DNA from: an uncultured Opitutaceae bacterium
GTDB taxonomy: Bacteria; Verrucomicrobiota; Verrucomicrobiia; Opitutales; Opitutaceae
Length of the DNA stretch: 64,000 nt
Reading direction: 5' to 3'
Assembly (NCBI GenBank): GCA_937902925.1
Contig: CALFNN010000070.1
Span: forward strand, 248,001 to 312,000
Position 1 is the first letter of the stretch. Each line of letters starts with the position of its first letter. Below are positions 1 through 64,000 of this stretch, piece by piece. The translations under genes were made by a program, and so were the position numbers. Under the pieces are notes generated by a model. It made no database searches and was not told the origin of the DNA. It saw nothing but the letters and a program-made list of their open reading frames with translations.

Positions 1-1627
1 CGACGAACCCGATGTTGTAGTTCTCGCCGTCCATCCGGCCGAGCACCGGCTCGTCGCGCCACGTGAACCAGTGCGCGCCGAGACTGTAGGGCAGCGACAG
101 CGCCTGCTCGACGAAGTAGCGATAGCCGATGCCGCGCTCGGTCTGGTTCGCCGCCTGCACGAGACCGGACCCGAGGCCGTTTTCCGGCACGCCAAGGTGA
201 AACTCGCCGATCAAGATCGGCCGGCCCGAGAGGCGGTGGGAGCGCTCGAGCTGTTTCGTCGGCTCGTATTCGTAGACGTTGATGCTGCACACGTCGAAGA
301 CGCGCGCGAGCCGCAGCACGTCGTCCGCCGGCTTGCCGCCGAAGCGAATGCCGAGATTCAGGTGGTTCGGATCGTATTTGCGCACGGCGCCGCAGACGAG
401 ATCGAGATAACGCTCGAACGCGGCGACGACGAATTCCTTCCGCCGTTTCGCCGTGTCGCCCGAGGCGAGGAATTCCTTCAGCTTTGCTTTCGTCGCCGTG
501 TCGGGACCGGCAAGAATCAGATCGACGACCTCCGACTCGCGGTCGCCCCACGGCGGCTCGTTGCCCATGAAGTAGCCGATGATGAGCGGGTCGTCCTTCC
601 GCGGCGCGCACTGGGTCTTCGCCGCCTCGTCGATGCTCGCGGCGAAATCGTCCGCGTAGACGTCCGGCACGCCGAGAAACGTGGTCGCCGGCGTGCGCGG
701 CGCGCGGAAGAAAACGATGTTCGGCCGCCCCTGCCCGCCCGTGTTCATGCCCCACGCCTCGAGGCGGCGGTTGGTTCGCTCGGCCGCCGCGGTCTGCGCC
801 GGGGTCGGCGTCCCGTTGCCACGCCCGCCGCGGCCACCGCCGCCAAACCCGCCGATGCCGTTCGAGCTGGTCGAGAGAAACAGGTGCCCGTGCGGATCGA
901 CGAACCACCACACGCCGTCGATCTGCTCGACGTGGAAAAACCCCGTGGCCTTCGCGTGCGTGTCCTTGTAGCCGCCGAGTTCGCAATAGCCGAAGTCGGC
1001 GCCCGTGCCCCAGGCCTTTGCCTCGTCGGCGAGTTCCCGGTCGAGCTGGGCCTGGCTATGAACCTTGCGCGGGTAATCGACATGCGCCCACTGGCCGAAC
1101 TCGTCGACGACCGGCTTGCCTTCGAGGAAATCCGAGCCCTCGTCCTGCTTCGCGAGATGGATGTTGCGCAGCTCGATCGTCGGATGGTTGAGCGGATATT
1201 GCATCGCGAATCCGAGCGCCTCGACCGACTTCAGGTCGCCAAATGGCCCCCACACCGACATCCAGAACGAGTTCGTCCGCCGGTTGATCGTCGAGGCGAG
1301 GTCGGTGCCGGACTTGTCCATGCCGTTGAAATATTGCAGCGGGATCGACGCGCGCAGCCACACGTTCTGCCCGAACGGCTGGATTTCTGTCCGGCGCGGC
1401 CCGTCGGCGGTGTAGGCCCAGAGCGCGAAACGCTGCGGCGTCGAGGTCTTCATCTCGATCACGAGGTGCGTGTAGTCCGTCCAGTCGGCCGGCATCGCCG
1501 GATCGATGTCCTTGAGCGCCAGCCGGTGCTCGCTGAGCACGCCGTCGAAAACGAGTTTCCGCGGCGCGCTGGCGGCATGGGCTGCCGCGACCAAAGCGAG
1601 GAAGAGAAATGTCCGAAATGATTTCAT
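1..1627 (-). CDS. GH50 (beta-agarase)-like glycoside hydrolase, partial (3' end outside window)
   Basis: The reading frame is open from ATG at 1627 to the left edge (542 codons), so the C-terminus is missing. A Sec-type signal peptide covers about residues 1-20. The middle and C-terminal parts match the agarase/GH50 (beta/alpha)8 pattern: WWFVDPHGHLF, then GNEPPWG with the presumed acid/base Glu357, then ILIGEFHLG with the presumed nucleophile Glu475, then ANQTER, HWFTW and GENYNIGFV. These are the blocks that typify GH50 C-termini. A glycine/arginine-rich tract near residues 260-274 interrupts the domain. The gene is last in a run of arabinogalactan enzymes, so its substrate may be a beta-galactan rather than agar. 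That substrate is inference; the family call rests on motif memory. A GC-rich hairpin lies 29 bp upstream of the start. Confidence 0.8.
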   Translation of the reverse strand, partial: MKSFRTFLFLALVAAAHAASAPRKLVFDGVLSEHRLALKDIDPAMPADWTDYTHLVIEMKTSTPQRFALWAYTADGPRRTEIQPFGQNVWLRASIPLQYFNGMDKSGTDLASTINRRTNSFWMSVWGPFGDLKSVEALGFAMQYPLNHPTIELRNIHLAKQDEGSDFLEGKPVVDEFGQWAHVDYPRKVHSQAQLDRELADEAKAWGTGADFGYCELGGYKDTHAKATGFFHVEQIDGVWWFVDPHGHLFLSTSSNGIGGFGGGGRGGRGNGTPTPAQTAAAERTNRRLEAWGMNTGGQGRPNIVFFRAPRTPATTFLGVPDVYADDFAASIDEAAKTQCAPRKDDPLIIGYFMGNEPPWGDRESEVVDLILAGPDTATKAKLKEFLASGDTAKRRKEFVVAAFERYLDLVCGAVRKYDPNHLNLGIRFGGKPADDVLRLARVFDVCSINVYEYEPTKQLERSHRLSGRPILIGEFHLGVPENGLGSGLVQAANQTERGIGYRYFVEQALSLPYSLGAHWFTWRDEPVLGRMDGENYNIGFV

Positions 1628-1656
1628 GGCGGTGGATCAAGATCCGAAGGCTCCGA

Positions 1657-1688
1657 GGTGGGGCCCGCTCTCCGAGCGGGCTTGGGTT
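1657..1688. repeat. REP-like hairpin, short form
   Basis: The sequence begins GGTGGGGCC and ends TGGGTT. Arms GCCCGCTC and GAGCGGGC flank a short loop. The same frame of bases surrounds hairpins at 12047 and 32584, so this is the short member of a dispersed family. It lies between the GH53 stop and the GH50-like start and could also shape the leader of that mRNA. Confidence 0.7.
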
Positions 1689-1790
1689 GATAGACGATGC
1701 GCCAGCCGAATCTGAAACTGCGCCGGGAAACTCCATCGACCGCAGCGACGACCGCGAACCGCGCGGCGCGGGCAGAAATGCCAGGGATTC

Positions 1791-2924
1791 TCATGGCGAA
1801 GTGCGGGCGGGTGGTTTGCCGCGCGTGTATTTGTCGAACACGTCGATCACGGGTAGCGCGTTGCCCTCGTCGTCGAACATCCCGCGGTTGCGCAGCCGGC
1901 CGGACGGCACGGCGGGCTCCCACCAGAAGATGCCCTTGCCCAGGCCGTGCGGCGTCGCGAGCACGGCGCGCTGCACCTCCTCGAGAAATTCCCGCTGGCC
2001 CGCCGGCGTCTCGGGATACGGGGCGGGCGCGTTGCGGTATTCGGTCGGCCGCCAGTTGTAGGCAACCTCGACGAGAATGATGGGCTTCCGGTAAGCCTCC
2101 GCCATGAAGTCGAGGCAGTCGCGCAACTCGAGCAGCGAGCCGTGCCACCACGGATAATAGGACTGCCCGATGACGTCGAACTCGACGCCACGCTGGATCA
2201 GGTTGTCGAAAAAATATTTCGTCGCGGCGACGTTCCCCGATTTCTCGATCTGCACGAGGATGAGCGGACGCGGTGCGTCACCCCGGCCGGCGTCGACTCC
2301 CGCGATGGCTGACTTGAGCAGCTCGGCAAAATTATCCCAATGCTGCGGGAGCCGGCCGTCGGGCCAGAGCATGCCGGGCGTGATCTCGTTGCCGTTCTGC
2401 ACCATGTCGGGCATCGCGTCGGCCGCGCGAAACGCGGCGATGGTGTCGCGCGTGTAGTAGAAGATCGCCTGGACCAGCTCGGCGTGCGTCTTGCCCTCCC
2501 ATGCCTTCGGCAGCGTCTGCTTCGCGGGATCGGCCCACGTGTCGGAGTAATGGAAGTTGAGGAGAAATTTGAAGCCGAGCGCCTTCGCGGCCTTCGCCTC
2601 GGCGATCGTGTAGGCGAGATTGTTGGGGAGCTGGGTCGGCGTGTGAAACAACCGCAGCCGGATCCAGTTGTAGCCGTGGTCGCGGAAGATCTGCAGTCCG
2701 GGTTTCTCGACACCCGCGTCCCTGAATTTCGTGCCACGCTCCTCCGCCTGCTTGAGAAACGAAAGGTCGGCGCCGACGACGTAGCCCAGCGCGGCGCGCG
2801 GCGTCGGAGTTGACACGGGAGTCGCCGCGGCCGTCGCCGCGAGTGGCGGCATTGTCGTGCACGACGCGAGGAGCGTCATGCCGGCCAACGCGGCCATCGC
2901 GATACGGACAATCGGGGCTTTCAT
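1791..2924 (-). CDS. GH53 arabinogalactan endo-beta-1,4-galactanase, lipoprotein
   Basis: The 377-residue protein hydrolyses beta-1,4-galactan, the type I arabinogalactan side chain of pectin. The N-terminus is a lipoprotein signal with lipobox LASC and lipidated Cys22, so it should be membrane-anchored outside the cytoplasm. The family signature is clear: GADLSFLKQ, then NWIRLRLFH, then NFHYSDTWADP, then QNGNEITPGMLWP carrying the acid/base Glu180, then ILVEVAYNW carrying the nucleophile Glu286, then GIFWWEP near the C-terminus. Length is normal for GH53. It sits 66 bp after the DUF5107-TPR gene in the same transcription direction and is the endo-acting enzyme of the operon, making galactooligosaccharides for the GH35 enzyme. 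Confidence 0.95.
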   Translation of the reverse strand: MKAPIVRIAMAALAGMTLLASCTTMPPLAATAAATPVSTPTPRAALGYVVGADLSFLKQAEERGTKFRDAGVEKPGLQIFRDHGYNWIRLRLFHTPTQLPNNLAYTIAEAKAAKALGFKFLLNFHYSDTWADPAKQTLPKAWEGKTHAELVQAIFYYTRDTIAAFRAADAMPDMVQNGNEITPGMLWPDGRLPQHWDNFAELLKSAIAGVDAGRGDAPRPLILVQIEKSGNVAATKYFFDNLIQRGVEFDVIGQSYYPWWHGSLLELRDCLDFMAEAYRKPIILVEVAYNWRPTEYRNAPAPYPETPAGQREFLEEVQRAVLATPHGLGKGIFWWEPAVPSGRLRNRGMFDDEGNALPVIDVFDKYTRGKPPARTSP

Positions 2925-2990
2925 GACGTGGGGTGATCCGCCGCGCGGTGCGGGAAGCGGATCGTCGCGCTTCGTTCCGCCCGGGTAAAT

Positions 2991-5900
2991 TCAACCGGCG
3001 GCGGACAGTTCGGCCAGCAAGTCGGCCGCGGCCGCGTGGCTGGGTTCGAACCGCAGGACGCGGACGAGAAGGCGGCGTGCCGCCGGCCGCCGGCCCAGCC
3101 CGAGGCAAGCCTGCGCCTGGAGGAAGAGTGCGGCGATTTTTTGCCGGCGCCCAAGATCGTCGTCGAACAGCAGCAGCGCGGGCAGCGACGTGGCGAAGTA
3201 GTCGATCTTCGCCGGTGCCCGCGCCAGCCGTCGGGCATGAGAGAGCAGGCCGCGCAGAAGTCTTCCGGCCGCCGCCGTGCGGCCAAGCCGCTCGAGGGCG
3301 CGCGCACTGTAATAAGTCATCTCCGAAAAAGTCCGCACCCGCATTTCCTGAAAATCGCCGCGGAACGCCGCCGCCCGCTTCCAGTGCGCCTGCGCCGCCT
3401 CGAGATCGCCGCGCGCCTCGAAGGCGCAACCGAGCCAGAAATGAATGTCGCCCTGGTTGGCGAGCAGGTGCCTGGCCTCGCCGAGGTTCTCGGGCGCCTC
3501 GAGCGCGGACTCGAAGCGGCTGCGCGCCGTCGCCGTGTCGCCGCCCCCGAGCGCGCGGCGGCCGAGCGCAAGATGCGTGCGAACGTGCTGGCCGAGAGCG
3601 ACGCCCTCGCCGCCTTCCCACGGCTGGAACTTCCGACCCGTGAGCAGCGCGAGTGCGTCGGCGTGGCGGCCGGTCTGGTTGAGCAGCGCGCAATACTCCA
3701 GCGAAAGGTCGTCGCGCTTCGCCACGAGTTCGCGGCGAAATTCCAGCTCGGCGAGACGCGCCGCGGGCGCGATGCCGAGGCGTTTCCACAACTGGTCGCG
3801 CTCGTAAAGCACGCGGGCGTCGCGCGGGCCGGTCTCCAGCGCGCACTCATAGGCGGCGCGGGCGCGCGCAGCATCCTGCAGGATGTTGTAGTAACCGATG
3901 CCGAGATTGCGCCACACGACGGACACGCGCGGGTTGAGCCGGGCGGATTTTTCCCAGAGCGCGATCGCCTCGCGCTGACGCCGGCGATCGTAGAGGAGGT
4001 TGCCCAGGTAGTAAGGGGCGCGCGCGTCGCGCCGGCTTTTCCCGATCGCGAACTGGAGCACCGGGATTTCCTCGAGCCGCGCCGGGAAGCAATAATCGGG
4101 CGGCGCCTTCGCCGCCACCGCGAGCCAATGGCGCATCCCGGGTTTGTCAACTATTAGTTGACAAACCCACGCGGCGGTGTAGGCGACCAGCGGCGCGGTG
4201 CCACTGGTTGGCGCGGGCCGGGCGGCGGCGAGCAGCGCAAGCGCCTCGGCGTAAAACCCGGCCCGGGCGTGATCGTGCACGAGGTCGAGGATCGTCTGGG
4301 TGTCGCAGGCCAGCGCGTCGCCCCGCAGGTGTCGCGCCCACCAGTCGAGCGGATCGAGGGTAAGCGTCTCGTGCAACCACGCCGCAGCCTCCTGCGTCCG
4401 GCCGAGGCGGCGGAGAACCATCGCCTTCAAGTCGCGGGCGCGCAGGTTGTCCGTGTCGAGGCGGAGCGAGCGATCGAGATGATCGAGCGAGCGCGGCCAG
4501 TCGCGCCCGCGGCAATCGAGCTCGGCGAGCGCGTGAAATCCGGCGCGCTGCCAGGCCGCGCTCCAGGTCGCCTTGGCGAATGCATCGTAGGCGGCGGCGA
4601 TCTTCGATGCGCGGTTTTCGATTTTCTCCTCGGCATCGGCCTGATGACGCAGGCAGACGCCGAGGTTGTAATACGGTTCGCCGTCGCGCGGGTTCGGGTT
4701 GCGGCGGGTGAGCCGCGCGATCGCGGCGCGGAAATGCGCCTCGGCGGCGGCGAGTTCGCCGCGCCGGAGATGCCAGAGGCCGAGGGCATTGTTGCTCCGC
4801 GCGTCGCCGGGATCGCGGCGCAGCGCCTCGCGCCAGTAGTCGGCCGGGTCGCGCGTCGCGTGCCGGTATTGCTCGAGATGCAGGCCCGTGAGGTGGAGCT
4901 CGTCGGCGCTGGCGACATCGCGCGGGGCGGGCGGCTCGGTCGCGACGAGTTTCGCCAGCGCCGCCGCGGTCGGTGCGGGTGGCGGCGGCGATGGGGAGTG
5001 ACCGATGAGTTCGCGGCTGGCCGCGTCGAGCACAACGAGGCGCAGGTCGGTCGCGCGCGTGCCGCGCGGCAGCGCGACCCCGGCGAGATGCGGTGCGCCC
5101 GGCGCCAGGTCGACGACCGAACGCGAAAGGATTTTTCCGCGGCGCCCGAGGAGGATCGTCGCCCCGGGCTGCGGCGCGGTGACAGCGACGCCGAGCAGCG
5201 CGCGCCGGCCCTCGACGCGGAGGCTAACCGCGGCGGCGAGGTTCGCTTTTTGCGCCGGGCCGATCGCGCGGATGGGATACCAATGCTGGCTCCACGCCTT
5301 GGTTTCGCCCGGCGCGAGAAAGGAAAAGTCCGGCTGGTTGTCCGTGAACACGCCCGCCATCAGCTCGATGTAGGGCGCGAATTCGCCGTGAGCGTCAGCG
5401 TCAGTGAGATTGCGGTCCCAGGCGTAGCCGAAGGCGTGATTGCCCCACGTCCACTGCTTCTTGCCGGGCGCGATGCGATGGTCGGCGACGTGCACGATGC
5501 CGGCGCCCGCGGCGTGGTCATAGCCGCCGAAGAAATCCTCCGCGCTGCCCAGGCACATGTAGGAAGTGGGCACGGGGATGTTCGCATACCACGAGAGGTC
5601 GTTCGCCGGATAGTCGCCGCCGGGCCCGAACTGCGCCGGTCGCTCGCCAGCCGGCACGCCGTCGCGTGCGCGCGCGGCGTAGTCGACTCCATAGTAACGC
5701 CCCCGCGCCAGCGGAAACTCGCTCATTGCGCGCTTCGCGTGGTCGGCGACGCAGGCGACGTCGGGCGGGAAAAACGACTGGTAGCGCTCGTGCACGCGCG
5801 TGGCGACGTTGGCCCACCAGAGGAACGTCTGCATGAACGGCGTGCGATTGTAGGCGCGGACCTTCACCTCGAGCACGGCGCGACCGGGATAAAGGCAGAC

Positions 5901-6389
5901 GCCGTGCATGCCTTTCATCCGGCACATCGGGTCGTGCTCGCTCAACCACGCGGTCACGGAGCCGTCAGCGTGGTTCTCGATCGCGACGTCCGCCGGCATG
6001 AAGGTCGACGGCCGGTGGTGCTGCGGCCAGTTGAACTCGATGCCGCCGCTGATCCACGGACCGGCGAGCCCGACGAGCGCGGGTTTGATGACCGCCTGGT
6101 TGTAGATGAAGTCGTAGCCGTTGGTCTTGTCGCGCGCGATATGGATGCGCCCGCCGATTTCCGGCAGGATCATCACGTAGAGGAATTCGTTCTCGAGGTG
6201 AATCGCGTCCCACGCCCGCGGCACGGGATGCTCGGCGATGCGGTCGATGAAGGGCAGCGGGTAAACCTTGCCGCTGCTGCCCTGGTAAACCCGTTTCTCG
6301 AGAAACATCGGGTTGCGGTCGGGCGCCTGCGGCTCGTAGGTCGGCAGGGTGACAGGGGCGCGCCAGACGCGAACGGGCGAGTGCGACAT
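2991..6389 (-). CDS. DUF5107 domain protein with C-terminal TPR repeats
   Basis: The 1132-residue protein begins MSHSPVRVWR and has no signal peptide, so it is probably cytoplasmic. Residues about 1-450 form the DUF5107 region, with conserved stretches such as LPEIGGRIH, GGIEFNWPQHH and QTFLWWANVA, resembling a carbohydrate-binding/mutarotase-like beta-sandwich. Residues about 480-1130 are TPR-type helical repeats (for example DARSNNALGLWHLRRGE, APYYLGNLLYDRRRQREAI). Proteins of this architecture recur in bacterial polysaccharide-utilisation loci, but I know no firmly assigned activity. The gene is 12 bp downstream of the GH35 gene, so co-expression is likely. A 29-bp perfect palindrome at 4140-4168 lies inside the coding sequence and encodes VCQLIVDKPG between helical repeats without breaking the frame. 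Confidence 0.9.
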   Translation of the reverse strand: MSHSPVRVWRAPVTLPTYEPQAPDRNPMFLEKRVYQGSSGKVYPLPFIDRIAEHPVPRAWDAIHLENEFLYVMILPEIGGRIHIARDKTNGYDFIYNQAVIKPALVGLAGPWISGGIEFNWPQHHRPSTFMPADVAIENHADGSVTAWLSEHDPMCRMKGMHGVCLYPGRAVLEVKVRAYNRTPFMQTFLWWANVATRVHERYQSFFPPDVACVADHAKRAMSEFPLARGRYYGVDYAARARDGVPAGERPAQFGPGGDYPANDLSWYANIPVPTSYMCLGSAEDFFGGYDHAAGAGIVHVADHRIAPGKKQWTWGNHAFGYAWDRNLTDADAHGEFAPYIELMAGVFTDNQPDFSFLAPGETKAWSQHWYPIRAIGPAQKANLAAAVSLRVEGRRALLGVAVTAPQPGATILLGRRGKILSRSVVDLAPGAPHLAGVALPRGTRATDLRLVVLDAASRELIGHSPSPPPPAPTAAALAKLVATEPPAPRDVASADELHLTGLHLEQYRHATRDPADYWREALRRDPGDARSNNALGLWHLRRGELAAAEAHFRAAIARLTRRNPNPRDGEPYYNLGVCLRHQADAEEKIENRASKIAAAYDAFAKATWSAAWQRAGFHALAELDCRGRDWPRSLDHLDRSLRLDTDNLRARDLKAMVLRRLGRTQEAAAWLHETLTLDPLDWWARHLRGDALACDTQTILDLVHDHARAGFYAEALALLAAARPAPTSGTAPLVAYTAAWVCQLIVDKPGMRHWLAVAAKAPPDYCFPARLEEIPVLQFAIGKSRRDARAPYYLGNLLYDRRRQREAIALWEKSARLNPRVSVVWRNLGIGYYNILQDAARARAAYECALETGPRDARVLYERDQLWKRLGIAPAARLAELEFRRELVAKRDDLSLEYCALLNQTGRHADALALLTGRKFQPWEGGEGVALGQHVRTHLALGRRALGGGDTATARSRFESALEAPENLGEARHLLANQGDIHFWLGCAFEARGDLEAAQAHWKRAAAFRGDFQEMRVRTFSEMTYYSARALERLGRTAAAGRLLRGLLSHARRLARAPAKIDYFATSLPALLLFDDDLGRRQKIAALFLQAQACLGLGRRPAARRLLVRVLRFEPSHAAAADLLAELSAAG
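4140..4168. repeat. Dispersed AT-rich palindrome, copy 1 (inside the DUF5107-TPR gene)
   Basis: A perfect 29-bp inverted repeat with a single central base. Its core is GTCAACTATTAGTTGAC with GGGTTT/AAACCC extensions. This is the only copy in the window inside a coding sequence. Five more copies of the core occur at 29148, 29203, 39439, 39491 and 39764. Confidence 0.95.
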
Positions 6390-6401
6390 GAGGTCGGAAG
6401 A

Positions 6402-8840
6402 TCAGCGACCGGCGTTCAGCACGGCCGAGTATTCGGGCACGATCGTCGCCGACTTGAGCGCCAACGCATCGGCGCCGCCCGGGAACGCGGGCCGCGCGCT
6501 ACGCTCGAGGAAGAGCGGCGTGTCGGCGCGGAGCGGAAGAATCTTCAGGTCGAGCCCCCGGCGCAGTTCCTCGGGCGTGAAGCGCCAGAGCCCGAGCTCC
6601 CACGGCACGCCCTTGTAAAAGTTGTCGTTGTCGAAACGGTCGCCGGCATAAATGCGCGCGACGTCGCCCTCATAGTCGATGCGCAGAAATTTTCGGGCGG
6701 GGTCGGCGATCGCGTCGGCGGGAAAATCAAGATGCCACACCGCGGCGCGATCGAAGTCGGCATCGTCCGGCTCCATCGCGACGTGCCGGCGGGGATTCGG
6801 GTTGAGCTTCGCCGGCATGGAGGGGGCGGCGTTCTTGACGCGCGTGATGCGGGCAGAAACGGGATTCGCCGCCACCCGGGCGGTGCTGACGTAACGCTGA
6901 AACACGCCGTCGCGGCGGTCGGCGCGGAAGCCGACTGGCGCACGCTCGAACGCCGGAAAGATTCCCGCCTCGAGGGCGGCTGAATCCCGCGACGCGAGGA
7001 AAACCTTGTCCCCATCGAACCACGCGCCAGCTCGCGAAAGCACGAGCCGGTCGCGTCCCCCGAGTCGCGCCCGCGACAGATCGAGCGCCTGCGCCCGCGG
7101 CAAGACGAGAAGCTGCGTCTCCCGTCCGCCGGCATGCGCGATGCGTAAGGCGGCGGCCAGGCCGGGTTCGACGCCCTCGACATAGGCGAGATCGCCTTCG
7201 CGCGAGACCCGCGCCGACGACGCCTCGATTCGTTCGCCCGCGGCGAGGCGAAACGCGAAATCCGCCGGCATACCCGGCCACGCAAAGAAGGCGATTGTCT
7301 CCACCTTCCCATCGCTGATACGGCACAGCGGCTCGACCGTCGCGTAACGCAGCGTCGTGCCGCCCAAGTCGAGATTCACCGGCCAGATGCCGTAGGCGCC
7401 GGTGGGGATCGTGAGCGGCGAGCGCGGGACGGTGAGTGTTTCGCCCGGCAGCTTGAGCGTAACCTGAAAATCGCGGTGCTCGTCGAGCGGGTAGTTGCGC
7501 TCGTAGTTGTTGAAGAAAATGAAACCGTGCGTGCCGTCGGTGCGCGCGGTCACGCGCGGCGTCGCCGTGTCGTCGCGGCTCTTCGGCAGCGTGGCGGGAA
7601 AATACGCCGGCATCGGCGCGAGTTCGCCGCCGAAGTCGGCAAGGAAAAGATGAAGCGCCCGCATCGTGCGATAGGTCTCGTTGAACTGGCCGAACTCGCC
7701 GAGCGGCGCCTGGAAATCGTAGGACTTCGCCTCCATGTCATTGTAGCCGTTCCAGACGGATTGCGTTTCCTGCAGCGACGTGAGGCCCGCCGGATTCGTG
7801 CCGCCGTGATACATGTAGTAGCCGAGCCCGGCAATGCCGGCGCCCAGCTTCACGAGCGCGGCCGCAGTGGAGTCGTCGGCGTGCATGAGCGGCCGGCGGT
7901 GGTAGGCGATCGACATGCCGCCGCCCATCTCGGCCGTGAGGAACGGGAAGTTGTCGTATTTCGAATTGTAGCCGGGATTTTTCGGCGTGAGGTCGCCCAT
8001 GACGTTGTCCTCGGCGCGAATTCGCGTGAAAAAGAAATTCTGGTTCGGCGGCAGCTCAGTGAGGCTCGGGCTCCAGAATTGCTCGGTGTAGCCGCCGAAG
8101 ACCGGCAGGAACTCGGTCGGTGGCACGGCAGCATTGTCCCATCCGGTCGCCGTGTAGAACGGCGCGTCGATGCCCGCCTCGTGCGCGAGCTTCAGCAGCG
8201 TCAGCATGTGCTCCACGCCGCCGCGGCCGGGGTGGTATTCGTTTTCGATCTGCACGCCCGCGATCGGTCCGCCGTCTTTCCAGAAAAGTCCTTTCAACTG
8301 CCGGCCGATTTCGCCGTAGAAAACCTTCACGCGCTCGAGGTAGGCGGGCTCGTTGGTGCGCGTCGGGCCGAGCTTGAGAAGCCAGTCGGGGAAGCCGCCA
8401 TTGCGCGCCTCGCCGTGGTCCCACGGGCCGATCCGCACCCACGCGTAGAGGCCATGCTTCGCGCAGACCTCGACGAACCGCCGCAGGTCGCGCTGGCCCG
8501 ACCAGTCGAACTTGCCCTCGGTTTCCTCGTGGTGAATCCAGAACACGTAGGTCGAGACGACCGTGATGCCGCCGGCCTTCATCTTCAGCAGTTCGGTCTC
8601 CCACTCCGCCGCCGGATACCGCGAATAATGAAACTCGCCCATCACGGGAAACCATGGCTGGCCGTCGAGCGTGAGGTAGCGGGAATTTGCCGCGAGAACG
8701 TGACCCGACGGCGAGGTGCCGCCGGCGGCGAATGCCAGCGGCACGGGCGGCGCCGGCGGCGTGCTCGCGTCGATGGCGAGCTCGGCCGCGGCAACGCGAG
8801 CAGCGAGCGCCAGCGCGAGAAAAAGCGTTTTTGAACTCAT
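6402..8840 (-). CDS. GH35 beta-galactosidase, secreted
   Basis: The 812-residue enzyme removes terminal beta-galactose from galactans or galactooligosaccharides. A Sec signal peptide spans about residues 1-19. The GH35 barrel follows, with FPVMGEFHYSRYP, IGPWDHGEARNGGFPDWL, then GVQIENEY with acid/base Glu201, then FLTAEMGGG with nucleophile Glu304, and YYMYHGGTNPAG. C-terminal beta-domains complete the usual length. It lies between GH43 (42 bp upstream) and DUF5107-TPR (12 bp downstream) in one transcription unit. In that context the natural substrate is most likely the products of the GH53 endo-galactanase, which is inference from neighbourhood. Confidence 0.95.
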   Translation of the reverse strand: MSSKTLFLALALAARVAAAELAIDASTPPAPPVPLAFAAGGTSPSGHVLAANSRYLTLDGQPWFPVMGEFHYSRYPAAEWETELLKMKAGGITVVSTYVFWIHHEETEGKFDWSGQRDLRRFVEVCAKHGLYAWVRIGPWDHGEARNGGFPDWLLKLGPTRTNEPAYLERVKVFYGEIGRQLKGLFWKDGGPIAGVQIENEYHPGRGGVEHMLTLLKLAHEAGIDAPFYTATGWDNAAVPPTEFLPVFGGYTEQFWSPSLTELPPNQNFFFTRIRAEDNVMGDLTPKNPGYNSKYDNFPFLTAEMGGGMSIAYHRRPLMHADDSTAAALVKLGAGIAGLGYYMYHGGTNPAGLTSLQETQSVWNGYNDMEAKSYDFQAPLGEFGQFNETYRTMRALHLFLADFGGELAPMPAYFPATLPKSRDDTATPRVTARTDGTHGFIFFNNYERNYPLDEHRDFQVTLKLPGETLTVPRSPLTIPTGAYGIWPVNLDLGGTTLRYATVEPLCRISDGKVETIAFFAWPGMPADFAFRLAAGERIEASSARVSREGDLAYVEGVEPGLAAALRIAHAGGRETQLLVLPRAQALDLSRARLGGRDRLVLSRAGAWFDGDKVFLASRDSAALEAGIFPAFERAPVGFRADRRDGVFQRYVSTARVAANPVSARITRVKNAAPSMPAKLNPNPRRHVAMEPDDADFDRAAVWHLDFPADAIADPARKFLRIDYEGDVARIYAGDRFDNDNFYKGVPWELGLWRFTPEELRRGLDLKILPLRADTPLFLERSARPAFPGGADALALKSATIVPEYSAVLNAGR

Positions 8841-8882
8841 GAAGTTGGAAGGCGATCCGCCGAGCGGCGGGAAAGGAAAAAT

Positions 8883-9887
8883 CTAGGGAGCGTCCGGCAC
8901 GGGCGAGCCGAAGTCGGGCGTGCCGTCGGGTTTCCAGTTCAGTTTTTGGACGCGGGTGTGGCGGTTGGGATCGTGCAACGGATCGCCCGGGATGTCGCGG
9001 TAACTCCGCGCGTGGTAAACCAGCAGGTCGGTTTTCCCATCGGGCGTGGTCGTAAAACTGTTGTGGCCGGGACCGAAGACGCCGTTCGCTTCGTTCGTCG
9101 TGAACACGGGCACGGGTGACTTCGTCCACGATTTCGCATCAAGCAGGTCGGCGTTCTCGTCGGCGGTGAGGAGCCCGAGGCAATATTCGGCGCCCGTGCC
9201 GGCCGCGGAGTAGGTCAGGAAAATCCGGCCGTGGCGCTGCAGGATTGCCGGGCCTTCGTTGACCCAGTAGCGGACCTGTTCCCATGGCAGGTCGGGCCGC
9301 GACAGCATCACCTGCGTGCCGGTGATACTGACGGGCGTGTCCATTTTCGCGATGTAGAGGTTGGTGTTGCCCTTGACCTTCGGGTCCTTCTGCGCCCACA
9401 CGAGATAACGCGTGCCGTGGTTCTCGAACGTCGTCGCGTCGAGGGAAAACGACTCCCAGTTGGTCTTCAACTGCCCGCGCTCGATCCACTCGCCCTCGAG
9501 GGGATTGGCGGAGGAATTTTCGAGCACGTAGATGCGGATGTCCCAGATTTTCACCGCGTCGCCCGCGGCGAAATAGACGAACCAGTGGCCGTCGATCCGG
9601 TGCAGCTCCGGCGCCCAGACGTGCGAGCCCATCGGGCCGGTGGCGTGTTGGCGCCAGATCGTCTTCGGCTCGGCGGCCGCGAGCGCATCGATGGTCTTCG
9701 CGCGACGCAGTTCCAGCCGGTCGTATTCGGGGACCGTCCCCATGAAATAGTAATAGCCGTCGGCGTGGTAACTGAGATGTGGATCGGCGCGCTGGCGGAT
9801 GACAGGGTTCGCAAACGTGTCGTCGGCCGCGCGGGCCAAGCCCAGCGCGAGAGCAAACGCGATCACACCCCACCGAAGCGATTGCAT
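8883..9887 (-). CDS. GH43 family alpha-L-arabinofuranosidase-like, secreted
   Basis: The 334-residue protein has a Sec signal peptide and a five-bladed beta-propeller of the GH43 type. The three family carboxylates are visible: base Asp35 in RADPH, pKa-modulating Asp150 in SFSLDATTF, and acid Glu211 in VNEGP. The closest pattern I recall is the exo-1,5-alpha-L-arabinofuranosidase subgroup (GH43_26), but subfamily assignment needs a search. I chose ATG at 9887 because GGTGAG lies 7 bases before it; an in-frame GTG at 9899 would add four residues. It starts 16 bp after the preceding GH43-like gene stops, so the two are co-transcribed. Confidence 0.9.
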   Translation of the reverse strand: MQSLRWGVIAFALALGLARAADDTFANPVIRQRADPHLSYHADGYYYFMGTVPEYDRLELRRAKTIDALAAAEPKTIWRQHATGPMGSHVWAPELHRIDGHWFVYFAAGDAVKIWDIRIYVLENSSANPLEGEWIERGQLKTNWESFSLDATTFENHGTRYLVWAQKDPKVKGNTNLYIAKMDTPVSITGTQVMLSRPDLPWEQVRYWVNEGPAILQRHGRIFLTYSAAGTGAEYCLGLLTADENADLLDAKSWTKSPVPVFTTNEANGVFGPGHNSFTTTPDGKTDLLVYHARSYRDIPGDPLHDPNRHTRVQKLNWKPDGTPDFGSPVPDAP

Positions 9888-9903
9888 CACTCGACTCACC
9901 GCG

Positions 9904-10950
9904 TCAGTTCGCCGCCGCCGGCGGGAGCAGCTCGATGTGCGTCGGCGCGTCGCGATCGCACGTGAGCCAGCCGTCGGCGTAGTGGAGTTCGACGACTTGG
10001 ATGGAGCTGCGTTTCCCGTCGCGCGACGTCGAGTCGGCGGCCACGCCCGGATGCACGAAATAAAACAGGAACGCCCGGTCGCCGCTCAGGATGACCTCGG
10101 GATGGTGGCCGCCGTTCTGGTCGTCTTTCCCGGTGCCGGGCTTGTCGAGCAGGCTCGCCGGCTGGCGCTCCCAAGCAAGAGCGTCGTCCGAGCGGTAGGC
10201 GCCGAGACCGATGTTCCCGAGCAGGTCAATCAGCAGCCAGTAATGCCCGTGCCAGAAAAATGCCAGCGGCGCCTCGCCGCGGTCGCGCGGCAGGTGGGCT
10301 GAGCCCTTGTCGGTCCAGTGATAAAGGTCGGGGCTGTCGGCGTAGAATGTCGTCTTGCCGGTGCGCTCGTTGTTATACCACATGCGCCAGGTGCCGTCGG
10401 GCAAATGGAGCACGCACGGGTCGATGACCTTGTCGGTGACGAGCGGGAGCGTGCCCTCGTATTTCCATTTCTTCAGGTCCGGGCTGGTGACGTGGACGAT
10501 GTTCCGCGGGTGCTGCCAGTCGGTGAAGATACCGGGCACCACGACGACGAACATGTGATAGACACCACGATCGTAGACGAGTGCTGGCGCCCAGAAGGTC
10601 GGAATCTCGACGTCGGTGCCCGGGATGTCCTTCGGAAACTCGACGGTGCCGCGATATTTCCAGTCTGCACCGTCGGTCGATTCCGCGATGCCAATCGGCG
10701 TGCCGTGGACCCACGTGACGGCGGTGAGGCCGGGAACGTTGGCACGGCGGTTGGTGTAGAACATGAGCCATTTCTTTTCCGCGCGATCGTAGATGATCGA
10801 CGGATCGGCGGCGCCGTCGAAAACCGGGTCACGGAACAGAGGCTTCGGGGCGATCTTGCCGGCCGGTTCCACTCCGGGATCGGCGGCGAAGGACGGAGCG
10901 GCGAGGAAGAGCGAGCCGAGAAGCAGCGCGAAGCGGCCAGATAGATTCAT
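9904..10950 (-). CDS. GH43-like five-bladed beta-propeller glycosidase, secreted
   Basis: The 348-residue protein has a Sec signal (residues 1-23) and then a beta-propeller with GH43/GH32-clan features: ADPSIIYD with candidate base Asp49, VIDPCVLHLPDG with candidate Asp177, and RGEAPLAFFWHGHYWLL with candidate acid Glu226. Repeated W..Y/F strand motifs fit five blades. It diverges more from the standard GH43 pattern than the neighbouring two propellers, and I cannot place it in a numbered subfamily. Being third in a run of three propeller enzymes, it probably cleaves a different arabinose (or other pentose) linkage; that role is inferred from position. Confidence 0.85.
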   Translation of the reverse strand: MNLSGRFALLLGSLFLAAPSFAADPGVEPAGKIAPKPLFRDPVFDGAADPSIIYDRAEKKWLMFYTNRRANVPGLTAVTWVHGTPIGIAESTDGADWKYRGTVEFPKDIPGTDVEIPTFWAPALVYDRGVYHMFVVVVPGIFTDWQHPRNIVHVTSPDLKKWKYEGTLPLVTDKVIDPCVLHLPDGTWRMWYNNERTGKTTFYADSPDLYHWTDKGSAHLPRDRGEAPLAFFWHGHYWLLIDLLGNIGLGAYRSDDALAWERQPASLLDKPGTGKDDQNGGHHPEVILSGDRAFLFYFVHPGVAADSTSRDGKRSSIQVVELHYADGWLTCDRDAPTHIELLPPAAAN

Positions 10951-10972
10951 AGATGGGAGACCGGAAGGCCGG

Positions 10973-12199
10973 CTACGGAGCGAACGGCTTGACGATGCGG
11001 AGCGTCTCGCCCGTGTCCTCGATTTCGAACAGCAGCGGATGCGGGCCGCGGCCGTCGGGCGCGTGGAGCACCATCAGCAGTTTGCCGTCGAAGGAATTGA
11101 AGATCATCCCGTGGCCGCCGTTGTCCTGGAAGATCGGCTCCGGCTCCTGGCGCCACGGGCCGGCGAGTTTGCCGGAATCGGAGATCGCGACGCCGAGCAC
11201 GTAGCCGTGCGCGTGATTCCGACTCGACCAGATCATGTAGAGTTTGCCCCTCTTGCCCATGTGCAGATAAGGGCCGTCGGTCACCCAGCCACCCTCGCCC
11301 GCCGGCTCGCTCCACTTCGCGGAGGCGGCAGCGAACAGACGCTTCGGTTCGCCGGCGGCCTCGGACAGGTCGTCCTTGAGCGGCATCGCCTCGATCGTGC
11401 CGTTGGTGATCTGCACCCACTCGTGCGCGAACACCATGTAGGGCACGCCGTCCTCGACCCAGAGCGTGCCGTCGAGGGTCATCATGTCGACGGGAGTCGT
11501 GGCGTGGTTCTGAAATGGCTGGAAAGGTCCCCGCGGCGAATCGCCAACGAGCACCTGCGAACCGCGCGTCACGCGCGGCCGCCACTGCCGCCATTGTTCG
11601 CCAAGGAGGTGCTGGGTGTTGAACGTGAGAAAGAGATAATACTTCCCCTTGTAGCGGTGCATTTCCGGCGCCCAGATGCCGGCCGTGCGAATGTCGCCCC
11701 AGATGTCCGGCGGCGTGCGGAAGATCGCCTTCGGTCCCTGCCAGTTCACAAGGTCGGGGCTCGTCCACTCGCGCACGCCATTGAAGCCGGACGCGATCAT
11801 GTAATACGTCTTCGTGGCGGCATCGGGGAGAATGCAGACGTCCTGCGCGCGGATGGTGTCGAGTTTCGAAATCGCGTCCGAGTCCTCCATACCGCGGCCC
11901 CGGCCGCGGGTGGGTGCGGCGGGTGTGCCGTTGGAAGGCGGAGTCGCGGTCGACTCAGGGGGCACTGTGGATTGTCCTTGAGCGAGAGTGGCTGACTCAG
12001 AGAAAAAACTCGCCACCAGAAGCGCCAACCAAAGTCGGGCTCCGTGGGTGGGGCCGCTTCTCCGAAGCGGCCTGGGTTCCGAGTTGCGAATTACCCCGCA
12101 ACTCAAGCCGGCTCGCCCGTTCGACGAGCTCAGGGTCCCGAGCCTGTCGAGGAAGAGAGCCGGCTCCCCCACGGACCGCGTTTCATCGGAGGCACTCAT
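10973..12199 (-). CDS. GH43 glycosidase with repeat-derived N-terminal extension
   Basis: The 408-residue frame starts at ATG 12199, five bases after the GH51 stop. Residues about 11-52 are encoded by REP-like repeat DNA (12047-12171). A normal signal peptide (ARLWLALLVASFF, about residues 54-74) only begins after that. The mature part is a GH43 propeller: Asp120 in AQDVCILPD, APEMHRYKGKYYLF, Asp243 in TLDGTLW, and VTDGPYLHM, where Asp308 takes the place usually held by the acid Glu. Such TDGP variants occur in part of GH43, so activity is not excluded. No ATG exists between the repeat and the signal peptide; a TTG there could be the true start. It belongs to the arabinan/galactan operon. Confidence 0.85.
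   Translation of the reverse strand: MSASDETRSVGEPALFLDRLGTLSSSNGRAGLSCGVIRNSEPRPLRRSGPTHGARLWLALLVASFFSESATLAQGQSTVPPESTATPPSNGTPAAPTRGRGRGMEDSDAISKLDTIRAQDVCILPDAATKTYYMIASGFNGVREWTSPDLVNWQGPKAIFRTPPDIWGDIRTAGIWAPEMHRYKGKYYLFLTFNTQHLLGEQWRQWRPRVTRGSQVLVGDSPRGPFQPFQNHATTPVDMMTLDGTLWVEDGVPYMVFAHEWVQITNGTIEAMPLKDDLSEAAGEPKRLFAAASAKWSEPAGEGGWVTDGPYLHMGKRGKLYMIWSSRNHAHGYVLGVAISDSGKLAGPWRQEPEPIFQDNGGHGMIFNSFDGKLLMVLHAPDGRGPHPLLFEIEDTGETLRIVKPFAP
12047..12171. repeat. Composite REP-like element in the 5' end of a GH43 gene
   Basis: Two hairpin modules lie side by side. Module 1 (12047-12078) is GGTGGGGCC, then GCTTC/GAAGC arms, then TGGGTT, the same design as 1657-1688. Module 2 (about 12106-12171) has GCCGGCTC arms around CTCAGGGTCCCGAGCCTGTC, and is the reverse complement of the inside of the element at 32584-32654. 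It is translated in frame as part of the GH43 N-terminus. Confidence 0.85.
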
Positions 12200-12204
12200 G
12201 GCGC

Positions 12205-13758
12205 TCACAATTCCAACACGACCACCGATTTCGCCGGCAGCGTGACGCGCAGGTTTCCGCCCGCGAGCGTTGCGCCGTCGAACGCCTGCGGCGCGACCGT
12301 GTCGGGCGCGGCGAAGGTGTTCACGCTGTTGATCGCCGGCGCCGTCAGAACACGGCCGCTCACCGCGGTAGCGGACACGCCCTCGAGCTTGCACTCGACC
12401 GCGATCGGGCGGTTCGGGTCGGCGTTGGTGAACGACACGTGGATTTTTCCGGCGGCGTTGCGCGAGGCGGAGGCGCTGACCGCGGGAATCTTTTCGCCGC
12501 CAACCGCGTAGTCGGGCGACGTAAGCGAAATCGGCAGCGACTTCGCGCCCTGGTGGACGTTGAGCATCTCGAAGACGTGATAGGTCGGCGTGAGCAGGAT
12601 CTTTTCCTTGTCGGTCAGGATCATCGACTGGAGCACGTTGATCATCTGCGCGATGTTGGCCATCGTCACGCGGTCGGCATGCGCCTGAAAGATGTGCAGG
12701 TTGATCGCCGCGAGGATCGCGTCGCGCAGCGAGTTTTGCTGGTAGAGGAAGCCGGGATTCGTGCCGGGCTCGACATCGGTCCAGACGCCCCACTCGTCCA
12801 CCACGAGGCCGACGCGTTTTTGCGGGTCGTATTTGTCCATGATCGCCGAGTGCTTCGTGACGAGCTCCTCCATCTTGAGCGTGTTGCGCAGCGTCGCAAA
12901 ATACTCCGGCTCGCCGAATTTCGTCGCGCTGCCCTTGGGCCCGCGCCAGCTCCCACTCGGCAGCGTGTAGTTGTGGAGCGCGAGGCCGTTCATCCGGCCG
13001 CCGTTTTTCATCAGCGTCTCGGTCCACTCGTAGTTGCCGCCATCCGGGCCGCACGCGATCCGGTTGATCGGGTTCTCGCGGTCGTAGTTTTTGACGAACG
13101 TGTTGTAGCGCCGGAAATTGTCCGCGTAGAACTGCGGCGTCATGTTGCCGCCGCAGCCCCAGCTCTCGTTGCCGATCGCGAGGTAGCGGATCTTCCAGGG
13201 CTTGTCCCGGCCGTTCTTGCGGCGGAGGTTCGCCATCGGCGAGTCGGCGTCGGAGGTCATGTATTCGACCCACTCCATCGCCTCCTGCACGGTGCCACTG
13301 CCGACGTTGAGGCAGATGTAGGGCTCGGCGCCGATCTGCTCGCAGAAATCGAGAAACTCGTGCGTGCCGAAATGATTGTTCTCCACCACGCCGCCCCAGT
13401 GCGTGTTGATCATCGCCGGCCGCGACTCGCGCGGACCGATGCCATCGCGCCAGTGATACTCGTCGGCGAAGCAGCCGCCCGGCCAGCGCACCTGCGGGAC
13501 CTTGAGTTTCTTCAACGCCGCGACGACGTCGCTGCGGATGCCGCGAACGTTGGGGATCGGCGAGTCGGGCTCGACCCAGATGCCCTCGTAGATGCAGCGG
13601 CCGAGATGCTCGGTGAACTGGCCGTAGATGTTCGGGTTGATGACCGCGCCGGGCCGGCTGGCGTCGATGGTCAATTGCGCCACGGCGTCGGCCGGGCGCG
13701 CCAGCGGCGCGAACGCGGCCACGGCCGCCAGGAGGGAGAGCGTGCGGAGGGAGTGCAT
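12205..13758 (-). CDS. GH51 alpha-L-arabinofuranosidase, secreted
   Basis: The 517-residue enzyme removes alpha-L-arabinofuranosyl groups from arabinan and arabinogalactan. A Sec signal occupies about residues 1-28. Family markers run in order: [50 protein letters not shown] with acid/base Glu198, then LVVDEWGVW with nucleophile Glu322, and the C-terminal beta-sandwich ending VVVLEL. ATG at 13758 gives the best signal peptide; a longer open frame continues upstream but lacks features. It is first in the eight-gene run, so the operon promoter should lie in 13759-14026, a stretch that also holds a large inverted repeat. Confidence 0.95.
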
Positions 13759-13915
13759 GGGGCGAAACGGGGTTGATCTCTCGGACACGGGAAGCGTCAG
13801 GCGTGAACTTTGCCGACTCAACACCAACCGCGGCATGACGCGCACTGCTTTTCTGCCAGACAGTCCGCTGGAGATCGAGCGATGCGATCGAGAGATTCGC
13901 CCATGAGATTTGTAT

Positions 13916-13992
13916 TTTGTAGGGCGGGGTCGCCGAACCCCGCCATGCTTGCTCAGCTCTAACGGCGGGGTTCGGCGACCCCGCCCTACAAA
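13916..13992. repeat. GC-rich inverted repeat (BIME-like)
   Basis: Arms 13916-13944 and 13964-13992 are 29-base perfect complements around a 19-base loop (TTTGTAGGGCGGGGTC... and ...GACCCCGCCCTACAAA). Each arm is itself partly palindromic (GCGGGGT/ACCCCGC), as in paired REP sequences. It lies between the GH51 start and the stop of the next gene on the same strand, so it could also end transcription from upstream. Confidence 0.85.
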
Positions 13993-14026
13993 TTCAGCGC
14001 CCGGACCGCGGCAGGTTTGCGATCTC

Positions 14027-15769
14027 TCAATCTTTCGGTGCGGCCACCGCCGCACCCAGCGCCGCTGGGAGCAGCCGCGCGAATTGCGCCCGGGTCGCTT
14101 CGTCGGGCGCGATCCGCATTCCAAGCTCCACGAGGGTGGCGGTCTCCGGCGCGAAACCGTTTTGCGCGAAAAGCTCGGCGGCCTCGTAGACGAGTTCCAC
14201 CCGCCGCGGAAAGAGCCGCACCCCCTCGTCGATCACCGCCAGATGCCCGCGCGCCGGACGGACGGCACAGTGCAGCCAGACGGCGGCAATGAGCTCGTAG
14301 ACCTCGCCGAGGGGCGGCCGCTCCGAGCGGGCCTTGAACAGCGGCGTCAGCACGTCGGCCGCCTGCGCGATGCTGAGTTTGCCATCCGGACCCTCCGGAT
14401 GCGCGCGATGGTCGGCAAACCGGAGCCGCGCGACTTCATACCACGCCCGCGGGCGGACCACGCCGCCCGCCGCGGCGGCCTCGAGATACCCGCGCGCGCC
14501 GGCGTCGTCGCCGGCATCGACTTCACACAGGCCGAGCACGGCCTGCAGGCCCGGGTCGCGCTCGCCATCGTTGTAAGCGTGCATCAGCGTATGCCGCGCC
14601 TGTTCGAGGTATTTCGGCACCACTTCCGGGATCTTGTTCCGGACGAAGCCGATCTCGAGCCGTTCCCAATCGCCCTTGATCCGGTCGATCTCCTCCTCGC
14701 GGGCGTCGTGCAACAGCAGCGCCGGCGGTTTCGCCGACTCCGCCAGGTGCAACCGCAGCGATTTCCGCGCCGCGACCGGCAGATAAGCGGTCAACTGTTC
14801 CTGGATCGCGGCGAAGTCCGCGCCAAAGCATTCTTGAAACAGGGCATCGGAGGTTCCCGCGGCGCTGGAACGCTCGACCCATTTCCACAGCGCCTCGTGC
14901 CGGGCCGGGTCGCTGCCATCGAGCGCCCAGCGCACGAACATCGTCGCCTCCGAGGTCCAGAGCCGCAACCGCGCCCCGGCCTCCTCATCGCGGCCGGGGA
15001 CCGCACCGGTCAGGAGGTCGCGCAACGGCAGTGCCGCAGTCGCCGTCTTGGGATCCTTCTTGAGCGCCGCGGTCGCGTCGTCCGAGACCCAGGTTGCGGC
15101 GGGCAGGATCAGTTCGTCGCCACGAAACTCCACGCGCGCATGCAGGCTCAGGATCGCGTTGACGAACCACGCGGGCAGCGCCGGGACGCGATTCCGCAGC
15201 AGGTAGGCGACGTAGTCGGACGTGAGCGCCATCTGGTCGAAGTTGGTGTCGCCCGGCTCCACGATGGCAAAGACCGCCATGGCATCCGTGTCCCAGAGCC
15301 GCAGGTTGGGCATGAAACTATAGCGCCGCTGCGCCGGCTGAAACCGAATGCCACGCGCCCCCAGGGGAAACGAATCCGCGGGCGGCGCCGCGTCCTTCGG
15401 TTGCCGGCTCAACATATCCGCGATCACTTCCTGCGACGCCGCCGGCTGCAGCGAGGCATCGTAAAAAATCAGCTTCTTCGGGACGGAAAACCCGACCTGC
15501 AGCGATTCCGGCAGCATCAACGCCAGCAACCGGTGCAGCCGGTAGTGGGCGGCGGCCAGTTCGCGCGTCATCTGGTCGTTGCAGCGCGACAGGATTTCGA
15601 AGCCGGGGATTTCCGCGTAACGCCACGGCGGACCCTTCGTCGCTTCCTCGACGATGAACGGCGGCAGCGCCACAACGCCCTCGGCCGCCCGCGCCACGAC
15701 GGCGAACGCCAGCGCCAGCAGCAGGACGCTGGCGAGAAGGCGGTGGGAAAGGCGGTGGAAATTCACCAT
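14027..15769 (-). CDS. Secreted protein with degenerate gluzincin-like motif and helical repeats (paralogue 1)
   Basis: The 580-residue protein has a Sec signal (residues 1-29). The opening [10 protein letters not shown], the middle segment and the TPR-like C-terminal half are shared with the 592-residue protein at 42409-44187. Residues 184-190 (SDYVAYL) and 199-205 (PAWFVNA) align with places where peptidase MA-like/DUF1570 proteins carry HExxH and WFxEGLA. Here both His residues and the Glu ligand are absent, so zinc peptidase activity is not expected. Residues about 370-560 look like helical repeats. Function unknown; a periplasmic scaffold or binding role is conceivable. It is divergent from the DUF1080 gene. 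Confidence 0.88.
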
Positions 15770-15904
15770 GGGGCGCGGGTTCGGATGGTGCGACGGTAAC
15801 TAGGCCGAGGAGTTCCAATGTCGAACGAAACCATGACCGCCCGCCGCACTTCTCGCGGTGAAATCCTCGCCAATCCCGGCGGCGCTGCCCATCATGGTGC
15901 CCGC

Positions 15905-16558
15905 ATGAACCCAAAGCTCCCCACCCTGCTCGCTCCGCTCCTTGCGCTGGTCGCCCTCGCGTCCGTCCGCCCCGCCGTCGCCGCCGACACCGGCCGCGTC
16001 GCACTCTGGAACGGGAAGGATATTGCCGGCTGGAGCGTCTTTCTCGGCGACGCGACGGTCGACCGGCAAAGTGTGTGGCGCGTGAGCGACGGCGTGCTGC
16101 ATCTCGCCACCAAGGCGAGCGGCTATCTCAAGACAGAAAAGACCTATGCGAACTACCACCTGCACGTCGAATGGCGGTGGCCGAAGGACGCGCCCGTCAA
16201 TACCAACAGCGGCGTGCTCGTGCACCTCAATGGCGAGGACAAGGTCTGGCCCGCGTGCTTCGAGTGCCAGTTGAAGCACGGCAACGCCGGCCAGGTTGTC
16301 GGCATGGGCCTCGATATTCCCGCCGCCCCGATGGACAACAACCGCAAGCGCGCGCCGAAATTCGCCGCCTCGTCCGAGAAGCCGCTCAACGAATGGAATA
16401 CCTACGAGATCTATTGCCGGGGTGACACGATCGAGGTTTTCATCAACGGCGTGCGCCAGAACTTCGTGGAAAAATTGCCCGTGGGCGCCGGCAACGTCGC
16501 GCTGCAGATGGAGGGCTTCCCGATCGATTTCCGCAACGTGTGGCTGGAGCCGCTGTGA
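15905..16558 (+). CDS. DUF1080 family protein (3-keto-disaccharide hydrolase family), secreted
   Basis: The 217-residue protein starts at ATG 15905, which places a clean signal peptide (LLAPLLALVALASV) at the N-terminus; an upstream in-frame ATG at 15818 would put 29 unlikely residues before it. The mature part is one concanavalin-like jelly roll of the DUF1080 type: LWNGKDIAGWSVF, GYLKTEKTYANYHLHVEWRW, NSGVLVHL, CFECQLKHGNAGQVVGMG, WNTYEIYCRGDTIEVFING and DFRNVWLEPL. Members of this family hydrolyse or eliminate 3-keto-glycosides. The two Gfo/Idh/MocA oxidoreductases nearby could supply the 3-keto sugars; that link is inference. It is the only plus-strand gene in the first 24 kb. Confidence 0.92.
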   Translation: MNPKLPTLLAPLLALVALASVRPAVAADTGRVALWNGKDIAGWSVFLGDATVDRQSVWRVSDGVLHLATKASGYLKTEKTYANYHLHVEWRWPKDAPVNTNSGVLVHLNGEDKVWPACFECQLKHGNAGQVVGMGLDIPAAPMDNNRKRAPKFAASSEKPLNEWNTYEIYCRGDTIEVFINGVRQNFVEKLPVGAGNVALQMEGFPIDFRNVWLEPL

Positions 16559-16605
16559 GCTTCGCATCCCTCGTCCGATACGGACACGGCGTCGAGGCGC
16601 CGGAG

Positions 16606-16965
16606 TCAGGCCTCTTTTTCCCGGCGCTCCATCCACAATATCCAAATTTCTCCGGATATCGTGGAATAATTTTCCACCGGCCCCGCCGTTTTTGAGCCGC
16701 CGAAACAATCGCAAAACACCTCGTGGACCATCGCCAAGATGCCTTCTGCCGCATGAGCGCCAGGTAATCTGCGGAGAATCATACAGGCTTCCAAATCATA
16801 CTCGCGTGCCGGGCCATGGCCGATGCCCATCGGGTCGTGCCGAAAAAGCAATGCACTGACCAGGTCGAACAGCGCGCCGTGGCGTCGCCGCAATTCTTCC
16901 CTGGCGCGGGCGAAAGATTCCGGTCGGTCCAAGTCATCTCTCCGCGATGGCAATGGCGGAATCAT
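16606..16965 (-). CDS. Small conserved cytoplasmic protein, function unknown
   Basis: The 119-residue protein lacks a signal peptide or membrane segment. Its pattern, ALLFRHDPMGIGHG, then EYDLEACMILRRL, then an acidic/hydrophobic helix ending VHEVFCDCFG, matches a widespread family of roughly 100-residue bacterial proteins with DPxGI...EYDPE...L motifs that have no assigned function. Coding bias is a little weaker than in the neighbours, so confidence is moderate. It is convergent with the DUF1080 gene and separated from the next gene by 54 bp. Confidence 0.72.
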   Translation of the reverse strand: MIPPLPSRRDDLDRPESFARAREELRRRHGALFDLVSALLFRHDPMGIGHGPAREYDLEACMILRRLPGAHAAEGILAMVHEVFCDCFGGSKTAGPVENYSTISGEIWILWMERREKEA

Positions 16966-17019
16966 GCTTTCGTTGCCGAACTCTGGATGAGCATTTCGTG
17001 ATCTTCGGCAGACCCTCGG

Positions 17020-17409
17020 CTATTTTTCCTTCACGCGCTTCGCGACCAGTTCCTCCGTGGCAAAATCGCCGACCTTGCGCGTCAGCTTGAGTTCGTCGCC
17101 GTCGAGCTTGCCGGTGTATTCGATGCGGATCTCCTGGTCCTGGAATTTCAGCGGCTCGACGAACGATACCACGTCCTTCGCGATCTTGCCTTCCTGCAAC
17201 TCGACGTCGCCCTTCGCATCCTGCCGCTCGAACGTCGCCTTGCCGGTGACCTTCTCGCCGTCGGCCTTCAGGTCGAAGACGTATTTCTGCACGCCGATCT
17301 GCGTGTCGAACTCGGCTTTCCATTTGCCGGTGAGGTCCGCGGCACGCGCGGAAACAAAGAGGGCCAGCGCGAACGCGGCCGGGATCAGGATGCGATAGCG
17401 TGTATTCAT
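17020..17409 (-). CDS. Small secreted beta-rich protein, function unknown
   Basis: The 129-residue protein has a signal peptide (ILIPAAFALALFVSARA) and a mature part of about 105 residues made of alternating polar/hydrophobic strands: DLTGKWKAEFDT, YVFDLKADGEKVTGKATF, IRIEYTGKLDGDELKLTRKV. This suggests a small lipocalin-like or jelly-roll fold. Similar single-domain secreted proteins occur widely in Verrucomicrobia and Planctomycetes without known function. ATG 17409 is chosen over an upstream in-frame start because it puts the signal peptide at the N-terminus. Confidence 0.85.
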   Translation of the reverse strand: MNTRYRILIPAAFALALFVSARAADLTGKWKAEFDTQIGVQKYVFDLKADGEKVTGKATFERQDAKGDVELQEGKIAKDVVSFVEPLKFQDQEIRIEYTGKLDGDELKLTRKVGDFATEELVAKRVKEK

Positions 17410-17508
17410 GGGGTGCTCCAAAGGCCGTGAATTTACCGGCCCCACCGCCTAGACTAAATCGTCCACAACGCCAGCCCGCAGTGGCCGGAGCGGCTTTAGA
17501 AGAACTGC

Positions 17509-17551
17509 AGCCGGGGTCGTTGACCTCGGCCCGCGGACAGCGACCCCGGCT
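17509..17551. repeat. REP-like hairpin between two minus-strand genes
   Basis: Arms AGCCGGGGTCG (17509-17519) and CGACCCCGGCT (17541-17551) are perfect complements with a 21-base loop. It starts about 26 bp beyond the stop at 17577 (downstream of it on the minus strand), where it could attenuate read-through into the next gene, and resembles common short interspersed GC palindromes. Confidence 0.75.
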
Positions 17552-17576
17552 ACAATTTTGTTTGCCGCGCCCGGCG

Positions 17577-18488
17577 CTACTTTTTCGCCGCGTTGGAGTC
17601 CGGCGCGGGCGCGACCACCGGGTCCGGCACCACGGTGGGCGTGCCGATCAGCACCCGGCCCTCCCGGGAAATCCGCCGCGCCCCGATTTCCGGCTCCACT
17701 GTTTCTCGGCCGAAAAACGCCGCTCCGCTCGCGAGCAGGGGCGGCAACGTCTCGGCGATCGCGACGCCGGTCGAGTTCGCGGTCATCGTCGTCCGCCAGG
17801 CCAGCCGCCGTTCGCCGCGCGCGAGCGCTGCATAGTCGTAGGCGGAAGCGACGACGAAATAGACCTCGTCCTTCGCCTGGTCGTTGAGGAATTCCTGCTT
17901 CGCCAGCCGGTCGGTCGGGCTTTCGCCATACTCGGCGGAGAACGCCATGCCCTGCGCGAATCTCTTTCCGCCGACGAGGATCGCGCGCTCGAGCCGGTTG
18001 CGCAGCGCCAACTGCGGAAACATGGCCGCCGTCTGCGGATCCGGCTTGTTGTGCGAGCCCCAGTAGTAGACCACCGCGAGTGCGGCCGGATGCGCCGGCG
18101 GAGCCGCCGGGAGAAACCCGTTGGTCGCGAGTCCTTTTTTCATGATCCGCTCCATGTCCGCCTGCGCCGGAGGTTTTTCACCCCCGACGTCCCAGCCCAG
18201 CTGGCGAAAGCCGGCGTCCTCCGCAATGTAGTAGACGGGATTCCCCGGCGATGCCGGCCGGAGCATCCGGCCGTAATCGGTCACCTCGGTGTTGAATGTC
18301 ATCTCGAGCGTCGGTTTCCGCTGAAACGATTTGGGCAGGAGATTGAACACGAACCCGTCGCGCCCGCCGAGCGGATCCACCACCTCACCCACGCCATCCG
18401 CGTTGGCAGCAAGCGCCGGCGGCCATGCCAGCAACGCCGCCAGCACCACGGCGGCAAGCACACGGAAGCCCGGGAGCGATAGGTTCAT
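17577..18488 (-). CDS. Secreted protein of unknown function
   Basis: The 303-residue protein has a signal peptide (about residues 1-28, ending PPALAAN). The mature sequence holds short conserved-looking stretches (GGRDGFVFNLLPKSFQRKP, MERIMKKGLATNGFLPA, VVYYWGSHNKPDP, DEVYFVVASAYDYAAL) and ends in a proline/valine-rich tail. I do not recognise the family. It lies 109 bp downstream of the first Gfo/Idh/MocA gene on the same strand, so it may be the distal gene of that operon. Confidence 0.82.
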   Translation of the reverse strand: MNLSLPGFRVLAAVVLAALLAWPPALAANADGVGEVVDPLGGRDGFVFNLLPKSFQRKPTLEMTFNTEVTDYGRMLRPASPGNPVYYIAEDAGFRQLGWDVGGEKPPAQADMERIMKKGLATNGFLPAAPPAHPAALAVVYYWGSHNKPDPQTAAMFPQLALRNRLERAILVGGKRFAQGMAFSAEYGESPTDRLAKQEFLNDQAKDEVYFVVASAYDYAALARGERRLAWRTTMTANSTGVAIAETLPPLLASGAAFFGRETVEPEIGARRISREGRVLIGTPTVVPDPVVAPAPDSNAAKK

Positions 18489-18597
18489 GGTCGAGGCCGG
18501 CCTCCGGTCGATCCGGGGCCGCAGGGATTGACGCCGGCTCGCGCGGCAGGTTGCGGTAAATCCCGCCGACCGAAAAGGCCCGGCCTCCCGCGGGCGC

Positions 18598-20154
18598 TCA
18601 GACCAGCCGGGGCACGACGAACGGCGCGCGGTATTCGCGCGTGAGCAGCGCATTGGCCGCAGCGGCGCCCTCGCCGGTAAACCGTCCCGCTTGCGCATCG
18701 AGCGTGACGGGCAGCCCCAGCGTCGCCGGCGTCTTGGCGAGATCGAGGCCGTTGCTCGCGAGGTGCTCCGCCATCCGGCCAAAGCCCTCCGCCAGCGCGG
18801 CGTCGCCCTTGATCCGCTCGCGCACCTCGCCCGCCGGCGCGGCGCGACCGAGTTCGTAGGAAATGTTGGTGGTGTGACAGAGCCCGGTCGACACGTAGCC
18901 CTCGTGGATTGGCGCGTGCAGGTCCGAAGTTTTCCGACTGCGCACCGCCGCGACGAAATTCGCGTAGTGGCTGCTGACGCCTGTGAACTCCTGCACGACC
19001 TTGCCGTCGCGGTCGCACGCATGCGCCCCGGAATAATCCGTCGCGGGCACGACGACGTAGCCGCCCTCGCATTCGATCACGTTGCCGATGCCGACGCCGC
19101 GATATTGATCCATGCCGCCTGCCAATCCGCGACCACCGCCGCCGCGCCCGCCCGCTCCACGCGTGCCGCCGGCGCCCGCGGTTCCGACCGGACCGCTGCC
19201 GCCCGCGCCGCCCTCGGCCGCCGGCGTCCCATGCGCAGGCAAACCGCGCACTTCGCAGATGAGCGGCGCCGCGGCGTAATCGTGCACCGCGATCAGCGTG
19301 TTCGGCGTCTCGCCATCGTCGACGTAGCCGAGCCGGCCGCCGATCGTGAACACCCGCGGCGCGAACGCCGGCTCGCCGAGAAACCGCCGCGCGATGTCGA
19401 TCTGGTGCGCGCCCTGGTTGCCGATGTCGCCGTTGCCCGTCGCCCACTGCCAGTGCCAGTCGTAGTGCAAGCGCGCCCGCCGCAACGGCGTGAGCGGCGC
19501 GGGGCCGAGCCACAGGTCGTAGTTGACCGTCGCCGGCACGGCTTGCGGCCCGGAGGTCAGCCCGATGCTCGGCCGCCGTTTGTAACACAGCATCCGCGCT
19601 GCGGTGATTCGACCGACATGACCGGCGCGCACCCATGCAATCGCCCCGGCAATCGCCTCGCTGGACCGGCTCTGTGTGCCGGCTTGGACGATCCGGTGGT
19701 ATTTCGTCGCGGCCGCCACGAGTTGCGCTCCCTCCCAGAGGTTGTGCGAAACCGGTTTCTCGACGTAGACATCCTTGCCCGCCTGCATCGCCCAGATCGC
19801 CTGCAAGGCATGTTGGTGGTTCGGCGTGGCGATGGACACGGCGTCGACCTCGGGGCTTGCGAACAACTCGCGGGCATCAGCGTAGGTCTTCACGTCGGCC
19901 TTCGCCTCGCGGGCGGTCTGCGCCGCGCGCTCGAGCACCGCCGAGTCGACATCGCAAAGCGCCACGATCCGCACGCCGGGCACCGCGCTGAAGAAACGGA
20001 AATGATCGCGGCCCTTGCCGTTGAGGCCGACGATGCCGATGCGGATGTCGCCATTGGCCCCGGCGACCTGCGACCAGGCGCGCGCCGACAACGCGGCGCC
20101 GGCGGTGGCGAGCGCGGCGGTCTTGATGAAATGGCGGCGGGTGAAGGAGCTCAT
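18598..20154 (-). CDS. Tat-exported Gfo/Idh/MocA family oxidoreductase, copy A
   Basis: The 518-residue protein is an NAD(P)-dependent sugar oxidoreductase type. A twin-arginine signal (SFTRRHFIKTAALATAGAA) directs folded export, consistent with a pre-bound cofactor. The Rossmann domain begins IRIGIVGLNGKG. The EKP signature is at residues 132-134, followed by YDWHWQWATGNGDIGNQG and the C-terminal alpha/beta domain. Residues about 309-347 are a glycine/arginine-rich insertion absent from copy B. Gene order with the DUF6807 protein (32 bp upstream) repeats immediately at 21197-23700. Members of this family oxidise sugar hydroxyls, including C3; the actual substrate is unknown. Confidence 0.93.
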   Translation of the reverse strand: MSSFTRRHFIKTAALATAGAALSARAWSQVAGANGDIRIGIVGLNGKGRDHFRFFSAVPGVRIVALCDVDSAVLERAAQTAREAKADVKTYADARELFASPEVDAVSIATPNHQHALQAIWAMQAGKDVYVEKPVSHNLWEGAQLVAAATKYHRIVQAGTQSRSSEAIAGAIAWVRAGHVGRITAARMLCYKRRPSIGLTSGPQAVPATVNYDLWLGPAPLTPLRRARLHYDWHWQWATGNGDIGNQGAHQIDIARRFLGEPAFAPRVFTIGGRLGYVDDGETPNTLIAVHDYAAAPLICEVRGLPAHGTPAAEGGAGGSGPVGTAGAGGTRGAGGRGGGGRGLAGGMDQYRGVGIGNVIECEGGYVVVPATDYSGAHACDRDGKVVQEFTGVSSHYANFVAAVRSRKTSDLHAPIHEGYVSTGLCHTTNISYELGRAAPAGEVRERIKGDAALAEGFGRMAEHLASNGLDLAKTPATLGLPVTLDAQAGRFTGEGAAAANALLTREYRAPFVVPRLV

Positions 20155-20186
20155 GGGGTGATGGGGTGGCCGGGGATTCCCGCCGG

Positions 20187-21146
20187 TTATTTTCCGGCCG
20201 CGTAGTCCTGGTAACGCGCCGCGACCTCCGCCGCGGCGGTGTCGTCCTCGTGGAAAAAGAAGCGATAGCGGAAAGTCGCGCTGCCGCCCGCCGGAATCGT
20301 GAAGTCGCCGGAGTGCTCCGGCTCCTTCGCGTCGAAATCATGTGCGCCAAACGGCCCCGCGGCGAACAAACCGTAGCCGCGCACCATCCAGCGTGTCGGG
20401 TGCCGCGGGTTCGCCGGGTGATTGAACATCGCCACGCCGAGCACCTTTCCGTCGTGCGGCGCGTAGAAATCGCACCAGTCGCCGGCCTTGCCCCAGGTCG
20501 CGTTGTCTTTCAGCCCCGTCGACAGCACGATACGCCCCGCCCCGGGAGTCGCCCCCTTCGCGGCACCCGGACCCGGCAGCGTCATCCACGGCGCCACGCG
20601 CAGGGCCATCGTCCCCTCCTTGGAATCGCCAAACGTCAGCGGCGCATCCGGCAAGGCGTGCAGCGTGATATCGTAGTCGAGCATCCGGCCCGCCGCCACC
20701 GGTTGCACACGCACCATCACTTCGTCGGTGCAGACGAGCTTGCCGTCGGCGGCGACCCAGCGGTCGCGGGTGCGGAGCGTGCCGACCGCGCCGCTCGTCG
20801 TCTCCGGGACGCCGTCTGGCACGATCCGTCCGGTCCCGGCGATCTCGCGCCAGAAATCGTGTCCGTTGACCGCCCCATGGCCGAACCACAGCGAGTGGTG
20901 ATGCAGATGGTCCGCCGGCCGGTCCTGGGTCATGACCGTGCCGTCGCCAGCGAGGATCGGATCGAAGTAAGGCCGCGGCGCGGCGGCCAGCAGGTATTCC
21001 GAAAAAAGTTTGCCGCCGATTTCGATGCGCACGCGGTCGGCGAGCGGCATGAGTTTCACGGCGGCCGCGGGCTCGGTGCCGTGTGACACGGAGCCGAGTG
21101 CGGCGAAGGCAGCCGCTACCAGCGGGACGAACCAACGGGGTTTCAT
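20187..21146 (-). CDS. Secreted DUF6807 ('PmoA family') protein, copy A
   Basis: The 319-residue protein has a signal peptide and a beta-sandwich region typical of DUF6807. It contains DHLHHHSLWFGHGAVNG, TTSGAVGTLRTRDRWV, LDYDITLHALPDAPLTFGDSKEGTMALRVAPWM, WCDFYAP and FNHPANPRHPTRWMVRGYGLFA. Database names such as 'methane oxygenase PmoA' are misleading: nothing here resembles the membrane monooxygenase subunit. The His-rich and acidic conserved positions would suit sugar binding or catalysis. It is paired with Gfo/Idh/MocA copy A and both are exported, suggesting consecutive steps or a shared substrate in the periplasm (inference). Confidence 0.9.
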   Translation of the reverse strand: MKPRWFVPLVAAAFAALGSVSHGTEPAAAVKLMPLADRVRIEIGGKLFSEYLLAAAPRPYFDPILAGDGTVMTQDRPADHLHHHSLWFGHGAVNGHDFWREIAGTGRIVPDGVPETTSGAVGTLRTRDRWVAADGKLVCTDEVMVRVQPVAAGRMLDYDITLHALPDAPLTFGDSKEGTMALRVAPWMTLPGPGAAKGATPGAGRIVLSTGLKDNATWGKAGDWCDFYAPHDGKVLGVAMFNHPANPRHPTRWMVRGYGLFAAGPFGAHDFDAKEPEHSGDFTIPAGGSATFRYRFFFHEDDTAAAEVAARYQDYAAGK

Positions 21147-21196
21147 GGGGTATCGCGGTTGTGGGGTGCGGGACCGCCGGGCCCGGCGCTCGCGGC

Positions 21197-22654
21197 TTAC
21201 GCGAGCTGGGGCACGACGAAAGGCTTCCGGTAATCGCGGGTGAGGAGGGCGTTCGCCGCGTGCGCTCCCTCGCCGGTGAACCGCTCCTTCGCGGGATCGA
21301 GCGCGAGCGGCACGCCGAGCGTTGCGGGCGTCTTGACCAGGTCGACGCCGTATTTTGTGAGGTGCTCGGCCATCCGGCCGTAGGCCTCGGCCATGGTCGC
21401 GTTCCCCTTGATCTTTTCGCGGGTTTCATCGGGTGGCGCGGTGTGGCCGAGGAGGTGGGAAATGTTGCCCACGTGGCAGAGCGCGCTTGAGACGTGCCCT
21501 TCCTCGATCGGACCGTAGAGCTCCGCGGTTTTCCGGCTGCGGACCACGTCGATGAAGTTCTGCATGTGGCGGTCGACCCCCTTGAACTCCTTCAAGACCT
21601 TGCCGTCGCGGTCGAAGGCCGTCGCCGCGAAGTAAGTCGAGGTCGAAACATAGCCGCCCTCGCAGTCCACGACGTTGCCAATGGAGACGCCGCGGTATTT
21701 GTCCATGCCCGGCGCACCGGGCTTCATCGTCAGGCCGCGCACCTCGAAGATGAGCGGGGCGGTCGCGTAGTCGTTGACGATGACCTGCGTGTTCGGTGTC
21801 TCGCCGTCGTCGTCATAACCGAGCCGGCCGCCGACGCTCAGCGTGTGCCGCGGCAGCCCCGCCTCGCCGAGGAACCAGCGTGCGACGTCCATCTGGTGGA
21901 TGCCCTGGTTGCCGATGTCGCCGTTGCCATAGATGTTGATCCAGTGCCAGTCGTAGTGGATCGGGCCGTGCTCCGGCGAATTGCGATGGGGCGGAACCAG
22001 CGGCGCCGGTCCGGTCCAGACATCGTAATCGACCGACGGCGGCACCGGCGTCGGCCCGGTGGTTTTGCCGATGCTGTTGCGCTGCTTGTAACAGAACCCG
22101 CGCGAGGCGGTGATCTTCCCGATATTGCCCGCCCGCACCCACGCCACAGCCTCCTGCATCGCCTCGCCCGAGCGGATCTGCGTGCCGGCTTGGACGACGC
22201 GGTTGTATTTTGCCGCCGCCGTCACGAGCTGCCGGCCTTCCCACACGTTGTGCGAGACGGGCTTTTCCACGTAAACATCCTTGCCCGCCTGCATCGCCCA
22301 GATGCCGGCCAGCGAGTGCCAATGGTTCGGCGTGGCGATGGTGACGGCATCGATGTCGGGCGACGCGAACACTTCGCGCGGGTCCGTATAGGTCTTTACG
22401 TTGCCGCCATTGACGCCGGGCTTCGTGCGCTCGAGCACCGCTGTATCGGGATCGCAAATCGCGACCACCCGGGCGCCGGCGACTTTCGACAGGCTGGTCA
22501 GGTGGTTTTTGCCGCGGCCGTTGAGGCCGAGCACGGCGACACGGATGTCGCCGTTGGCGCCCATGACCTGGGACCAGGAGCGCGCGGAAAACGCGACCGC
22601 GGCGCCGGCGATGGTGGTGGTGCGGATGAAAGTGCGGCGGGTGAGTTGATTCAT
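21197..22654 (-). CDS. Tat-exported Gfo/Idh/MocA family oxidoreductase, copy B
   Basis: The 485-residue protein begins with a twin-arginine signal (LTRRTFIRTTTIAGAAVAF), then a Rossmann domain (IRVAVLGLNGRGKNH), the VEKPVSHNVWEGRQLV signature, and HYDWHWINIYGNGDIGNQG. By eye it aligns with copy A over its whole length, except that the glycine-rich insertion of copy A is replaced here by a short MKPGAPG linker. This copy is therefore likely to show the ancestral architecture. It starts 17 bp after the DUF6807 copy B stop. Substrate unknown; a periplasmic glycoside or cyclitol oxidation is inferred from the family. Confidence 0.94.
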   Translation of the reverse strand: MNQLTRRTFIRTTTIAGAAVAFSARSWSQVMGANGDIRVAVLGLNGRGKNHLTSLSKVAGARVVAICDPDTAVLERTKPGVNGGNVKTYTDPREVFASPDIDAVTIATPNHWHSLAGIWAMQAGKDVYVEKPVSHNVWEGRQLVTAAAKYNRVVQAGTQIRSGEAMQEAVAWVRAGNIGKITASRGFCYKQRNSIGKTTGPTPVPPSVDYDVWTGPAPLVPPHRNSPEHGPIHYDWHWINIYGNGDIGNQGIHQMDVARWFLGEAGLPRHTLSVGGRLGYDDDGETPNTQVIVNDYATAPLIFEVRGLTMKPGAPGMDKYRGVSIGNVVDCEGGYVSTSTYFAATAFDRDGKVLKEFKGVDRHMQNFIDVVRSRKTAELYGPIEEGHVSSALCHVGNISHLLGHTAPPDETREKIKGNATMAEAYGRMAEHLTKYGVDLVKTPATLGVPLALDPAKERFTGEGAHAANALLTRDYRKPFVVPQLA

Positions 22655-22671
22655 GGGGCGAGGGGGTTGGA

Positions 22672-23700
22672 TTATTTTCCGACGGCGTAGTCGGCGTAGT
22701 TCTCGGCCACGTGGGCGGCCTTTTCGTCGCCCAGATGGAAAAAGAAACGGTAGCGCAGCGTCAGGCTGCCGCCGGCGGGAATCGTATAGTCGCCGAGGTG
22801 CGGCTCGGCGGGCTTCTTTTCGAAATCGTGCGCGCCAAACGGATTGGCCCCAAAGAGTCCGTAGTCGCGCGCCATCCAGTAGGTGGGGTGACGGAAATTC
22901 TGGGGATGATCGAAGATCGCGATGCCGTAGGTCTTCCCCTCGTGCTCGGCGTGGTAGTCGCACCAATCGGAGCGCGTGCCCCACGCATCGCCGTCGCGGA
23001 CACCCGTGGCGGTGACGATATGCCCCGTGCCGCCCGCCTCCTTTTTCACGGTCTTGCCCGCGGCGTCCCTCGCGTTGATCAAATGCTGCATCGTCATCCA
23101 TTGCGCGACGCGCGTGGCCATCGTGCCGTCCTTGTTGTCGCCCATCAGCAGCGGCTGATCGGGCAGCGCATGCAGCGTGATCTCGAAATCGATGAACCGG
23201 CCGGTGTCGTTCGCATGAAACCGCACCGTGCGTTCGTCGGTGCACATCAGCTTTCCTTCCGGCGACAGCCAGCGATCGCGCGCGTGGATCGTGCCCACGG
23301 CGCCGCTCGTCGCCTCCAGGTCGCCGTCCACCACGGTGTGCCCCTTGAATTGCGACGACTTGCCGACGTCGCCGCCCGCCTCGTTCCAAAAATCGACGCC
23401 ATTGACGGCACTGTGGGCGAACCAGAACGATTTCTGCCACGGATGGTCGGTTTCCTCGCCCTCGACCTTCTTCATCGGAAAATTCCGGGTGAGCGGCATG
23501 CCGTCGGGCGCGAGGATCGGATAACAATACGATCGCGACGCGCCATCGCCGAAGACGTAGTCGGTGAACGGCTGGCCGCCGATCTCGACCTGCACGCGGT
23601 CAGCGAGCTTGGTGAGTTTGACGTCGTTGGCGGCGTGGAGCGGGGTAAGTGCCGCGGCAGCGCACGCGAGCACGAGGGGTTTTAAGACACGTGTCGTCAT
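22672..23700 (-). CDS. Secreted DUF6807 ('PmoA family') protein, copy B
   Basis: The 342-residue protein starts at ATG 23700, just ahead of a signal peptide (VLKPLVLACAAAALTPLHA). It shares with copy A the blocks FWFAHSAVNGVDFWNE, ATSGAVGTIHARDRW, TLHALPDQPLLMGDNKDGTMATRVAQWM, WCDYHAEHEGKTYGIAIFDHP and IPAGGSLTLRYRFFFH. It is the first gene of the four-gene duplicated cassette, so the promoter should be in 23701-23816. An upstream in-frame start exists, but it adds basic residues ahead of the signal peptide. Confidence 0.92.
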   Translation of the reverse strand: MTTRVLKPLVLACAAAALTPLHAANDVKLTKLADRVQVEIGGQPFTDYVFGDGASRSYCYPILAPDGMPLTRNFPMKKVEGEETDHPWQKSFWFAHSAVNGVDFWNEAGGDVGKSSQFKGHTVVDGDLEATSGAVGTIHARDRWLSPEGKLMCTDERTVRFHANDTGRFIDFEITLHALPDQPLLMGDNKDGTMATRVAQWMTMQHLINARDAAGKTVKKEAGGTGHIVTATGVRDGDAWGTRSDWCDYHAEHEGKTYGIAIFDHPQNFRHPTYWMARDYGLFGANPFGAHDFEKKPAEPHLGDYTIPAGGSLTLRYRFFFHLGDEKAAHVAENYADYAVGK

Positions 23701-23816
23701 CGCCGCCCACACGAGCCTTTTCCGCGGCGCGCGGCAACCGCAAATGCAGTTTCGCCAAAAATTCCCTCCGCGGTGGACGGGCGCGCCCGCGCCCCGCAAT
23801 TATCCAACTCGGCCCT

Positions 23817-24545
23817 TCAATCCAACCAGCCACCGGTCGCCTGCAGCGGCGCGAGTTCGCCGCGCCGCGTCACCCACACCGCGAGGGCGTGGCGCGGCAC
23901 CCCCGCGACGTTCGGCACCGCCAGCGCCAGATCGCCACCCAGCGGCGCCGCGCCGAGCGCGAGCGCGACAAAGTTGTGCCGCAGCGTCTCGCCGGAATTC
24001 TCGCCCGCCGTGACCTTGGAGACGATGCCCGCGCCAAGGATGGCGGCGTGCACTTCATAACCGCGCGCCTCCGCCGGCTTCGCCCCGGCCGCAGGGGTAA
24101 ACTCGACCTTCAAGTTGGCGCCATCGTAGCTCGCCGCCAGGACACCTGCCGTCCCGCCCAGCGCCTCGACCCGCGGCGTGGCATGCCATTCGGCGCCATC
24201 GCGCACAAAACAAGGCGTGTAGACGGAACGGCTGCCCCATCGCTCCGCGTAGGCGTATTGCCGCTGGGTGAAGTCGCGCGTCGAAAACCGGTCCGGCCAG
24301 CCGAGGCGGTTCCAATAGTCGACGTGGAAGGCCACCGGCACGAAATTCTTCCAGAGCCCGGCATCGTCGCGCAGCCCGCCGAGCCAACGCTCCGCTGGCG
24401 GACACGAGCTGCAGCCCTCGCTCGAATAAAGCTCGATCAACGAAACCCGCGCCGGCCCGCTGGTGAAGCGCTGCGCCTCGGCGGCCAACGTCGCTGTCGA
24501 TGTTAAAATGCAGACCGCCATGGCAGGAATGAATTCGAACTTCAT
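23817..24545 (-). CDS. DUF1223 thioredoxin-fold protein, secreted
   Basis: The 242-residue protein has a signal peptide (residues 1-22) and the DUF1223 hallmark LIELYSSEGCSSCPPAERWL, with Cys45 and Cys48 as a thioredoxin-like CxxC pair. It continues with VAFHVDYWNRLGWPDRFS and QRQYAYAERWGSRSVYTPCFV, all typical of this family. DUF1223 proteins are periplasmic or secreted and presumed to be redox-active, but substrates are unknown. It is divergent from the GT41-like gene with a 118-bp shared upstream region. Length is as expected. Confidence 0.92.
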   Translation of the reverse strand: MKFEFIPAMAVCILTSTATLAAEAQRFTSGPARVSLIELYSSEGCSSCPPAERWLGGLRDDAGLWKNFVPVAFHVDYWNRLGWPDRFSTRDFTQRQYAYAERWGSRSVYTPCFVRDGAEWHATPRVEALGGTAGVLAASYDGANLKVEFTPAAGAKPAEARGYEVHAAILGAGIVSKVTAGENSGETLRHNFVALALGAAPLGGDLALAVPNVAGVPRHALAVWVTRRGELAPLQATGGWLD

Positions 24546-24573
24546 GCAAGGATGAGACCGCGGGCCGGAGCTT

Positions 24574-24593
24574 ATTCCGCGGGAGGGCGGAAT
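24574..24593. promoter_or_regulatory. Dyad between divergent DUF1223 and GT41-like genes
   Basis: A 7-bp perfect dyad (ATTCCGC...GCGGAAT, 6-base spacer) lies 28 bp from the DUF1223 start and 70 bp from the GT41-like start. Its placement would suit an operator controlling both genes, but there is no further support. Confidence 0.3.
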
Positions 24594-24663
24594 GCTTTGG
24601 TATCCTGCCAGCGAAGTTCGGGGTGGAAAGTGCCGTCGATTCCGTTTTGGTGACGCTTCCGAA

Positions 24664-26964
24664 ATGGCCAACGCTAACCTTGGTGAGATTTTGCAGCGTG
24701 CGATCGAGCATCACGAGGCGGGCCGCCTGGCGCAGGCGGAGGCGCTTTACCGCGAAGCTCTGGCGTGCGATCCGCGTTGCGCGGATGCACTGCATCTACT
24801 TGGAGTGGCCGCCGGGCAGGCGGGCCGGCACGAGCTCGCGGCGCAGCTGATTCGCCAGGCATTGGTGCTGACGCCGCGGCGGGCCCTGTTTCATGCGAAT
24901 CTCGGTGAAACCTACCGCGGCCAAGAACGCTACGAAGATGCGATGACGAGCCTCCGGCAAGCCCTCGCGCTGCAACCAAACTTTCCCGCCGCACTGATAA
25001 GTCTCGGTGCGGTCTTGGCTGCCCAAGCCTGCAACGACGAGGCGCTGGCCTGTTTTCGACAGGCGCTCCAACTCGAGCCAAACAATGCAACCACTCTCCA
25101 GAAACTTGCCGAGCACCTTGGTCAACTCCGGCAGTTTGAGGAAGCCGACGCCTGTTTCCAAAGAGCGCTGGCGCTCCAGCCTAACTCCGCCGAGCTCCAT
25201 GACGGCCTCGGAAATGTTTACAAAGAGCGAGGGCAGAATGATCTGGCGATCGCTCGCTATCAACAGGCCATTGCGCTCCGGCCAGATTTCACGGAAGCCT
25301 ACAACAATCTCGGCAACAGCCTGCGCGCCCAAAATCGGATGGCAGAAGCCATCGCCGTCTACCGGCAGGCGATCGCGCTAAATCCCGGGATCGCCGAAAT
25401 TCACTATAATCTCGGCGTCGCCTTAACTGAACAAAACCAACTCGACGAAGCCCTCGCCTGCTGCCAGCGCGCCCTCGCACTCAAGCCCAACCTAGCCGAT
25501 GCCCATAGCGCCCTGGGCGTCGTCTTTAAGGAGCGCGGCCAGCTCGATGAAGCTCTCGCCTCCTGTCAGCGCGCACTCACGTTCAAACCGGACCTGACGG
25601 AGGCTCATATCAACCTTGGCGTCATTTATAAAGAGCGAGGCCAGCTCGATGAAGCCCTCTCCTCCTACCGCCGGGCGATCGGCTTCAAGAACGTTTCCGC
25701 CGCGTGGCACAGCAACCTCATCCTGGCGCTGCATTATCGTTCCGGGAACGATGCCGTCCTGATTGATTCCGAACTTCAACGCTGGAGCCACCGGCACGCC
25801 CAACGGCTCACAGTCGTCCCACGCCATCCCAATGCTCCCGACCCGGATCGCCGCCTGCGCATCGGCTATCTGTCGCCCGATTTCCGCGCCCATCCGGTGG
25901 GCCGGTTCCTGCAGCCTCTCTTCACCCATCACTCCCGTGAATCGGTCGAGATCTTCTGCTATTCCAACACACACCCCTCCGACCACCTGACGGACTGGTT
26001 CCGTTCCTCCGCCGATGGTTGGCGCGCGATCTCCGCGCTGTCGGATCAACAGGCCGCAGACTTGATCCGGGAAGATCGCGTCGACCTCTTGGTTGACTTG
26101 GGCCTGCATACCGCGAGGAGCCGTCTCCCGATTCTCGCTTTCAAACCCGCCCCAGTGCAGGCGACCTATCTCGCCTATCCGGGAAGCTCCGGGCTGGACA
26201 CGGTCGACTTCCGCATCACCGACGCCTACCTCGATCCATTGGATCATGCCGATCCGCGCGGCAATGAGCGCCCCGCCCGACTGCATGGGACTTATTGGTG
26301 CTACCAACCCACCGCCGGGGCCGCGGTTGAGGCCGGTCCACCGCCGGCGCTGACCGCTGGGCGGATCACCTTTGGCTGCTTCAATAACTTCTGCAAGGCA
26401 ACCCCCGAAGCCCTCGCAGCTTGGTCTCGCGTCCTTCAGGCCGCGCCGGATGCGCGGTTGCGCTTGCACGTCCGGCCCGGCAGCCACCGGTCCCTCGTCC
26501 TCGATTTTTTCGCTAGCCAAGCCGTCGACCCCGGGCGGATCGATTTCCTGGGCTTTGTCCCGGAGACGGAATATTTCCAAGCCTATCGATCTATCGACAT
26601 CGCGCTCGACCCGTTTCCGTTTCCTGGCGGCACCACGACTTGCGATGCGCTCTGGATGGGTGTGCCGGTCATCAGTCTCGCAGGATCTACCCCCGTGAGT
26701 CGCGGCGGTCTGTCGCTCCTGTCGCACGTGGGGCTGGCAGAATTGGTCGCCCTTTCCGTCGACGCCTACGTCGAAAAGGCCATCAGTCTCGCGCAGGATC
26801 TAGGCCGCCTCGTGGCGATCCGCGCCGGTTTGCGCGAGCGCGTGCGACTTTCGCCGCTGATGGACGGCGCGCGCTTTGCCCGCGATATGGAGAATGCCTA
26901 TCGCGCCATGTGGCATTGGTGGTGCGCCCGGCAGACTGCACCACCCGCCTCATCCGAATACTGA
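24664..26964 (+). CDS. TPR-rich GT41-like (O-GlcNAc transferase/SPINDLY type) glycosyltransferase
   Basis: The 766-residue cytoplasmic protein has about ten 34-residue TPR units (residues about 1-365) and then the GT41 catalytic region. That region contains LRIGYLSPDFRAHPVGRFL (about 397), LVDLGLHTARSRL, APVQATYLAYPGSSGLDTVDFRITD (about 508), FGCFNNFCKATPEAL and PFPGGTTTCDALWMGVPVI (about 655). These are the sugar-nucleotide binding blocks of OGT-like enzymes, so it probably adds a sugar to Ser/Thr of target proteins. ATG 24664 starts at the first TPR helix; an earlier in-frame ATG at 24592 adds a featureless segment. Codon use is visibly less GC3-biased (caa, aat, tta, gaa codons) than in neighbours, which hints at transfer. 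The target protein is unknown. Confidence 0.9.
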   Translation: MANANLGEILQRAIEHHEAGRLAQAEALYREALACDPRCADALHLLGVAAGQAGRHELAAQLIRQALVLTPRRALFHANLGETYRGQERYEDAMTSLRQALALQPNFPAALISLGAVLAAQACNDEALACFRQALQLEPNNATTLQKLAEHLGQLRQFEEADACFQRALALQPNSAELHDGLGNVYKERGQNDLAIARYQQAIALRPDFTEAYNNLGNSLRAQNRMAEAIAVYRQAIALNPGIAEIHYNLGVALTEQNQLDEALACCQRALALKPNLADAHSALGVVFKERGQLDEALASCQRALTFKPDLTEAHINLGVIYKERGQLDEALSSYRRAIGFKNVSAAWHSNLILALHYRSGNDAVLIDSELQRWSHRHAQRLTVVPRHPNAPDPDRRLRIGYLSPDFRAHPVGRFLQPLFTHHSRESVEIFCYSNTHPSDHLTDWFRSSADGWRAISALSDQQAADLIREDRVDLLVDLGLHTARSRLPILAFKPAPVQATYLAYPGSSGLDTVDFRITDAYLDPLDHADPRGNERPARLHGTYWCYQPTAGAAVEAGPPPALTAGRITFGCFNNFCKATPEALAAWSRVLQAAPDARLRLHVRPGSHRSLVLDFFASQAVDPGRIDFLGFVPETEYFQAYRSIDIALDPFPFPGGTTTCDALWMGVPVISLAGSTPVSRGGLSLLSHVGLAELVALSVDAYVEKAISLAQDLGRLVAIRAGLRERVRLSPLMDGARFARDMENAYRAMWHWWCARQTAPPASSEY

Positions 26965-26991
26965 TGACCAGCCTCGCTGGAGGCGGCCCGC

Positions 26992-28029
26992 TCACTTCCA
27001 GTCCAGGATCAGCCGTGTGAAGTAGCTCGTGTCGAGCTTCTCGACCCCGGCACCGGGTTTGCTGTTGTAATCGTTGCTGACCCCGAGACGGAGTTTCCAT
27101 TCGGACGCGGCGAGCGGCAGTTCGTAGAAGCTCTCGTGCGTGGCCCGGAAGTTCGAAAAATCGTTGAACGCCGGGACGAAGCTCAGCCGGTTCACGAGCG
27201 ACGAGCTGTCGAACTGGAACGTGTGGTTGAGGCCGACGTCCAGGCCGGCCGCGTTCACGTCGTCGGTCAGCGGGTTCTGGTAGTTCTCGTTGCGGAACGA
27301 CAAACCCAGCCGGCCCGTCAGCGTGTGCTTCGGCTTCTTGATGAAATCGTAGCCGAAACCCGCCGCCGCGACATCGTAGAACTGGATGTCCTTGATCCGG
27401 TCGAAGCCGCCCTCGTCGCGCACATACCAGGAGTTCTTGCCCGCGAAATTGCTCTGGTAGTCGACCCCGGCCTTGAACTGGTCGGACGATTTCACGCCGT
27501 CGCTCACCTGGCGGTCGTAGGCCGCGTAAAACGCGAGCGTATCGCTGATGCCCGCCAGCGTTGCGCGCAATCCCGCCGCCGTGCCGAGCTGGCTCTTGTT
27601 GCCCGACTTGCCCGCGATATCGACCGAGGCCTCGTAGGCCCAGCCGCGGTCCAGCGCCACGATCTGCGGATCCCGGCCACCTGCCTCCCATGAAGCGGCC
27701 ACCTTGTCCACCGTCGTCGTCACGGTGCCGTCCACGCCGACCACCTGCAGCGCGCCCGCCGAACCGCTGACCTTGCCGTCGATCCGCGTGCCGCTGGCGA
27801 GGCGCACGGCCACCGGCGCGTCCGTGTTGATCGCGGTGACTTCGCCCTGCTTGATCGTGACCGTGCCGGCGTAGTCGGTGTCGACGACGACCGAGCCGCC
27901 GTCGATCTTGGAGACCTTGCCGACAATCCGGGCGCCATTCTTCGTTTCGACGACATCGGCGCTGAGCTGAGCGGCGCCGAGGAGGGCCGCCGCGAGAAGA
28001 ACCATATGGGAGGGTTTTGGGAGGTGCAT
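26992..28029 (-). CDS. DUF481-family outer membrane beta-barrel protein
   Basis: The 345-residue protein has a signal peptide and an N-terminal segment of small beta-repeats resembling LSm-like 'GxxIxGKV' units (ETKNGARIVGKVSKIDGG, ASGTRIDGKVSG). A YdiY/DUF481-type barrel of amphipathic strands follows (YEASVDIAGKSG, LAFYAAYDRQVSDG, LGLSFRNENYQNP, SFYELPLAASEWKLRLGVSNDYN), ending in the aromatic-terminated strand LILDWK typical of outer-membrane insertion. The role is unknown; related proteins are salt- or envelope-stress induced. It converges on the GT41-like gene (27-bp gap). Confidence 0.88.
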   Translation of the reverse strand: MHLPKPSHMVLLAAALLGAAQLSADVVETKNGARIVGKVSKIDGGSVVVDTDYAGTVTIKQGEVTAINTDAPVAVRLASGTRIDGKVSGSAGALQVVGVDGTVTTTVDKVAASWEAGGRDPQIVALDRGWAYEASVDIAGKSGNKSQLGTAAGLRATLAGISDTLAFYAAYDRQVSDGVKSSDQFKAGVDYQSNFAGKNSWYVRDEGGFDRIKDIQFYDVAAAGFGYDFIKKPKHTLTGRLGLSFRNENYQNPLTDDVNAAGLDVGLNHTFQFDSSSLVNRLSFVPAFNDFSNFRATHESFYELPLAASEWKLRLGVSNDYNSKPGAGVEKLDTSYFTRLILDWK

Positions 28030-28203
28030 GTTTCGAAGGAAAAGGGCAACTGCGTGCCCCTCGGCAGCGTCGCTGTCAAATGCCGATTCGCCCGGCCCGA
28101 TTTTCGCCGTCGCCGCCCCACCGACGCTGGTCGCCCGCCCTCTTAAACCGCTGCTCGACACGCCGCGCCGCGGCGCATTGCCTCGCGCCACCGCCGCCTC
28201 TTC

Positions 28204-29112
28204 ATGTCCGCGCCCGTCCAACGCCCCTCGCTCATCGTCGCCGACCGCTGGCGCGACTATGCCCTGCTCGATTGCGGCGACGGCCTGAAGCACGAGCGCT
28301 GGGGCGAGTTCACGCTGGTCCGCCCTGATCCGCAGATCATCTGGCCGCGCCACGGCGCCGAAAAAAATTCCTGCTGGGAAAACTGGGACGGCTTCTACCA
28401 CCGCAGCGAGCAGGGCGGCGGCAAATGGGAATTCCGGCGGCCGCTGCCCGACCACTGGAAAATCTCCTACGCGCCGCTCGGACTCACCTTCAAGATCCAC
28501 CCCACCTCCTTCAAGCACACCGGCCTCTTCCCCGAGCAGGCCGTGAACTGGGATTGGTTCTCCGGAAAAATCGCCGCCGCCAAAAAAACCGGCCGCGACA
28601 TCTCCGTCCTCAATCTTTTCGGCTACACCGGCGCCGCGACCGTCGCCGCCGCGAAAGCCGGCGCGAGTGTCTGCCATGTCGACGCCGCCGAGGGCATGGT
28701 GAAATGGTGCCGCGAAAATGCCGCACTCAGCGGCCTCGCCGACGCGCCCATCCGCTACATCGCCGACGACTGCCTCAAGTTCGCCCGCCGCGAACTCAAG
28801 CGCGGCCGCAAATACGACGCCATCATCATGGACCCGCCGACCTACGGCCGCGGCAGCACCGGCGAGATGTGGAGGCTCGAGGATCACCTCTGGGAATTGC
28901 TGACGGAATGCCGCGCGCTTCTGACCGATGCGCCGCTCTTTTTCCTGATCAACGCCTACACCGCCCGTCTCTCGCCGACCGTCGTCGCCAATCTCCTCGC
29001 CGCGCTCCTCGGCGACCGCGGCGGCACGATCACTGCCGGCGAAGTCGGCCTGCCGATCCAGCGTGACGGCAAGGTCCTCCCCTGCGGCATCTACGGCCGG
29101 TGGGAGACGTAA
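28204..29112 (+). CDS. Class I SAM-dependent methyltransferase (RlmI/COG1092-like)
   Basis: The 302-residue protein has the Rossmann methyltransferase core: motif I NLFGYTGAATVAAAKAGA, motif II CHVDAAEGMVKWCREN, an acidic motif DDCLKF, and the catalytic loop MDPPTYGRG with the P-P-T-Y arrangement of RNA/DNA base methyltransferases related to 23S rRNA m5C1962 methylase. The N-terminal about 90 residues carry a WPRHGAEKNSCWENWDGFYHR segment rather than a full PUA domain. rRNA is the likeliest substrate (inference). It is followed by an intergenic region with two AT-rich palindromes. Confidence 0.88.
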   Translation: MSAPVQRPSLIVADRWRDYALLDCGDGLKHERWGEFTLVRPDPQIIWPRHGAEKNSCWENWDGFYHRSEQGGGKWEFRRPLPDHWKISYAPLGLTFKIHPTSFKHTGLFPEQAVNWDWFSGKIAAAKKTGRDISVLNLFGYTGAATVAAAKAGASVCHVDAAEGMVKWCRENAALSGLADAPIRYIADDCLKFARRELKRGRKYDAIIMDPPTYGRGSTGEMWRLEDHLWELLTECRALLTDAPLFFLINAYTARLSPTVVANLLAALLGDRGGTITAGEVGLPIQRDGKVLPCGIYGRWET

Positions 29113-29147
29113 ATCCCCATCCGCCCCCTCCGGATCGCGCCGCGCCA

Positions 29148-29168
29148 TTGTCAACTAATAGTTAACAT
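29148..29168. repeat. Dispersed AT-rich palindrome, copy 2
   Basis: GTCAACTA-a-TAGTTAAC: one base of the right arm departs from the family core. It lies between convergent genes and its centre is 55 bp from that of copy 3. Confidence 0.85.
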
Positions 29169-29202
29169 CCCGTCTCTCTCCCCTCTGAACGCGAGCCGAT
29201 GT

Positions 29203-29223
29203 TTGTCATCTATTAGTTGACAA
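29203..29223. repeat. Dispersed AT-rich palindrome, copy 3
   Basis: GTCATCTA-t-TAGTTGAC with TTT/CAA flanks. One mismatch lies in the left arm. It sits 46 bp beyond the stop of the VOC-family gene. Confidence 0.85.
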
Positions 29224-29268
29224 CCTACAACCCAGACAGGGCTCCCGCGAACGGCAGCGCAGCACCCG

Positions 29269-29727
29269 TCACCGATACTCCGCCAATTCCAGGATGACCC
29301 CGTCGGGATCGAGGAAATAGACCAGCGTCTTGTCACCCGCAGCAAATTTCACCACCCCGGCCGGCACGAGCACCGGGTCGCTGAAGAGCGTCACGCCCGC
29401 GGTGCGCAACCGCGCCGCCATTGCCGCGATGTCGTCCACGCGCAGCGCGATGTGGCGCAAGCCACGGGTGTTAGCCCGCGAATTTTCCGGCCGCGCCACG
29501 CCCGCCGGCGCCACATATTGCAGCAACTCGATCCGCGGCCCGCCACCCGGCAGCTCCACGAACGCCACCAGTCCCTTCACGCCTTTCAGCCCGATGATCG
29601 CCTCGATCCAGTCGCCCTCCATGCAGACATCGGCGGTCTTCACGAACCCGAGCACCTCCGTATAAAACTTCACCGACCGCGCGAGGTCGGCCACGACGAT
29701 GTTAATGTGATCGATCGCACGGATCAT
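29269..29727 (-). CDS. VOC superfamily (glyoxalase/dioxygenase-like) metal-dependent protein
   Basis: The 152-residue protein has the two betaalphabetabetabeta modules of the vicinal-oxygen-chelate fold. Module 1 is IDHINIVVADLARSVKFYTEVLGF with a PRIELLQY ligand strand; module 2 is GLRHIALRVDDI...YFLDPDGVILELAEY. The His/Glu/His/Glu metal ligands appear to be present. The LGFV...D..G..IEL pattern is close to methylmalonyl-CoA epimerase/glyoxalase I-like members. The specific reaction cannot be assigned. It is divergent from the SIS-domain gene with an 87-bp shared upstream region. Confidence 0.9.
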   Translation of the reverse strand: MIRAIDHINIVVADLARSVKFYTEVLGFVKTADVCMEGDWIEAIIGLKGVKGLVAFVELPGGGPRIELLQYVAPAGVARPENSRANTRGLRHIALRVDDIAAMAARLRTAGVTLFSDPVLVPAGVVKFAAGDKTLVYFLDPDGVILELAEYR

Positions 29728-29814
29728 GCGCCGCCAAACTAAAACCGGCCGTCCGCACCGCAAGGGCCGTTTCCGGCGTTGCCCGCCACCGCTCCCCGGC
29801 TAACGTCGCCGCCG

Positions 29815-30543
29815 ATGCCTTCGCTCGCCGAATCCTACCACGCCCGCGCCAATGACCTGCTCGCCGCCGCGTGGACGACCAACGCCCCGGTCATCGCCCA
29901 CCTCGCGCCGGTCATCGGCGCCTCGATCGCGCGCGGCGGTGTCGTCCACACCTTCGGCTCCGGCCACAGCGAACTCATCTCGCGCGAAATCATCGGCCGC
30001 GCCGGCGGCCTTGTCTGCGTCACCGGCATCATCGACCCCACCGGCGGCTTCATCGAAAACCTCCCCGGCTACGGCACGAAGCTCGTCGAGCGCTACGACC
30101 GCCAATACCAACTTCTCCCCGGCGAGGTCGCCATCGTTATCTCGAACTCCGGCAAGAACGGCTCGCCGATCGACGTCGCCCTCTACGCCAAACAAAAGGG
30201 CCTCACCGTCGTCGCGCTCACCTGCCTCGCGATGTCGCAGGTCACGCCTTCCCAGCACGCCAGCGGGAAGCGGCTCTTCGAGGTCGCCGACCGTGTCCTC
30301 GACAACGGCGGTGTGCCCGGCGACGCGATCGTCGAGGTCGCCGATGGCACGATGGCCGGTCCGACCTCGACGCTCATCGGCTGCTCCGTCCTCAACTGGC
30401 TCATGCTCGCCGTCGTCGACTGGCTCAAGGCCGCCGGCCATCCGTTGCCGCTCCTCCGCAGCCAGAATCTCCCCGGCGCCATCGAGCACAACCGCGCCCT
30501 CGGGAAAAAATACGCCGGCCGCCTCAGCCGCCAGCTGGCGTGA
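29815..30543 (+). CDS. SIS-domain sugar isomerase-like protein (UPF0309 type)
   Basis: The 242-residue protein consists of one SIS domain. Phosphosugar-binding segments are visible as HTFGSGHSELISREIIGRAGG and VIVISNSGKNGSPID-type loops (VAIVISNSGKNGSPIDVAL), plus a C-terminal helical region ending SRQLA. Such proteins bind phosphorylated amino sugars or hexoses. ATG 29815 gives a family-typical N-terminus (MPSLAESYHARANDLL). The kinase gene follows after 82 bp in the same direction, which suggests uptake or recycling of an amino sugar: the kinase would phosphorylate it and this protein isomerise it or cleave its ether (inference). Confidence 0.9.
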   Translation: MPSLAESYHARANDLLAAAWTTNAPVIAHLAPVIGASIARGGVVHTFGSGHSELISREIIGRAGGLVCVTGIIDPTGGFIENLPGYGTKLVERYDRQYQLLPGEVAIVISNSGKNGSPIDVALYAKQKGLTVVALTCLAMSQVTPSQHASGKRLFEVADRVLDNGGVPGDAIVEVADGTMAGPTSTLIGCSVLNWLMLAVVDWLKAAGHPLPLLRSQNLPGAIEHNRALGKKYAGRLSRQLA

Positions 30544-30566
30544 AGAGTCAACCGAACCGGAACCTC

Positions 30567-30607
30567 GAAATCACGAAAAATCCCGCGCCAGCTTGTTTCG
30601 TGATTTC
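30567..30607. repeat. Inverted repeat between the SIS and kinase genes
   Basis: GAAATCACGAAA (30567-30578) and TTTCGTGATTTC (30596-30607) are perfect 12-bp arms with a 17-base loop. It may terminate or attenuate SIS mRNA, or be a repeat unit. A related stem follows the kinase gene at 31556. Confidence 0.7.
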
Positions 30608-30625
30608 CTGATTTCCACATTGCCG

Positions 30626-31540
30626 ATGTCTTCCTGTTTCAAGATCGGCGTCGACGGCGGCGGCACCAAGACCGAATGCATCCTCGTCGATGCACGCGGC
30701 GAAATCGTTGCCCGCCATCTCGCGCCCGGCTGCAATCCGAGCATCGCCGGCCCCGAGCAGGCGCGGCTGATCGTGACCGACGCCCTGTGCGCACTACGGG
30801 ACAAAGCGAAGGTCGAAACCCCCGCCGCGAAAATCTCCGCCACGCTCCTTTGCATGGCCGGCAGCCGGGCGTTCTGGCAGGACTTCGCCGGCGCGCTGAC
30901 CGACTTCGGCCACGTCGCCGCTGTCGACGACTCGCTGCCCGTCCTCGAACTCGCGACCCGCGGCGAGCCCGGCCTCGTCCTGCACGGCGGCACCGGTTCG
31001 TTCGTCGCCGCGCGCGCCCCCGACGGCTCCGTCCATTATGCCGGTGGACTCGGCTGGCGCTTCGGCGATCCGGGCAGCGGCTACGACCTTGGCCGCCGCG
31101 CGATCGCCCGAGCGCTGCTCGAGTTGCAGGGTTGGTCGCCCCCTTCGCGCCTCGGACCGACGATCCGCGATCACACCGCGCTCGGCCCGGCCGCCGATGC
31201 CGGCGCCATCACGCGTTTCTTCTATCAACATCCCGAGCCCAACCGCCAGATCGCCGCCCTCGCGCCCGCGGTCCTGCGCCTGGCCAGCGAAGGCGACCAG
31301 ACCGCCCATGCGCTCGCCCTCGAATCCGCCGGCGAACTGCTCGCGCTCGCGAACCGCGTCGCGGCAAAACTTTTCCCCGGCACCCCGCTCGACTCGCTCC
31401 AGGCCGGCCTCAGCGGCCCGATTCTGACGCACCCCGTCGTCGCGCAGGCGCTCGCCCCGCGCTCGCCGCTGCCACTCGTGCCGCTCGATACTCCGCCCAT
31501 CGAAGGCGTCCGCCGCCTGCTGCTCCGCCCCCACGGTTAG
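30626..31540 (+). CDS. BadF/BcrA-type ATPase, N-acetylglucosamine kinase-like
   Basis: The 304-residue protein belongs to the ASKHA fold. The phosphate-1 loop is IGVDGGGTKTECILVD, the adenosine/phosphate-2 region is VLHGGTGSFVAAR, and GWRFGDPGSGYDLGRRA is the sugar-kinase family signature seen in GlcNAc/glucosamine kinases. The C-terminal half has the conserved LQAGLSGPIL region. It probably phosphorylates an amino sugar, supported by the SIS-domain neighbour just upstream. Start ATG 30626 leads straight into the phosphate loop; longer upstream frames are non-coding-like. Confidence 0.9.
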   Translation: MSSCFKIGVDGGGTKTECILVDARGEIVARHLAPGCNPSIAGPEQARLIVTDALCALRDKAKVETPAAKISATLLCMAGSRAFWQDFAGALTDFGHVAAVDDSLPVLELATRGEPGLVLHGGTGSFVAARAPDGSVHYAGGLGWRFGDPGSGYDLGRRAIARALLELQGWSPPSRLGPTIRDHTALGPAADAGAITRFFYQHPEPNRQIAALAPAVLRLASEGDQTAHALALESAGELLALANRVAAKLFPGTPLDSLQAGLSGPILTHPVVAQALAPRSPLPLVPLDTPPIEGVRRLLLRPHG

Positions 31541-31555
31541 CTTGCGACGTTCGCC

Positions 31556-31587
31556 GGTGATTTTTCACGCAGTTCGTGAAAATCACC
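31556..31587 (+). terminator. Stem-loop after the kinase gene
   Basis: GGTGATTTTTCACG and CGTGAAAATCACC form a 13-bp stem with one bulged T and a five-base loop, 15 bp after the kinase stop. There is no T-run, so it may be a structural 3' end or a repeat unit rather than a classical terminator. Confidence 0.55.
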
Positions 31588-31676
31588 CGCGGGCGGACAC
31601 CTCCTCGCCCTAGGTGAAAGTCACCGGCTCGCCGGGCTTGTCCGTCTCCTTCACGGGCCCATGCTCGACGCACGCC

Positions 31677-32159
31677 ATGCTCGTCCGATTCACCAAGCGC
31701 GCCGTCGCCGAAAAATCCGACGTCCTCACCTGCGTCCGGCCCGATGGCAGCAACACCCGCGGCGAAATGCCCCGCCAGGGCATCCTGCCGCACGACGCGT
31801 TTCACTTCGTCGTCGAGTCCGCGCTCGGCTGGCGCGACGCGTTTTTCGGCCAGGTCGCGCAGGGCGCCTCACTCGATCACGTGGCCACGAAACTTCACGG
31901 CCCGAAGATCGACTGGTCGAAAAACACCCAGGCCCTCCAGAGCGAATCGCTCGTCGAGTGCCTGCAAGCCGAGCAGTGGGGCGGCGCCAGCGATCCCGCC
32001 ACGTTCGCCGAGACGCTCGTCGTCACCTGCCGTCGTCGCGCCGTCCCACCGCCCGATATCACGGCGGATGAGATCGACGCCCTGCGGGCCGCGCTCCGGG
32101 AGTTCGGCGCCACGTGGCGACCGCTCGCCCCCGGCCAGTCGCTCGAGCGGACATTTTGA
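31677..32159 (+). CDS. Conserved hypothetical protein
   Basis: The 160-residue soluble protein lacks signal or membrane segments. Its central block, MPRQGILPHDAFHFVVESALGWRDAFFGQVAQGAS, recalls small uncharacterised proteins with an R-Q-x-x-PHD-x-x-H-x-VVE core found in several phyla. The C-terminal part is a helical segment with DEIDALRAALREF. I cannot assign a function. It follows the kinase gene on the same strand after 136 bp that include a stem-loop, so independent transcription is possible. Confidence 0.8.
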   Translation: MLVRFTKRAVAEKSDVLTCVRPDGSNTRGEMPRQGILPHDAFHFVVESALGWRDAFFGQVAQGASLDHVATKLHGPKIDWSKNTQALQSESLVECLQAEQWGGASDPATFAETLVVTCRRRAVPPPDITADEIDALRAALREFGATWRPLAPGQSLERTF

Positions 32160-32244
32160 TGGCCGCACCGCACTCGAGCCTTTGCGCCGCGGATAATCGC
32201 GAGCCGCTCATTCCCAAAAAACCGGCTGCCGCTTTGCCGTCGGT

Positions 32245-32295
32245 GTTTGGAGATTGAAGTTTCCCTGGAGCTTGGATGTTGGAATTTGGAGCTTC
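32245..32295 (+). repeat. Low-complexity TTGGAG-type leader repeat
   Basis: Imperfect direct repeats of TTGGAGATTGAAG / CTTGGATGTTGGAA / TTTGGAGCTT fill the 60 bp before the next start codon. The AT-rich, G-rich composition differs from the surroundings. Confidence 0.5.
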
Positions 32296-32304
32296 CCGCC
32301 CGCC

Positions 32305-33291
32305 ATGTCCGCTCCCACCGCCGCAATTTCATCCTGCGTTCTCGCCGAGCCCGAATGGCGCGAACGCCAACACGCCCACGAGGCGCGCGTGCGGGCGTGG
32401 ACCGATCCCCACCAGGCGCGCACCGCGCGCGGCGAGAAACATCCGGTCTACGATTTCCTATTTACCTACTATGCGTTTCGCGCCGCATGGCTCCGCCGCT
32501 GGCATCCGGGCCCCGACGTCGTCCTCGCGGGCGAATCCGCCCGCGAATTTCTCCGCTGGCCCGAATACCGCGAGCTTTCCCCAGGTGGGGCCGGCTCTCT
32601 CCCTCGACCGGCTCGGGACCCTGAGCCTGTCGAATGGGCGAGCCGGCCTGGGTTCCAATCTCCGCCTGCCGCCGGTCTCCTCGTCGCCCTCGATCCCGCC
32701 GCCCTGCCCGCGCCGCGCCGCGAATTCGTCGTCTGGCTTCGCGACCTCCTGCGCGCGATGCAGACTCGCCCGGCCTTCTTCGGCTGCTTCGGCCTGCACG
32801 AGTGGGCGATGGTCTACCGCCAGACCCCCGACGAAATCCGCCACAACCAATACCCGCTGCGCTTCCCGCCCGCCGAACTCGCGCGGATCGTCGAATCCTC
32901 GCCCGTCACCTGCTCGCACTTCGACGCGTTTCGCTTCTTCACCGCCCCCGCCCGTCCGCGCAACAAGCTCCAGCCGGCGCGCGCCGACGCCGCGCAACTC
33001 GAGCAACGCGGCTGCCTGCACGCCAACATGGACCTCTACAAATGGGCGTTCAAACTCGCGCCCTTCACGCCGTCGGAGCTGACGGCCGATTGCTTCGAAC
33101 TCGCCCGCGACATCCGCGAGGTCGACATGCGCGCGAGCCCCTACGATCTCCGCGCCCTCGGCTTCGACCCCATTGCCATCGAGACGGCCACCGGCCGCGC
33201 CGGCTACGAACATCACCAGCGCACCTTTGCCGTCCGTGGCGAACCGCTCCGCGCCCGCCTTCTCGCCCTCTGCGAACGTCTGCTCGCCTAG
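32305..33291 (+). CDS. Conserved protein (relatives often labelled '3-methyladenine DNA glycosylase'), repeat-interrupted
   Basis: The 328-residue soluble protein carries EWRERQHAHEARVRAWTDPH, GEKHPVYDFLFTYYAFRAAWLRRWHPG, FGCFGLHEWAMVYR and LHANMDLYKWAFKLAPF, blocks I associate with a family annotated in actinobacteria and others as 3-methyladenine DNA glycosylase. No helix-hairpin-helix is visible, so that name is doubtful. Codons about 94-117 are made of a REP-like element (32584-32654) that inserts SPGGAGSLPRPARDPEPVEW and following residues in frame. Sequence on both sides is clearly homologous to the family, so the insertion kept the frame. Function unknown. Confidence 0.85.
   Translation: MSAPTAAISSCVLAEPEWRERQHAHEARVRAWTDPHQARTARGEKHPVYDFLFTYYAFRAAWLRRWHPGPDVVLAGESAREFLRWPEYRELSPGGAGSLPRPARDPEPVEWASRPGFQSPPAAGLLVALDPAALPAPRREFVVWLRDLLRAMQTRPAFFGCFGLHEWAMVYRQTPDEIRHNQYPLRFPPAELARIVESSPVTCSHFDAFRFFTAPARPRNKLQPARADAAQLEQRGCLHANMDLYKWAFKLAPFTPSELTADCFELARDIREVDMRASPYDLRALGFDPIAIETATGRAGYEHHQRTFAVRGEPLRARLLALCERLLA
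32584..32654. repeat. REP-like element inside a coding sequence
   Basis: Begins GGTGGGGCC and ends TGGGTT. Outer arms GGCCGGCTC/GAGCCGGCC enclose an inner palindromic segment with GGCTCGGGACCCTGAGCC. The inner part matches the reverse complement of module 2 at 12106-12171. Confidence 0.9.
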
Positions 33292-33322
33292 CGAAAGCGC
33301 CGTGATCTAGCGTCGCTTCCGC

Positions 33323-36300
33323 GTGAGTCCGGAAAAGCCCACATCCCGCCGCCGCCGCCGCCGCTGGCCGATTCTGATCGGCGGCGTGTTGCTGGGCGGC
33401 GCGCTCGTTGTCGCCACCCTGTTCGTCCCGGCCGTCCAAGCGTGGCTCGTGCGGCGGATCGTCGCCCGCCAGCCCGGCTGGCACGTGAACTTCGAGCGGT
33501 TCGGGGTCGGCCTCGACGGCCTCGCCGCCACCGGCCTCGATTTCGCGATGCCCGGCCTCACCGCGAGGTCCGCGCCGATCTCCATCGAGGTGCTTCCGTC
33601 CCGCTTCCTCCACGGCGAGTTGAACCTCAACCAGATCGAGGTCCGCCAGCTCCGGGTGACGCTCACGCCCGCTGCGCTCGAGTCCGCCCACGCCGCCGGA
33701 CCCGCCGCGCCTTTCGCCGGCGTCCTCGCGCTGCTCCGCGCGCCGCTGCCGTGGGTCGTCGGCGACGCCAAGCTCGACGCCGAGTTCGTCGTCAACGATT
33801 CCGGCCACTCGGTCGTTGTCAGCCGGCTCACCCTTCGCGGCGGCCACCTGAGCGCCGGCCACCCGGGCGAGTTCACCTACGAACTCTCCGCCAGTTCCTC
33901 GCTGCTCGACGCCGCGCCCGACAACGTCCTCAGGAGTCGCGGCACGCTGCGGGTCACCCAGAACTCCGCGCACTCCGTCGAACGCCTCGAGCTCTCGGGC
34001 GATTTCATCTTGCCGCGCTACGGCTCGCTCGCGCTGCCGCCGGGCAAATTCGAGTTCGTTCTCGCCACCGCCACCGGTGGCGAAAGCTACCGCGCCACCG
34101 TGCAGTTCGACCGCGGCGGCTCGCTCGATTTTCGCGGCCGGCTCGACGCCCCGCACACCCGCCTCGACGGCGAACTCGGTTTCCGCGTCGACCAGACGCT
34201 CGTCGCCACTCTCGCCGGCGGACGGTTGCCCGGCGCGTCCTTCGACGGAAAACTCAACCTCGCGCTCGACCTCCAGACCCACGCGCTCGATGCCACGCTC
34301 GACACGGCGCTCGCCGGCCGCGACTGGCAGCGTGGGTTGCCCCAGCTCGCCGTCGTCGACGCTCTCGCCGGCAAGCTCGAAGCCGCCATCGCGATTCGCA
34401 ACGGCAAGGCCACCGTCACCCGCGCCACCCTCAACGCGCGCGGCGTTTCGTCGCCCTTCGCGCTTCAAGCCGCGCTGACCGCGCCGCTGCCGCTCACGTC
34501 GGGGCCGCCGGTCGCGCAAGGGACACTCTCGATCGCGCACCTCCCGGCGGCCTGGGCCAACCCCTGGCTCGGCTCCTCAGTCCAGCTCGTCGACGGGGAA
34601 TTCTCCGGCGACTGGTCGTTCGCGCCCGATGCCAACCGCGCCGTGCGCCTCTCCGCCACGCGCCCGGCCGAACTCGGACCGGTGACGCTCGCCGGTCCGC
34701 AGCTGCCGTCACTACCGGCCTTCACGCTACGGTTCAGCCCGCGCATTTCGGCGTCGACCGACCGTCTCGCGTTCGTCTGCAACGACCTCGTCGTGACGAG
34801 CACACAGGATGACCGCCTGGCCCTCGACCTCTCCGCCGCGCTCGACGTGAAAGCGCAGTCGCTCCACATCACCGGTGACCTGGCCGGCGCGCTGCCCTCG
34901 CTCTTCGCGAGCCCCGAACACGCGCTGCCATTCACACTCGGCGCCCGGTGGGACGCAACCCAATCGCCCTCCGGCCTGCTCGTGTCCGCGCTTGAGTTCA
35001 CCGCCCGCCGCGCCGGTCAGCCCGAGCCCGCACTCGCGCTCGCCTTGCAGGCGCCCACCGAGTTCGGCACGCCCGACGAGCTCCAGCGGCAGCGCCACAC
35101 GGATCTGCTCAAGTTCCAAGTCCACGATTTGCCGCTGGCCTGGATCTCGCGCTGGCTGAAAAACCAGCAGCTCACCGGCATGTGGGCCGCCGGCGAATCG
35201 ATTCTCCGCCGCGCCGACACCGGCCGCGGTTTCACGGTCGTCACGCCGGTGCCGTGGACGCTGACCGGTCTCGGTTTCGCCACCGGCGGCAAGACCCTCT
35301 TCACCGGTCGCGCCGGTCTCGCACCCGAATTCGACGGGGGCGACGAGCTCAGCACGCTCCGGCTGCGCGATCTCGCGCTCGCCGACGACGCCGGCAACCG
35401 CGTCTCCGGCGAAACGACGGTTGCGTGGCGCGAATCGCAAAAACAACTCTCCACCGCGCTCGCCCTCGATGCGTCGTTGCCCGCCCTGCCCGGCAGTGCC
35501 GGCACATTCGGCGCGCTCACCGCCAGCCTCCGCACCCAGGCCAGCGTCATCAGGGACGGGCCCGCCCAGGTTGAGAATTTCAATCTCGCCGTCCGCAATC
35601 CCGCCGGCCCGCTCCTGTCCGTCGCCTCGCCCGAACCGCTCGTGTTCGCGATCAATCCGGGCGGCGAACTGGTGTTCACTTCGCACGCGCCGCTCGCCGT
35701 CGACGTCGCGCGACTCCCGCTCGTCTGGCTGCAGCCGTGGCTGCCCGCGGATGCGGAAATCGCCGGCACGCTCGAACCCGCGACGCTTGCGCTCACCGCG
35801 GAACCGGAGCGGTTTCTCGTGCGTGCGCCGCAGCCGATTCGCATCGCGGGCTTTGGCTACTCGCGCCACGGCGTGCCGCGCGTCGTGGCCGCGGACGGTC
35901 GTTTCTCGCCCGGCGTCGAGGTGAAATTCATTTACCGCCTCCAGCCGAAATTCGAGCTCGGCTACGAGGGCCGGCTCCGCGCCGACGACGGTGCGCTCGA
36001 CGTCGCCGGCGCGCGCGCGATCGATTTCCATGCGGAGCTTGGCTTCATCGGCGATGACCGGCGCATCGGTCCGGCCGGCGGCGAACTTGGGATGCGCGTC
36101 GACTTCGCGGCGCTCCATCGCGTGCCAGTGCTGGCCGAAAATGGCATGCCCGCGGGCGGCGAGCTCACGCTCCAGCTCGACAGCGACCTGCTGCACGCGA
36201 AGCCGACGGTGTTTCACGCCGCGCTGTCCGGCGTGCCCGCCGTCGCCAGCGGGCGCATCCTGCCGCCGCTCGAAATCGCCGCGCAGGGCCGCGCCGGCTC

Positions 36301-37552
36301 CCAGCCCGGCGCGATCCGGTTCGACGTCGCCGCCCGCTTCGCGACCACGCCGCAGCCGAGCGACGCCGCGTTTCACGTCGAGGTCGCGCTCGGCAAAAAA
36401 ACCTTCCCGCTCGATTCGGCGCTTCGCAGCAAGTTCTTCGACGCCGGTGAATTCCTCGCGCTCGCCAACGCCTTCGCCCCGCCGCATGCGCCCGCCCCGG
36501 TCGCCGTCGCAGCCGAACCACTTCCCGCCGCCGCGACTGCTCCGCTTCCGCCGTCACCCGCTCCGAGCACTGCGCCGCATGACTACCCGCCGCTCGGCGC
36601 GCCGTTCTGGGGCCAGTTGCGCGGACACTTCGACCTCGACCTCGGTGCGATCCAGTTCGCGCCCTACCGCATCGACGCCGTGCGCGGCCGCCTCGACCTG
36701 ACCGACCGCGCCCTGACCCTCGGCGACTTCACCGGGCAGATGTTCGCCGGTCGTTGGGACGGCGGCCTGCACGTTGACTACGATCCCGCTGAGAAAACCG
36801 CCGACCACGCGTTCGACGCGCACTTCCGCATCGCCCAACTCGCGACCGCGCGGGCCATCCAGACCGTTTTCCCGAACGACTTCGGTTCACTCGATACGCA
36901 GCTCGACCTCGACGCCAGATTGCACGGCTCCGGCAGCCGCTGGTGGCAGTTGCTCGACGACGCGACCGGCGAATTCACCGTCGATGCCCGCGGCGGCGTC
37001 GCGCGGCTCACCTATCCGCAACTCGGCGCGGCCTCGACCGTGCTCGCGCTCGCCGGGACGCTGAGCTTCTCGCCCGAGATGCGCGCGCTCGGCCGGCTGT
37101 TGAAGGCGTTTTCCGAAATGCCGCTGAACGACCTCCGCGTCGCCGGCCGCCGCGATGCCGCGGGCGACCTCGTGCTCAGCGAATTCCGGCTCGATTCGCC
37201 GCAGGCGCGTTTCCTCGGCCGCGGCGAGGTGCCCGCGGTCACCGGCGTGCCGCTCGCCGCGCGGCACCTCGATCTGTCGATGCAACTCGAAGCGCGGGAC
37301 GACATGGCCGTGCTCCTCGGCAACATGAAGCTCCTCGACAAAAAGCCGCTGCCCGACGGCTACCGCCGGATGAACCAGCCGTTCACGCTGGGTGGCGAGG
37401 TCGGCAAACCCGACCCGAGCGCGCTCTACGAGATGCTCGCCCGCGCGGTCGACGGCTCGAAGGGCACCTGGAGCCTCATCATGCGGAAGGTGCAGAAGGA
37501 AATCGAAAAACAGCCGCCTCCCGCGCCGCCCAAGACCGCCGCGCTCCCCTGA
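33323..37552 (+). CDS. Giant AsmA/TamB-like inner-membrane-anchored protein
   Basis: The 1409-residue protein starts at GTG 33323, followed by a basic stretch and one transmembrane helix (about residues 15-37, PILIGGVLLGGALVVATLF). The remainder is long, beta-rich and repetitive (alternating LDL..D...A...L strands), as in AsmA/YhdP/TamB proteins that bridge the inner and outer membranes for lipid transport. A proline/alanine linker near residues 1060-1090 precedes the AsmA-like C-terminal region (FTGQMFAGRWDGGLHV, GVARLTYPQLGAAST, NDLRVAGRRDAAGDLVL, DDMAVLLGNMKLL). The end is lysine-rich. A role in envelope lipid homeostasis is inferred from fold class only. Confidence 0.85.
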   Translation: MSPEKPTSRRRRRRWPILIGGVLLGGALVVATLFVPAVQAWLVRRIVARQPGWHVNFERFGVGLDGLAATGLDFAMPGLTARSAPISIEVLPSRFLHGELNLNQIEVRQLRVTLTPAALESAHAAGPAAPFAGVLALLRAPLPWVVGDAKLDAEFVVNDSGHSVVVSRLTLRGGHLSAGHPGEFTYELSASSSLLDAAPDNVLRSRGTLRVTQNSAHSVERLELSGDFILPRYGSLALPPGKFEFVLATATGGESYRATVQFDRGGSLDFRGRLDAPHTRLDGELGFRVDQTLVATLAGGRLPGASFDGKLNLALDLQTHALDATLDTALAGRDWQRGLPQLAVVDALAGKLEAAIAIRNGKATVTRATLNARGVSSPFALQAALTAPLPLTSGPPVAQGTLSIAHLPAAWANPWLGSSVQLVDGEFSGDWSFAPDANRAVRLSATRPAELGPVTLAGPQLPSLPAFTLRFSPRISASTDRLAFVCNDLVVTSTQDDRLALDLSAALDVKAQSLHITGDLAGALPSLFASPEHALPFTLGARWDATQSPSGLLVSALEFTARRAGQPEPALALALQAPTEFGTPDELQRQRHTDLLKFQVHDLPLAWISRWLKNQQLTGMWAAGESILRRADTGRGFTVVTPVPWTLTGLGFATGGKTLFTGRAGLAPEFDGGDELSTLRLRDLALADDAGNRVSGETTVAWRESQKQLSTALALDASLPALPGSAGTFGALTASLRTQASVIRDGPAQVENFNLAVRNPAGPLLSVASPEPLVFAINPGGELVFTSHAPLAVDVARLPLVWLQPWLPADAEIAGTLEPATLALTAEPERFLVRAPQPIRIAGFGYSRHGVPRVVAADGRFSPGVEVKFIYRLQPKFELGYEGRLRADDGALDVAGARAIDFHAELGFIGDDRRIGPAGGELGMRVDFAALHRVPVLAENGMPAGGELTLQLDSDLLHAKPTVFHAALSGVPAVASGRILPPLEIAAQGRAGSQPGAIRFDVAARFATTPQPSDAAFHVEVALGKKTFPLDSALRSKFFDAGEFLALANAFAPPHAPAPVAVAAEPLPAAATAPLPPSPAPSTAPHDYPPLGAPFWGQLRGHFDLDLGAIQFAPYRIDAVRGRLDLTDRALTLGDFTGQMFAGRWDGGLHVDYDPAEKTADHAFDAHFRIAQLATARAIQTVFPNDFGSLDTQLDLDARLHGSGSRWWQLLDDATGEFTVDARGGVARLTYPQLGAASTVLALAGTLSFSPEMRALGRLLKAFSEMPLNDLRVAGRRDAAGDLVLSEFRLDSPQARFLGRGEVPAVTGVPLAARHLDLSMQLEARDDMAVLLGNMKLLDKKPLPDGYRRMNQPFTLGGEVGKPDPSALYEMLARAVDGSKGTWSLIMRKVQKEIEKQPPPAPPKTAALP

Positions 37553-37561
37553 GCGGACAAA

Positions 37562-39118
37562 TCATTCGATCCGGCAATCGTAGACCGCGAAGCCCAATTC
37601 GCGCGCATCGGGCATGCCGCCCTCGCGGACCGGCGGCGCGGCGGCGCTGAACTGCAGGGCCGACACCCCGGCGCGCACGCCGCGAAACTCGACCGTCTGC
37701 AATTTCGGCCCGACCTCGCCCCGCCAAAGCACGGTCGCATCCTGTCGGATTTCCACCGTGCGCGGCGCCAGCGCCCGCATCGCCAGCTTGATACTGACCG
37801 GCGCGCCCGCCTGCGGCCAGGTTTCGATCGCCAGCCGGCCATGCTGCGCAGCCCAGGCCCAGACATGCCCCCCGCCGCTCTCGCGCCCCGACCAGCCGTC
37901 GTCGAGTCGCACCACGTAGCTCCCGCGGTCAAATCGCCCCGCCGCGACTTCGCGCTCATCCTGTGGCACGTGCCAGAGCGCGAGCACGCCGCTGAGCACG
38001 GTCGCATTGCCCAGGATCAGCCAGGCCCAGCCAGCTCGACGACGGATCGTGAGCACCGCGAACGCCAGCGACATCGGCAGGAGCACCCGCGCCGCGGCCC
38101 CGGGATGACCCTCCCACACTGCGCCGCCCAGCATCGCCATCATCGCGACGCTCACGATTCCCGCGCGCCACCACGCGTCGTCGGGTTGCCATTTCCGGCA
38201 AAGATAAACCGCCTGCACCGTCAGGCCCAGCGTTGCGAACAACGTGGTCAGCTTCAGCCAGACAAAGGCAGGCTGGCCAGCGAACCCGGCCAGCGTCGCG
38301 ATCCATTTTTCCGCCAGTCCCGCGAGCGGCCACGTGAAATTTCCCAAGCCCGGGTCGGCCGCACCCGTCCTCCAGCGAACATAAACCATCCACGCTGCCA
38401 GCGGCACCGCCACCGCGACGACACGCCCGAGGTTCGCCAGCCACGCCCGCGGCAAGTTCCACGGTCCGCGCCAGAGCGCCACCACGTTTATCAGCACCGT
38501 CTCGCGCGCCAGTGCGCCGGCCGCCAGTGCGCCGGCCGCCAGCCGCGAACGCCCGCGCTCGGCGAGCCACATCGCGACCGCGAACAGCGCCATTCCAGGC
38601 AAGTCGGTCAGCGCCAGCCGCACCGCATGCAGAACCCCGGCGGAAAACAGCAACCCCGCCCAAGCGACCCAGCCACGGACGTCGCGCACCGGCAGCAACC
38701 GCCACAGCAACGCCGCCAGCGCGAGCCACACCCCGAGATTCAGCGCCGCGTAAACATTCGCGATCCGTCCCGGCTCGCCGCCCGCCAGCACCCACGCGAC
38801 CGCGCTGCCGAGAATCCGCCGCGCGCGATACGGCAGGTTGTCGATCGCGGCCAACTCCGGCGTGTCGAGCAGTGGATGGAACGCGATCTGGGCGTAGAAC
38901 GTCCCGTCGTAGCCATTGCGCCCCGCATAGAAGTAAATCGGGTTTTCCCGCAGTTCGTGAATGCCCACCGCCTGGTCGGTCTCGTCGATCTGCAGGAATT
39001 TCGTGAACCCATAGGCCGGATGCCAGAACCGCCCCGCCAGCGCCGCGAACGCCGCCACCGCGATCCAGCCCGCCACGCCGAGGCGCCGCGACCACCACCA
39101 TGTTGCCACTCTGCTCAT
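37562..39118 (-). CDS. Polytopic membrane protein, GT-C glycosyltransferase-like
   Basis: The 518-residue protein has about ten hydrophobic segments and a large first periplasmic loop: FLQIDETDQAVGIHELRENP, GYDGTFYAQIAFHPLLDTPEL, LPYRARRILGSAVAWVL. Asp-containing first loops with the pattern GYDGxFYxQIA...YRxxRIL are characteristic of GT-C-like lipid-linked-sugar transferases and related uncharacterised membrane proteins. The C-terminal about 130 residues form a beta-rich periplasmic domain ending YDCRIE. A 15-bp direct duplication encodes AAGALAAGALA in a loop. Start ATG 39118 is chosen; an in-frame ATG at 39175 would add 19 residues. Substrate unknown. Confidence 0.82.
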   Translation of the reverse strand: MSRVATWWWSRRLGVAGWIAVAAFAALAGRFWHPAYGFTKFLQIDETDQAVGIHELRENPIYFYAGRNGYDGTFYAQIAFHPLLDTPELAAIDNLPYRARRILGSAVAWVLAGGEPGRIANVYAALNLGVWLALAALLWRLLPVRDVRGWVAWAGLLFSAGVLHAVRLALTDLPGMALFAVAMWLAERGRSRLAAGALAAGALARETVLINVVALWRGPWNLPRAWLANLGRVVAVAVPLAAWMVYVRWRTGAADPGLGNFTWPLAGLAEKWIATLAGFAGQPAFVWLKLTTLFATLGLTVQAVYLCRKWQPDDAWWRAGIVSVAMMAMLGGAVWEGHPGAAARVLLPMSLAFAVLTIRRRAGWAWLILGNATVLSGVLALWHVPQDEREVAAGRFDRGSYVVRLDDGWSGRESGGGHVWAWAAQHGRLAIETWPQAGAPVSIKLAMRALAPRTVEIRQDATVLWRGEVGPKLQTVEFRGVRAGVSALQFSAAAPPVREGGMPDARELGFAVYDCRIE

Positions 39119-39285
39119 TTGGGTTTGCGCACGAGTCACGGCAAGACCCGCCGAGAACGCAAACCCCCGCTGCATCGCCCCGCCTTGCCTCGCTGCCGCG
39201 CCATTCCGTCATCTCGTCGCCCCGTCCCCGCTCGCTCTCTCGCTTCGTCGCGCGCCCCATCGCGCCGTCGCCCTCGACCCGTCGA

Positions 39286-39321
39286 CCGCCGCCGCCGCCG
39301 CCGCCGCCACCGCCGCCACCG
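39286..39321. repeat. GCC/ACC triplet microsatellite
   Basis: A run of GCC triplets with two ACC interruptions, prone to replication slippage. Confidence 0.9.
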
Positions 39322-39380
39322 CACAAAGCCCCGGCCTTCCGCCCCTGGAATATCCCCTCTCATCCGCCCCTCCTCCACCC

Positions 39381-39419
39381 CGCTCCTTCGCCCCGCTCCT
39401 TCGCCCCGCTCCTTCGCCC
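39381..39419. repeat. 13-bp tandem repeat, three units
   Basis: The unit CGCTCCTTCGCCC occurs three times head to tail. The complementary strand has four GGGG runs (counting the adjacent one) separated by short spacers, so a G-quadruplex is possible. Confidence 0.9.
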
Positions 39420-39438
39420 CGTTGCGCCCAATTCCAGT

Positions 39439-39459
39439 TTGTAAACTATTAGCTTACAA
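39439..39459. repeat. Dispersed AT-rich palindrome, copy 4
   Basis: GTAAACTA-t-TAGCTTAC with TT/AA flanks. The third base of each arm is changed symmetrically relative to the core (C to A on both arms), which preserves pairing there; one other pair mismatches. Its centre is 51 bp from that of copy 5. Confidence 0.85.
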
Positions 39460-39490
39460 TGCCTATTATCCTCCAAATGCAGGGAGAGTT

Positions 39491-39509
39491 TGTCAACTAT
39501 TAGTTGACA
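39491..39509. repeat. Dispersed AT-rich palindrome, copy 5
   Basis: A perfect GTCAACTA-t-TAGTTGAC core with a further T/A pair, between divergent genes. Confidence 0.93.
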
Positions 39510-39763
39510 TCTCCTCGACCGCGTCCGATCTACCCATCTCGGCGTAGCGACAACCAACATCCACCTCGACCCGGGCGAATCCGGCCGGCGCCGATGATGC
39601 CACAAGTCGTCGCCACTCCGTGGTTCGACGCAGGAGAAATTGCGGTCGAGTCCGCTCGCCCAAACGCCCCCACCTGTCCCGTCCGCCCGGCTCTCCCGCC
39701 CGGACCCGCTCGGCGTCCATTCGATGTCGGACCAACCCCGCTCCCCGCCGGCGATCGCCCGGG

Positions 39764-39796
39764 AAATGGTTGTCAACTAATAGTTGACAACCATTT
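39764..39796. repeat. Dispersed AT-rich palindrome, copy 6
   Basis: A perfect 33-bp palindrome: the core GTCAACTAATAGTTGAC extended by AAATGGTT/AACCATTT. It is the longest copy, 141 bp before the next start codon. Confidence 0.95.
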
Positions 39797-39936
39797 CACC
39801 CCCTGCCTCGGGGTGGGATCCGCGGCGGCGGCCTGTTGCGCGCCGCTGTTGTCACGACCCGCCACCCGTCGGTAGTGGCACGACCCGCCACCCGCCGGTG
39901 TTGCCTCCGCCCGCGGCCCGCCTCACGTTCGGGCGC

Positions 39937-41019
39937 ATGGTCGACGACGCCATGCCTCCCGAGCCCGCTCCGACACGCCGCAAGCCGAGTTTCCCGATCA
40001 GCCAGGATTTGCGCGGCTATCTCCGCCGCTACCGCCGCGAGCGAGAATTGCCCGTCACCTACGAGCGGCTCCGCGCGTTTCACGAGGTGATCCCGCTCAC
40101 CGACGAGGACGGCAAGCCGACGCTGTGGGACACCGTCATCTACGACGCCGCCGAGATGCCCGCGCTCAACGAGGCGCTGAAGGAGGTCTACGCACTCCTC
40201 AAGGTCGACGGCGACCTCTCCGTGATGGGGCACCTCTACGTCGATCGCGTCGATTTCTGCACATTCGGCAACTCGACGCCGTTCCGCATCCGAATCGTCA
40301 ACGCCTACAACGACAACCAGGACTATTTCTACGTGAAGAAGGCCGACGCGTCGCGCGTCTACGGCCTCGAGCTCGAACACCTGCTCTCGCCCAGCCGGCT
40401 GAATTTCCTCACCCACGGCACCACGCTCATCGAGGAGCACATCGTCGGCATCCCGGGCGACATCTTCATCAGCCGCTGGCTCGAGCGCCCGGAGCTGCGG
40501 CCGATCCGGATCGCAAAGGAACTGATCAAGTTCAACGAACGCTGCTTCGTCCGCCTCCTCGGCGACATGCGGAGCTACAACTTCGTCGTCCTGCTCACGC
40601 CCGACTTCGACGACTGGCAGGTGCGCATCCGCGCGATGGACTTCGACCAGCAAAGCTACAACGGCCGGCTCAAGTTTTACCTGCCGCAATTTTTCAAGGA
40701 GAACTCCTCCTTCGCGATGTATTGCGTGAAACATCTCCGCCCCGAGACCGCCAACCAATACAAGCGCGAGGAGGAGACGCTCATGCTGCAACGCGCCCAG
40801 CTCGCCTCGGAACGGCTCAGCCTGCTCCTCCATGACATGGCGCGCGACCCGATCGCCCCGATCGAGAAAGTCCACCAGCTCCGCGAGCAGCTCGCCGAGC
40901 ACTACGGCCGCTCGGACTACCTCCGCTGCGAATCGATGGGCGCGCTCGTGCGGCAGAATCTTGAGTCCATCCGCCGCCACGTCGGCCGCGCGATCGTGCC
41001 CGAGCTCGTGCCGGAGTAA
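39937..41019 (+). CDS. Uncharacterised protein with APH/protein-kinase-like motifs
   Basis: The 360-residue soluble protein does not match a family I know. Several stretches recall the aminoglycoside-phosphotransferase/kinase fold. YFYVKKADASRVYGLELEHLL resembles an ATP-lysine strand and helix C (Lys134/135, Glu145/147). TTLIEEHIVGIPGD resembles a hinge. LLGDMRSYNFVV has Asp210 and Asn215 spaced as in the HGDxxxxN catalytic loop. IRAMDFDQQSY (Asp235, Asp237) resembles the metal-binding DFD. The C-terminal 100 residues are helical. This is inference from motif spacing; the usual His before the catalytic Asp is missing. A start at ATG 39952 is also possible. Conservation of aromatic residues suggests a real, constrained protein. 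Confidence 0.8.
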   Translation: MVDDAMPPEPAPTRRKPSFPISQDLRGYLRRYRRERELPVTYERLRAFHEVIPLTDEDGKPTLWDTVIYDAAEMPALNEALKEVYALLKVDGDLSVMGHLYVDRVDFCTFGNSTPFRIRIVNAYNDNQDYFYVKKADASRVYGLELEHLLSPSRLNFLTHGTTLIEEHIVGIPGDIFISRWLERPELRPIRIAKELIKFNERCFVRLLGDMRSYNFVVLLTPDFDDWQVRIRAMDFDQQSYNGRLKFYLPQFFKENSSFAMYCVKHLRPETANQYKREEETLMLQRAQLASERLSLLLHDMARDPIAPIEKVHQLREQLAEHYGRSDYLRCESMGALVRQNLESIRRHVGRAIVPELVPE

Positions 41020-41106
41020 ACCGCAGGAAGTGTCACGTAACAGGCGACACTGCCAGCGCGCCGCCGGCTGCCGCCCGGGGCGATCCTGCCGGCGCAACCC
41101 GCCCGC

Positions 41107-41880
41107 TCACTTCGTCGGCGAGAAGTCGGTCGGGATCAAAAACACCGACTGCGTCTTCGCGGTCAGCTTGCCGCCTTTTTCCGATTCGGTGCGCAGTTTC
41201 ACCCAGTCAGGATTTTCCCGAAACGCCTTCCACGAGGCGATGGCGGCGTCGCGGTTCGCGTGGGCCAGCAGGTAGATCAACGTGCGACCCGCGTCCTGCC
41301 CGGCGTCGATCGGGTGAAAGAACGCGACGCCTGTCATCCCGCTTTTTGCGAACAACGCCGTCTCGCCGCCTCGGAACCGCGCGTCCAATTCGTCCAGCTT
41401 GTCCACCGGCGTCGTGTAGGTGCGCAGCTCGAAAATCCGCGGCGTCGCGCCGTTGCCCACGCCCGGGCTGAGACCCGGGGCATAATCGGTCGTCGCGAGA
41501 AAAATCGACTCCGTTGTCGCCACGATCTTCCCGTCCGCCTCGCTCGCGGCGCGCGCCGCCTGCCACTCCGGATCGGCCTCGAACGCCGCCCATGCCGTCT
41601 TCGCCGCCTCCCGGCTGGGGTGCGCAAGCAGGTAAACGAGCTTCTCGCCCGCGCCGTCCTTCGCGTCGGCCGGCACCCAGCAACCGAGGTTCACGATCCC
41701 GTGCCGCTCGAAAAGCCTGCCCGCGTGGTCACGAAAGCGCGCCACGACGGCGTCGAGTTTCCCCGGCATCGCCGTGCAGGTGCAAAGCTCGAAGACCGGG
41801 ACGTCGATCGCGGCCCGCGCGGTCAGCGCAAACCCGAGCGTGGCGGCGAACCAGGCAAGGCGGGCGAATATTTTCGTCAT
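41107..41880 (-). CDS. Secreted NIPSNAP-family protein (two domains)
   Basis: The 257-residue protein has a signal peptide (about residues 1-23) and two dimeric alpha/beta-barrel (ferredoxin-like) NIPSNAP modules: VFELCTCTAMPGKLDAVVARFRDH...LVYLLAHPSREAAKTAWAAFEADPEW, then IFELRTYTTPVDKLDELDARFR...LIYLLAHANRDAAIASWKAFRENPDW. The duplication within one chain is typical of this family in planctomycetes and verrucomicrobia. The function of bacterial NIPSNAP proteins is unknown. It is divergent from the small secreted gene at 42011 with a 130-bp shared upstream region. Confidence 0.93.
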   Translation of the reverse strand: MTKIFARLAWFAATLGFALTARAAIDVPVFELCTCTAMPGKLDAVVARFRDHAGRLFERHGIVNLGCWVPADAKDGAGEKLVYLLAHPSREAAKTAWAAFEADPEWQAARAASEADGKIVATTESIFLATTDYAPGLSPGVGNGATPRIFELRTYTTPVDKLDELDARFRGGETALFAKSGMTGVAFFHPIDAGQDAGRTLIYLLAHANRDAAIASWKAFRENPDWVKLRTESEKGGKLTAKTQSVFLIPTDFSPTK

Positions 41881-42010
41881 GGGGAAGGGACGCCCGAGGT
41901 TTCTTCACCGGCGCCGGCAAGTCAACGCGTGTCAGCCGGTCTCGCGGCCCCCGCGCGGACGCGGCGGATTCTCGGTTTATCTTTTACGGAAAATTGTCCA
42001 CGATCCCGCG

Positions 42011-42394
42011 ATGCATTTCCGATTCCGGGTCCTTTCGCTGGTGGCGCTGGCCGCGGCGCTGGTGTGCGCGGCGGCCCAGAATGCGCCGCCCGTCAAGATC
42101 GAGCCGAAGGAAAAACAATCCAGCGTCGAGCTCATCCCCGGCCAGGAACTCACGATCGTGCTGCCGACCACCGACCCGCGGCACGTCTGGCAGACGGTCG
42201 CCAACGACCTCCGCTACCTCCGGCCGACGGCCAAGCTGAAACCGCTGCCCGGCGGCCCGACCGCCGGAGCGTCGGTCAGTTTCGTCGCCAACCGTCGCGG
42301 CCGCACCCGGCTGAGTTTCGTTTACGTGATCCCCGAGGCCGAGGGCGAGGTGACCGCGGCCGACAGTCGCGATATCGTCGTCAAGATCAACTAA
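42011..42394 (+). CDS. Small secreted protein with chagasin (inhibitor I42)-like layout
   Basis: The 127-residue protein has a signal peptide ending near AAAQ. The mature about 100 residues run SVELIPGQELTIVLPTTDPRHVWQ...LRYLRP...GASVSFVANRRGRTRLSFVYVIP. The order (G-x-E-x-x-I-x-LPTT-x-x-x-x-W near the start, an F-x-A-x-x-x-G-x-T-x-L-x-F-x-Y strand late) resembles chagasin-type cysteine protease inhibitors with loop LPTTDPRHVW in place of NPTTGYxW. The final RPW loop is weak. Inhibition of a peptidase is speculative. It converges on the degenerate peptidase-like gene with a 14-bp gap. Confidence 0.8.
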   Translation: MHFRFRVLSLVALAAALVCAAAQNAPPVKIEPKEKQSSVELIPGQELTIVLPTTDPRHVWQTVANDLRYLRPTAKLKPLPGGPTAGASVSFVANRRGRTRLSFVYVIPEAEGEVTAADSRDIVVKIN

Positions 42395-42408
42395 GCGTCG
42401 CCTGGGTT

Positions 42409-44187
42409 TCAGCGCGGTAGCCGGACATCCGGCGCGGGCGGCGTCGCCGGCGCAGCGGGCAAAACCGGCGGGGCGGGCGGCGGCAGTTTCGCCCTGAGTG
42501 CCTCGAATTTTCCCCGCGTCGCCGGATCGGGGGCGAGGCGCAGGCCGTGGTCGACGAGCGCCGCTGCCTGCGCGGTCAGCCCGATCTTCGTCTTCAGCGC
42601 GGCATCGCGATAGACCAGCGTGGCATCGAGGGGAAAGTGCCGCACGCCCTCGTCGAGCACCGCGAGGTTTTCCGGCGTCGGGGTCGCCGCCGTGCGGTCC
42701 CACACCTCCGCCACGGTGTCGTAAACCTCGGGGAGCGCCGGCGGCTCGCTGCGCGCCGTGAACAACGGCCCGAGCACCGCCGCCGTCTGTTTCTCGCTGA
42801 GCCGTCCGTCCGGCGCGCCGGGTTGGGCCGCCGCCTCGGCCAGGCGCAACCGCGCCAGTTCGAGGTAGGCGGTGGCGCGCACGGCCTTCGCCCGGGCGGC
42901 GGCCTCGAGAAATTTCCGCGCGCGGCCGTCATCGCCCATCGCATGCTCCTGGAGGCCGAGCGCCGCGAGCAACTGCGGATCGCGTTCGCCGCGGATGTAG
43001 GGCGCGATCATCGCCAAGTGCGCCGCCGCGTCGTGGCCGGCGAGATGCAATGCATCGCCCGTGATCCGCCCGATCTCCGCCTGGGTTGCCTCGCGCAACT
43101 CGAACGGCGGCGGCTCCGGAATCTGCTGGCCTTTTTTCGCGCGAAACTGCGGTGACTTGTAAGCGGTGAAGTCGATGTAACCGCGGATCGCGATGCCCAT
43201 CTGCCGGTAGTCCAGGTTAAAACATTCCTTGAACAGTTGCTCGGTCAGCGGCTCACGGCCGAGCCGGGTCACGAATGTGACAAACGCCTTTTGGTGCCGG
43301 TTGTTGTCGCCGTAGAGGCACCAGTGGACGAACGCGTAGCATTGCTTCGCCCAGGTGCTGCCGATCGCGTTGCGCGCCTCGGGCGCGTCCGCCGGCATCG
43401 CGAACATCTCCGCCATCGGCAGCAGCCGCCGGCCCTTGAGCGCGCCGTTGAAATCGCGGTCCCATTCCGGACCCTTGAACTCTCCGCCGCTCATCGCCTC
43501 CTCCGCCGACACCATGTTGGGATCCTCGATCTTCCCGACGGTGATGGTCGTGCGCGTCACATCCATCTTCATGAAAATCTGCGCCAGCCCCTCGACGAAC
43601 CACGGCGGCAGCGGCGGCTGGGCACCGTTGAGCAGGAAGTGGACATATTCGCGGTTGAGCTGCTGGTAGGCGTCGACCTCCATGCCGGGATCGTCGACCC
43701 CGGCGGTCAGCGAGTCGGGGGTGACGAGATTGATGACCCGCGCCTCGGCATCGACGACGATGGCCGCGACCTCGCGGCTGCGGAGCTGGATGCTCGCCAT
43801 GGCCAGGTCGGCCTCGGTCCGTTCCGCCGGCTTGAAGACATCGAACTTGCCGCCGCGTCCGCAGATGATGAGCGAAACCGGCACGGTCGACTGCCGGTGC
43901 GAGATGGGCCAGACGAGGTCGAGCGCGAAGGCGAAACGCTGCAGATTGCGCACGAGGCCCTGCGTGGATTTTTCGGACGCGTTGGACAGGATTTCGAAAC
44001 CCTCGATCCGGCCGTAGAGCCACTTCTCGGGCGGCGGCAGCTCGCGCGAATCCGTCACCGTGTAGGTCGGCAGCTCGATGGCCGGCTCCTGCGCCGCCTC
44101 GCGGAGCGCCGGCTGCGCCGGCAGGGCAACGACACCAAGACCGCCAAGGGCGGCCAGCAGAACCCAGTGGCGGGCGGGCGGCTTCAT
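42409..44187 (-). CDS. Secreted protein with partly degenerate gluzincin motif and helical repeats (paralogue 2)
   Basis: The 592-residue protein has a signal peptide (about residues 1-24) and is a paralogue of 14027-15769: both share [18 protein letters not shown], the middle segment and a helical-repeat C-terminus. Here the peptidase MA/DUF1570-like site is half preserved. REYVH (179-183) stands where HExxH is expected, keeping the second His and losing the first. PPWFVEGLAQIF (195-206) keeps the Glu ligand. Catalysis by zinc is therefore doubtful. The C-terminus is proline/alanine-rich. A role as a secreted binding protein is possible. No function is known to me. Confidence 0.88.
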   Translation of the reverse strand: MKPPARHWVLLAALGGLGVVALPAQPALREAAQEPAIELPTYTVTDSRELPPPEKWLYGRIEGFEILSNASEKSTQGLVRNLQRFAFALDLVWPISHRQSTVPVSLIICGRGGKFDVFKPAERTEADLAMASIQLRSREVAAIVVDAEARVINLVTPDSLTAGVDDPGMEVDAYQQLNREYVHFLLNGAQPPLPPWFVEGLAQIFMKMDVTRTTITVGKIEDPNMVSAEEAMSGGEFKGPEWDRDFNGALKGRRLLPMAEMFAMPADAPEARNAIGSTWAKQCYAFVHWCLYGDNNRHQKAFVTFVTRLGREPLTEQLFKECFNLDYRQMGIAIRGYIDFTAYKSPQFRAKKGQQIPEPPPFELREATQAEIGRITGDALHLAGHDAAAHLAMIAPYIRGERDPQLLAALGLQEHAMGDDGRARKFLEAAARAKAVRATAYLELARLRLAEAAAQPGAPDGRLSEKQTAAVLGPLFTARSEPPALPEVYDTVAEVWDRTAATPTPENLAVLDEGVRHFPLDATLVYRDAALKTKIGLTAQAAALVDHGLRLAPDPATRGKFEALRAKLPPPAPPVLPAAPATPPAPDVRLPR

Positions 44188-44335
44188 GCGTTGAGCAACA
44201 GACGGGCAAACCAGCCGTAAGTTTCAAGGTTCATCTCGGGGCGCGCCGGACAAGTGGACGTGAAGCGCCCGAATACCACCCCATAAGCCGTCCTCCCCTC
44301 GCCGGCGAACAACCCGGCCGGCCCGGTAGCGGGAG

Positions 44336-44363
44336 AAAAAAGCGGCGCTGGTCACGCCAGCGC
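44336..44363 (-). terminator. Rho-independent terminator of the 44377-44697 gene
   Basis: On the minus strand a GCGCTGG/CCAGCGC stem with a five-base loop is followed by CGC and six T residues, 14 bp after the stop codon. Confidence 0.85.
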
Positions 44364-44376
44364 GGCGTCGACCAGC

Positions 44377-44697
44377 CTAGGCCGGCGCCCACGCGCCGGT
44401 GTGGAGCGCCTCCTCCTCCTCGACCTCCTCGGGTGGCAGCTCGTTCAGCGGCGCGAAGCGTTCCGACGAAAAGCCCAGCTCCTGTTCGCCCTGATGAAAA
44501 GGGTCGGGCGGGTTCGTCAGCTCCTCGAGGAGCAGGCCCACCGTCGCCGTGTCGCCACCGCGCACGATCTTTTCGCGGCCGAGGAACACCTCGCGAATGG
44601 TGTAGATGTTGTCCTTCACCGGCAGCTCGCGGTAGAGCGCGCGGATGAGTTCGGGAAAGGTGTCGTTGATGCAGACGACTTTCTGGCCTTTGATCAT
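44377..44697 (-). CDS. Small conserved protein, function unknown
   Basis: The 106-residue acidic protein starts MIKGQKVVCINDTFP. The pattern KGQKVVCI-x-D-x-F...ALY-x-x-LPVKD-x-x-Y-x-VR-x-V...NP...ELGF-x-x-x-RF-x-PL is shared by small proteins encoded in verrucomicrobial and phage genomes, where it looks like a compact beta-barrel. The C-terminus is a run of glutamates. No partner is obvious; it is transcribed alone and ends at a clear terminator. Confidence 0.82.
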   Translation of the reverse strand: MIKGQKVVCINDTFPELIRALYRELPVKDNIYTIREVFLGREKIVRGGDTATVGLLLEELTNPPDPFHQGEQELGFSSERFAPLNELPPEEVEEEEALHTGAWAPA

Positions 44698-44842
44698 GAT
44701 TGGAACCACGCTAGCGAACCGGGCCCGGGCCGCCAAGTCCGCAAAGCAGATGTTTCGCCAATCACCGGCGGGGCGCCGCCCCGGTGGATGGAATTCCTTT
44801 GAGGTTTGGCGCAAGTTTAGCTGCGCTGCCGTTTCCACCTCC

Positions 44843-45112
44843 ATGAAAAAACGCATCGGACTTCTCGCCACCCAGCCGCAGGGGCGCTCCACCACCACCT
44901 TCGTCGAGATCGAGACGCTGGCCGAACTCAAGGCCGAGTTGGCCAAGCTCGGCGCGAAGCAACTCGCGCTGCACTGGCGCGATCGCTATGGCGACGGCCA
45001 CACCGAGGGTGCGATTTTCCAGGCCGCCGACCTCGCCGACAGCCACATCACGTGGGTCACGACGCCGCCGACGGGCAACACCCGTTCGATTTTCTACGAC
45101 GCCAAGGGTTGA
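44843..45112 (+). CDS. Small hypothetical protein
   Basis: The 89-residue protein starts MKKRIGLLATQPQ. It contains an amphipathic helix (LAELKAELAKLGAKQLALHW) followed by DRYGDGHTEGAIFQAADLAD and a C-terminal strand. There is no signal peptide and I recognise no family. Codon bias matches the neighbours, and a helix-strand fold without low complexity supports it being real. It converges on the DUF5069 gene with an 17-bp gap. Confidence 0.72.
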   Translation: MKKRIGLLATQPQGRSTTTFVEIETLAELKAELAKLGAKQLALHWRDRYGDGHTEGAIFQAADLADSHITWVTTPPTGNTRSIFYDAKG

Positions 45113-45129
45113 GCCCATGCGGGCGCGGC

Positions 45130-45591
45130 TCACTCGATCCGGCCCTCGTCGAACTCGATCAGGTCGGGCACGCTCTTGATGTCGTCCGCCCGGTCGGCGC
45201 AGCCCATCGCGGTGAGCGCCTCCTTGATGAAATTGCGGCCGGCCTCCGTCATGCCCATCTGCACGTAGCGGCGGTTCCACCCGGCGGCGCGCACATCGGC
45301 GGGCAGCAGCTGTTTCAACTTCGCCTCGAGCTCCGTGTCGTCCGCCGACTCGAACACGATCTTTTCCACCGCCGCCGGATCGACGCCGAGATGCTGGCTC
45401 AGGAAACGATCGCAGCCACGCTTGTAGTTTTTCGCGTAGCTCGGCGGCAGTGCGCCGTGGGCTTTCACATAGCGGCACTTCGCGAGAAAGCGCGGCAGGT
45501 GCAGCAACCCGGTCGCCGCGTGCGGCGTGTAGGCCGAGGGCAGGCCGGTCAGCACCTCGCCGCTGGAGCCGGGGATGGGTTTCGAAGGCAT
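45130..45591 (-). CDS. DUF5069 family protein
   Basis: The 153-residue soluble protein fits DUF5069: it has TGLLHLPRFLAKCRYVKAHGALPPSY, NYKRGCDRFLSQHLGVD, and the C-terminal segment WNRRYVQMGMTEAGRNF. Proteins of this family (about 140-150 residues) are found in Verrucomicrobia, Planctomycetes and Cyanobacteria and are of unknown function. It starts at ATG 45591, 115 bp from the stop of the NHL protein gene upstream on the same strand. Confidence 0.9.
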   Translation of the reverse strand: MPSKPIPGSSGEVLTGLPSAYTPHAATGLLHLPRFLAKCRYVKAHGALPPSYAKNYKRGCDRFLSQHLGVDPAAVEKIVFESADDTELEAKLKQLLPADVRAAGWNRRYVQMGMTEAGRNFIKEALTAMGCADRADDIKSVPDLIEFDEGRIE

Positions 45592-45706
45592 CGACCGGCG
45601 AGCAAACCAGCAAAGCGGCCCGTGGCGAGCCGGCACGCGACGCTCCGGCCGTCCCAGACGGGCCGCGCATCGTGTCACCGGCGATCTTCGCGGCCCACGG
45701 CACCGG

Positions 45707-47029
45707 CTATTTTTTCTTTTTCGGCGGTTCGCCCGCCAGCTTGGTCCGGAAGATCGGCACCGAACGCGGCGGCGTCGGACCGACGTCGCCGCCCTCGAAC
45801 CGGCTCCACCCGCCGATGCCGATGAAGAAAAGATTTCCGTCCGGCCCGAGGCAGCCGAGCGTCGGATCGGTCATGTTCAGGTGCGCGGACTCCAGCACCG
45901 TCACAGCGGTGACATTCTCCCCGGTCTCGTCGAGCGCGATCCGGACGACGCGTTTCGGACGCAGGCCGTTTTGCATGCCGATCAAATCGCCGTTCGGCGC
46001 CCGGACAAGTCCATCGAGGCCGACGAGCGTCGTGTCGGGCGGCGAGGCGAGCCGGTGCACGGTGCGCGCCGGCAGGCTGATCCGCAGGAGACCGTCGGCA
46101 TAGTCGGAGAGATAAAGCGCACTGCCGTCGGGCGTGGCGACGACTCCCTGCAGCGACAGAAACTCCGGGCTCTCCACGAACGCCTCCAGATCCTTGGCGC
46201 CGGGCGCGAGCCGCCACAGCACGGACGCACCGCTGTCGGGCAGGTAGATCGTGCCGTCGGGCGCGAGCGTAAGGTCACCGAGCACATGCGTCTGATGGTC
46301 GCCCGCCGCTTGCAGCGGAATCATCCGGCGCAAGGCACCACTCGCGAGGTCGAACTCCGCGAGTCCGGCCGAACCGATCAGCTCGTCGGTGTAGCCGCGC
46401 ATGCCGGGCACCGCCGAGGTCGCGGCCCAGAGCGATCCGCCCGCCTCGTCCACGGCCAAACCAAAGATCCCGAACGCCGCGTTCTCCGCACTGAACCGCC
46501 GGACTTTCTTGTCCGGCGTGCGCAGCCAGATGGCGCGGTTGAAGACATCGCCAAAGAAAAAATCGCCGGTCTTTTCGCGCCAGGCGACGCCCTCGAGCAA
46601 ACCCGTCATCTCCGGCAGCGTGAACACGACATCCCCCTCGCCCTGCGACTGCATGTTCGCCGCGATCCGCGCCGCGACGTCCTGAAAGTCCTTGCGGTCG
46701 CGAAGCGACGCGAATTCATCCGATTTCTCGACCGGCGAATTCGCGCCGAGCGCCGCCAGCCGGTTGAGCGTGGCGATGGCATCGTCCGGCCGGTCGTTCG
46801 CGGCCTGCGCCGCCGCGAGATTCACGAGGATGCGCGGATAGTCGGGCCGCAGCGCGGCTGCAGCCTCCATCTTCGAGAGGTAGGTCGGAAAATCCTTCGC
46901 ATCGGCCGCGGCCGCGCCATCGCGCGCCAGCGCCATCGCCTGGGCCGCATCCGCTTCCGCCGTGAGGCGGGCACCGCCGCCGGCGAGCAAGGCGACGAGG
47001 CAAGCCACGCGGCGGAAACTCGCATTCAT
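45707..47029 (-). CDS. Secreted TPR plus SMP-30/NHL-type beta-propeller protein
   Basis: The 440-residue protein has a signal peptide (about residues 1-24), two or three TPR-like helices (residues 28-100, DAAQAMALARDGAAAADAKD, PRILVNLAAAQAANDRPDDA), then a six-bladed propeller of the SMP-30/gluconolactonase class: LLEGVAWREKTGDFFFGDV, FGLAVDEAGGSLWAATS, GDLTLAPDGTIYLPDSG, GVVATPDGSALYLSDYADG and NMTDPTLGCLGPDGNLFFIG. It may bind or hydrolyse a lactone or other small ligand, but catalytic Glu/Asn/Asp ligands cannot be fixed by eye. It is followed on the same strand by DUF5069 and preceded by an SGNH hydrolase 20 bp away. Confidence 0.88.
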   Translation of the reverse strand: MNASFRRVACLVALLAGGGARLTAEADAAQAMALARDGAAAADAKDFPTYLSKMEAAAALRPDYPRILVNLAAAQAANDRPDDAIATLNRLAALGANSPVEKSDEFASLRDRKDFQDVAARIAANMQSQGEGDVVFTLPEMTGLLEGVAWREKTGDFFFGDVFNRAIWLRTPDKKVRRFSAENAAFGIFGLAVDEAGGSLWAATSAVPGMRGYTDELIGSAGLAEFDLASGALRRMIPLQAAGDHQTHVLGDLTLAPDGTIYLPDSGASVLWRLAPGAKDLEAFVESPEFLSLQGVVATPDGSALYLSDYADGLLRISLPARTVHRLASPPDTTLVGLDGLVRAPNGDLIGMQNGLRPKRVVRIALDETGENVTAVTVLESAHLNMTDPTLGCLGPDGNLFFIGIGGWSRFEGGDVGPTPPRSVPIFRTKLAGEPPKKKK

Positions 47030-47049
47030 GATGCGTTGCCGTCTTCCCG

Positions 47050-47769
47050 CTACTTTGCGCCCGCCGGCAGCAGCGGCGTGATGCTCGCGACCACCGCGTC
47101 CGCGAGCCGGGCATAGCCGTCGGCCTTAAAGTGGACGTTGTGCGGCAACTGGACCTTGTCCTGCACCGGCGCCACCACCGCGTGGAGGTCGTCGACCGGG
47201 ACGCCGAGTTCCTTCATCACGCGCACCGCGACCTCGTTGTAGCGCAATTCGTCATGCTCGACGCGACCGGAAGAGGCGGACGGCACCGGCGTCGTCGTCG
47301 CAAAAACGAGCTTCGCGCCGGTTTTCCGAAGGCGCGCGACGATCGCCCGGAGGTTCTGCTCATACACCGGGAGCAACGCCACCTGCCGGCCCTGGTCGGG
47401 CGGCACCATCTTTCCCCCGTCGTCGGTAAACTTCAGGTCGTGCAGGCCGAAGTTGAAATGAATGACGTCCCACTTCCCGTCACCCAGCCACGCATCGAGC
47501 CGCCGGAGACCGTTGGCCGTCTCGCTGCAGTTTTCCGCCGGGCGATGCACGTTGGCGCGGCCCTCGAGCCGCGCGCGGACGGGCAGCGTGTAGCCCATGG
47601 AGATCGAGTCGCCGATGAGCAGCACGCGCGGCAACCCGGGCACATCCGGCACCGGGGCGAACGACGGTTCCACCCGGGGCGCGGGCGGGCGCGGTGTCGC
47701 CGCCGGCTGGGCGCGGAGGACCGTTGTGGCCGTCAGGATGAAAGCAAATGCGAGGCGGGACCAAGCCAT
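47050..47769 (-). CDS. SGNH/GDSL-family hydrolase, secreted
   Basis: The 239-residue protein has a signal peptide ending near residue 21 and then the SGNH blocks. Block I is VLLIGDSISMGY with nucleophile Ser55. Block III is HFNFGLHDL with Asn106 in the oxyanion hole. Block V has Asp194 (VDDLHAVV) and His213 (HNVHF). It is predicted to hydrolyse an ester, possibly an acetyl group on a polysaccharide, as is common in carbohydrate-degrading bacteria. The substrate is inferred only from family tendency. It is co-oriented with the NHL protein gene (20-bp gap), so the two probably form an operon. Confidence 0.93.
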   Translation of the reverse strand: MAWSRLAFAFILTATTVLRAQPAATPRPPAPRVEPSFAPVPDVPGLPRVLLIGDSISMGYTLPVRARLEGRANVHRPAENCSETANGLRRLDAWLGDGKWDVIHFNFGLHDLKFTDDGGKMVPPDQGRQVALLPVYEQNLRAIVARLRKTGAKLVFATTTPVPSASSGRVEHDELRYNEVAVRVMKELGVPVDDLHAVVAPVQDKVQLPHNVHFKADGYARLADAVVASITPLLPAGAK

Positions 47770-47920
47770 GGGTGATTTTGGGGTGAGGATTCGACGATGC
47801 CGGGGTGACGGCGGTTGGCAACCCGCGGCGGAGTAATTTTTCGGGCCGTGGAACGCGCCGCCGCGGCCGAAGTCCGTGACGACCGGGAACGGCCGCGATG
47901 GCCCTACTCACTTTTTTCCG

Positions 47921-49363
47921 ATGCACCGCGGCCGGTTATTTTTCGTTGTCATGATCGCAGGAGCGGCGGCCCGGGTGGCGGCAGGGCCCACGGAGCGCGA
48001 CGCCGGTGGCAGCTACGCCGAGTTCTGCGCCAATTGCCACGGCCCGCAACTCGAGGGCGGGAAAGGTCCGCGGCTCGTCGGGGGCCAGCTGAAACACGGT
48101 GGCGACGAGGCGAGCCTCGTCCGCAGTATTCGCGACGGTTACCGCGAGGCCGGCATGCCGGGCTTTGCGAGGGCGATGAGTCCGGCGGAAACGCTGGCGC
48201 TCGCCACCTTCATCCGGGAGACGAGCACGCGGCGCGTCGACCCGGAACCCGTCAACGACCGGCCTTTGCCGCTCGGCGTCCAGCAGAGCGAGGAACACGC
48301 CTATCGCATCGAGGAGGTGGCGGGCGACCTCGACGTGCCCTGGTCGATCGCGTTCCTGCCCGATGGCCGCCTGCTCGTCACGGAGCGGGCGGGCCGGCTG
48401 CGGGTGATCGAGCACGGCCAGTTGCGGCCGGAAATGATCGGCGGCCTGCCACCGGTCGTCGTGAAGGACGAGGCGGGGCTGATGTCAGTCGTGGCCGATC
48501 CGGATTTCGCGCACCACGGCTGGATTTATCTGTCCTTCAGCGATCCCGGGCCGGACGACACCGCGATGACGAAAATAATCCGGGCCCGGCTGCAAGGGTG
48601 GCAACTCGTCGATCCGCAGCCGATCTTTTCGATTCCGCCGGAAAAATACCAGAAAGGCTACGTGCTCTTTGGCTGCCGGCTCGTGTTCGACGGCGACTAC
48701 CTGTTTTTTAGCGTCGGCGTCCGTGGACTCGAGGAAGGCGTGTCGAACGACGCCCAGAATCTCGCGCTGCCCAACGGGAAAATCCACCGGGTGTTTCACG
48801 ACGGAAAAATCCCGCCGGACAATCCCTTCGTGCATCAGCCGGACGCGTTCCCCTCGATCTGGGCCCGCGGCGTGCGCAATCCGCAGGGGCTCGCGCGCGA
48901 TCCCCGCGACGGCACCCTGTGGGAAACCGAGCACGGGCCGCGCGGCGGCGACGAACTCAACCACATCGAACGCGGCAAAAACTACGGCTGGCCGCTCATC
49001 ACCTACGGGATGAACTACGACGGCACGCCCGTCAGCGACCAGACCGCTGCGCCCGGGTTGGAGCAGCCGGTGGTGGACTGGACGCCCTCGATTGCGGCCA
49101 GCGAGATCGAGTTCTACACCGGCGACAAATTCCCGAGATGGCGGAACCAGCTTTTCGCCGGCTCGCTCGCGACCCAAAAACTCCTGCGTCTCGTCATCGA
49201 CCGCGGTCGCGTGACACACACCGAGGAAATTTTCAAAGGCCTCGGCCGGGTGCGCGACATCAAGACCGGTCCCGACGGGCTGATCTATATCGCCCTCGAA
49301 TCGATCGGGAAGCCGGGCAAGATCGTCCGCCTCGTCCCGGCGGACCAAGGCGGCGCGCGCTGA
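47921..49363 (+). CDS. Cytochrome c-PQQ-dependent sugar dehydrogenase fusion
   Basis: The 480-residue protein has a signal peptide (residues 1-21), a class I cytochrome c domain (about residues 28-105) with heme motif CANCH (Cys36, Cys39, His40) and a GMPGF Met as likely axial ligand, then a soluble-glucose-dehydrogenase/Asd-type six-bladed propeller: DLDVPWSIAFLPDGRLLVTERAG, GLMSVVADPDF, ARGVRNPQGLARDP, TEHGPRGGDELNHIERGKNYGWP, RVRDIKTGPDGLIYIAL. It likely oxidises an aldose using PQQ and passes electrons to the fused heme. ATG 47921 is chosen to start the signal peptide. The domain fusion, cytochrome first, is notable. Confidence 0.92.
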   Translation: MHRGRLFFVVMIAGAAARVAAGPTERDAGGSYAEFCANCHGPQLEGGKGPRLVGGQLKHGGDEASLVRSIRDGYREAGMPGFARAMSPAETLALATFIRETSTRRVDPEPVNDRPLPLGVQQSEEHAYRIEEVAGDLDVPWSIAFLPDGRLLVTERAGRLRVIEHGQLRPEMIGGLPPVVVKDEAGLMSVVADPDFAHHGWIYLSFSDPGPDDTAMTKIIRARLQGWQLVDPQPIFSIPPEKYQKGYVLFGCRLVFDGDYLFFSVGVRGLEEGVSNDAQNLALPNGKIHRVFHDGKIPPDNPFVHQPDAFPSIWARGVRNPQGLARDPRDGTLWETEHGPRGGDELNHIERGKNYGWPLITYGMNYDGTPVSDQTAAPGLEQPVVDWTPSIAASEIEFYTGDKFPRWRNQLFAGSLATQKLLRLVIDRGRVTHTEEIFKGLGRVRDIKTGPDGLIYIALESIGKPGKIVRLVPADQGGAR

Positions 49364-49447
49364 TCGCGTTCGTTCGAGGAAACACGCCGCGGATTTGGAA
49401 CGAGTTTGAACGTGACGTGTCGTGCGCCCGCCGGCATTCCGGTCGGC

Positions 49448-50524
49448 ATGTGGATCATCGTGCGGCTACTGACGGCGGCGATCGTCGGCCTCGCGAAATT
49501 CTATTGGCGAAGATCCCGCGTTCAACAAGACCGGTTCACGGGGGACGTGGCCTGGGTGCTGACGCAGGGAAAAAACAAAGGACGGGTGTTCTCCACCTCA
49601 TTCGGGCTGTCGTTTACCCATCCGGTGTTTTTCCGCCTCTCCCCGGAGCGCGGGTGGGACCGGTTTTTCAAGCGAATCGGCTTCACCCACGAAATCCAGA
49701 CGGACGACTCCGCCTTCGACGCGGCGGTCTATGTCGCCTGCGATCATCCGGCGCTCGCGCCCGTGCTGCAGGAGGACGCCGACGCGCGCGTCGCGATTCT
49801 CGACCTGTTCGCCGCCGGGGCCCAGTGTATTTATGCCGACGGCGCCAATCTCTGGGTGCGGCGCAGCGGCGACACGCCGCCGGATGAGGCCGAGCTGGGA
49901 AAGCTGGCGAAAGTCCGCGCTGCGCTGCAAACGGTGCCGGCGGCGGATTTCCAAACGCTGCGCGATCCCTACTTCTGGCGCGCGCTGGCAATCGGCGCGC
50001 TCGTCTGGTCGCTTGCGCTCTACGGGGTGCCGGCGATTTTCGAGAACATCACGCGCGCCGAGCCGCTTTATTTCGACTGGTGGCCGGTCATCAGGCTGGG
50101 CGCGGCAGCGGCACTGGGCACCGCCGTGGTCCTCGTCGGATTGACCTGGATGTTATTGCGCGGCTCTTCGCGTTCGCACCGGGTTTTGGTCGAAAACCTC
50201 CTCGTGCTGATCCTTGGACTGCCGTTTTCCTCGGTCGAGTTGGTGTCCGATGCGAACATCGGGCTGGACCGGTCAACGCCGGTCGTCGTCCAAGCGGGGG
50301 TCGGCGGCACCTACACCACCATCACCCACGGCCGCCATGGAAGCCACACACACTATCACGTCAGACTGCTCCCAACCAGGGATCCGGTGAACCCGCTGCC
50401 CGCAACCATCGAGGTGTCGTCCGGCGTCTACCGGCGCGCCCACAAGGGCGGTCAGCTCGCAGTGACGATGCACGCCGGGGCGCTGGGTGTCCCGTGGGTG
50501 CAGGAAGTTACCCCGAGGCCGTGA
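49448..50524 (+). CDS. Membrane protein of unknown function
   Basis: The 358-residue protein has an N-terminal hydrophobic segment (MWIIVRLLTAAIVGLAKFYW), a soluble domain (residues 30-170, with HEIQTDDSAFDAAVYVACDHPAL), then two or three transmembrane helices (FWRALAIGALVWSLALYGV, AAALGTAVVLVGLTWMLL, VLVENLLVLILGLPFSS). A C-terminal soluble tail includes TTITHGRHGSHTHYHVRL. The His-rich loop could bind metal. I recognise no family. ATG 49448 gives the most sensible N-terminus; a TTG at 49406 is in frame. It converges on the small membrane protein gene at 50532. Confidence 0.8.
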   Translation: MWIIVRLLTAAIVGLAKFYWRRSRVQQDRFTGDVAWVLTQGKNKGRVFSTSFGLSFTHPVFFRLSPERGWDRFFKRIGFTHEIQTDDSAFDAAVYVACDHPALAPVLQEDADARVAILDLFAAGAQCIYADGANLWVRRSGDTPPDEAELGKLAKVRAALQTVPAADFQTLRDPYFWRALAIGALVWSLALYGVPAIFENITRAEPLYFDWWPVIRLGAAAALGTAVVLVGLTWMLLRGSSRSHRVLVENLLVLILGLPFSSVELVSDANIGLDRSTPVVVQAGVGGTYTTITHGRHGSHTHYHVRLLPTRDPVNPLPATIEVSSGVYRRAHKGGQLAVTMHAGALGVPWVQEVTPRP

Positions 50525-50531
50525 CGCCCGG

Positions 50532-50948
50532 TCAGCCGCGCCGGCAGGCGAGCCAGCCATAGGCGAGCGCGTAGCTCGCGCATTCGAGCTGGAGCAATCG
50601 AAAACCAGTGCGCTGCCACGAACCGGCCAGCTGCGGCCACACGCGCAACCACGGCAGGACCACCAGGCGTCCGCCCCACCAGAGCGCAACACCGGTGCAA
50701 ACCACGCGCGCCGCGACCGAGCCGGCGACCAGTTCGGGCGCGAACCACAGGCTCACCGCACCCCAGAACGCAATCGTCGCACCGATGAAAAAATTCTGCG
50801 CGATCGCGAACCGCCGGTGGATTTCCGGCAGCCGCGCGAGGTTTTCGTCCCAGTTCGGCGGGATCGGCGTAAAGCACGCGGCGATGAGTGTGACGAAGTG
50901 AAACACTCCGGCCGCGCGCACGCCCCAGATCCAGCCGGCATCGCTCAT
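50532..50948 (-). CDS. Small four-helix integral membrane protein
   Basis: The 138-residue protein has about four hydrophobic segments: IWGVRAAGVFHFVTLIAACF, NFFIGATIAFWGAVSLWF, VCTGVALWWGGRLVVLPWL, and a last one near YALAYGWLA. Function unknown. Its ATG overlaps the stop of the methylglyoxal synthase gene (ATGA), so translation of the two is coupled and they share an mRNA. Confidence 0.82.
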   Translation of the reverse strand: MSDAGWIWGVRAAGVFHFVTLIAACFTPIPPNWDENLARLPEIHRRFAIAQNFFIGATIAFWGAVSLWFAPELVAGSVAARVVCTGVALWWGGRLVVLPWLRVWPQLAGSWQRTGFRLLQLECASYALAYGWLACRRG

Positions 50949-51508
50949 GCCGGTTTGCCGGGGGCATCAACCGGAGTGCCTGCGCCGCCAACGACCCGGC
51001 GCTTTTTGGTTTCGGCGACGCCGGCGATCGGAATCGGCGGCGTCTCGACGCCCGGGACCTTGCGGTTGCGGTAGACATCGTAGTCGGGGACGAGACGGTC
51101 GTAGGTCTTGTCCATCAGCGGGGACGAGATGATGAAGTCCGCCGAGGCGCGGTCGCAGGCGATCGGGATGTTCCAGACCACGGCCATGCGCAGGAGCGCC
51201 TTCACGTCGGGATCGTGCGCCTGCTGCTCCAGCGGGTCCCAGAAAAAGATCAGGAAATCGATGTCGCCATCGACGATCTTGGCGCCGATCTGCTGGTCGC
51301 CGCCCAGCGGGCCGCTCTGCAGTTTCGTGATCGGGAACCCGAGTTCGCGCTCCAGCAACGCTCCGGTCGTGCCGGTGGCGAAGACTTTGTGGTGCGCGAG
51401 CAGGTCGCGGTTGAACTTCGACCACTCGACGAGATCGCGCTTCTTGTTGTCGTGCGCGACGAGGGCGATCTTCTTGTCCGGACCCATCGCGATTACTTTG
51501 TTGGTCAT
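50945..51508 (-). CDS. mgsA: Methylglyoxal synthase
   Basis: The 187-residue enzyme converts dihydroxyacetone phosphate to methylglyoxal and phosphate, a glycolytic overflow step. Family motifs are intact: ALVAHDNKK, FATGTTGALLE, the catalytic-Asp loop SGPLGGDQQIGAKI, DIDFLIFFWDPLEQQAHDPDV and PIACDRASADF. It is longer than the usual about 150 residues because of a proline-rich C-terminal tail (about 35 residues after LVPDYDVYRNRKVPG). The start at ATG 51508 is preceded by GGTGA. The stop overlaps the start of the small membrane protein gene. It sits 153 bp from the end of gltD on the same strand. Confidence 0.95.
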   Translation of the reverse strand: MTNKVIAMGPDKKIALVAHDNKKRDLVEWSKFNRDLLAHHKVFATGTTGALLERELGFPITKLQSGPLGGDQQIGAKIVDGDIDFLIFFWDPLEQQAHDPDVKALLRMAVVWNIPIACDRASADFIISSPLMDKTYDRLVPDYDVYRNRKVPGVETPPIPIAGVAETKKRRVVGGAGTPVDAPGKPA

Positions 51509-51661
51509 GGGATTTCACCCGATTTCCAATCACGTTTTCCGGTCGGACACGATCCCGCGGAGGCCGATGAAGACTCCCAGTCTCGCGGTCCGCGTCGCGC
51601 CCCGCCGATCATCCCGTTCTGTGCTTCGGGTGCCGCGTCGAGCGCGGGCGGACCAGCACGC

Positions 51662-53146
51662 CTACGGCAGATCGGTCGAGCCCATCAGGAACCGGTCGCA
51701 CTCGCGCGCCGCGCCGCGGCCCTCGTTGATCGCCCACACCACAAGGCTCTGGCCGCGGCGGCAGTCGCCGGCGGCGAAGATGTTCGGGATGTTCGTCCGG
51801 TATTTTTCGTGCTCGGCCTTGATGTTCGAGCGCGCGTCGGTCTCGAGCTTGAGGTCCTTGAGGATCATCTGCTCCGGCCCGAGGAAACCCATCGCGAGGA
51901 GCACGAGATCCGCGGCGACGGTTTTTTCCGTGCCGGGCTGCTCCTTCGGGATGAACTGCCCCTTGTCGTTCTTCTCCCACTTGATCTCGACGGTCACGAG
52001 TTCCTTCACGGCGCCGCTCGCGTCGCCGGCGAACTTCTTCACGGTTGTGAGATAAACGCGCGGGTCGGCGCCGAACTTCGCGGCCGCCTCCTCCTGGCCG
52101 TAGTCGAGCTTGTAGGTCTTCGGCCACTCGGGCCAGGGGTTGTCGATGGCGCGCTCGAGCGGCGGCTTCGGGAGAATCTCGATCTGGAGCAGGCTCTTGC
52201 AGCCGTGGCGCATCGAGGTGCCGACGCAGTCCGTGCCGGTGTCGCCGCCGCCGATGACAACCACGTGCTTGCCCTTTGCGCTGATGAGCGCGTGCTCGGC
52301 GCCGCCGTTGAGCACGGCCTTGGTGTTCGCCGTGAGAAACTCCATCGCGAAGTGCACGCCCTTCAGGCTGCGGCCCTCGATCGGCAGGTCGCGCGGCAGC
52401 GTGGCGCCGGTGCAGATGACGGTGGCGTCAAATTCCTTGAGGAAAATCTCCGAGTCGACGTTGTCGCCGACGTTCGCGTTGCAGATGAACTTGATGCCCT
52501 CCTGCTCCATCAATTTGATCCGGCGCAGCACGACGTCCTGCTTGTCGAGCTTCATGTTCGGGATGCCATACATCAGCAGCCCGCCCGGACGGTCGGCGCG
52601 CTCGAACACGGTCACGGTGTGGCCGGCGCGGTTGAGCTGCGCGGCGGCGGACAGGCCCGCGGGACCGGAGCCGATGACCGCGACCTTCTTGCCGGTGCGA
52701 ACCTGCGGCGCCTCGGGCACGATCCAGCCCTCCTCCCAGCCCCGGTCGACGATCGAGGCCTCGATGTTCTTGATCGTGACCGGCGGAGCGTTGATGCCGA
52801 GGACGCAGGAGCCCTCGCACGGCGCGGGACACACGCGGCCGGTGAACTCGGGAAAGTTGTTCGTCTTGTGCAGCCGGTCGAGCGCCTCGTGCCAGAGCCC
52901 GCGGTAGACGAGGTCGTTCCACTCGGGAATGAGGTTGTTGATCGGGCAGCCGCTCGCCATGCCGCTGATCAACTTGCCCGTGTGGCAGAACGGAATGCCG
53001 CAATCCATGCAGCGCGCGCCCTGCGTCCGGAGCTTCTTCTCCTCCATGTGATGGTGGAACTCCTTCCAGTCCTTCACGCGCTCGGTCGGCGTGCGGTCGA
53101 CGGGCAGTTCGCGCAGATATTCGATGAATCCAGTTGGCTTTCCCAT
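51662..53146 (-). CDS. gltD: Glutamate synthase (NADPH) small subunit
   Basis: The 494-residue beta subunit supplies electrons from NADPH to the large subunit for glutamate synthesis. N-terminal cysteines for the [4Fe-4S] clusters are visible ([26 protein letters not shown]). The FAD-binding GxGxxG is [14 protein letters not shown], and the NADPH-binding loop is [15 protein letters not shown]. The C-terminal [22 protein letters not shown] contacts FAD. Length and order match the family. It starts 48 bp after the gltB stop, so the two are one operon with the large subunit first. Confidence 0.97.
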
Positions 53147-53194
53147 TGTGCGTGAAGTCGAAGGTGAAGTGAGGTGCGGTGGAGCGCGAAACGT

Positions 53195-56100
53195 TTAATT
53201 GCCGCCGACGCGCGAGAGGTCGCGGGCGTTTTCCTCGAACGCGGCCATGATGGCCTCGTCGCCGGTGAGGCCCTGGGCCTGGGCGCGCTCGATGCAAGCG
53301 AGCATGCGCTTGTAGTCCTTGGGCATCACCTTGACGAATTGCGGGGCGAACTTGTCCCAGTTGTCCAGGACGGTCTTCGCGCGCACGCTCTTCGTGTAGC
53401 CGAGGTGCTTCTGGATCATCGCGCGCACGGCGGCGATTTCCTTCGCATCGTCGAGCTTCTCGACGCCGACCATCTGCGGATTCACGCGCTTGGCGAAATC
53501 GCCGGTCTCATCGAGCACGTAGCCGATGCCGCCCGACATGCCGGCACCGAAGTTGCGGCCGGCGCGGCCGAGCACGACCACGCGGCCGCCCGTCATGTAT
53601 TCGCAGCCGTTGTCGCCGATCGCCTCGACGACGGCATCGACGCCGGAGTTGCGGACCGCGAACCGCTCGCCCGCCATGCCGCGGATGTAGACTTCGCCGG
53701 CCGACGCGCCGTAGAGCGCGACGTTGCCGACGATCATGTTTTCCTCGGCAGCAAACGGCGCGGCCGCCGGAGGATAGATGATGAGCTTCCCTCCGGAAAG
53801 GCCCTTGCCGAAGTAATCGTTGGCGTCGCCCTCGATGGAGAGCGTCATGCCGCGCGTGACGAACGCCCCGAAGCTCTGGCCGGCCGAGCCCTTGAACTTG
53901 AGTTGGATCGTGTCGTCGGGCAGGCCCTTCGCGCCGTGCTTCCGCGTGATCTCGCCGCTGGTGATCGTGCCGACGACGCGGTTGACGTTGCGGATCGGCA
54001 GCTCGGCGATGACCTTCTCGCCGCGGTCGATCGCCGGGCGGCAGAGCTCGAGGATCTGGGTGACGTCGAGCGAGCGGTCGATGCCGTGGTCCTGCTTGAT
54101 GGAGCAGAAGCGGCCGATCTCGGGCGCGACATCGGGCTGGTAGAGGATGTTCGAGAAATCGAGGCCCTTGGCTTTCCAATGCTCGACGGCCTTCCGCGCC
54201 TCGAGGCGGTCGGTGCGGCCGATCATTTCCTCGACGGTGCGGAAACCAAGCGAGGCCATGATCTCGCGCATATCCTCGGCGATGAACTTCATGAAGTTCA
54301 CGACATGCTCGGGTTTGCCCGAGTATCGCGCGCGGAGTTCCGGATTCTGCGTCGCGACGCCGGCCGGGCAGGTGTTCAGGTGGCACACGCGCATCATGAT
54401 GCAGCCGGTCGCAACGAGCGGCGCGGTCGCGAAGCCGAACTCCTCGGCGCCGAGCAACGCGGCGACGATGACGTCGCGGCCGGTCTTGAGCTGGCCGTCG
54501 GTCTCGACGGCGATGCGGCTGCGGAGATTGTTGAGGACGAGCGTCTGGTGGGTCTCGGCGAGGCCGAGCTCCCACGGCAGGCCCGCGTGTTGTAGAGAAG
54601 TCTGCGGCGAGGCGCCGGTGCCGCCGTCGTAACCGGAGATGAGCACGACGTCCGCGTGCGCCTTCGCGACGCCGGCGGCGACGGTGCCGACGCCGACCTC
54701 GGAGACAAGCTTCACGGAGACGCGCGCCTCCTTGTTGCCGTTCTTGAGGTCGTGGATGAGTTCGGCGAGGTCCTCGATCGAATAGATGTCGTGATGCGGC
54801 GGCGGCGAGATGAGGCCGACGCCGGCGGTGGTGCCGCGGGTCTTGGCGATCCACGGGTAAACCTTCGAGCCGGGCAACTGGCCACCCTCGCCGGGCTTCG
54901 CGCCCTGCGCCATCTTGATCTGGAGTTCCTTCGCGCTGACGAGGTATTCGCTCGTGACGCCGAAGCGGCCGGACGCGACCTGCTTGATCGCGGAATTCTT
55001 CGAGTCGCCGTTCGCCATCGGCTTGAAACGATCGGAATCCTCGCCGCCCTCGCCGGTGTTCGACTTGCCGCCGATCCGGTTCATGGCGATGGCGAGCGTC
55101 TCGTGCGCCTCCTTGGAGATCGAGCCGTAGGACATGGCGCCGGTCTTGAAGCGCTTCACGATTTCCTCGGCGGGCTCGACTTCCTCGAGCAGCACCGGGG
55201 CGGTGCCGTTCTTGAAATCGAGCAGCGAACGCAGCGTGCAGAGATTCTTCGACTGGTCGTTGATCAGCTTCGCGTAGGCCTGGTAGGCCGGCTTGCTGTT
55301 GGTGCGGACCGCCTTTTGCAGCGCATGCACCGACTCGGGTGTGAACAGGTGCGCCTCGCCGCTCGACCGCCACTGGTAGAGGCCGCCGACGGGCAGCACG
55401 TGGCCGTTGACCGACCGATCGGGATAGGCGGCACGGTGGCGGAGGAGCACTTCCTTCGCGATCACGTCGAGGCTGATGCCGCCGACGCGCGACGGCGTCC
55501 ACGTGAAGTAGTGGTCGATGACGTCCTGCCGGAGCCCGAGCGCCTCGAACACCTGCGCGCCGCGGTAGCTCTGGATCGCGGAGATGCCCATCTTGGACAT
55601 GACCTTGACCACGCCCTTCGAGGCGGCCTTCACGAAATTCTGGCAGCCCTTCTTGTGATCGAGGCCGGGCAGCATGCCCTCGCGAATCATGTCGTCGATC
55701 GTCTCGAACGCGACGTAGGGATTGATCGCGCTGCAGCCGTAGCCGATGAGCAGCGCGAAATGATGCACCTCGCGGGCCTCGCCCGTCTCGAGCACGAGCG
55801 ACACGCGCGTGCGCAGACCCTCGCGGATGAGATAATGGTGCAGGCCGGCGACCGCGAGCAGCGCAGGGATCGGCGCGAAGTCGCGTGTGACGCCGCGGTC
55901 GGAGAGGATGATCACGTTGACCTCCTCCTCCTCGATCATGCGGCGGGCCATGATGGAGAGCTCCTCCATCGACTTCGCGAGGCCCTTCTCGCCGCGCGAG
56001 ACGCGGAAGAGGATCGGCAGCACGCCGGTCTTGAGCCCGGGGAGATTCGTGCGGCGGATCTTGGCGAATTCCTCGTTGGTGAGGACGGGCCACTTCAACT

Positions 56101-57811
56101 CGACGCGCCGGCAGGCCGCCGGGTCGGGATTGAGCAGGTTGCCCTCGGAGCCCAGCCGGGTCTCGGCGGAAGTGACGATTTCCTCGCGGATCGAGTCGAT
56201 CGGCGGGTTGGTGACCTGCGCGAAGAGCTGCTTGAAATAATCGTAGAGCAGGCGCGGTTTGTTGGAGAGCACCGCGAGCGCGGCGTCGTTGCCCATCGAG
56301 CCGATCGCCTCGACGCCATCCTTGGCCATCGGAGTGATGATGACGCGCTCGTCCTCGAACGTATAGCCGAACGCAATCTGGCGCTGGAGCAGCGTCTCGT
56401 GATCCGGCGGCTCGATCTTCGGCGCTTCCGGCAGATCGCCCAGGTGCACGAGGTGCTCGTTGAGCCATTGGCGATACGGCAGCGCGGTCGAGATGGTGCG
56501 CTTGATTTCCTCGTCCTCGATGATCCGGCCCTGCTCGGTGTCGACGAGGAACATGCGGCCGGGCTGGAGCCGGCCCTTCTGGACGACCTCGTCGTCCGCG
56601 AACTGCAGCACGCCGGCCTCGGAGGCCATGACGACGAGCCCGCTCTTCGTGACGTAGTAACGCGAGGGGCGCAGGCCGTTGCGGTCGAGGATGGCACCGA
56701 CCTGCTTGCCGTCGGTGAACGCGATCGAGGCGGGGCCGTCCCACGGTTCCATCAGGCAGGCGTGGTATTGATAGAAGGCGCGGCGGTCGTCGTCCATCGA
56801 CTCGTGGTAGGACCACGGCTCGGGGATCATCATCATCATCGCGTGCGCCAGCGGGCGGCCGGCGAGGACGAGGAGCTCGAGCGTGTTGTCGAACATCGCG
56901 GAGTCGGAGCCGTTCGGGTTGATGATGGGGAGGATCTTCTTGATGTCGTCGCCAAACACCTCGCTGGCGAACAGCGCCTGGCGCGCGTGCATCCAGTTCA
57001 TGTTTCCGCGCAGCGTGTTGATCTCGCCGTTGTGCGCGAGGTAGCGATAGGGGTGCGCGCGCTCCCAACTGGGGAACGTGTTCGTCGAGAAGCGCGAGTG
57101 GACGAGCGCCAGCGCGGAATCCATCGCCGGGTGCTTCAACTCGGGAAAATATTGGTCGACCTGCTCGGTGGTGAGCATGCCTTTGTAAACGAGCGTCTTG
57201 AAGGACAGGCTCGCGATATACCAATACTCGGCGCCGGCGAGGGTCGACGTGCGGATCTCGCTGTAGGCGCGCTTGCGGACGACGTAGAGCTTCCGCTCGA
57301 ATGCCATGTCGTCGGCGAGGTCGGGCCCGCGCCCGATGAACGCGTGGCGCATGAACGGCTCGGACGACCTTGCGGTCTCGCCGAGCATCGCGTTGTTGGT
57401 CTTGACCGTGCGCCAGCCAAGGAAGACGAGCCCCTCGGATTGCACCAACTGCTCGAAACGCTCCTCGATCTTGCGGCGGACGGTCTGGTTGCGCGGCAGG
57501 TAGACGAGGCCGCAGCCGTATTGGCCGGGCTCGGGCAGCGAGAAACGCAGCGGCTTGCAGACCTCGGTCAGGAACTTGTGCGGCATCTGGATGAGGATGC
57601 CGGCGCCGTCGCCCGTGTTGACCTCGGCGCCACTGGCACCGCGATGATCGAGATTGCGGAGGACCTGCAGCGCATCGGAGACGATCTTGTTGGATTTGCG
57701 CCCGTGCATGTCGACGATGAAGCCGACCCCGCAGGCCTCGTGCTCGAAAAACGGATCGTAGAGGCCCTGCTTGGCGGGCAGGCCGAGGGTGCGGGCGTTG
57801 CTGGTCTTCAT
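53195..57811 (-). CDS. gltB: Glutamate synthase large subunit
   Basis: The 1538-residue alpha subunit makes two glutamates from glutamine and 2-oxoglutarate. The N-terminal class II glutamine amidotransferase domain is exposed after propeptide cleavage at the Cys in HEACGVGF (Cys27). The central domain, the FMN domain ([44 protein letters not shown]) and the [3Fe-4S] cysteines ([12 protein letters not shown]) follow, then the GXGXG beta-helix at the C-terminus ([21 protein letters not shown]). ATG 57811 is used; an in-frame GTG at 57835 would add eight residues. Size is normal for bacterial GltB. Confidence 0.97.
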
Positions 57812-57940
57812 GTCCGGGGGCCGCGTGGTATTCACAGGAAAAAATCGATCAGCAGTCGGGTTGAGTCTGGTTGGTTGGCAAATCCGGTCGCGGCTGGGGG
57901 TGGCGGGTCGGCGGGCAATTCGGAAGGTCGGTGGCTGGGC

Positions 57941-57976
57941 AAAAAAAGGGCCGTCTCGTTCGTGCGAGAGCGGCCC
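57941..57976 (-). terminator. Rho-independent terminator downstream of the glutaredoxin gene
   Basis: On the minus strand, the stem GGGCCG-CTCTCG/CGAGA-CGGCCC (one bulged base) is followed by seven T residues (57947-57941). It ends the glutaredoxin transcript before gltB, so gltB needs its own promoter in 57812-57940. Confidence 0.9.
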
Positions 57977-58009
57977 GGGTGAGTTAGTTGCGGCGAGCTC
58001 TCAGCAGCA

Positions 58010-58345
58010 TCAGAAGAAGCGGATCGTTTTAGTCGCCATTTTGGCGTGCTCGTCATCCGAGCAGCCCGCGTTGGTCGGGACGTCGGTCGCGGCGACGGTG
58101 GGTTTCACCAGACTGTTGCTGAGAAGATAGTTTTCGACCTCTTCGCCCGAGACGTCGGCCAGCATCACGCCATCGATCTCGACACAGGGCGACAGGGGCT
58201 GGCCGGACTTCTGGACCATCTCCGCGTAGTTGGCGCGGTTGTTGATGATGTCGATGTCCTCAAACTCGAGGTTATGCTTGCGCAGGATGGCGCGAACCCC
58301 GTTGGACCAGCCGCAATGCGGCTTGAGATAGGCGTTGATCTTCAT
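58010..58345 (-). CDS. Glutaredoxin-family protein (CGWS active site)
   Basis: The 111-residue protein has a thioredoxin fold of the glutaredoxin type: MKINAYLKPHCGWSNGVRAILRKHNL, EDIDIINNRANYAEMV, GQPLSPCVEIDGVMLADVSGEEVENYL. The active site is CGWS rather than CPYC, so only one thiol is present and a monothiol mechanism or iron-sulfur role is more likely than disulfide reduction. The C-terminal tail (CSDDEHAKMATKTIRFF) includes another Cys. It is divergent from the epimerase gene, has a probable promoter at 58380-58407, and ends at a strong terminator. Confidence 0.9.
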   Translation of the reverse strand: MKINAYLKPHCGWSNGVRAILRKHNLEFEDIDIINNRANYAEMVQKSGQPLSPCVEIDGVMLADVSGEEVENYLLSNSLVKPTVAATDVPTNAGCSDDEHAKMATKTIRFF

Positions 58346-58379
58346 GCGGTGAGCGTATGCGTGGACAAAAGCGGCGCAA

Positions 58380-58407
58380 GGTATAGGGGTCAGTTTCCCC
58401 CAATCAA
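58380..58407 (-). promoter_or_regulatory. Putative sigma70 promoter of the glutaredoxin gene
   Basis: TTGATT (minus strand, 58407-58402) and TATACC (58385-58380) are spaced 16 bp, 35 bp before the start codon. A GGGG...CCCC dyad lies in the spacer. Confidence 0.5.
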
Positions 58408-58512
58408 GCACTGTCTTTGCCAATTCGGGATTTTTCTTCGGGCAAACTGTGCCGGCGCACCGCCACGCGGGTGCGCGGCACTTTCCGCTAGCCGCGTCCC
58501 GCGCGCTCGCGT

Positions 58513-59499
58513 ATGACGCCCGGAATGAAAGTTCTCGTGACCGGCGCGGCCGGCTTCATCGGTTACCACGTCGCGCGCCGGCTCGCCGAATTGAAAAAAT
58601 GCGAGGTGCTCGGCGTCGATAACATGGGGGACTATTACGATGTCGCGCTCAAGCGGGCGCGGCTCGCGGAACTCGGCGCCCTCGAGGATTTTCGTTTTCT
58701 CCAGGCGGATTTTGCCGACGCCGAGAAATTCGCCGGACTCGTCGCGCACTTCAAACCCGACTATGTCGTCCACCTCGGCGCGCAGCCGGGCGTGCGCTAC
58801 AGCATGGAGAACCCGGCGGCTTACACGCACAGCAACCTCGCCGGGTTCGCGGGCGTGCTCGAGGCGTGCCGCCGCACGCCGCCCAAGCATCTCGTCTTCG
58901 CGTCGAGCAGCAGCGTCTATGGCGCGGGTGCCACGCCGCCGTTTCGCGAGGACGACAATACCGACCGGCCAGTGTCGTTCTATGGCGCGACAAAAAAAGC
59001 CAACGAACTCATGGCGCACAGCTATGCGCTGAACCACGGCCTCAATGTCACCGGCCTGCGCTTCTTCACCGTCTATGGCCCGTGGGGCCGGCCCGACATG
59101 GCCCCGACGCTCTTCGCCCGCGCCATCAGCGAGGGCCAGCCCCTGAAGCTCTTCAATCAAGGGAAGAACCTCCGTGACTTCACTTATGTGGACGACATCG
59201 TCGATGGCGTCGTGAAAGTGCTGCTCTATCCGCCCGCGGAGCGCCCCACCCCGCCCGTGCGCATTTTCAACCTCGGCCATCACCGTCCGATCGAGACGCT
59301 GCTCTTCGTGAAAATGCTCGAGCAACTGCTCGGCCGGGCCGCGCAGGTCGACCTGCTCCCGCCGCAGCCGGGCGACATGCTCGAAACCTGCGCCGACCTC
59401 ACGCGCGTGCAGGCAGCCATCGGGTTCGCCCCAAAGGTCCCGCTCGAGGAAGGCCTGCGTCGGTTCGTCGAGTGGTTCCGGGGCTACTACCGGCCTTGA
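58513..59499 (+). CDS. NAD-dependent epimerase (UDP-glucuronate 4-epimerase type)
   Basis: The 328-residue extended short-chain dehydrogenase has the nucleotide-binding [14 protein letters not shown], the [22 protein letters not shown] block, and the catalytic [17 protein letters not shown] (Y-x-x-x-K). [20 protein letters not shown] is characteristic of UDP-glucuronate/galacturonate 4-epimerases. It likely makes UDP-galacturonate for surface polysaccharide. ATG 58513 is the first start; ATG 58525 directly precedes the KVLVTG strand and may be the true one. It is divergent from the glutaredoxin gene. Confidence 0.92.
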
Positions 59500-59553
59500 G
59501 CCCATCGGCACTTCAGCTTCATCCTTCCAACGACGACCAACCCTCTCCTCTTT

Positions 59554-59922
59554 ATGAAAACCATTCTGCTGCTCACCGGCTCCAACATCTTCATGACCCT
59601 CGCCTGGTATGGCCAGCTGCGGATGAAGATCTTCGAGGGCAAATCGCTCTGGCTCGTCATCCTGATGGCGTGGGGCATCGCCTTCTTCGAATATTGCCTG
59701 CAGGTGCCGGCCAACCGCATCGGCTACGCGCAGGGCATGAGCGGCTACCAGCTCAAGATTATCCAGGAGGTCATCACGCTGGTCGTTTTCGTCGGCTTCG
59801 CCTGGCTCGTGCTCGGCGAAAAGCTGACGTGGAACTACGCCGTCAGCTTCGCGCTGATCCTGCTGGCGGTGTATTTTGCGACCGCCTTCAAGCCCGGCAG
59901 CACGCCGCCCGGGGGCCACTGA
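59554..59922 (+). CDS. DUF486 small multidrug-resistance-like (DMT) membrane protein
   Basis: The 122-residue protein has four transmembrane helices ([69 protein letters not shown]). The conserved VPANRIGY and [12 protein letters not shown] sequences typify DUF486, a member of the drug/metabolite transporter superfamily. Substrate unknown. It lies 54 bp after the epimerase and may be co-transcribed with it. The intergenic region after it carries the recA promoter. Confidence 0.92.
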
Positions 59923-59948
59923 CCGGTGCGGCCGCGCCGATTCCCGGC

Positions 59949-59976
59949 TTGACGTGTTCATTTGAACACTTAATCA
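59949..59976 (+). promoter_or_regulatory. Putative recA promoter
   Basis: A TTGACG -35 (59949-59954) and an AT-rich -10 candidate TAATCA (59971-59976), spacer 16, lie about 105 bp before the recA start. The SOS-type palindrome fills the spacer. Confidence 0.55.
59954..59969 (+). promoter_or_regulatory. Putative LexA (SOS) operator upstream of recA
   Basis: GTGTTCA-TT-TGAACAC is a perfect 16-bp palindrome with the GTTC/GAAC half-sites used by several LexA groups. It sits between the likely -35 and -10 of recA, where a bound repressor would block polymerase. Confidence 0.7.
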
Positions 59977-60080
59977 GTTTGCCGCGCCGTCTGCTCCGCA
60001 CTTGCCTCGTAAACCCGGCTCGCACGCTGCCGACCAAGCCCACTCTTAATCAAAACCAAGCCCTCAGACACAACCCTGCC

Positions 60081-61157
60081 ATGTCCAAAGCCGCTCCCGC
60101 CAAAGTCGCCTCCGCCGCTCCCGCCACCGCCACCCACGTGCGCGAGAAGAACATCGAGCTCGCCCTCTCCTCCATCACGAAGCAATTCGGCGAGGGCTCG
60201 ATCATGCGCCTCGGCAGCAACGCCAAGATGAAGGTCGAGACGCTCTCGACCGGCTCGCTCGCCGTCGACCTCGCCCTCGGCGTCGGCGGCCTGCCGAAGG
60301 GCCGCATCATCGAGATCTACGGACCGGAATCGTCGGGCAAAACCACCTTCTGTCTCAGCGTCATCGCCGAGGCCCAGAAAAAGGGCGGGCTCGCCGCGTT
60401 CATCGACGTCGAGCACGCGCTCGACCCGAAATACGCCCGCGTCGTCGGCGTCAGCCTCGACGACCTCCTTGTTTCCCAACCCGACAGCGGCGAAGACGCG
60501 CTCAACATCATGGAGACGCTCATCCGCTCCAACAGCATCGACGTCATCGTGCTCGATTCCGTGGCCGCGCTCATCACCAAGGCCGAGCTGGACGGACAAA
60601 TGGGCGACATGACGATGGGCAGCCAGGCGCGGTTGATGTCGCAGGCGATGCGCCGGCTCACCGCCGTCGTCAGCAAGACGAACTGCGTGTGCATTTTCAC
60701 GAACCAGATTCGTGAAAAGATCGGCGTGATGTTCGGCAACCCCGAGACCACCTCCGGCGGTCGCGCGCTGAAATTCTTCTCGTCGATCCGCATCGACATC
60801 CGCCGCAAGGACCAGATCAAGACCCCCGAGGGCAAGGTCATCGGCAACCGGACCAAGATCAAGGTCGTGAAGAACAAGGTCGCGCCGCCGTTCACCGAGG
60901 TCGAGTTCGACATCATGTATGACGAGGGCATCTCGAAACTCGGCTCGCTCCTCGACCTCGGCCTCGAGCACAAGATCCTGGAGAAAAAAGGCGCGTGGAT
61001 TGCCTATGAGGGCAACCTCGTCGGCCAGGGCCGCGACGCCGCCAAGGCCGCCCTCAAGGAAAAGCCCGAGCTCGCCGAGAAAATCTCCAAGGCCATCCTC
61101 GAAAAGGTGAACGTCACCGGCGGGACTGTGGTCACCGGCGCCGAAGCCGCCGAGTAG
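60081..61157 (+). CDS. recA: Recombinase A
   Basis: The 358-residue ATP-dependent strand-exchange protein drives homologous recombination and SOS induction. It has Walker [10 protein letters not shown], Walker [11 protein letters not shown], the L1/L2 DNA-binding loops near [22 protein letters not shown] and [28 protein letters not shown], and a lysine-rich C-terminal domain ([22 protein letters not shown]). An alanine-rich 20-residue N-terminal extension precedes the core. It is the only gene in the window with an obvious SOS-type operator. Confidence 0.98.
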
Positions 61158-61204
61158 GCAAACTTCGCGGTGGAACTGCCGCAAATGTCGCCTTACCAAG
61201 CGGC

Positions 61205-62467
61205 ATGATCGATTTCGCCCGGCGTATTTCGCGCGCCCGCCTATTCCCGAGAAACCCAACTGTTACCCAGCGAGCGTTGATTGCGATCTCGTGGGGCGTT
61301 GTCGGCCTGGCATCTGTCTTCGCCCAGGATTCGGCGCCCGTCCTGATGTCGCGCACCAGCGGAAACCCGGCTTGGTCGAACCTCGCCGAACTCAAGGCCG
61401 CTGCCGACAAGGGCAACCCCAAGGCCTGCGCTGAACTCGGCGAAAAACTTTTGAATGGCGATGGCGTGCCGCCGGACGGCCCGCGGGCCCTTACCCTCCT
61501 CGAACAAGCCGCCCGCGCGGGACAAGCCCGCGCGGCATTCCGCCTCGGGATGCTGTTCGACGCCGGTGAAAACGTGGAACGCGACCGCGCACGCGCCGTC
61601 GCCTATTTTCACGCCGCCGCGGCGGGCGGCGTGCCGGAGGCGTTTCGCAATGTCGGCGTGGCTTATTCCACCGGCCACGGTGTGAAGCGCGACTACGCCG
61701 AAGCCTACGGCTGGCTGCTCCTCGCGAAAAAGCATGGCACGGCCGGCACCGTCGCCGACGACCTTCGCGCCCACATTCTCTCGCTCAACCATCCCGAATG
61801 GATCGCGGCGGGTGAGCAGCGGGCACCGGCCATCGAGCGCGAATTGGCTCAAGCGACCGTCGCCTCCCTGCTGCCCGCGCCGGGGCCACTCGAATTCATT
61901 TCTGCTGCAACGTCATCCAGCCCTCCCGTGAAACTCGTGCTGCCGAGCCGTCGCGTGATGAGCTGGTCAAGTCCCGCGGCGCTCCAGCGTGAAGCCGACC
62001 ACGGCGACGCGACGGCTCTCGCCGCCCTCGGCCAGGCACTCCTCGACGGCCGCGACCTGCCGGCGGATCCGGATCGCGCGGTTGCCACGCTCCAGCGCGC
62101 GGCCCAAGCCGGCAGTGCCGACGCCGCCTACCATCTCGCCGAGCTTTACACGAAGGGCCTGCACGTCGCCCGCAACGAGACGAAGGCGTTTTCCTACACG
62201 CTGCAGGCGGCCAACGGCGGTGTGTCGACCTCGATCTACAACCTTGGCGCGCTCTACGCCAACGGCAGCGGGACGAAGCGCGACTTCACCGAGGCGCTCG
62301 CCTGGATGATCGTGGCGAAACACTACAATCTCGATTCCGGCAACCTGCAGCGCATCCGCGACTACGTTGCGAAGACCCAGCCGGATCAGGTTTCTGTCGC
62401 CGAGCATCGCGCCGCCGAACGCATCCGCGCCATCGACACCGCGCGCGACGCCTGGGGGGAGCCGTAA
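61205..62467 (+). CDS. Secreted Sel1-like repeat (SLR) protein
   Basis: The 420-residue protein has an N-terminal hydrophobic export signal (about residues 22-40, ALIAISWGVVGLASVFA) preceded by a basic segment. It carries two blocks of Sel1-like repeats: residues about 60-165 (ACAELGEKLLNGDGVPPDGPRALTLLEQAA, AAFRLGMLFDAGENVERDRARAVAYFHAAA, AFRNVGVAYSTGHGVKRDYAEAYGWLLLA) and about 260-385 (ALAALGQALLDGRDLPADPDRAVATLQRAA and following). Such proteins are adaptors for protein interactions. A linker with SSPPVKLVLPSRR joins the blocks. No partner can be named. It follows recA by 47 bp. Confidence 0.9.
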   Translation: MIDFARRISRARLFPRNPTVTQRALIAISWGVVGLASVFAQDSAPVLMSRTSGNPAWSNLAELKAAADKGNPKACAELGEKLLNGDGVPPDGPRALTLLEQAARAGQARAAFRLGMLFDAGENVERDRARAVAYFHAAAAGGVPEAFRNVGVAYSTGHGVKRDYAEAYGWLLLAKKHGTAGTVADDLRAHILSLNHPEWIAAGEQRAPAIERELAQATVASLLPAPGPLEFISAATSSSPPVKLVLPSRRVMSWSSPAALQREADHGDATALAALGQALLDGRDLPADPDRAVATLQRAAQAGSADAAYHLAELYTKGLHVARNETKAFSYTLQAANGGVSTSIYNLGALYANGSGTKRDFTEALAWMIVAKHYNLDSGNLQRIRDYVAKTQPDQVSVAEHRAAERIRAIDTARDAWGEP

Positions 62468-62635
62468 GAGGATTCCCGGCTGGCCGATCGCGCAGACTTG
62501 GCGCCGCACGATCGCGTCGAGTGCGCTCGTTCCGTGCGCACGGACATGCCGTCGTGCTCCGTTCCGGCACCACGCCCATCGCAGATTGCGCGTTGCCCGG
62601 CGCCAGGGAGCCGTGTCTCCTGTCACTTGACCGCC

Positions 62636-63394
62636 ATGTCGCCCGCCGTTGTGTCCACCGTCTCGTCCGCCTCTCCGCCTCGCGATCCGCGGGAGCCGGT
62701 CTTTCACGTTCACGGACTGGCGCGCATCTACGGCGAGGGCTCGGCCGCCGTCACCGCGTTGCGCGGCGTCGATTTCGACCTGTTCACGAGCGAACTGATC
62801 GTGCTGCTCGGTGCGTCCGGCAGCGGAAAATCCACGCTGCTCAACCAGCTCGGCGGCCTCGACTCGCCGACTCATGGCACGCTGCTTTATCGTGGCACCG
62901 ACCTCGCGAACTTCGACGAATCCGCCCTCACAAATTTCCGGCGCAACGCGGTGGGTTTCGTCTTTCAGGCCTACAATCTGATTCCGAGCCTTACGGCGCG
63001 CGAGAACGTCGCGCTCATCACCGAAATTTGTCGCGACCCGATGGCGCCGGAAGACGCGCTCGCGCTCGTCGGCCTCGCTGACCGTATGGATCATTTCCCG
63101 GCACAGCTCTCCGGCGGCGAACAACAACGCGTCGCCATCGCCCGCGCGATCGCCAAGCGCCCGGAAGTGTTGTTGTGCGACGAGCCGACCGGCGCGCTCG
63201 ACGTCCACACCGGCATCACGGTGCTCGAGGCCATCGAGCGCATCAACCGCGAGCTCGGCACTCTCGCGGTCATCATCACGCACAACGCCATCCTCGCCGA
63301 CATGGCCGATCGCGTCTTCACGCTATCCGACGGCCGCATCGTGAACGAACGCGTGAACGCCCAACGCGGTTCCGTCCGCAACCTCGCGTGGTGA
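62636..63394 (+). CDS. ABC transporter ATP-binding protein, MacB/LolD type
   Basis: The 252-residue ATPase powers an FtsX-type permease encoded next door. Walker A is GASGSGKST, the Q-loop [20 protein letters not shown], the signature [16 protein letters not shown], Walker [14 protein letters not shown], and the H-loop IITHNAI. The YNLIP and THNAI features are typical of MacB/LolD/DevA ATPases that export lipoproteins, peptides or other envelope cargo. ATG 62636 is chosen; upstream in-frame codons are not coding-like. It is followed by the permease gene after 84 bp. Confidence 0.93.
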
Positions 63395-63478
63395 GTCCTC
63401 CCGGCATCAAGGCGCAGCGGACCGTGCTGGGGCGGCTGTCCCGGTCGCCCTGGATTCCGGCGTGAATCCGCCGCACTC

Positions 63479-64000
63479 GTGAGCCTGCTCGATCGCAAAC
63501 TTTTCCGCGACCTGCGGGCGTTGAAATCCCAAGCGTTCGCGGTCGCGCTCGTGATGGCCTGCGGTCTCGCGATGATGATCATGACGCGCTCGCTCATCCT
63601 TTCGCTCGAGACGGCGCGCGACACCTATTACGAGGAAAATCGTTTCGCCCAGGTGTTCGCGCGGCTGAAGCGCGCGCCGAATTCCGTTCGCGACCAACTC
63701 GCGGCCATTCCCGGAGTCACCACGGTCGAGACGGGCATTGCCATGCAGGTGACGCTTGACGTCCCAGGCCTGGCGGAGCCGGCGGTCGGCCTGCTCAACT
63801 CGCTCCCCGAGCATCACGCGCCCGTCCTCGACCGGCTCTATTTTCGCGCGGGGCGCGCACCGCTCGGCGACACGACCCGCGGTGAACTCGCGGTCAGCGA
63901 GGCTTTCTCCGACGCCCACGGCTTGAAACCCGGCGACACGCTTTCGGCGATTCTCAACGGCGCGAAACAAACCTTCCGCCTCTCCGGCATTGCGCTTTCG
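63479..64000 (+). CDS. FtsX-like ABC transporter permease, partial (3' end outside window)
   Basis: GTG 63479 opens a frame of 174 codons that runs past the right edge. The N-terminus SLLDRKLFRDLRALKSQAFAV leads into a transmembrane helix (VALVMACGLAMMIMTRSL), then a periplasmic MacB_PCD-like domain (YYEENRFAQVFARLKRAP, LAAIPGVTTVETGIAMQV, RAPLGDTTRGELAVSEAFSDAHGLKPGD). This is the usual start of FtsX/MacB permeases partnered with the ATPase just upstream. The first helix and domain order fit, but the C-terminal three helices are not visible. Confidence 0.88.
   Translation, partial: MSLLDRKLFRDLRALKSQAFAVALVMACGLAMMIMTRSLILSLETARDTYYEENRFAQVFARLKRAPNSVRDQLAAIPGVTTVETGIAMQVTLDVPGLAEPAVGLLNSLPEHHAPVLDRLYFRAGRAPLGDTTRGELAVSEAFSDAHGLKPGDTLSAILNGAKQTFRLSGIALS

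Follow-up and report, generated by a model that had tools for sequence, protein, structure and literature searches.

In Agrobacterium tumefaciens, an operon for successive oxidation, elimination, hydration and reduction encodes a Gfo oxidoreductase together with two 'sugar phosphate isomerases', of which one is a TIM-barrel β-eliminase and the other a probable hydratase; the opening oxidation is the work of a flavoenzyme, and the closing reduction is attributed to the Gfo enzyme (excerpts of PMC10628242). Among DUF1080 proteins, BT2157 has been shown to be a 3-keto-disaccharide hydrolase and Caulobacter CCNA_01705 has been proposed as one (excerpts of PMC9007349). Deletion of either BT2157 or BT2158 gave no growth defect on raffinose-family sugars in the corresponding passages of PMC11501099, so neither gene is essential for the use of these sugars.

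DUF6807 (PF14100) is listed in Pfam as a family of unknown function. Two papers, in the excerpts, give it the label methane oxygenase or PmoA, and one of the two, PMC10291797, took it as a methane marker; the searchable parts of the full-text literature give no function for it under the family and PmoA names. Here we describe a locus in a 64,000-nucleotide stretch of DNA from an uncultured Opitutaceae bacterium (the window), in which two DUF6807 genes alternate with two genes for Gfo/Idh/MocA oxidoreductases.

Organization, age and export signals of the four-gene cassette

All four genes share the minus strand and follow one another head to tail in the order DUF6807, oxidoreductase, DUF6807, oxidoreductase; they span 23700–18598, and the successive gaps between them measure 17, 50 and 32 bp (Table 1); the single-strand alternation reported in the preliminary description is correct. 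The TTG start at 23799 listed for the first DUF6807 gene probably makes the frame too long. Both DUF6807 proteins exceed the curated PF14100 cut-off of 27 bits, and they account for the only two PF14100 matches in this genome (95% complete, 105 contigs). We give little weight to the hairpin that follows the cassette because the 7.6 kb scanned held 9 terminator-like sites, close to the 6.9 (sd 3.0) in shuffles.

Table 1. Features of the cassette and its surroundings
Feature	Coordinates	Strand	Evidence
DUF6807 copy 1 (A)	22672..23700	-	PF14100 E 7.2e-68, 229.6 bits; ATG at 23700
DUF6807 copy 1 (A) N-terminus			Sec-type, MTTRVLKPLVLACAAAALTPLHA
Gfo/Idh/MocA oxidoreductase 1 (B)	21197..22654	-	PF01408 E 1.9e-21; N-terminus MNQLTRRTFIR (Tat)
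DUF6807 copy 2 (A')	20187..21146	-	PF14100 E 6.4e-68, 229.7 bits; Sec-type N-terminus
Gfo/Idh/MocA oxidoreductase 2 (B')	18598..20154	-	PF01408 E 3e-23; N-terminus MSSFTRRHFIK (Tat)
Terminator-like hairpin + T-rich tail	18578..18595	-	directly 3' of last cassette gene (B')
DUF1080 (3keto-disac_hyd) gene	15818..16558	+	PF06439 E 3.2e-35

This arrangement had been taken for an ABAB tandem duplication. The alternating order stands, and the two copies align in register at the DNA level, with a spacing of about 2.5 kb between paired blocks and 71–78% identity in the six longest of them (130–300 bases). A recent tandem duplication of the cassette is ruled out, because AU tests rejected sisterhood of the two oxidoreductases (p-AU 0.0047) as well as of the two DUF6807 proteins (p-AU 3.8e-5); in neither family are the copies each other's closest relatives. 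By tree path, DUF6807 copy 1 is nearest to the DUF6807 proteins of genomes G204, G180 and G017, and copy 2 forms a deep, lone branch. The operon may carry two ancient paralogous forms of a single module of two proteins. Paralogs occur in other orders elsewhere (A-B-B' in loci L060 and L277, A-A''-B in L278). The screen covered 190 locus records (90, 80 and 20), many of which end early at contig ends and some of which are the same place, and A-B-A'-B' was seen in the window only; its rarity within the window's family holds among the matches listed.

Both oxidoreductases carry twin-arginine signals, as had been proposed: TIGR01409 scored 20.5 (B) and 20.7 (B') against a cut-off of 16.7, and Pfam TAT_signal matched oxidoreductase 2 only, under its cut-off. 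The motif is conserved in relatives, with 47 of 53 oxidoreductases satisfying a twin-arginine regular expression and RR-x-FF visible in 3 of the 6 that failed it. The Sec signals ascribed to both DUF6807 proteins were likewise recognized, their N-termini being judged by eye. From signal motifs alone, the cassette proteins are predicted to be periplasmic.

Association of DUF6807 with oxidoreductases and TIM barrels

Of 200 genomes sampled from the window's family, at least 140 have PF14100, as do 27 of 145 sampled across the phylum. Caulobacter vibrioides also has a PF14100 match.

We compared the oxidoreductases whose midpoints lie near DUF6807 (within 2.5 kb) with those lying far from it (4.5–7.5 kb) in three sets of loci: 90 loci comprising all PF14100 places listed, except the two of the window itself and three rows that are fragments (G025:C48 and two of G043:C10); the best 80 among 588 loci related to the window's lineage, some of which coincide with the 90 and among which rows L058/L174 and L090/L222 are identical; and 20 later loci hand-picked among the matches listed for the window's family. 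Oxidoreductases were enriched near DUF6807 in all three sets, at 31 in 428 kb versus 8 in 433 kb, 46 in 355 kb versus 3 in 296 kb, and 15 in 95 kb versus 1 in 76 kb, respectively. This within-locus control was preferred because the alternative, arbitrary 17-kb stretches from 9 genomes, was small (30 stretches, with 2 oxidoreductases and 1 DUF1080 by HMMs). PF01408 counts in four genomes are 'at least' values (78 candidates scored), and densities were calculated from gene counts and rounded genome sizes entered by hand.

The association between DUF6807 and Gfo/Idh/MocA proteins is genuine. The preliminary description had made its pathway depend in part on such an association, and this half of its test was passed because the pairing is real across genomes. 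An oxidoreductase lies directly downstream on the same strand, within 600 bp, in 40 of the 80 named loci (best 80 of 588), versus 38 that have none and 2 that are too short to tell; among the 90 loci, which were picked irrespective of their resemblance to the window, only 21 have a same-strand oxidoreductase within 400 bp. From these counts, DUF6807 also works in other settings.

DUF6807 also occurs in a gene fusion. In 11 of the 80 loci (best 80 of 588), belonging to Planctomycetota, a sugar-isomerase-type TIM barrel (AP_endonuc_2) precedes DUF6807 in one open frame, and Pfam confirmed the 3 fusion frames submitted. An oxidoreductase comes next in 10 of the 11 loci, and a further TIM-barrel match follows in 8. 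The Tat motif, E202-x-H204, H257 and E287 are invariant in 10 aligned fusions, and Asn230 seemingly replaces the β6 metal ligand Asp of AtOGE in an alignment read by eye. No AP_endonuc_2 TIM barrel (a candidate β-eliminase/hydratase) was found in the window, the cassette operon included; elsewhere in the genome the domain has 13 matches, 12 of them above cut-off.

Predicted folds and a candidate periplasmic route

Both oxidoreductases combine a PF01408 Rossmann domain (77.4 and 83.2 bits, cut-off 24) with a PF19051 C-terminal domain (47.5 and 47.1 bits, cut-off 23.3). K133 and H250 are invariant across a 73-row alignment; they correspond to the EKP lysine and the active-site histidine, which are catalytic residues in the Gfo/Idh/MocA family. 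The structure model of oxidoreductase 2 (pLDDT 89.2) matched 8tdf best (Z 38.0, rmsd 2.9, 385 residues aligned), with 8tdh at Z 37.8 and DgpA1 at Z 34.8, and the best sequence-profile match was the Alistipes glucoside-3-dehydrogenase AL3 (8tdf/8tdh, E 9.1e-36). The solved structures nearest in fold and sequence are glycoside C3-oxidising enzymes. With BT_2158_fam (NF058561), whose equivalog cut-off is 750, oxidoreductase 1 scored 120.8 bits (E 5.7e-35) and oxidoreductase 2 scored 135.8 bits (E 1.6e-39), both far too low; judged by these scores, both are relatives, not members, of the BT_2158 glycoside 3-dehydrogenase equivalog.

Structure prediction of DUF6807, which the preliminary description had suggested, gave for copy 2 a predicted galactose-mutarotase-like supersandwich (pLDDT 93.9) that matched PL26 5xqg (Z 18.7, rmsd 6.1, 255 aligned) and GalM 4bze (Z 17.6, rmsd 3.5, 232 aligned). 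We keep the claim for DUF6807 to the broad fold because Foldseek E-values were weak (best 1.1e-4); the matches include YidC and β-galactosidases. A phmmer search for sequence relatives in the PDB returned 0 matches at E up to 1, and profile matches to fluorescent proteins were set aside as chance (E 0.38 or more). A predicted supersandwich would by itself show no function for DUF6807.

Gene order, pairing, fusions, predicted folds and Tat motifs, all established by computation, lead us to infer the following 3-keto chemistry, including its cofactor retention, substrate and DUF6807 step. The Gfo/Idh/MocA enzyme, exported by the Tat route and keeping its nicotinamide cofactor bound, would act in the periplasm and oxidise a sugar or glycoside at C3; secreted DUF6807 would act on the oxidised intermediate between two redox steps; and the same oxidoreductase would probably re-reduce the final keto-sugar, so that the cofactor would be recycled without free NAD. 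We favour for DUF6807 a role either as a lyase that removes the aglycone from a 3-keto-glycoside or as a hydratase that adds water to a 2-hydroxy-3-keto-glycal; in Planctomycetota, with a putative TIM-barrel β-eliminase fused in front, hydration or anomer handling would be the likelier task. A periplasmic 3-keto-sugar route is plausible for the cassette because of the pairing, the AL3 fold match, the supersandwich, the TIM-barrel fusions and the likeness of the Planctomycetota clusters to known operons. We tentatively give its core, C3 oxidation by the Tat oxidoreductase followed by a lyase or hydratase step of DUF6807, nearly an even chance of being right. Against it weigh the loci without a downstream oxidoreductase, the window's lack of an AP_endonuc_2 TIM barrel, the flavoenzyme's part in the A. 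tumefaciens operon, the low BT_2158 scores of both oxidoreductases, the apparent Asn230 of the fused TIM barrel and the metagenomic DUF6807 next to β-galactosidases described below. The earlier idea of periplasmic oxidation followed by cleavage thus keeps the C3-dehydrogenase likeness, the Tat motifs and the pairing, and loses the DUF1080 link and the fresh duplication.

The oxidoreductase might instead be self-contained and cofactor-retaining, as a GFOR-like sugar dismutase or an NAD-dependent glycosidase, with DUF6807 as a mutarotase or sugar-binding helper that provides the right anomer. Its model does resemble GFOR (1rye/1h6d, Z 33.0/32.9) and the NAD-dependent glycosidase 8qc8 (Z 32.4), the GalM-like fold (4bze) would suit a helper, and the window is without an AP_endonuc_2 gene. 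However, AL3 scores 5.0 to 5.6 Z units higher, with 385 versus 323–329 residues aligned, and the existence of TIM-barrel fusions argues against a mere helper; we consider this account unlikely.

We regard as decidedly unlikely that DUF6807 is an ordinary carbohydrate-active lyase or hydrolase of intact glycans, for which pairing with an oxidoreductase is one context among several. DUF6807 adjoins an α-L-rhamnosidase-type protein in L063, a GH28/DUF1080 protein occurs in L061 and sulfatases in L136 and L174, and the top structural row, tied with others, is a PL26 rhamnogalacturonan lyase. A metagenomic PF14100 protein is encoded in a putative operon with two directly active β-galactosidases, a setting in which no keto step is needed, but the excerpts of that study report no assay of the PF14100 protein itself (PMC5342196). 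Moreover, among 94 window-lineage records (13 + 80 + the window, after removal of ORFs shorter than 150 aa or overlapping known genes), every other neighbour cluster found was confined to 8 records at most, versus about half with an oxidoreductase.

It is improbable that the DUF1080 gene in the vicinity encodes the enzyme that does the cleaving in this pathway, with DUF6807 adding a further step: although the gene matches PF06439, a family with shown or proposed 3-keto-disaccharide hydrolases (excerpts of PMC9007349), and adjacent cases occur rarely (L061, L107, L204 and L246), the link drawn earlier is unsupported because the gene is encoded on the other strand, is separated from the end of the cassette by 2.0 kb that include two minus-strand ORFs matching nothing in Pfam, this genome has 14 DUF1080 matches, and DUF1080 is not enriched near DUF6807 (near versus far counts 5 vs 5, 2 vs 1 and 0 vs 0). 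These counts reject DUF1080 as a conserved partner of DUF6807, and the gene is probably outside the cassette.

Comparison with known systems

AL3 (8tdf/8tdh) and BT_2158-type enzymes (NF058561) are the best sequence and predicted-fold matches of the cassette oxidoreductases, but AL3 is only 23% identical, and the window enzymes are partnered with DUF6807. GalM 4bze and PL26 5xqg have the predicted fold in common with most of DUF6807, at 9% and 10% identity, respectively. DUF1080 hydrolases, as in the excerpted account of the Caulobacter lactose pathway (PMC9007349), are partners of sugar C3 oxidation, as DUF6807 would be; unlike DUF6807, they belong to a separate Pfam family (PF06439) that is not enriched near DUF6807. 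A TIM barrel-DUF1080 frame in L204 parallels the TIM barrel-DUF6807 fusion.

The OGE and C-glycoside enzymes probably belong to one Pfam TIM-barrel group. DUF6807 could be a new 3-keto-sugar enzyme family, a mutarotase-fold lyase or hydratase in the place that DUF1080 or the DgpB-type small subunit has in other bacteria, within a fully periplasmic oxidise-eliminate-hydrate-reduce route in Verrucomicrobiota and Planctomycetota; this wider claim we hold to be possible though doubtful. If it is true, part of redox-assisted glycoside cleavage sits outside the cytoplasm. For a common family, a link with exported dehydrogenases that act on C3 of sugars, and with TIM barrels resembling β-eliminases, would suggest a specific and testable biochemical role.

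The Agrobacterium operon differs from our proposal in that its first oxidation is assigned, in the excerpted text, to a flavoenzyme and not to the Gfo enzyme. In the Agrobacterium OGE operon and the C-glycoside operon of strain PUE (DgpABC), a Gfo oxidoreductase lies beside a TIM-barrel β-eliminase and a probable hydratase (excerpts of PMC10628242). The cassette is unlike these operons in its Tat signals, its DUF6807 domain and a window without an AP_endonuc_2 gene, whereas the Planctomycetota DUF6807 clusters resemble them in joining an oxidoreductase with one or two AP_endonuc_2 TIM barrels.

Organization and genomic context of the DUF6807 cassette

The preliminary description placed two DUF6807 genes and two Gfo/Idh/MocA-family oxidoreductase genes in alternating order on one strand, and all four were present as claimed, on the minus strand, separated by intergenic gaps of 17, 50, and 32 bp. 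Both DUF6807 proteins matched PF14100 in Pfam, and both oxidoreductases matched PF01408 and PF19051. The oxidoreductases begin with MNQLTRRTFIR (copy 1) and MSSFTRRHFIK (copy 2), each exceeding the TIGR01409 Tat cut-off, while both DUF6807 proteins have hydrophobic N-terminal leaders that we judged by eye to be of Sec type. A weak terminator-like hairpin lies 3' of the last cassette gene.

Features in the window and in other sequences
Feature	Position	Strand	Remark
GH43	10973-12100	-	4-8 kb past cassette
Alpha-L-arabinofuranosidase	12205-14124	-	4-8 kb past cassette
DUF1080 (PF06439)	15818-16558	+	opposite strand to cassette, 2.0 kb past its last gene
Oxidoreductase 2	18598-20154	-	
DUF6807 copy 2	20187-21146	-	
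Oxidoreductase 1	21197-22654	-	
DUF6807 copy 1	22672-23700	-	
TPR protein with glycosyltransferase family 41 (O-GlcNAc transferase-like) domain	24592-26964	+	
Gemmatirosa kalamazoonensis plasmid NZ_CP007130.1	104211-105140		76% DNA identity to about one-third of cassette, in two pieces
DUF6807 fused to DUF7133–HEAT–cytochrome c	L079:5094-8861		one large ORF
DUF6807 fused to DUF7133–HEAT–cytochrome c	L089:7857-12047		one large ORF
AP_endonuc_2 adjoining DUF1080	L281:5424-7801		window genome, contig C55; both on one strand

Of 90 DUF6807 loci in genomes of the window's phylum, 21 had a same-strand oxidoreductase within 400 bp of DUF6807, among them 7 of the 13 loci most like the window. In a second, partly overlapping set, the best 80 of 588 relatives (Verrucomicrobiota, Planctomycetota, Sumerlaeota, and Armatimonadota, plus a few whose record titles name no phylum), an oxidoreductase was directly downstream in 40 and not in that place in 38; two were too short to judge. 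Within the same loci, oxidoreductases cluster close to DUF6807: we counted 31 in 428 kb of near sequence (≤2.5 kb) versus 8 in 433 kb of far sequence (4.5–7.5 kb) for the 90 loci, 46 in 355 kb versus 3 in 296 kb for the best 80 of 588, and 15 in 95 kb versus 1 in 76 kb for 20 hand-picked loci. The corresponding DUF1080 counts were 5 versus 5, 2 versus 1, and 0 versus 0. Genome-wide, over 43 genomes, PF01408 matches occurred about once per 126 kb (the count being a lower bound in four genomes) and DUF1080 matches about once per 400 kb; in the window's genome they number 28 and 14, respectively. These counts bear out the proposed association of DUF6807 with oxidoreductases, and give no support to the part assigned to DUF1080.

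Age of the duplication

In-register DNA identity between the copies is 71–78% over the six longest paired blocks. A fresh tandem duplication of the cassette did not survive phylogenetic analysis, since AU tests rejected forced sisterhood both for the two oxidoreductases (p-AU 0.0047, quick tree) and for the two DUF6807 copies (p-AU 3.8e-5, careful tree). In trees of related loci, oxidoreductase 2 groups with the second oxidoreductase of L060, a locus ordered DUF6807–oxidoreductase–oxidoreductase (SH-aLRT 96, or 98 once locus L277 was added), oxidoreductase 1 groups with oxidoreductases found singly in their loci, and DUF6807 copy 2 forms a deep lone branch. Writing A for DUF6807 and B for oxidoreductase, other relatives have the orders A-B-B' (L060 and L277) and A-A''-B (L278), and we therefore regard the genes as old paralogs that have been variously combined.

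Predicted structures, conserved residues, and fusions

A profile of ten related oxidoreductases best matched the solved structures 8tdf (E 9.1e-36), 8tdh, and DgpA (7xr9), the match being confined to the N-terminal half. The AlphaFold2 model of oxidoreductase 2 (pLDDT 89.2) aligned best with 8tdf, the Alistipes glucoside-3-dehydrogenase AL3 (Z 38.0, 385 residues), and next with DgpA1 (Z 34.8, 327 residues); Foldseek ranked AL3 and the glucuronide-3-dehydrogenase P2B11 at the top. Because numerous other Gfo/Idh/MocA enzymes score Z 31–34, this ranking is a pointer rather than proof. Both oxidoreductases score far under the BT_2158 equivalog cut-off and are thus relatives, not members. In a 73-row alignment K133 and H250 are invariant and the signal Arg-Arg is at least 90% conserved. 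A regular expression found the twin-arginine motif in 47 of 53 oxidoreductases; the six misses comprise RR-x-FF (L084, L188, L216), a single Arg (L225), and two sequences (L185, L240) in which the 60 residues inspected do not allow the motif to be judged.

The DUF6807 model (pLDDT 93.9) is a predicted supersandwich, similar to a portion of PL26 exo-rhamnogalacturonan lyase (5xqg, Z 18.7, rmsd 6.1, 255 aligned; 5xqj, Z 18.5, rmsd 3.1, 239 aligned) and to GalM (4bze, Z 17.6, rmsd 3.5, 232 aligned), with many matches tied. The most conserved non-Gly/Pro positions in 87 diverse sequences include R183 (99%), W99 (97%), W224 (92%), and N246 (91%), followed by H80 (89%), H83 (86%), and D79 (79%), which look like a putative binding or active site. 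At the H83 position, which is His in 86% of the family sequences that have a residue there, DUF6807 copy 1 and the related protein of L060 both carry Gln, a possible functional change between paralogs.

In 11 of the best 80 of 588 loci, all Planctomycetota, an AP_endonuc_2 TIM barrel precedes DUF6807 in one open frame (Pfam-confirmed in all three submitted). Ten of these 11 barrel regions were aligned; a twin-arginine motif is present in every one, and E202-x-H204, N230, H257, and E287 do not vary among them. Their profile had a sole PDB match, 4ovx (xylose isomerase domain protein, E 1.2e-5), with its E-x-H in the same register. An oxidoreductase then follows in 10 of the 11 loci; the sequence of the eleventh, L189, ends too early. 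Eight have a further TIM-barrel match past DUF6807, Pfam-confirmed in L187, weak in L195 (32 bits), and sharing an open frame with the oxidoreductase in L213. Another locus, L204, has a TIM barrel–DUF1080 frame lying between DUF6807 and an oxidoreductase. Fusions to DUF7133–HEAT–cytochrome c regions occur in more remote DUF6807 domains (checked in two cases), suggesting that DUF6807 is connected with haem-based oxidation in the periplasm of other lineages.

A proposed role and its relation to known systems

Gene pairing, fold predictions, Tat motifs, and fusions are computed results of this analysis. Read most simply, the cassette would encode an exported module for C3-oxidised sugars. The oxidoreductase would oxidise the sugar at C3, its cofactor remaining bound, and DUF6807 would act on the oxidised intermediate as a lyase or hydratase. 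The general idea of exported sugar oxidation plus a DUF6807 step passes the part of its refutation test that concerned genomic association, but shorn of DUF1080 and of a fresh duplication. Redox-assisted glycoside cleavage is already known, and the proposed module would be a variant of it with an uncharacterised component, DUF6807.

Full-text literature searches on the family names returned no function for DUF6807. In one study PF14100 serves as the PmoA marker among methane genes (PMC10291797); as this family is now DUF6807 with a predicted carbohydrate-enzyme-like fold, methane-gene counts that use it may mislead. The AP_endonuc_2–DUF1080 pair elsewhere in the window's genome is a more classical 3-keto-glycoside candidate than the cassette.

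The DUF7133–HEAT–cytochrome c architecture looks to us like that of Lac161_ORF7, a reported β-galactosidase encoded on a verrucomicrobial cosmid, in a putative operon that also includes a PF14100 gene (PMC5342196). The Planctomycetota fusion loci resemble an A. tumefaciens operon which combines a Gfo oxidoreductase with two annotated sugar phosphate isomerases, one a TIM-barrel β-eliminase and the other a probable hydratase (PMC10628242). The same paper lists the metal and base residues of AtOGE as His132 (Glu in C-glycoside enzymes), His134, Asp163, His189, and Glu233; by our own reading of the alignment, these correspond to the invariant residues of the fused barrels, where Asn takes the place of Asp163. 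A feature of the A. tumefaciens operon's own, as described there, is that the first oxidation is carried out by a flavoenzyme.
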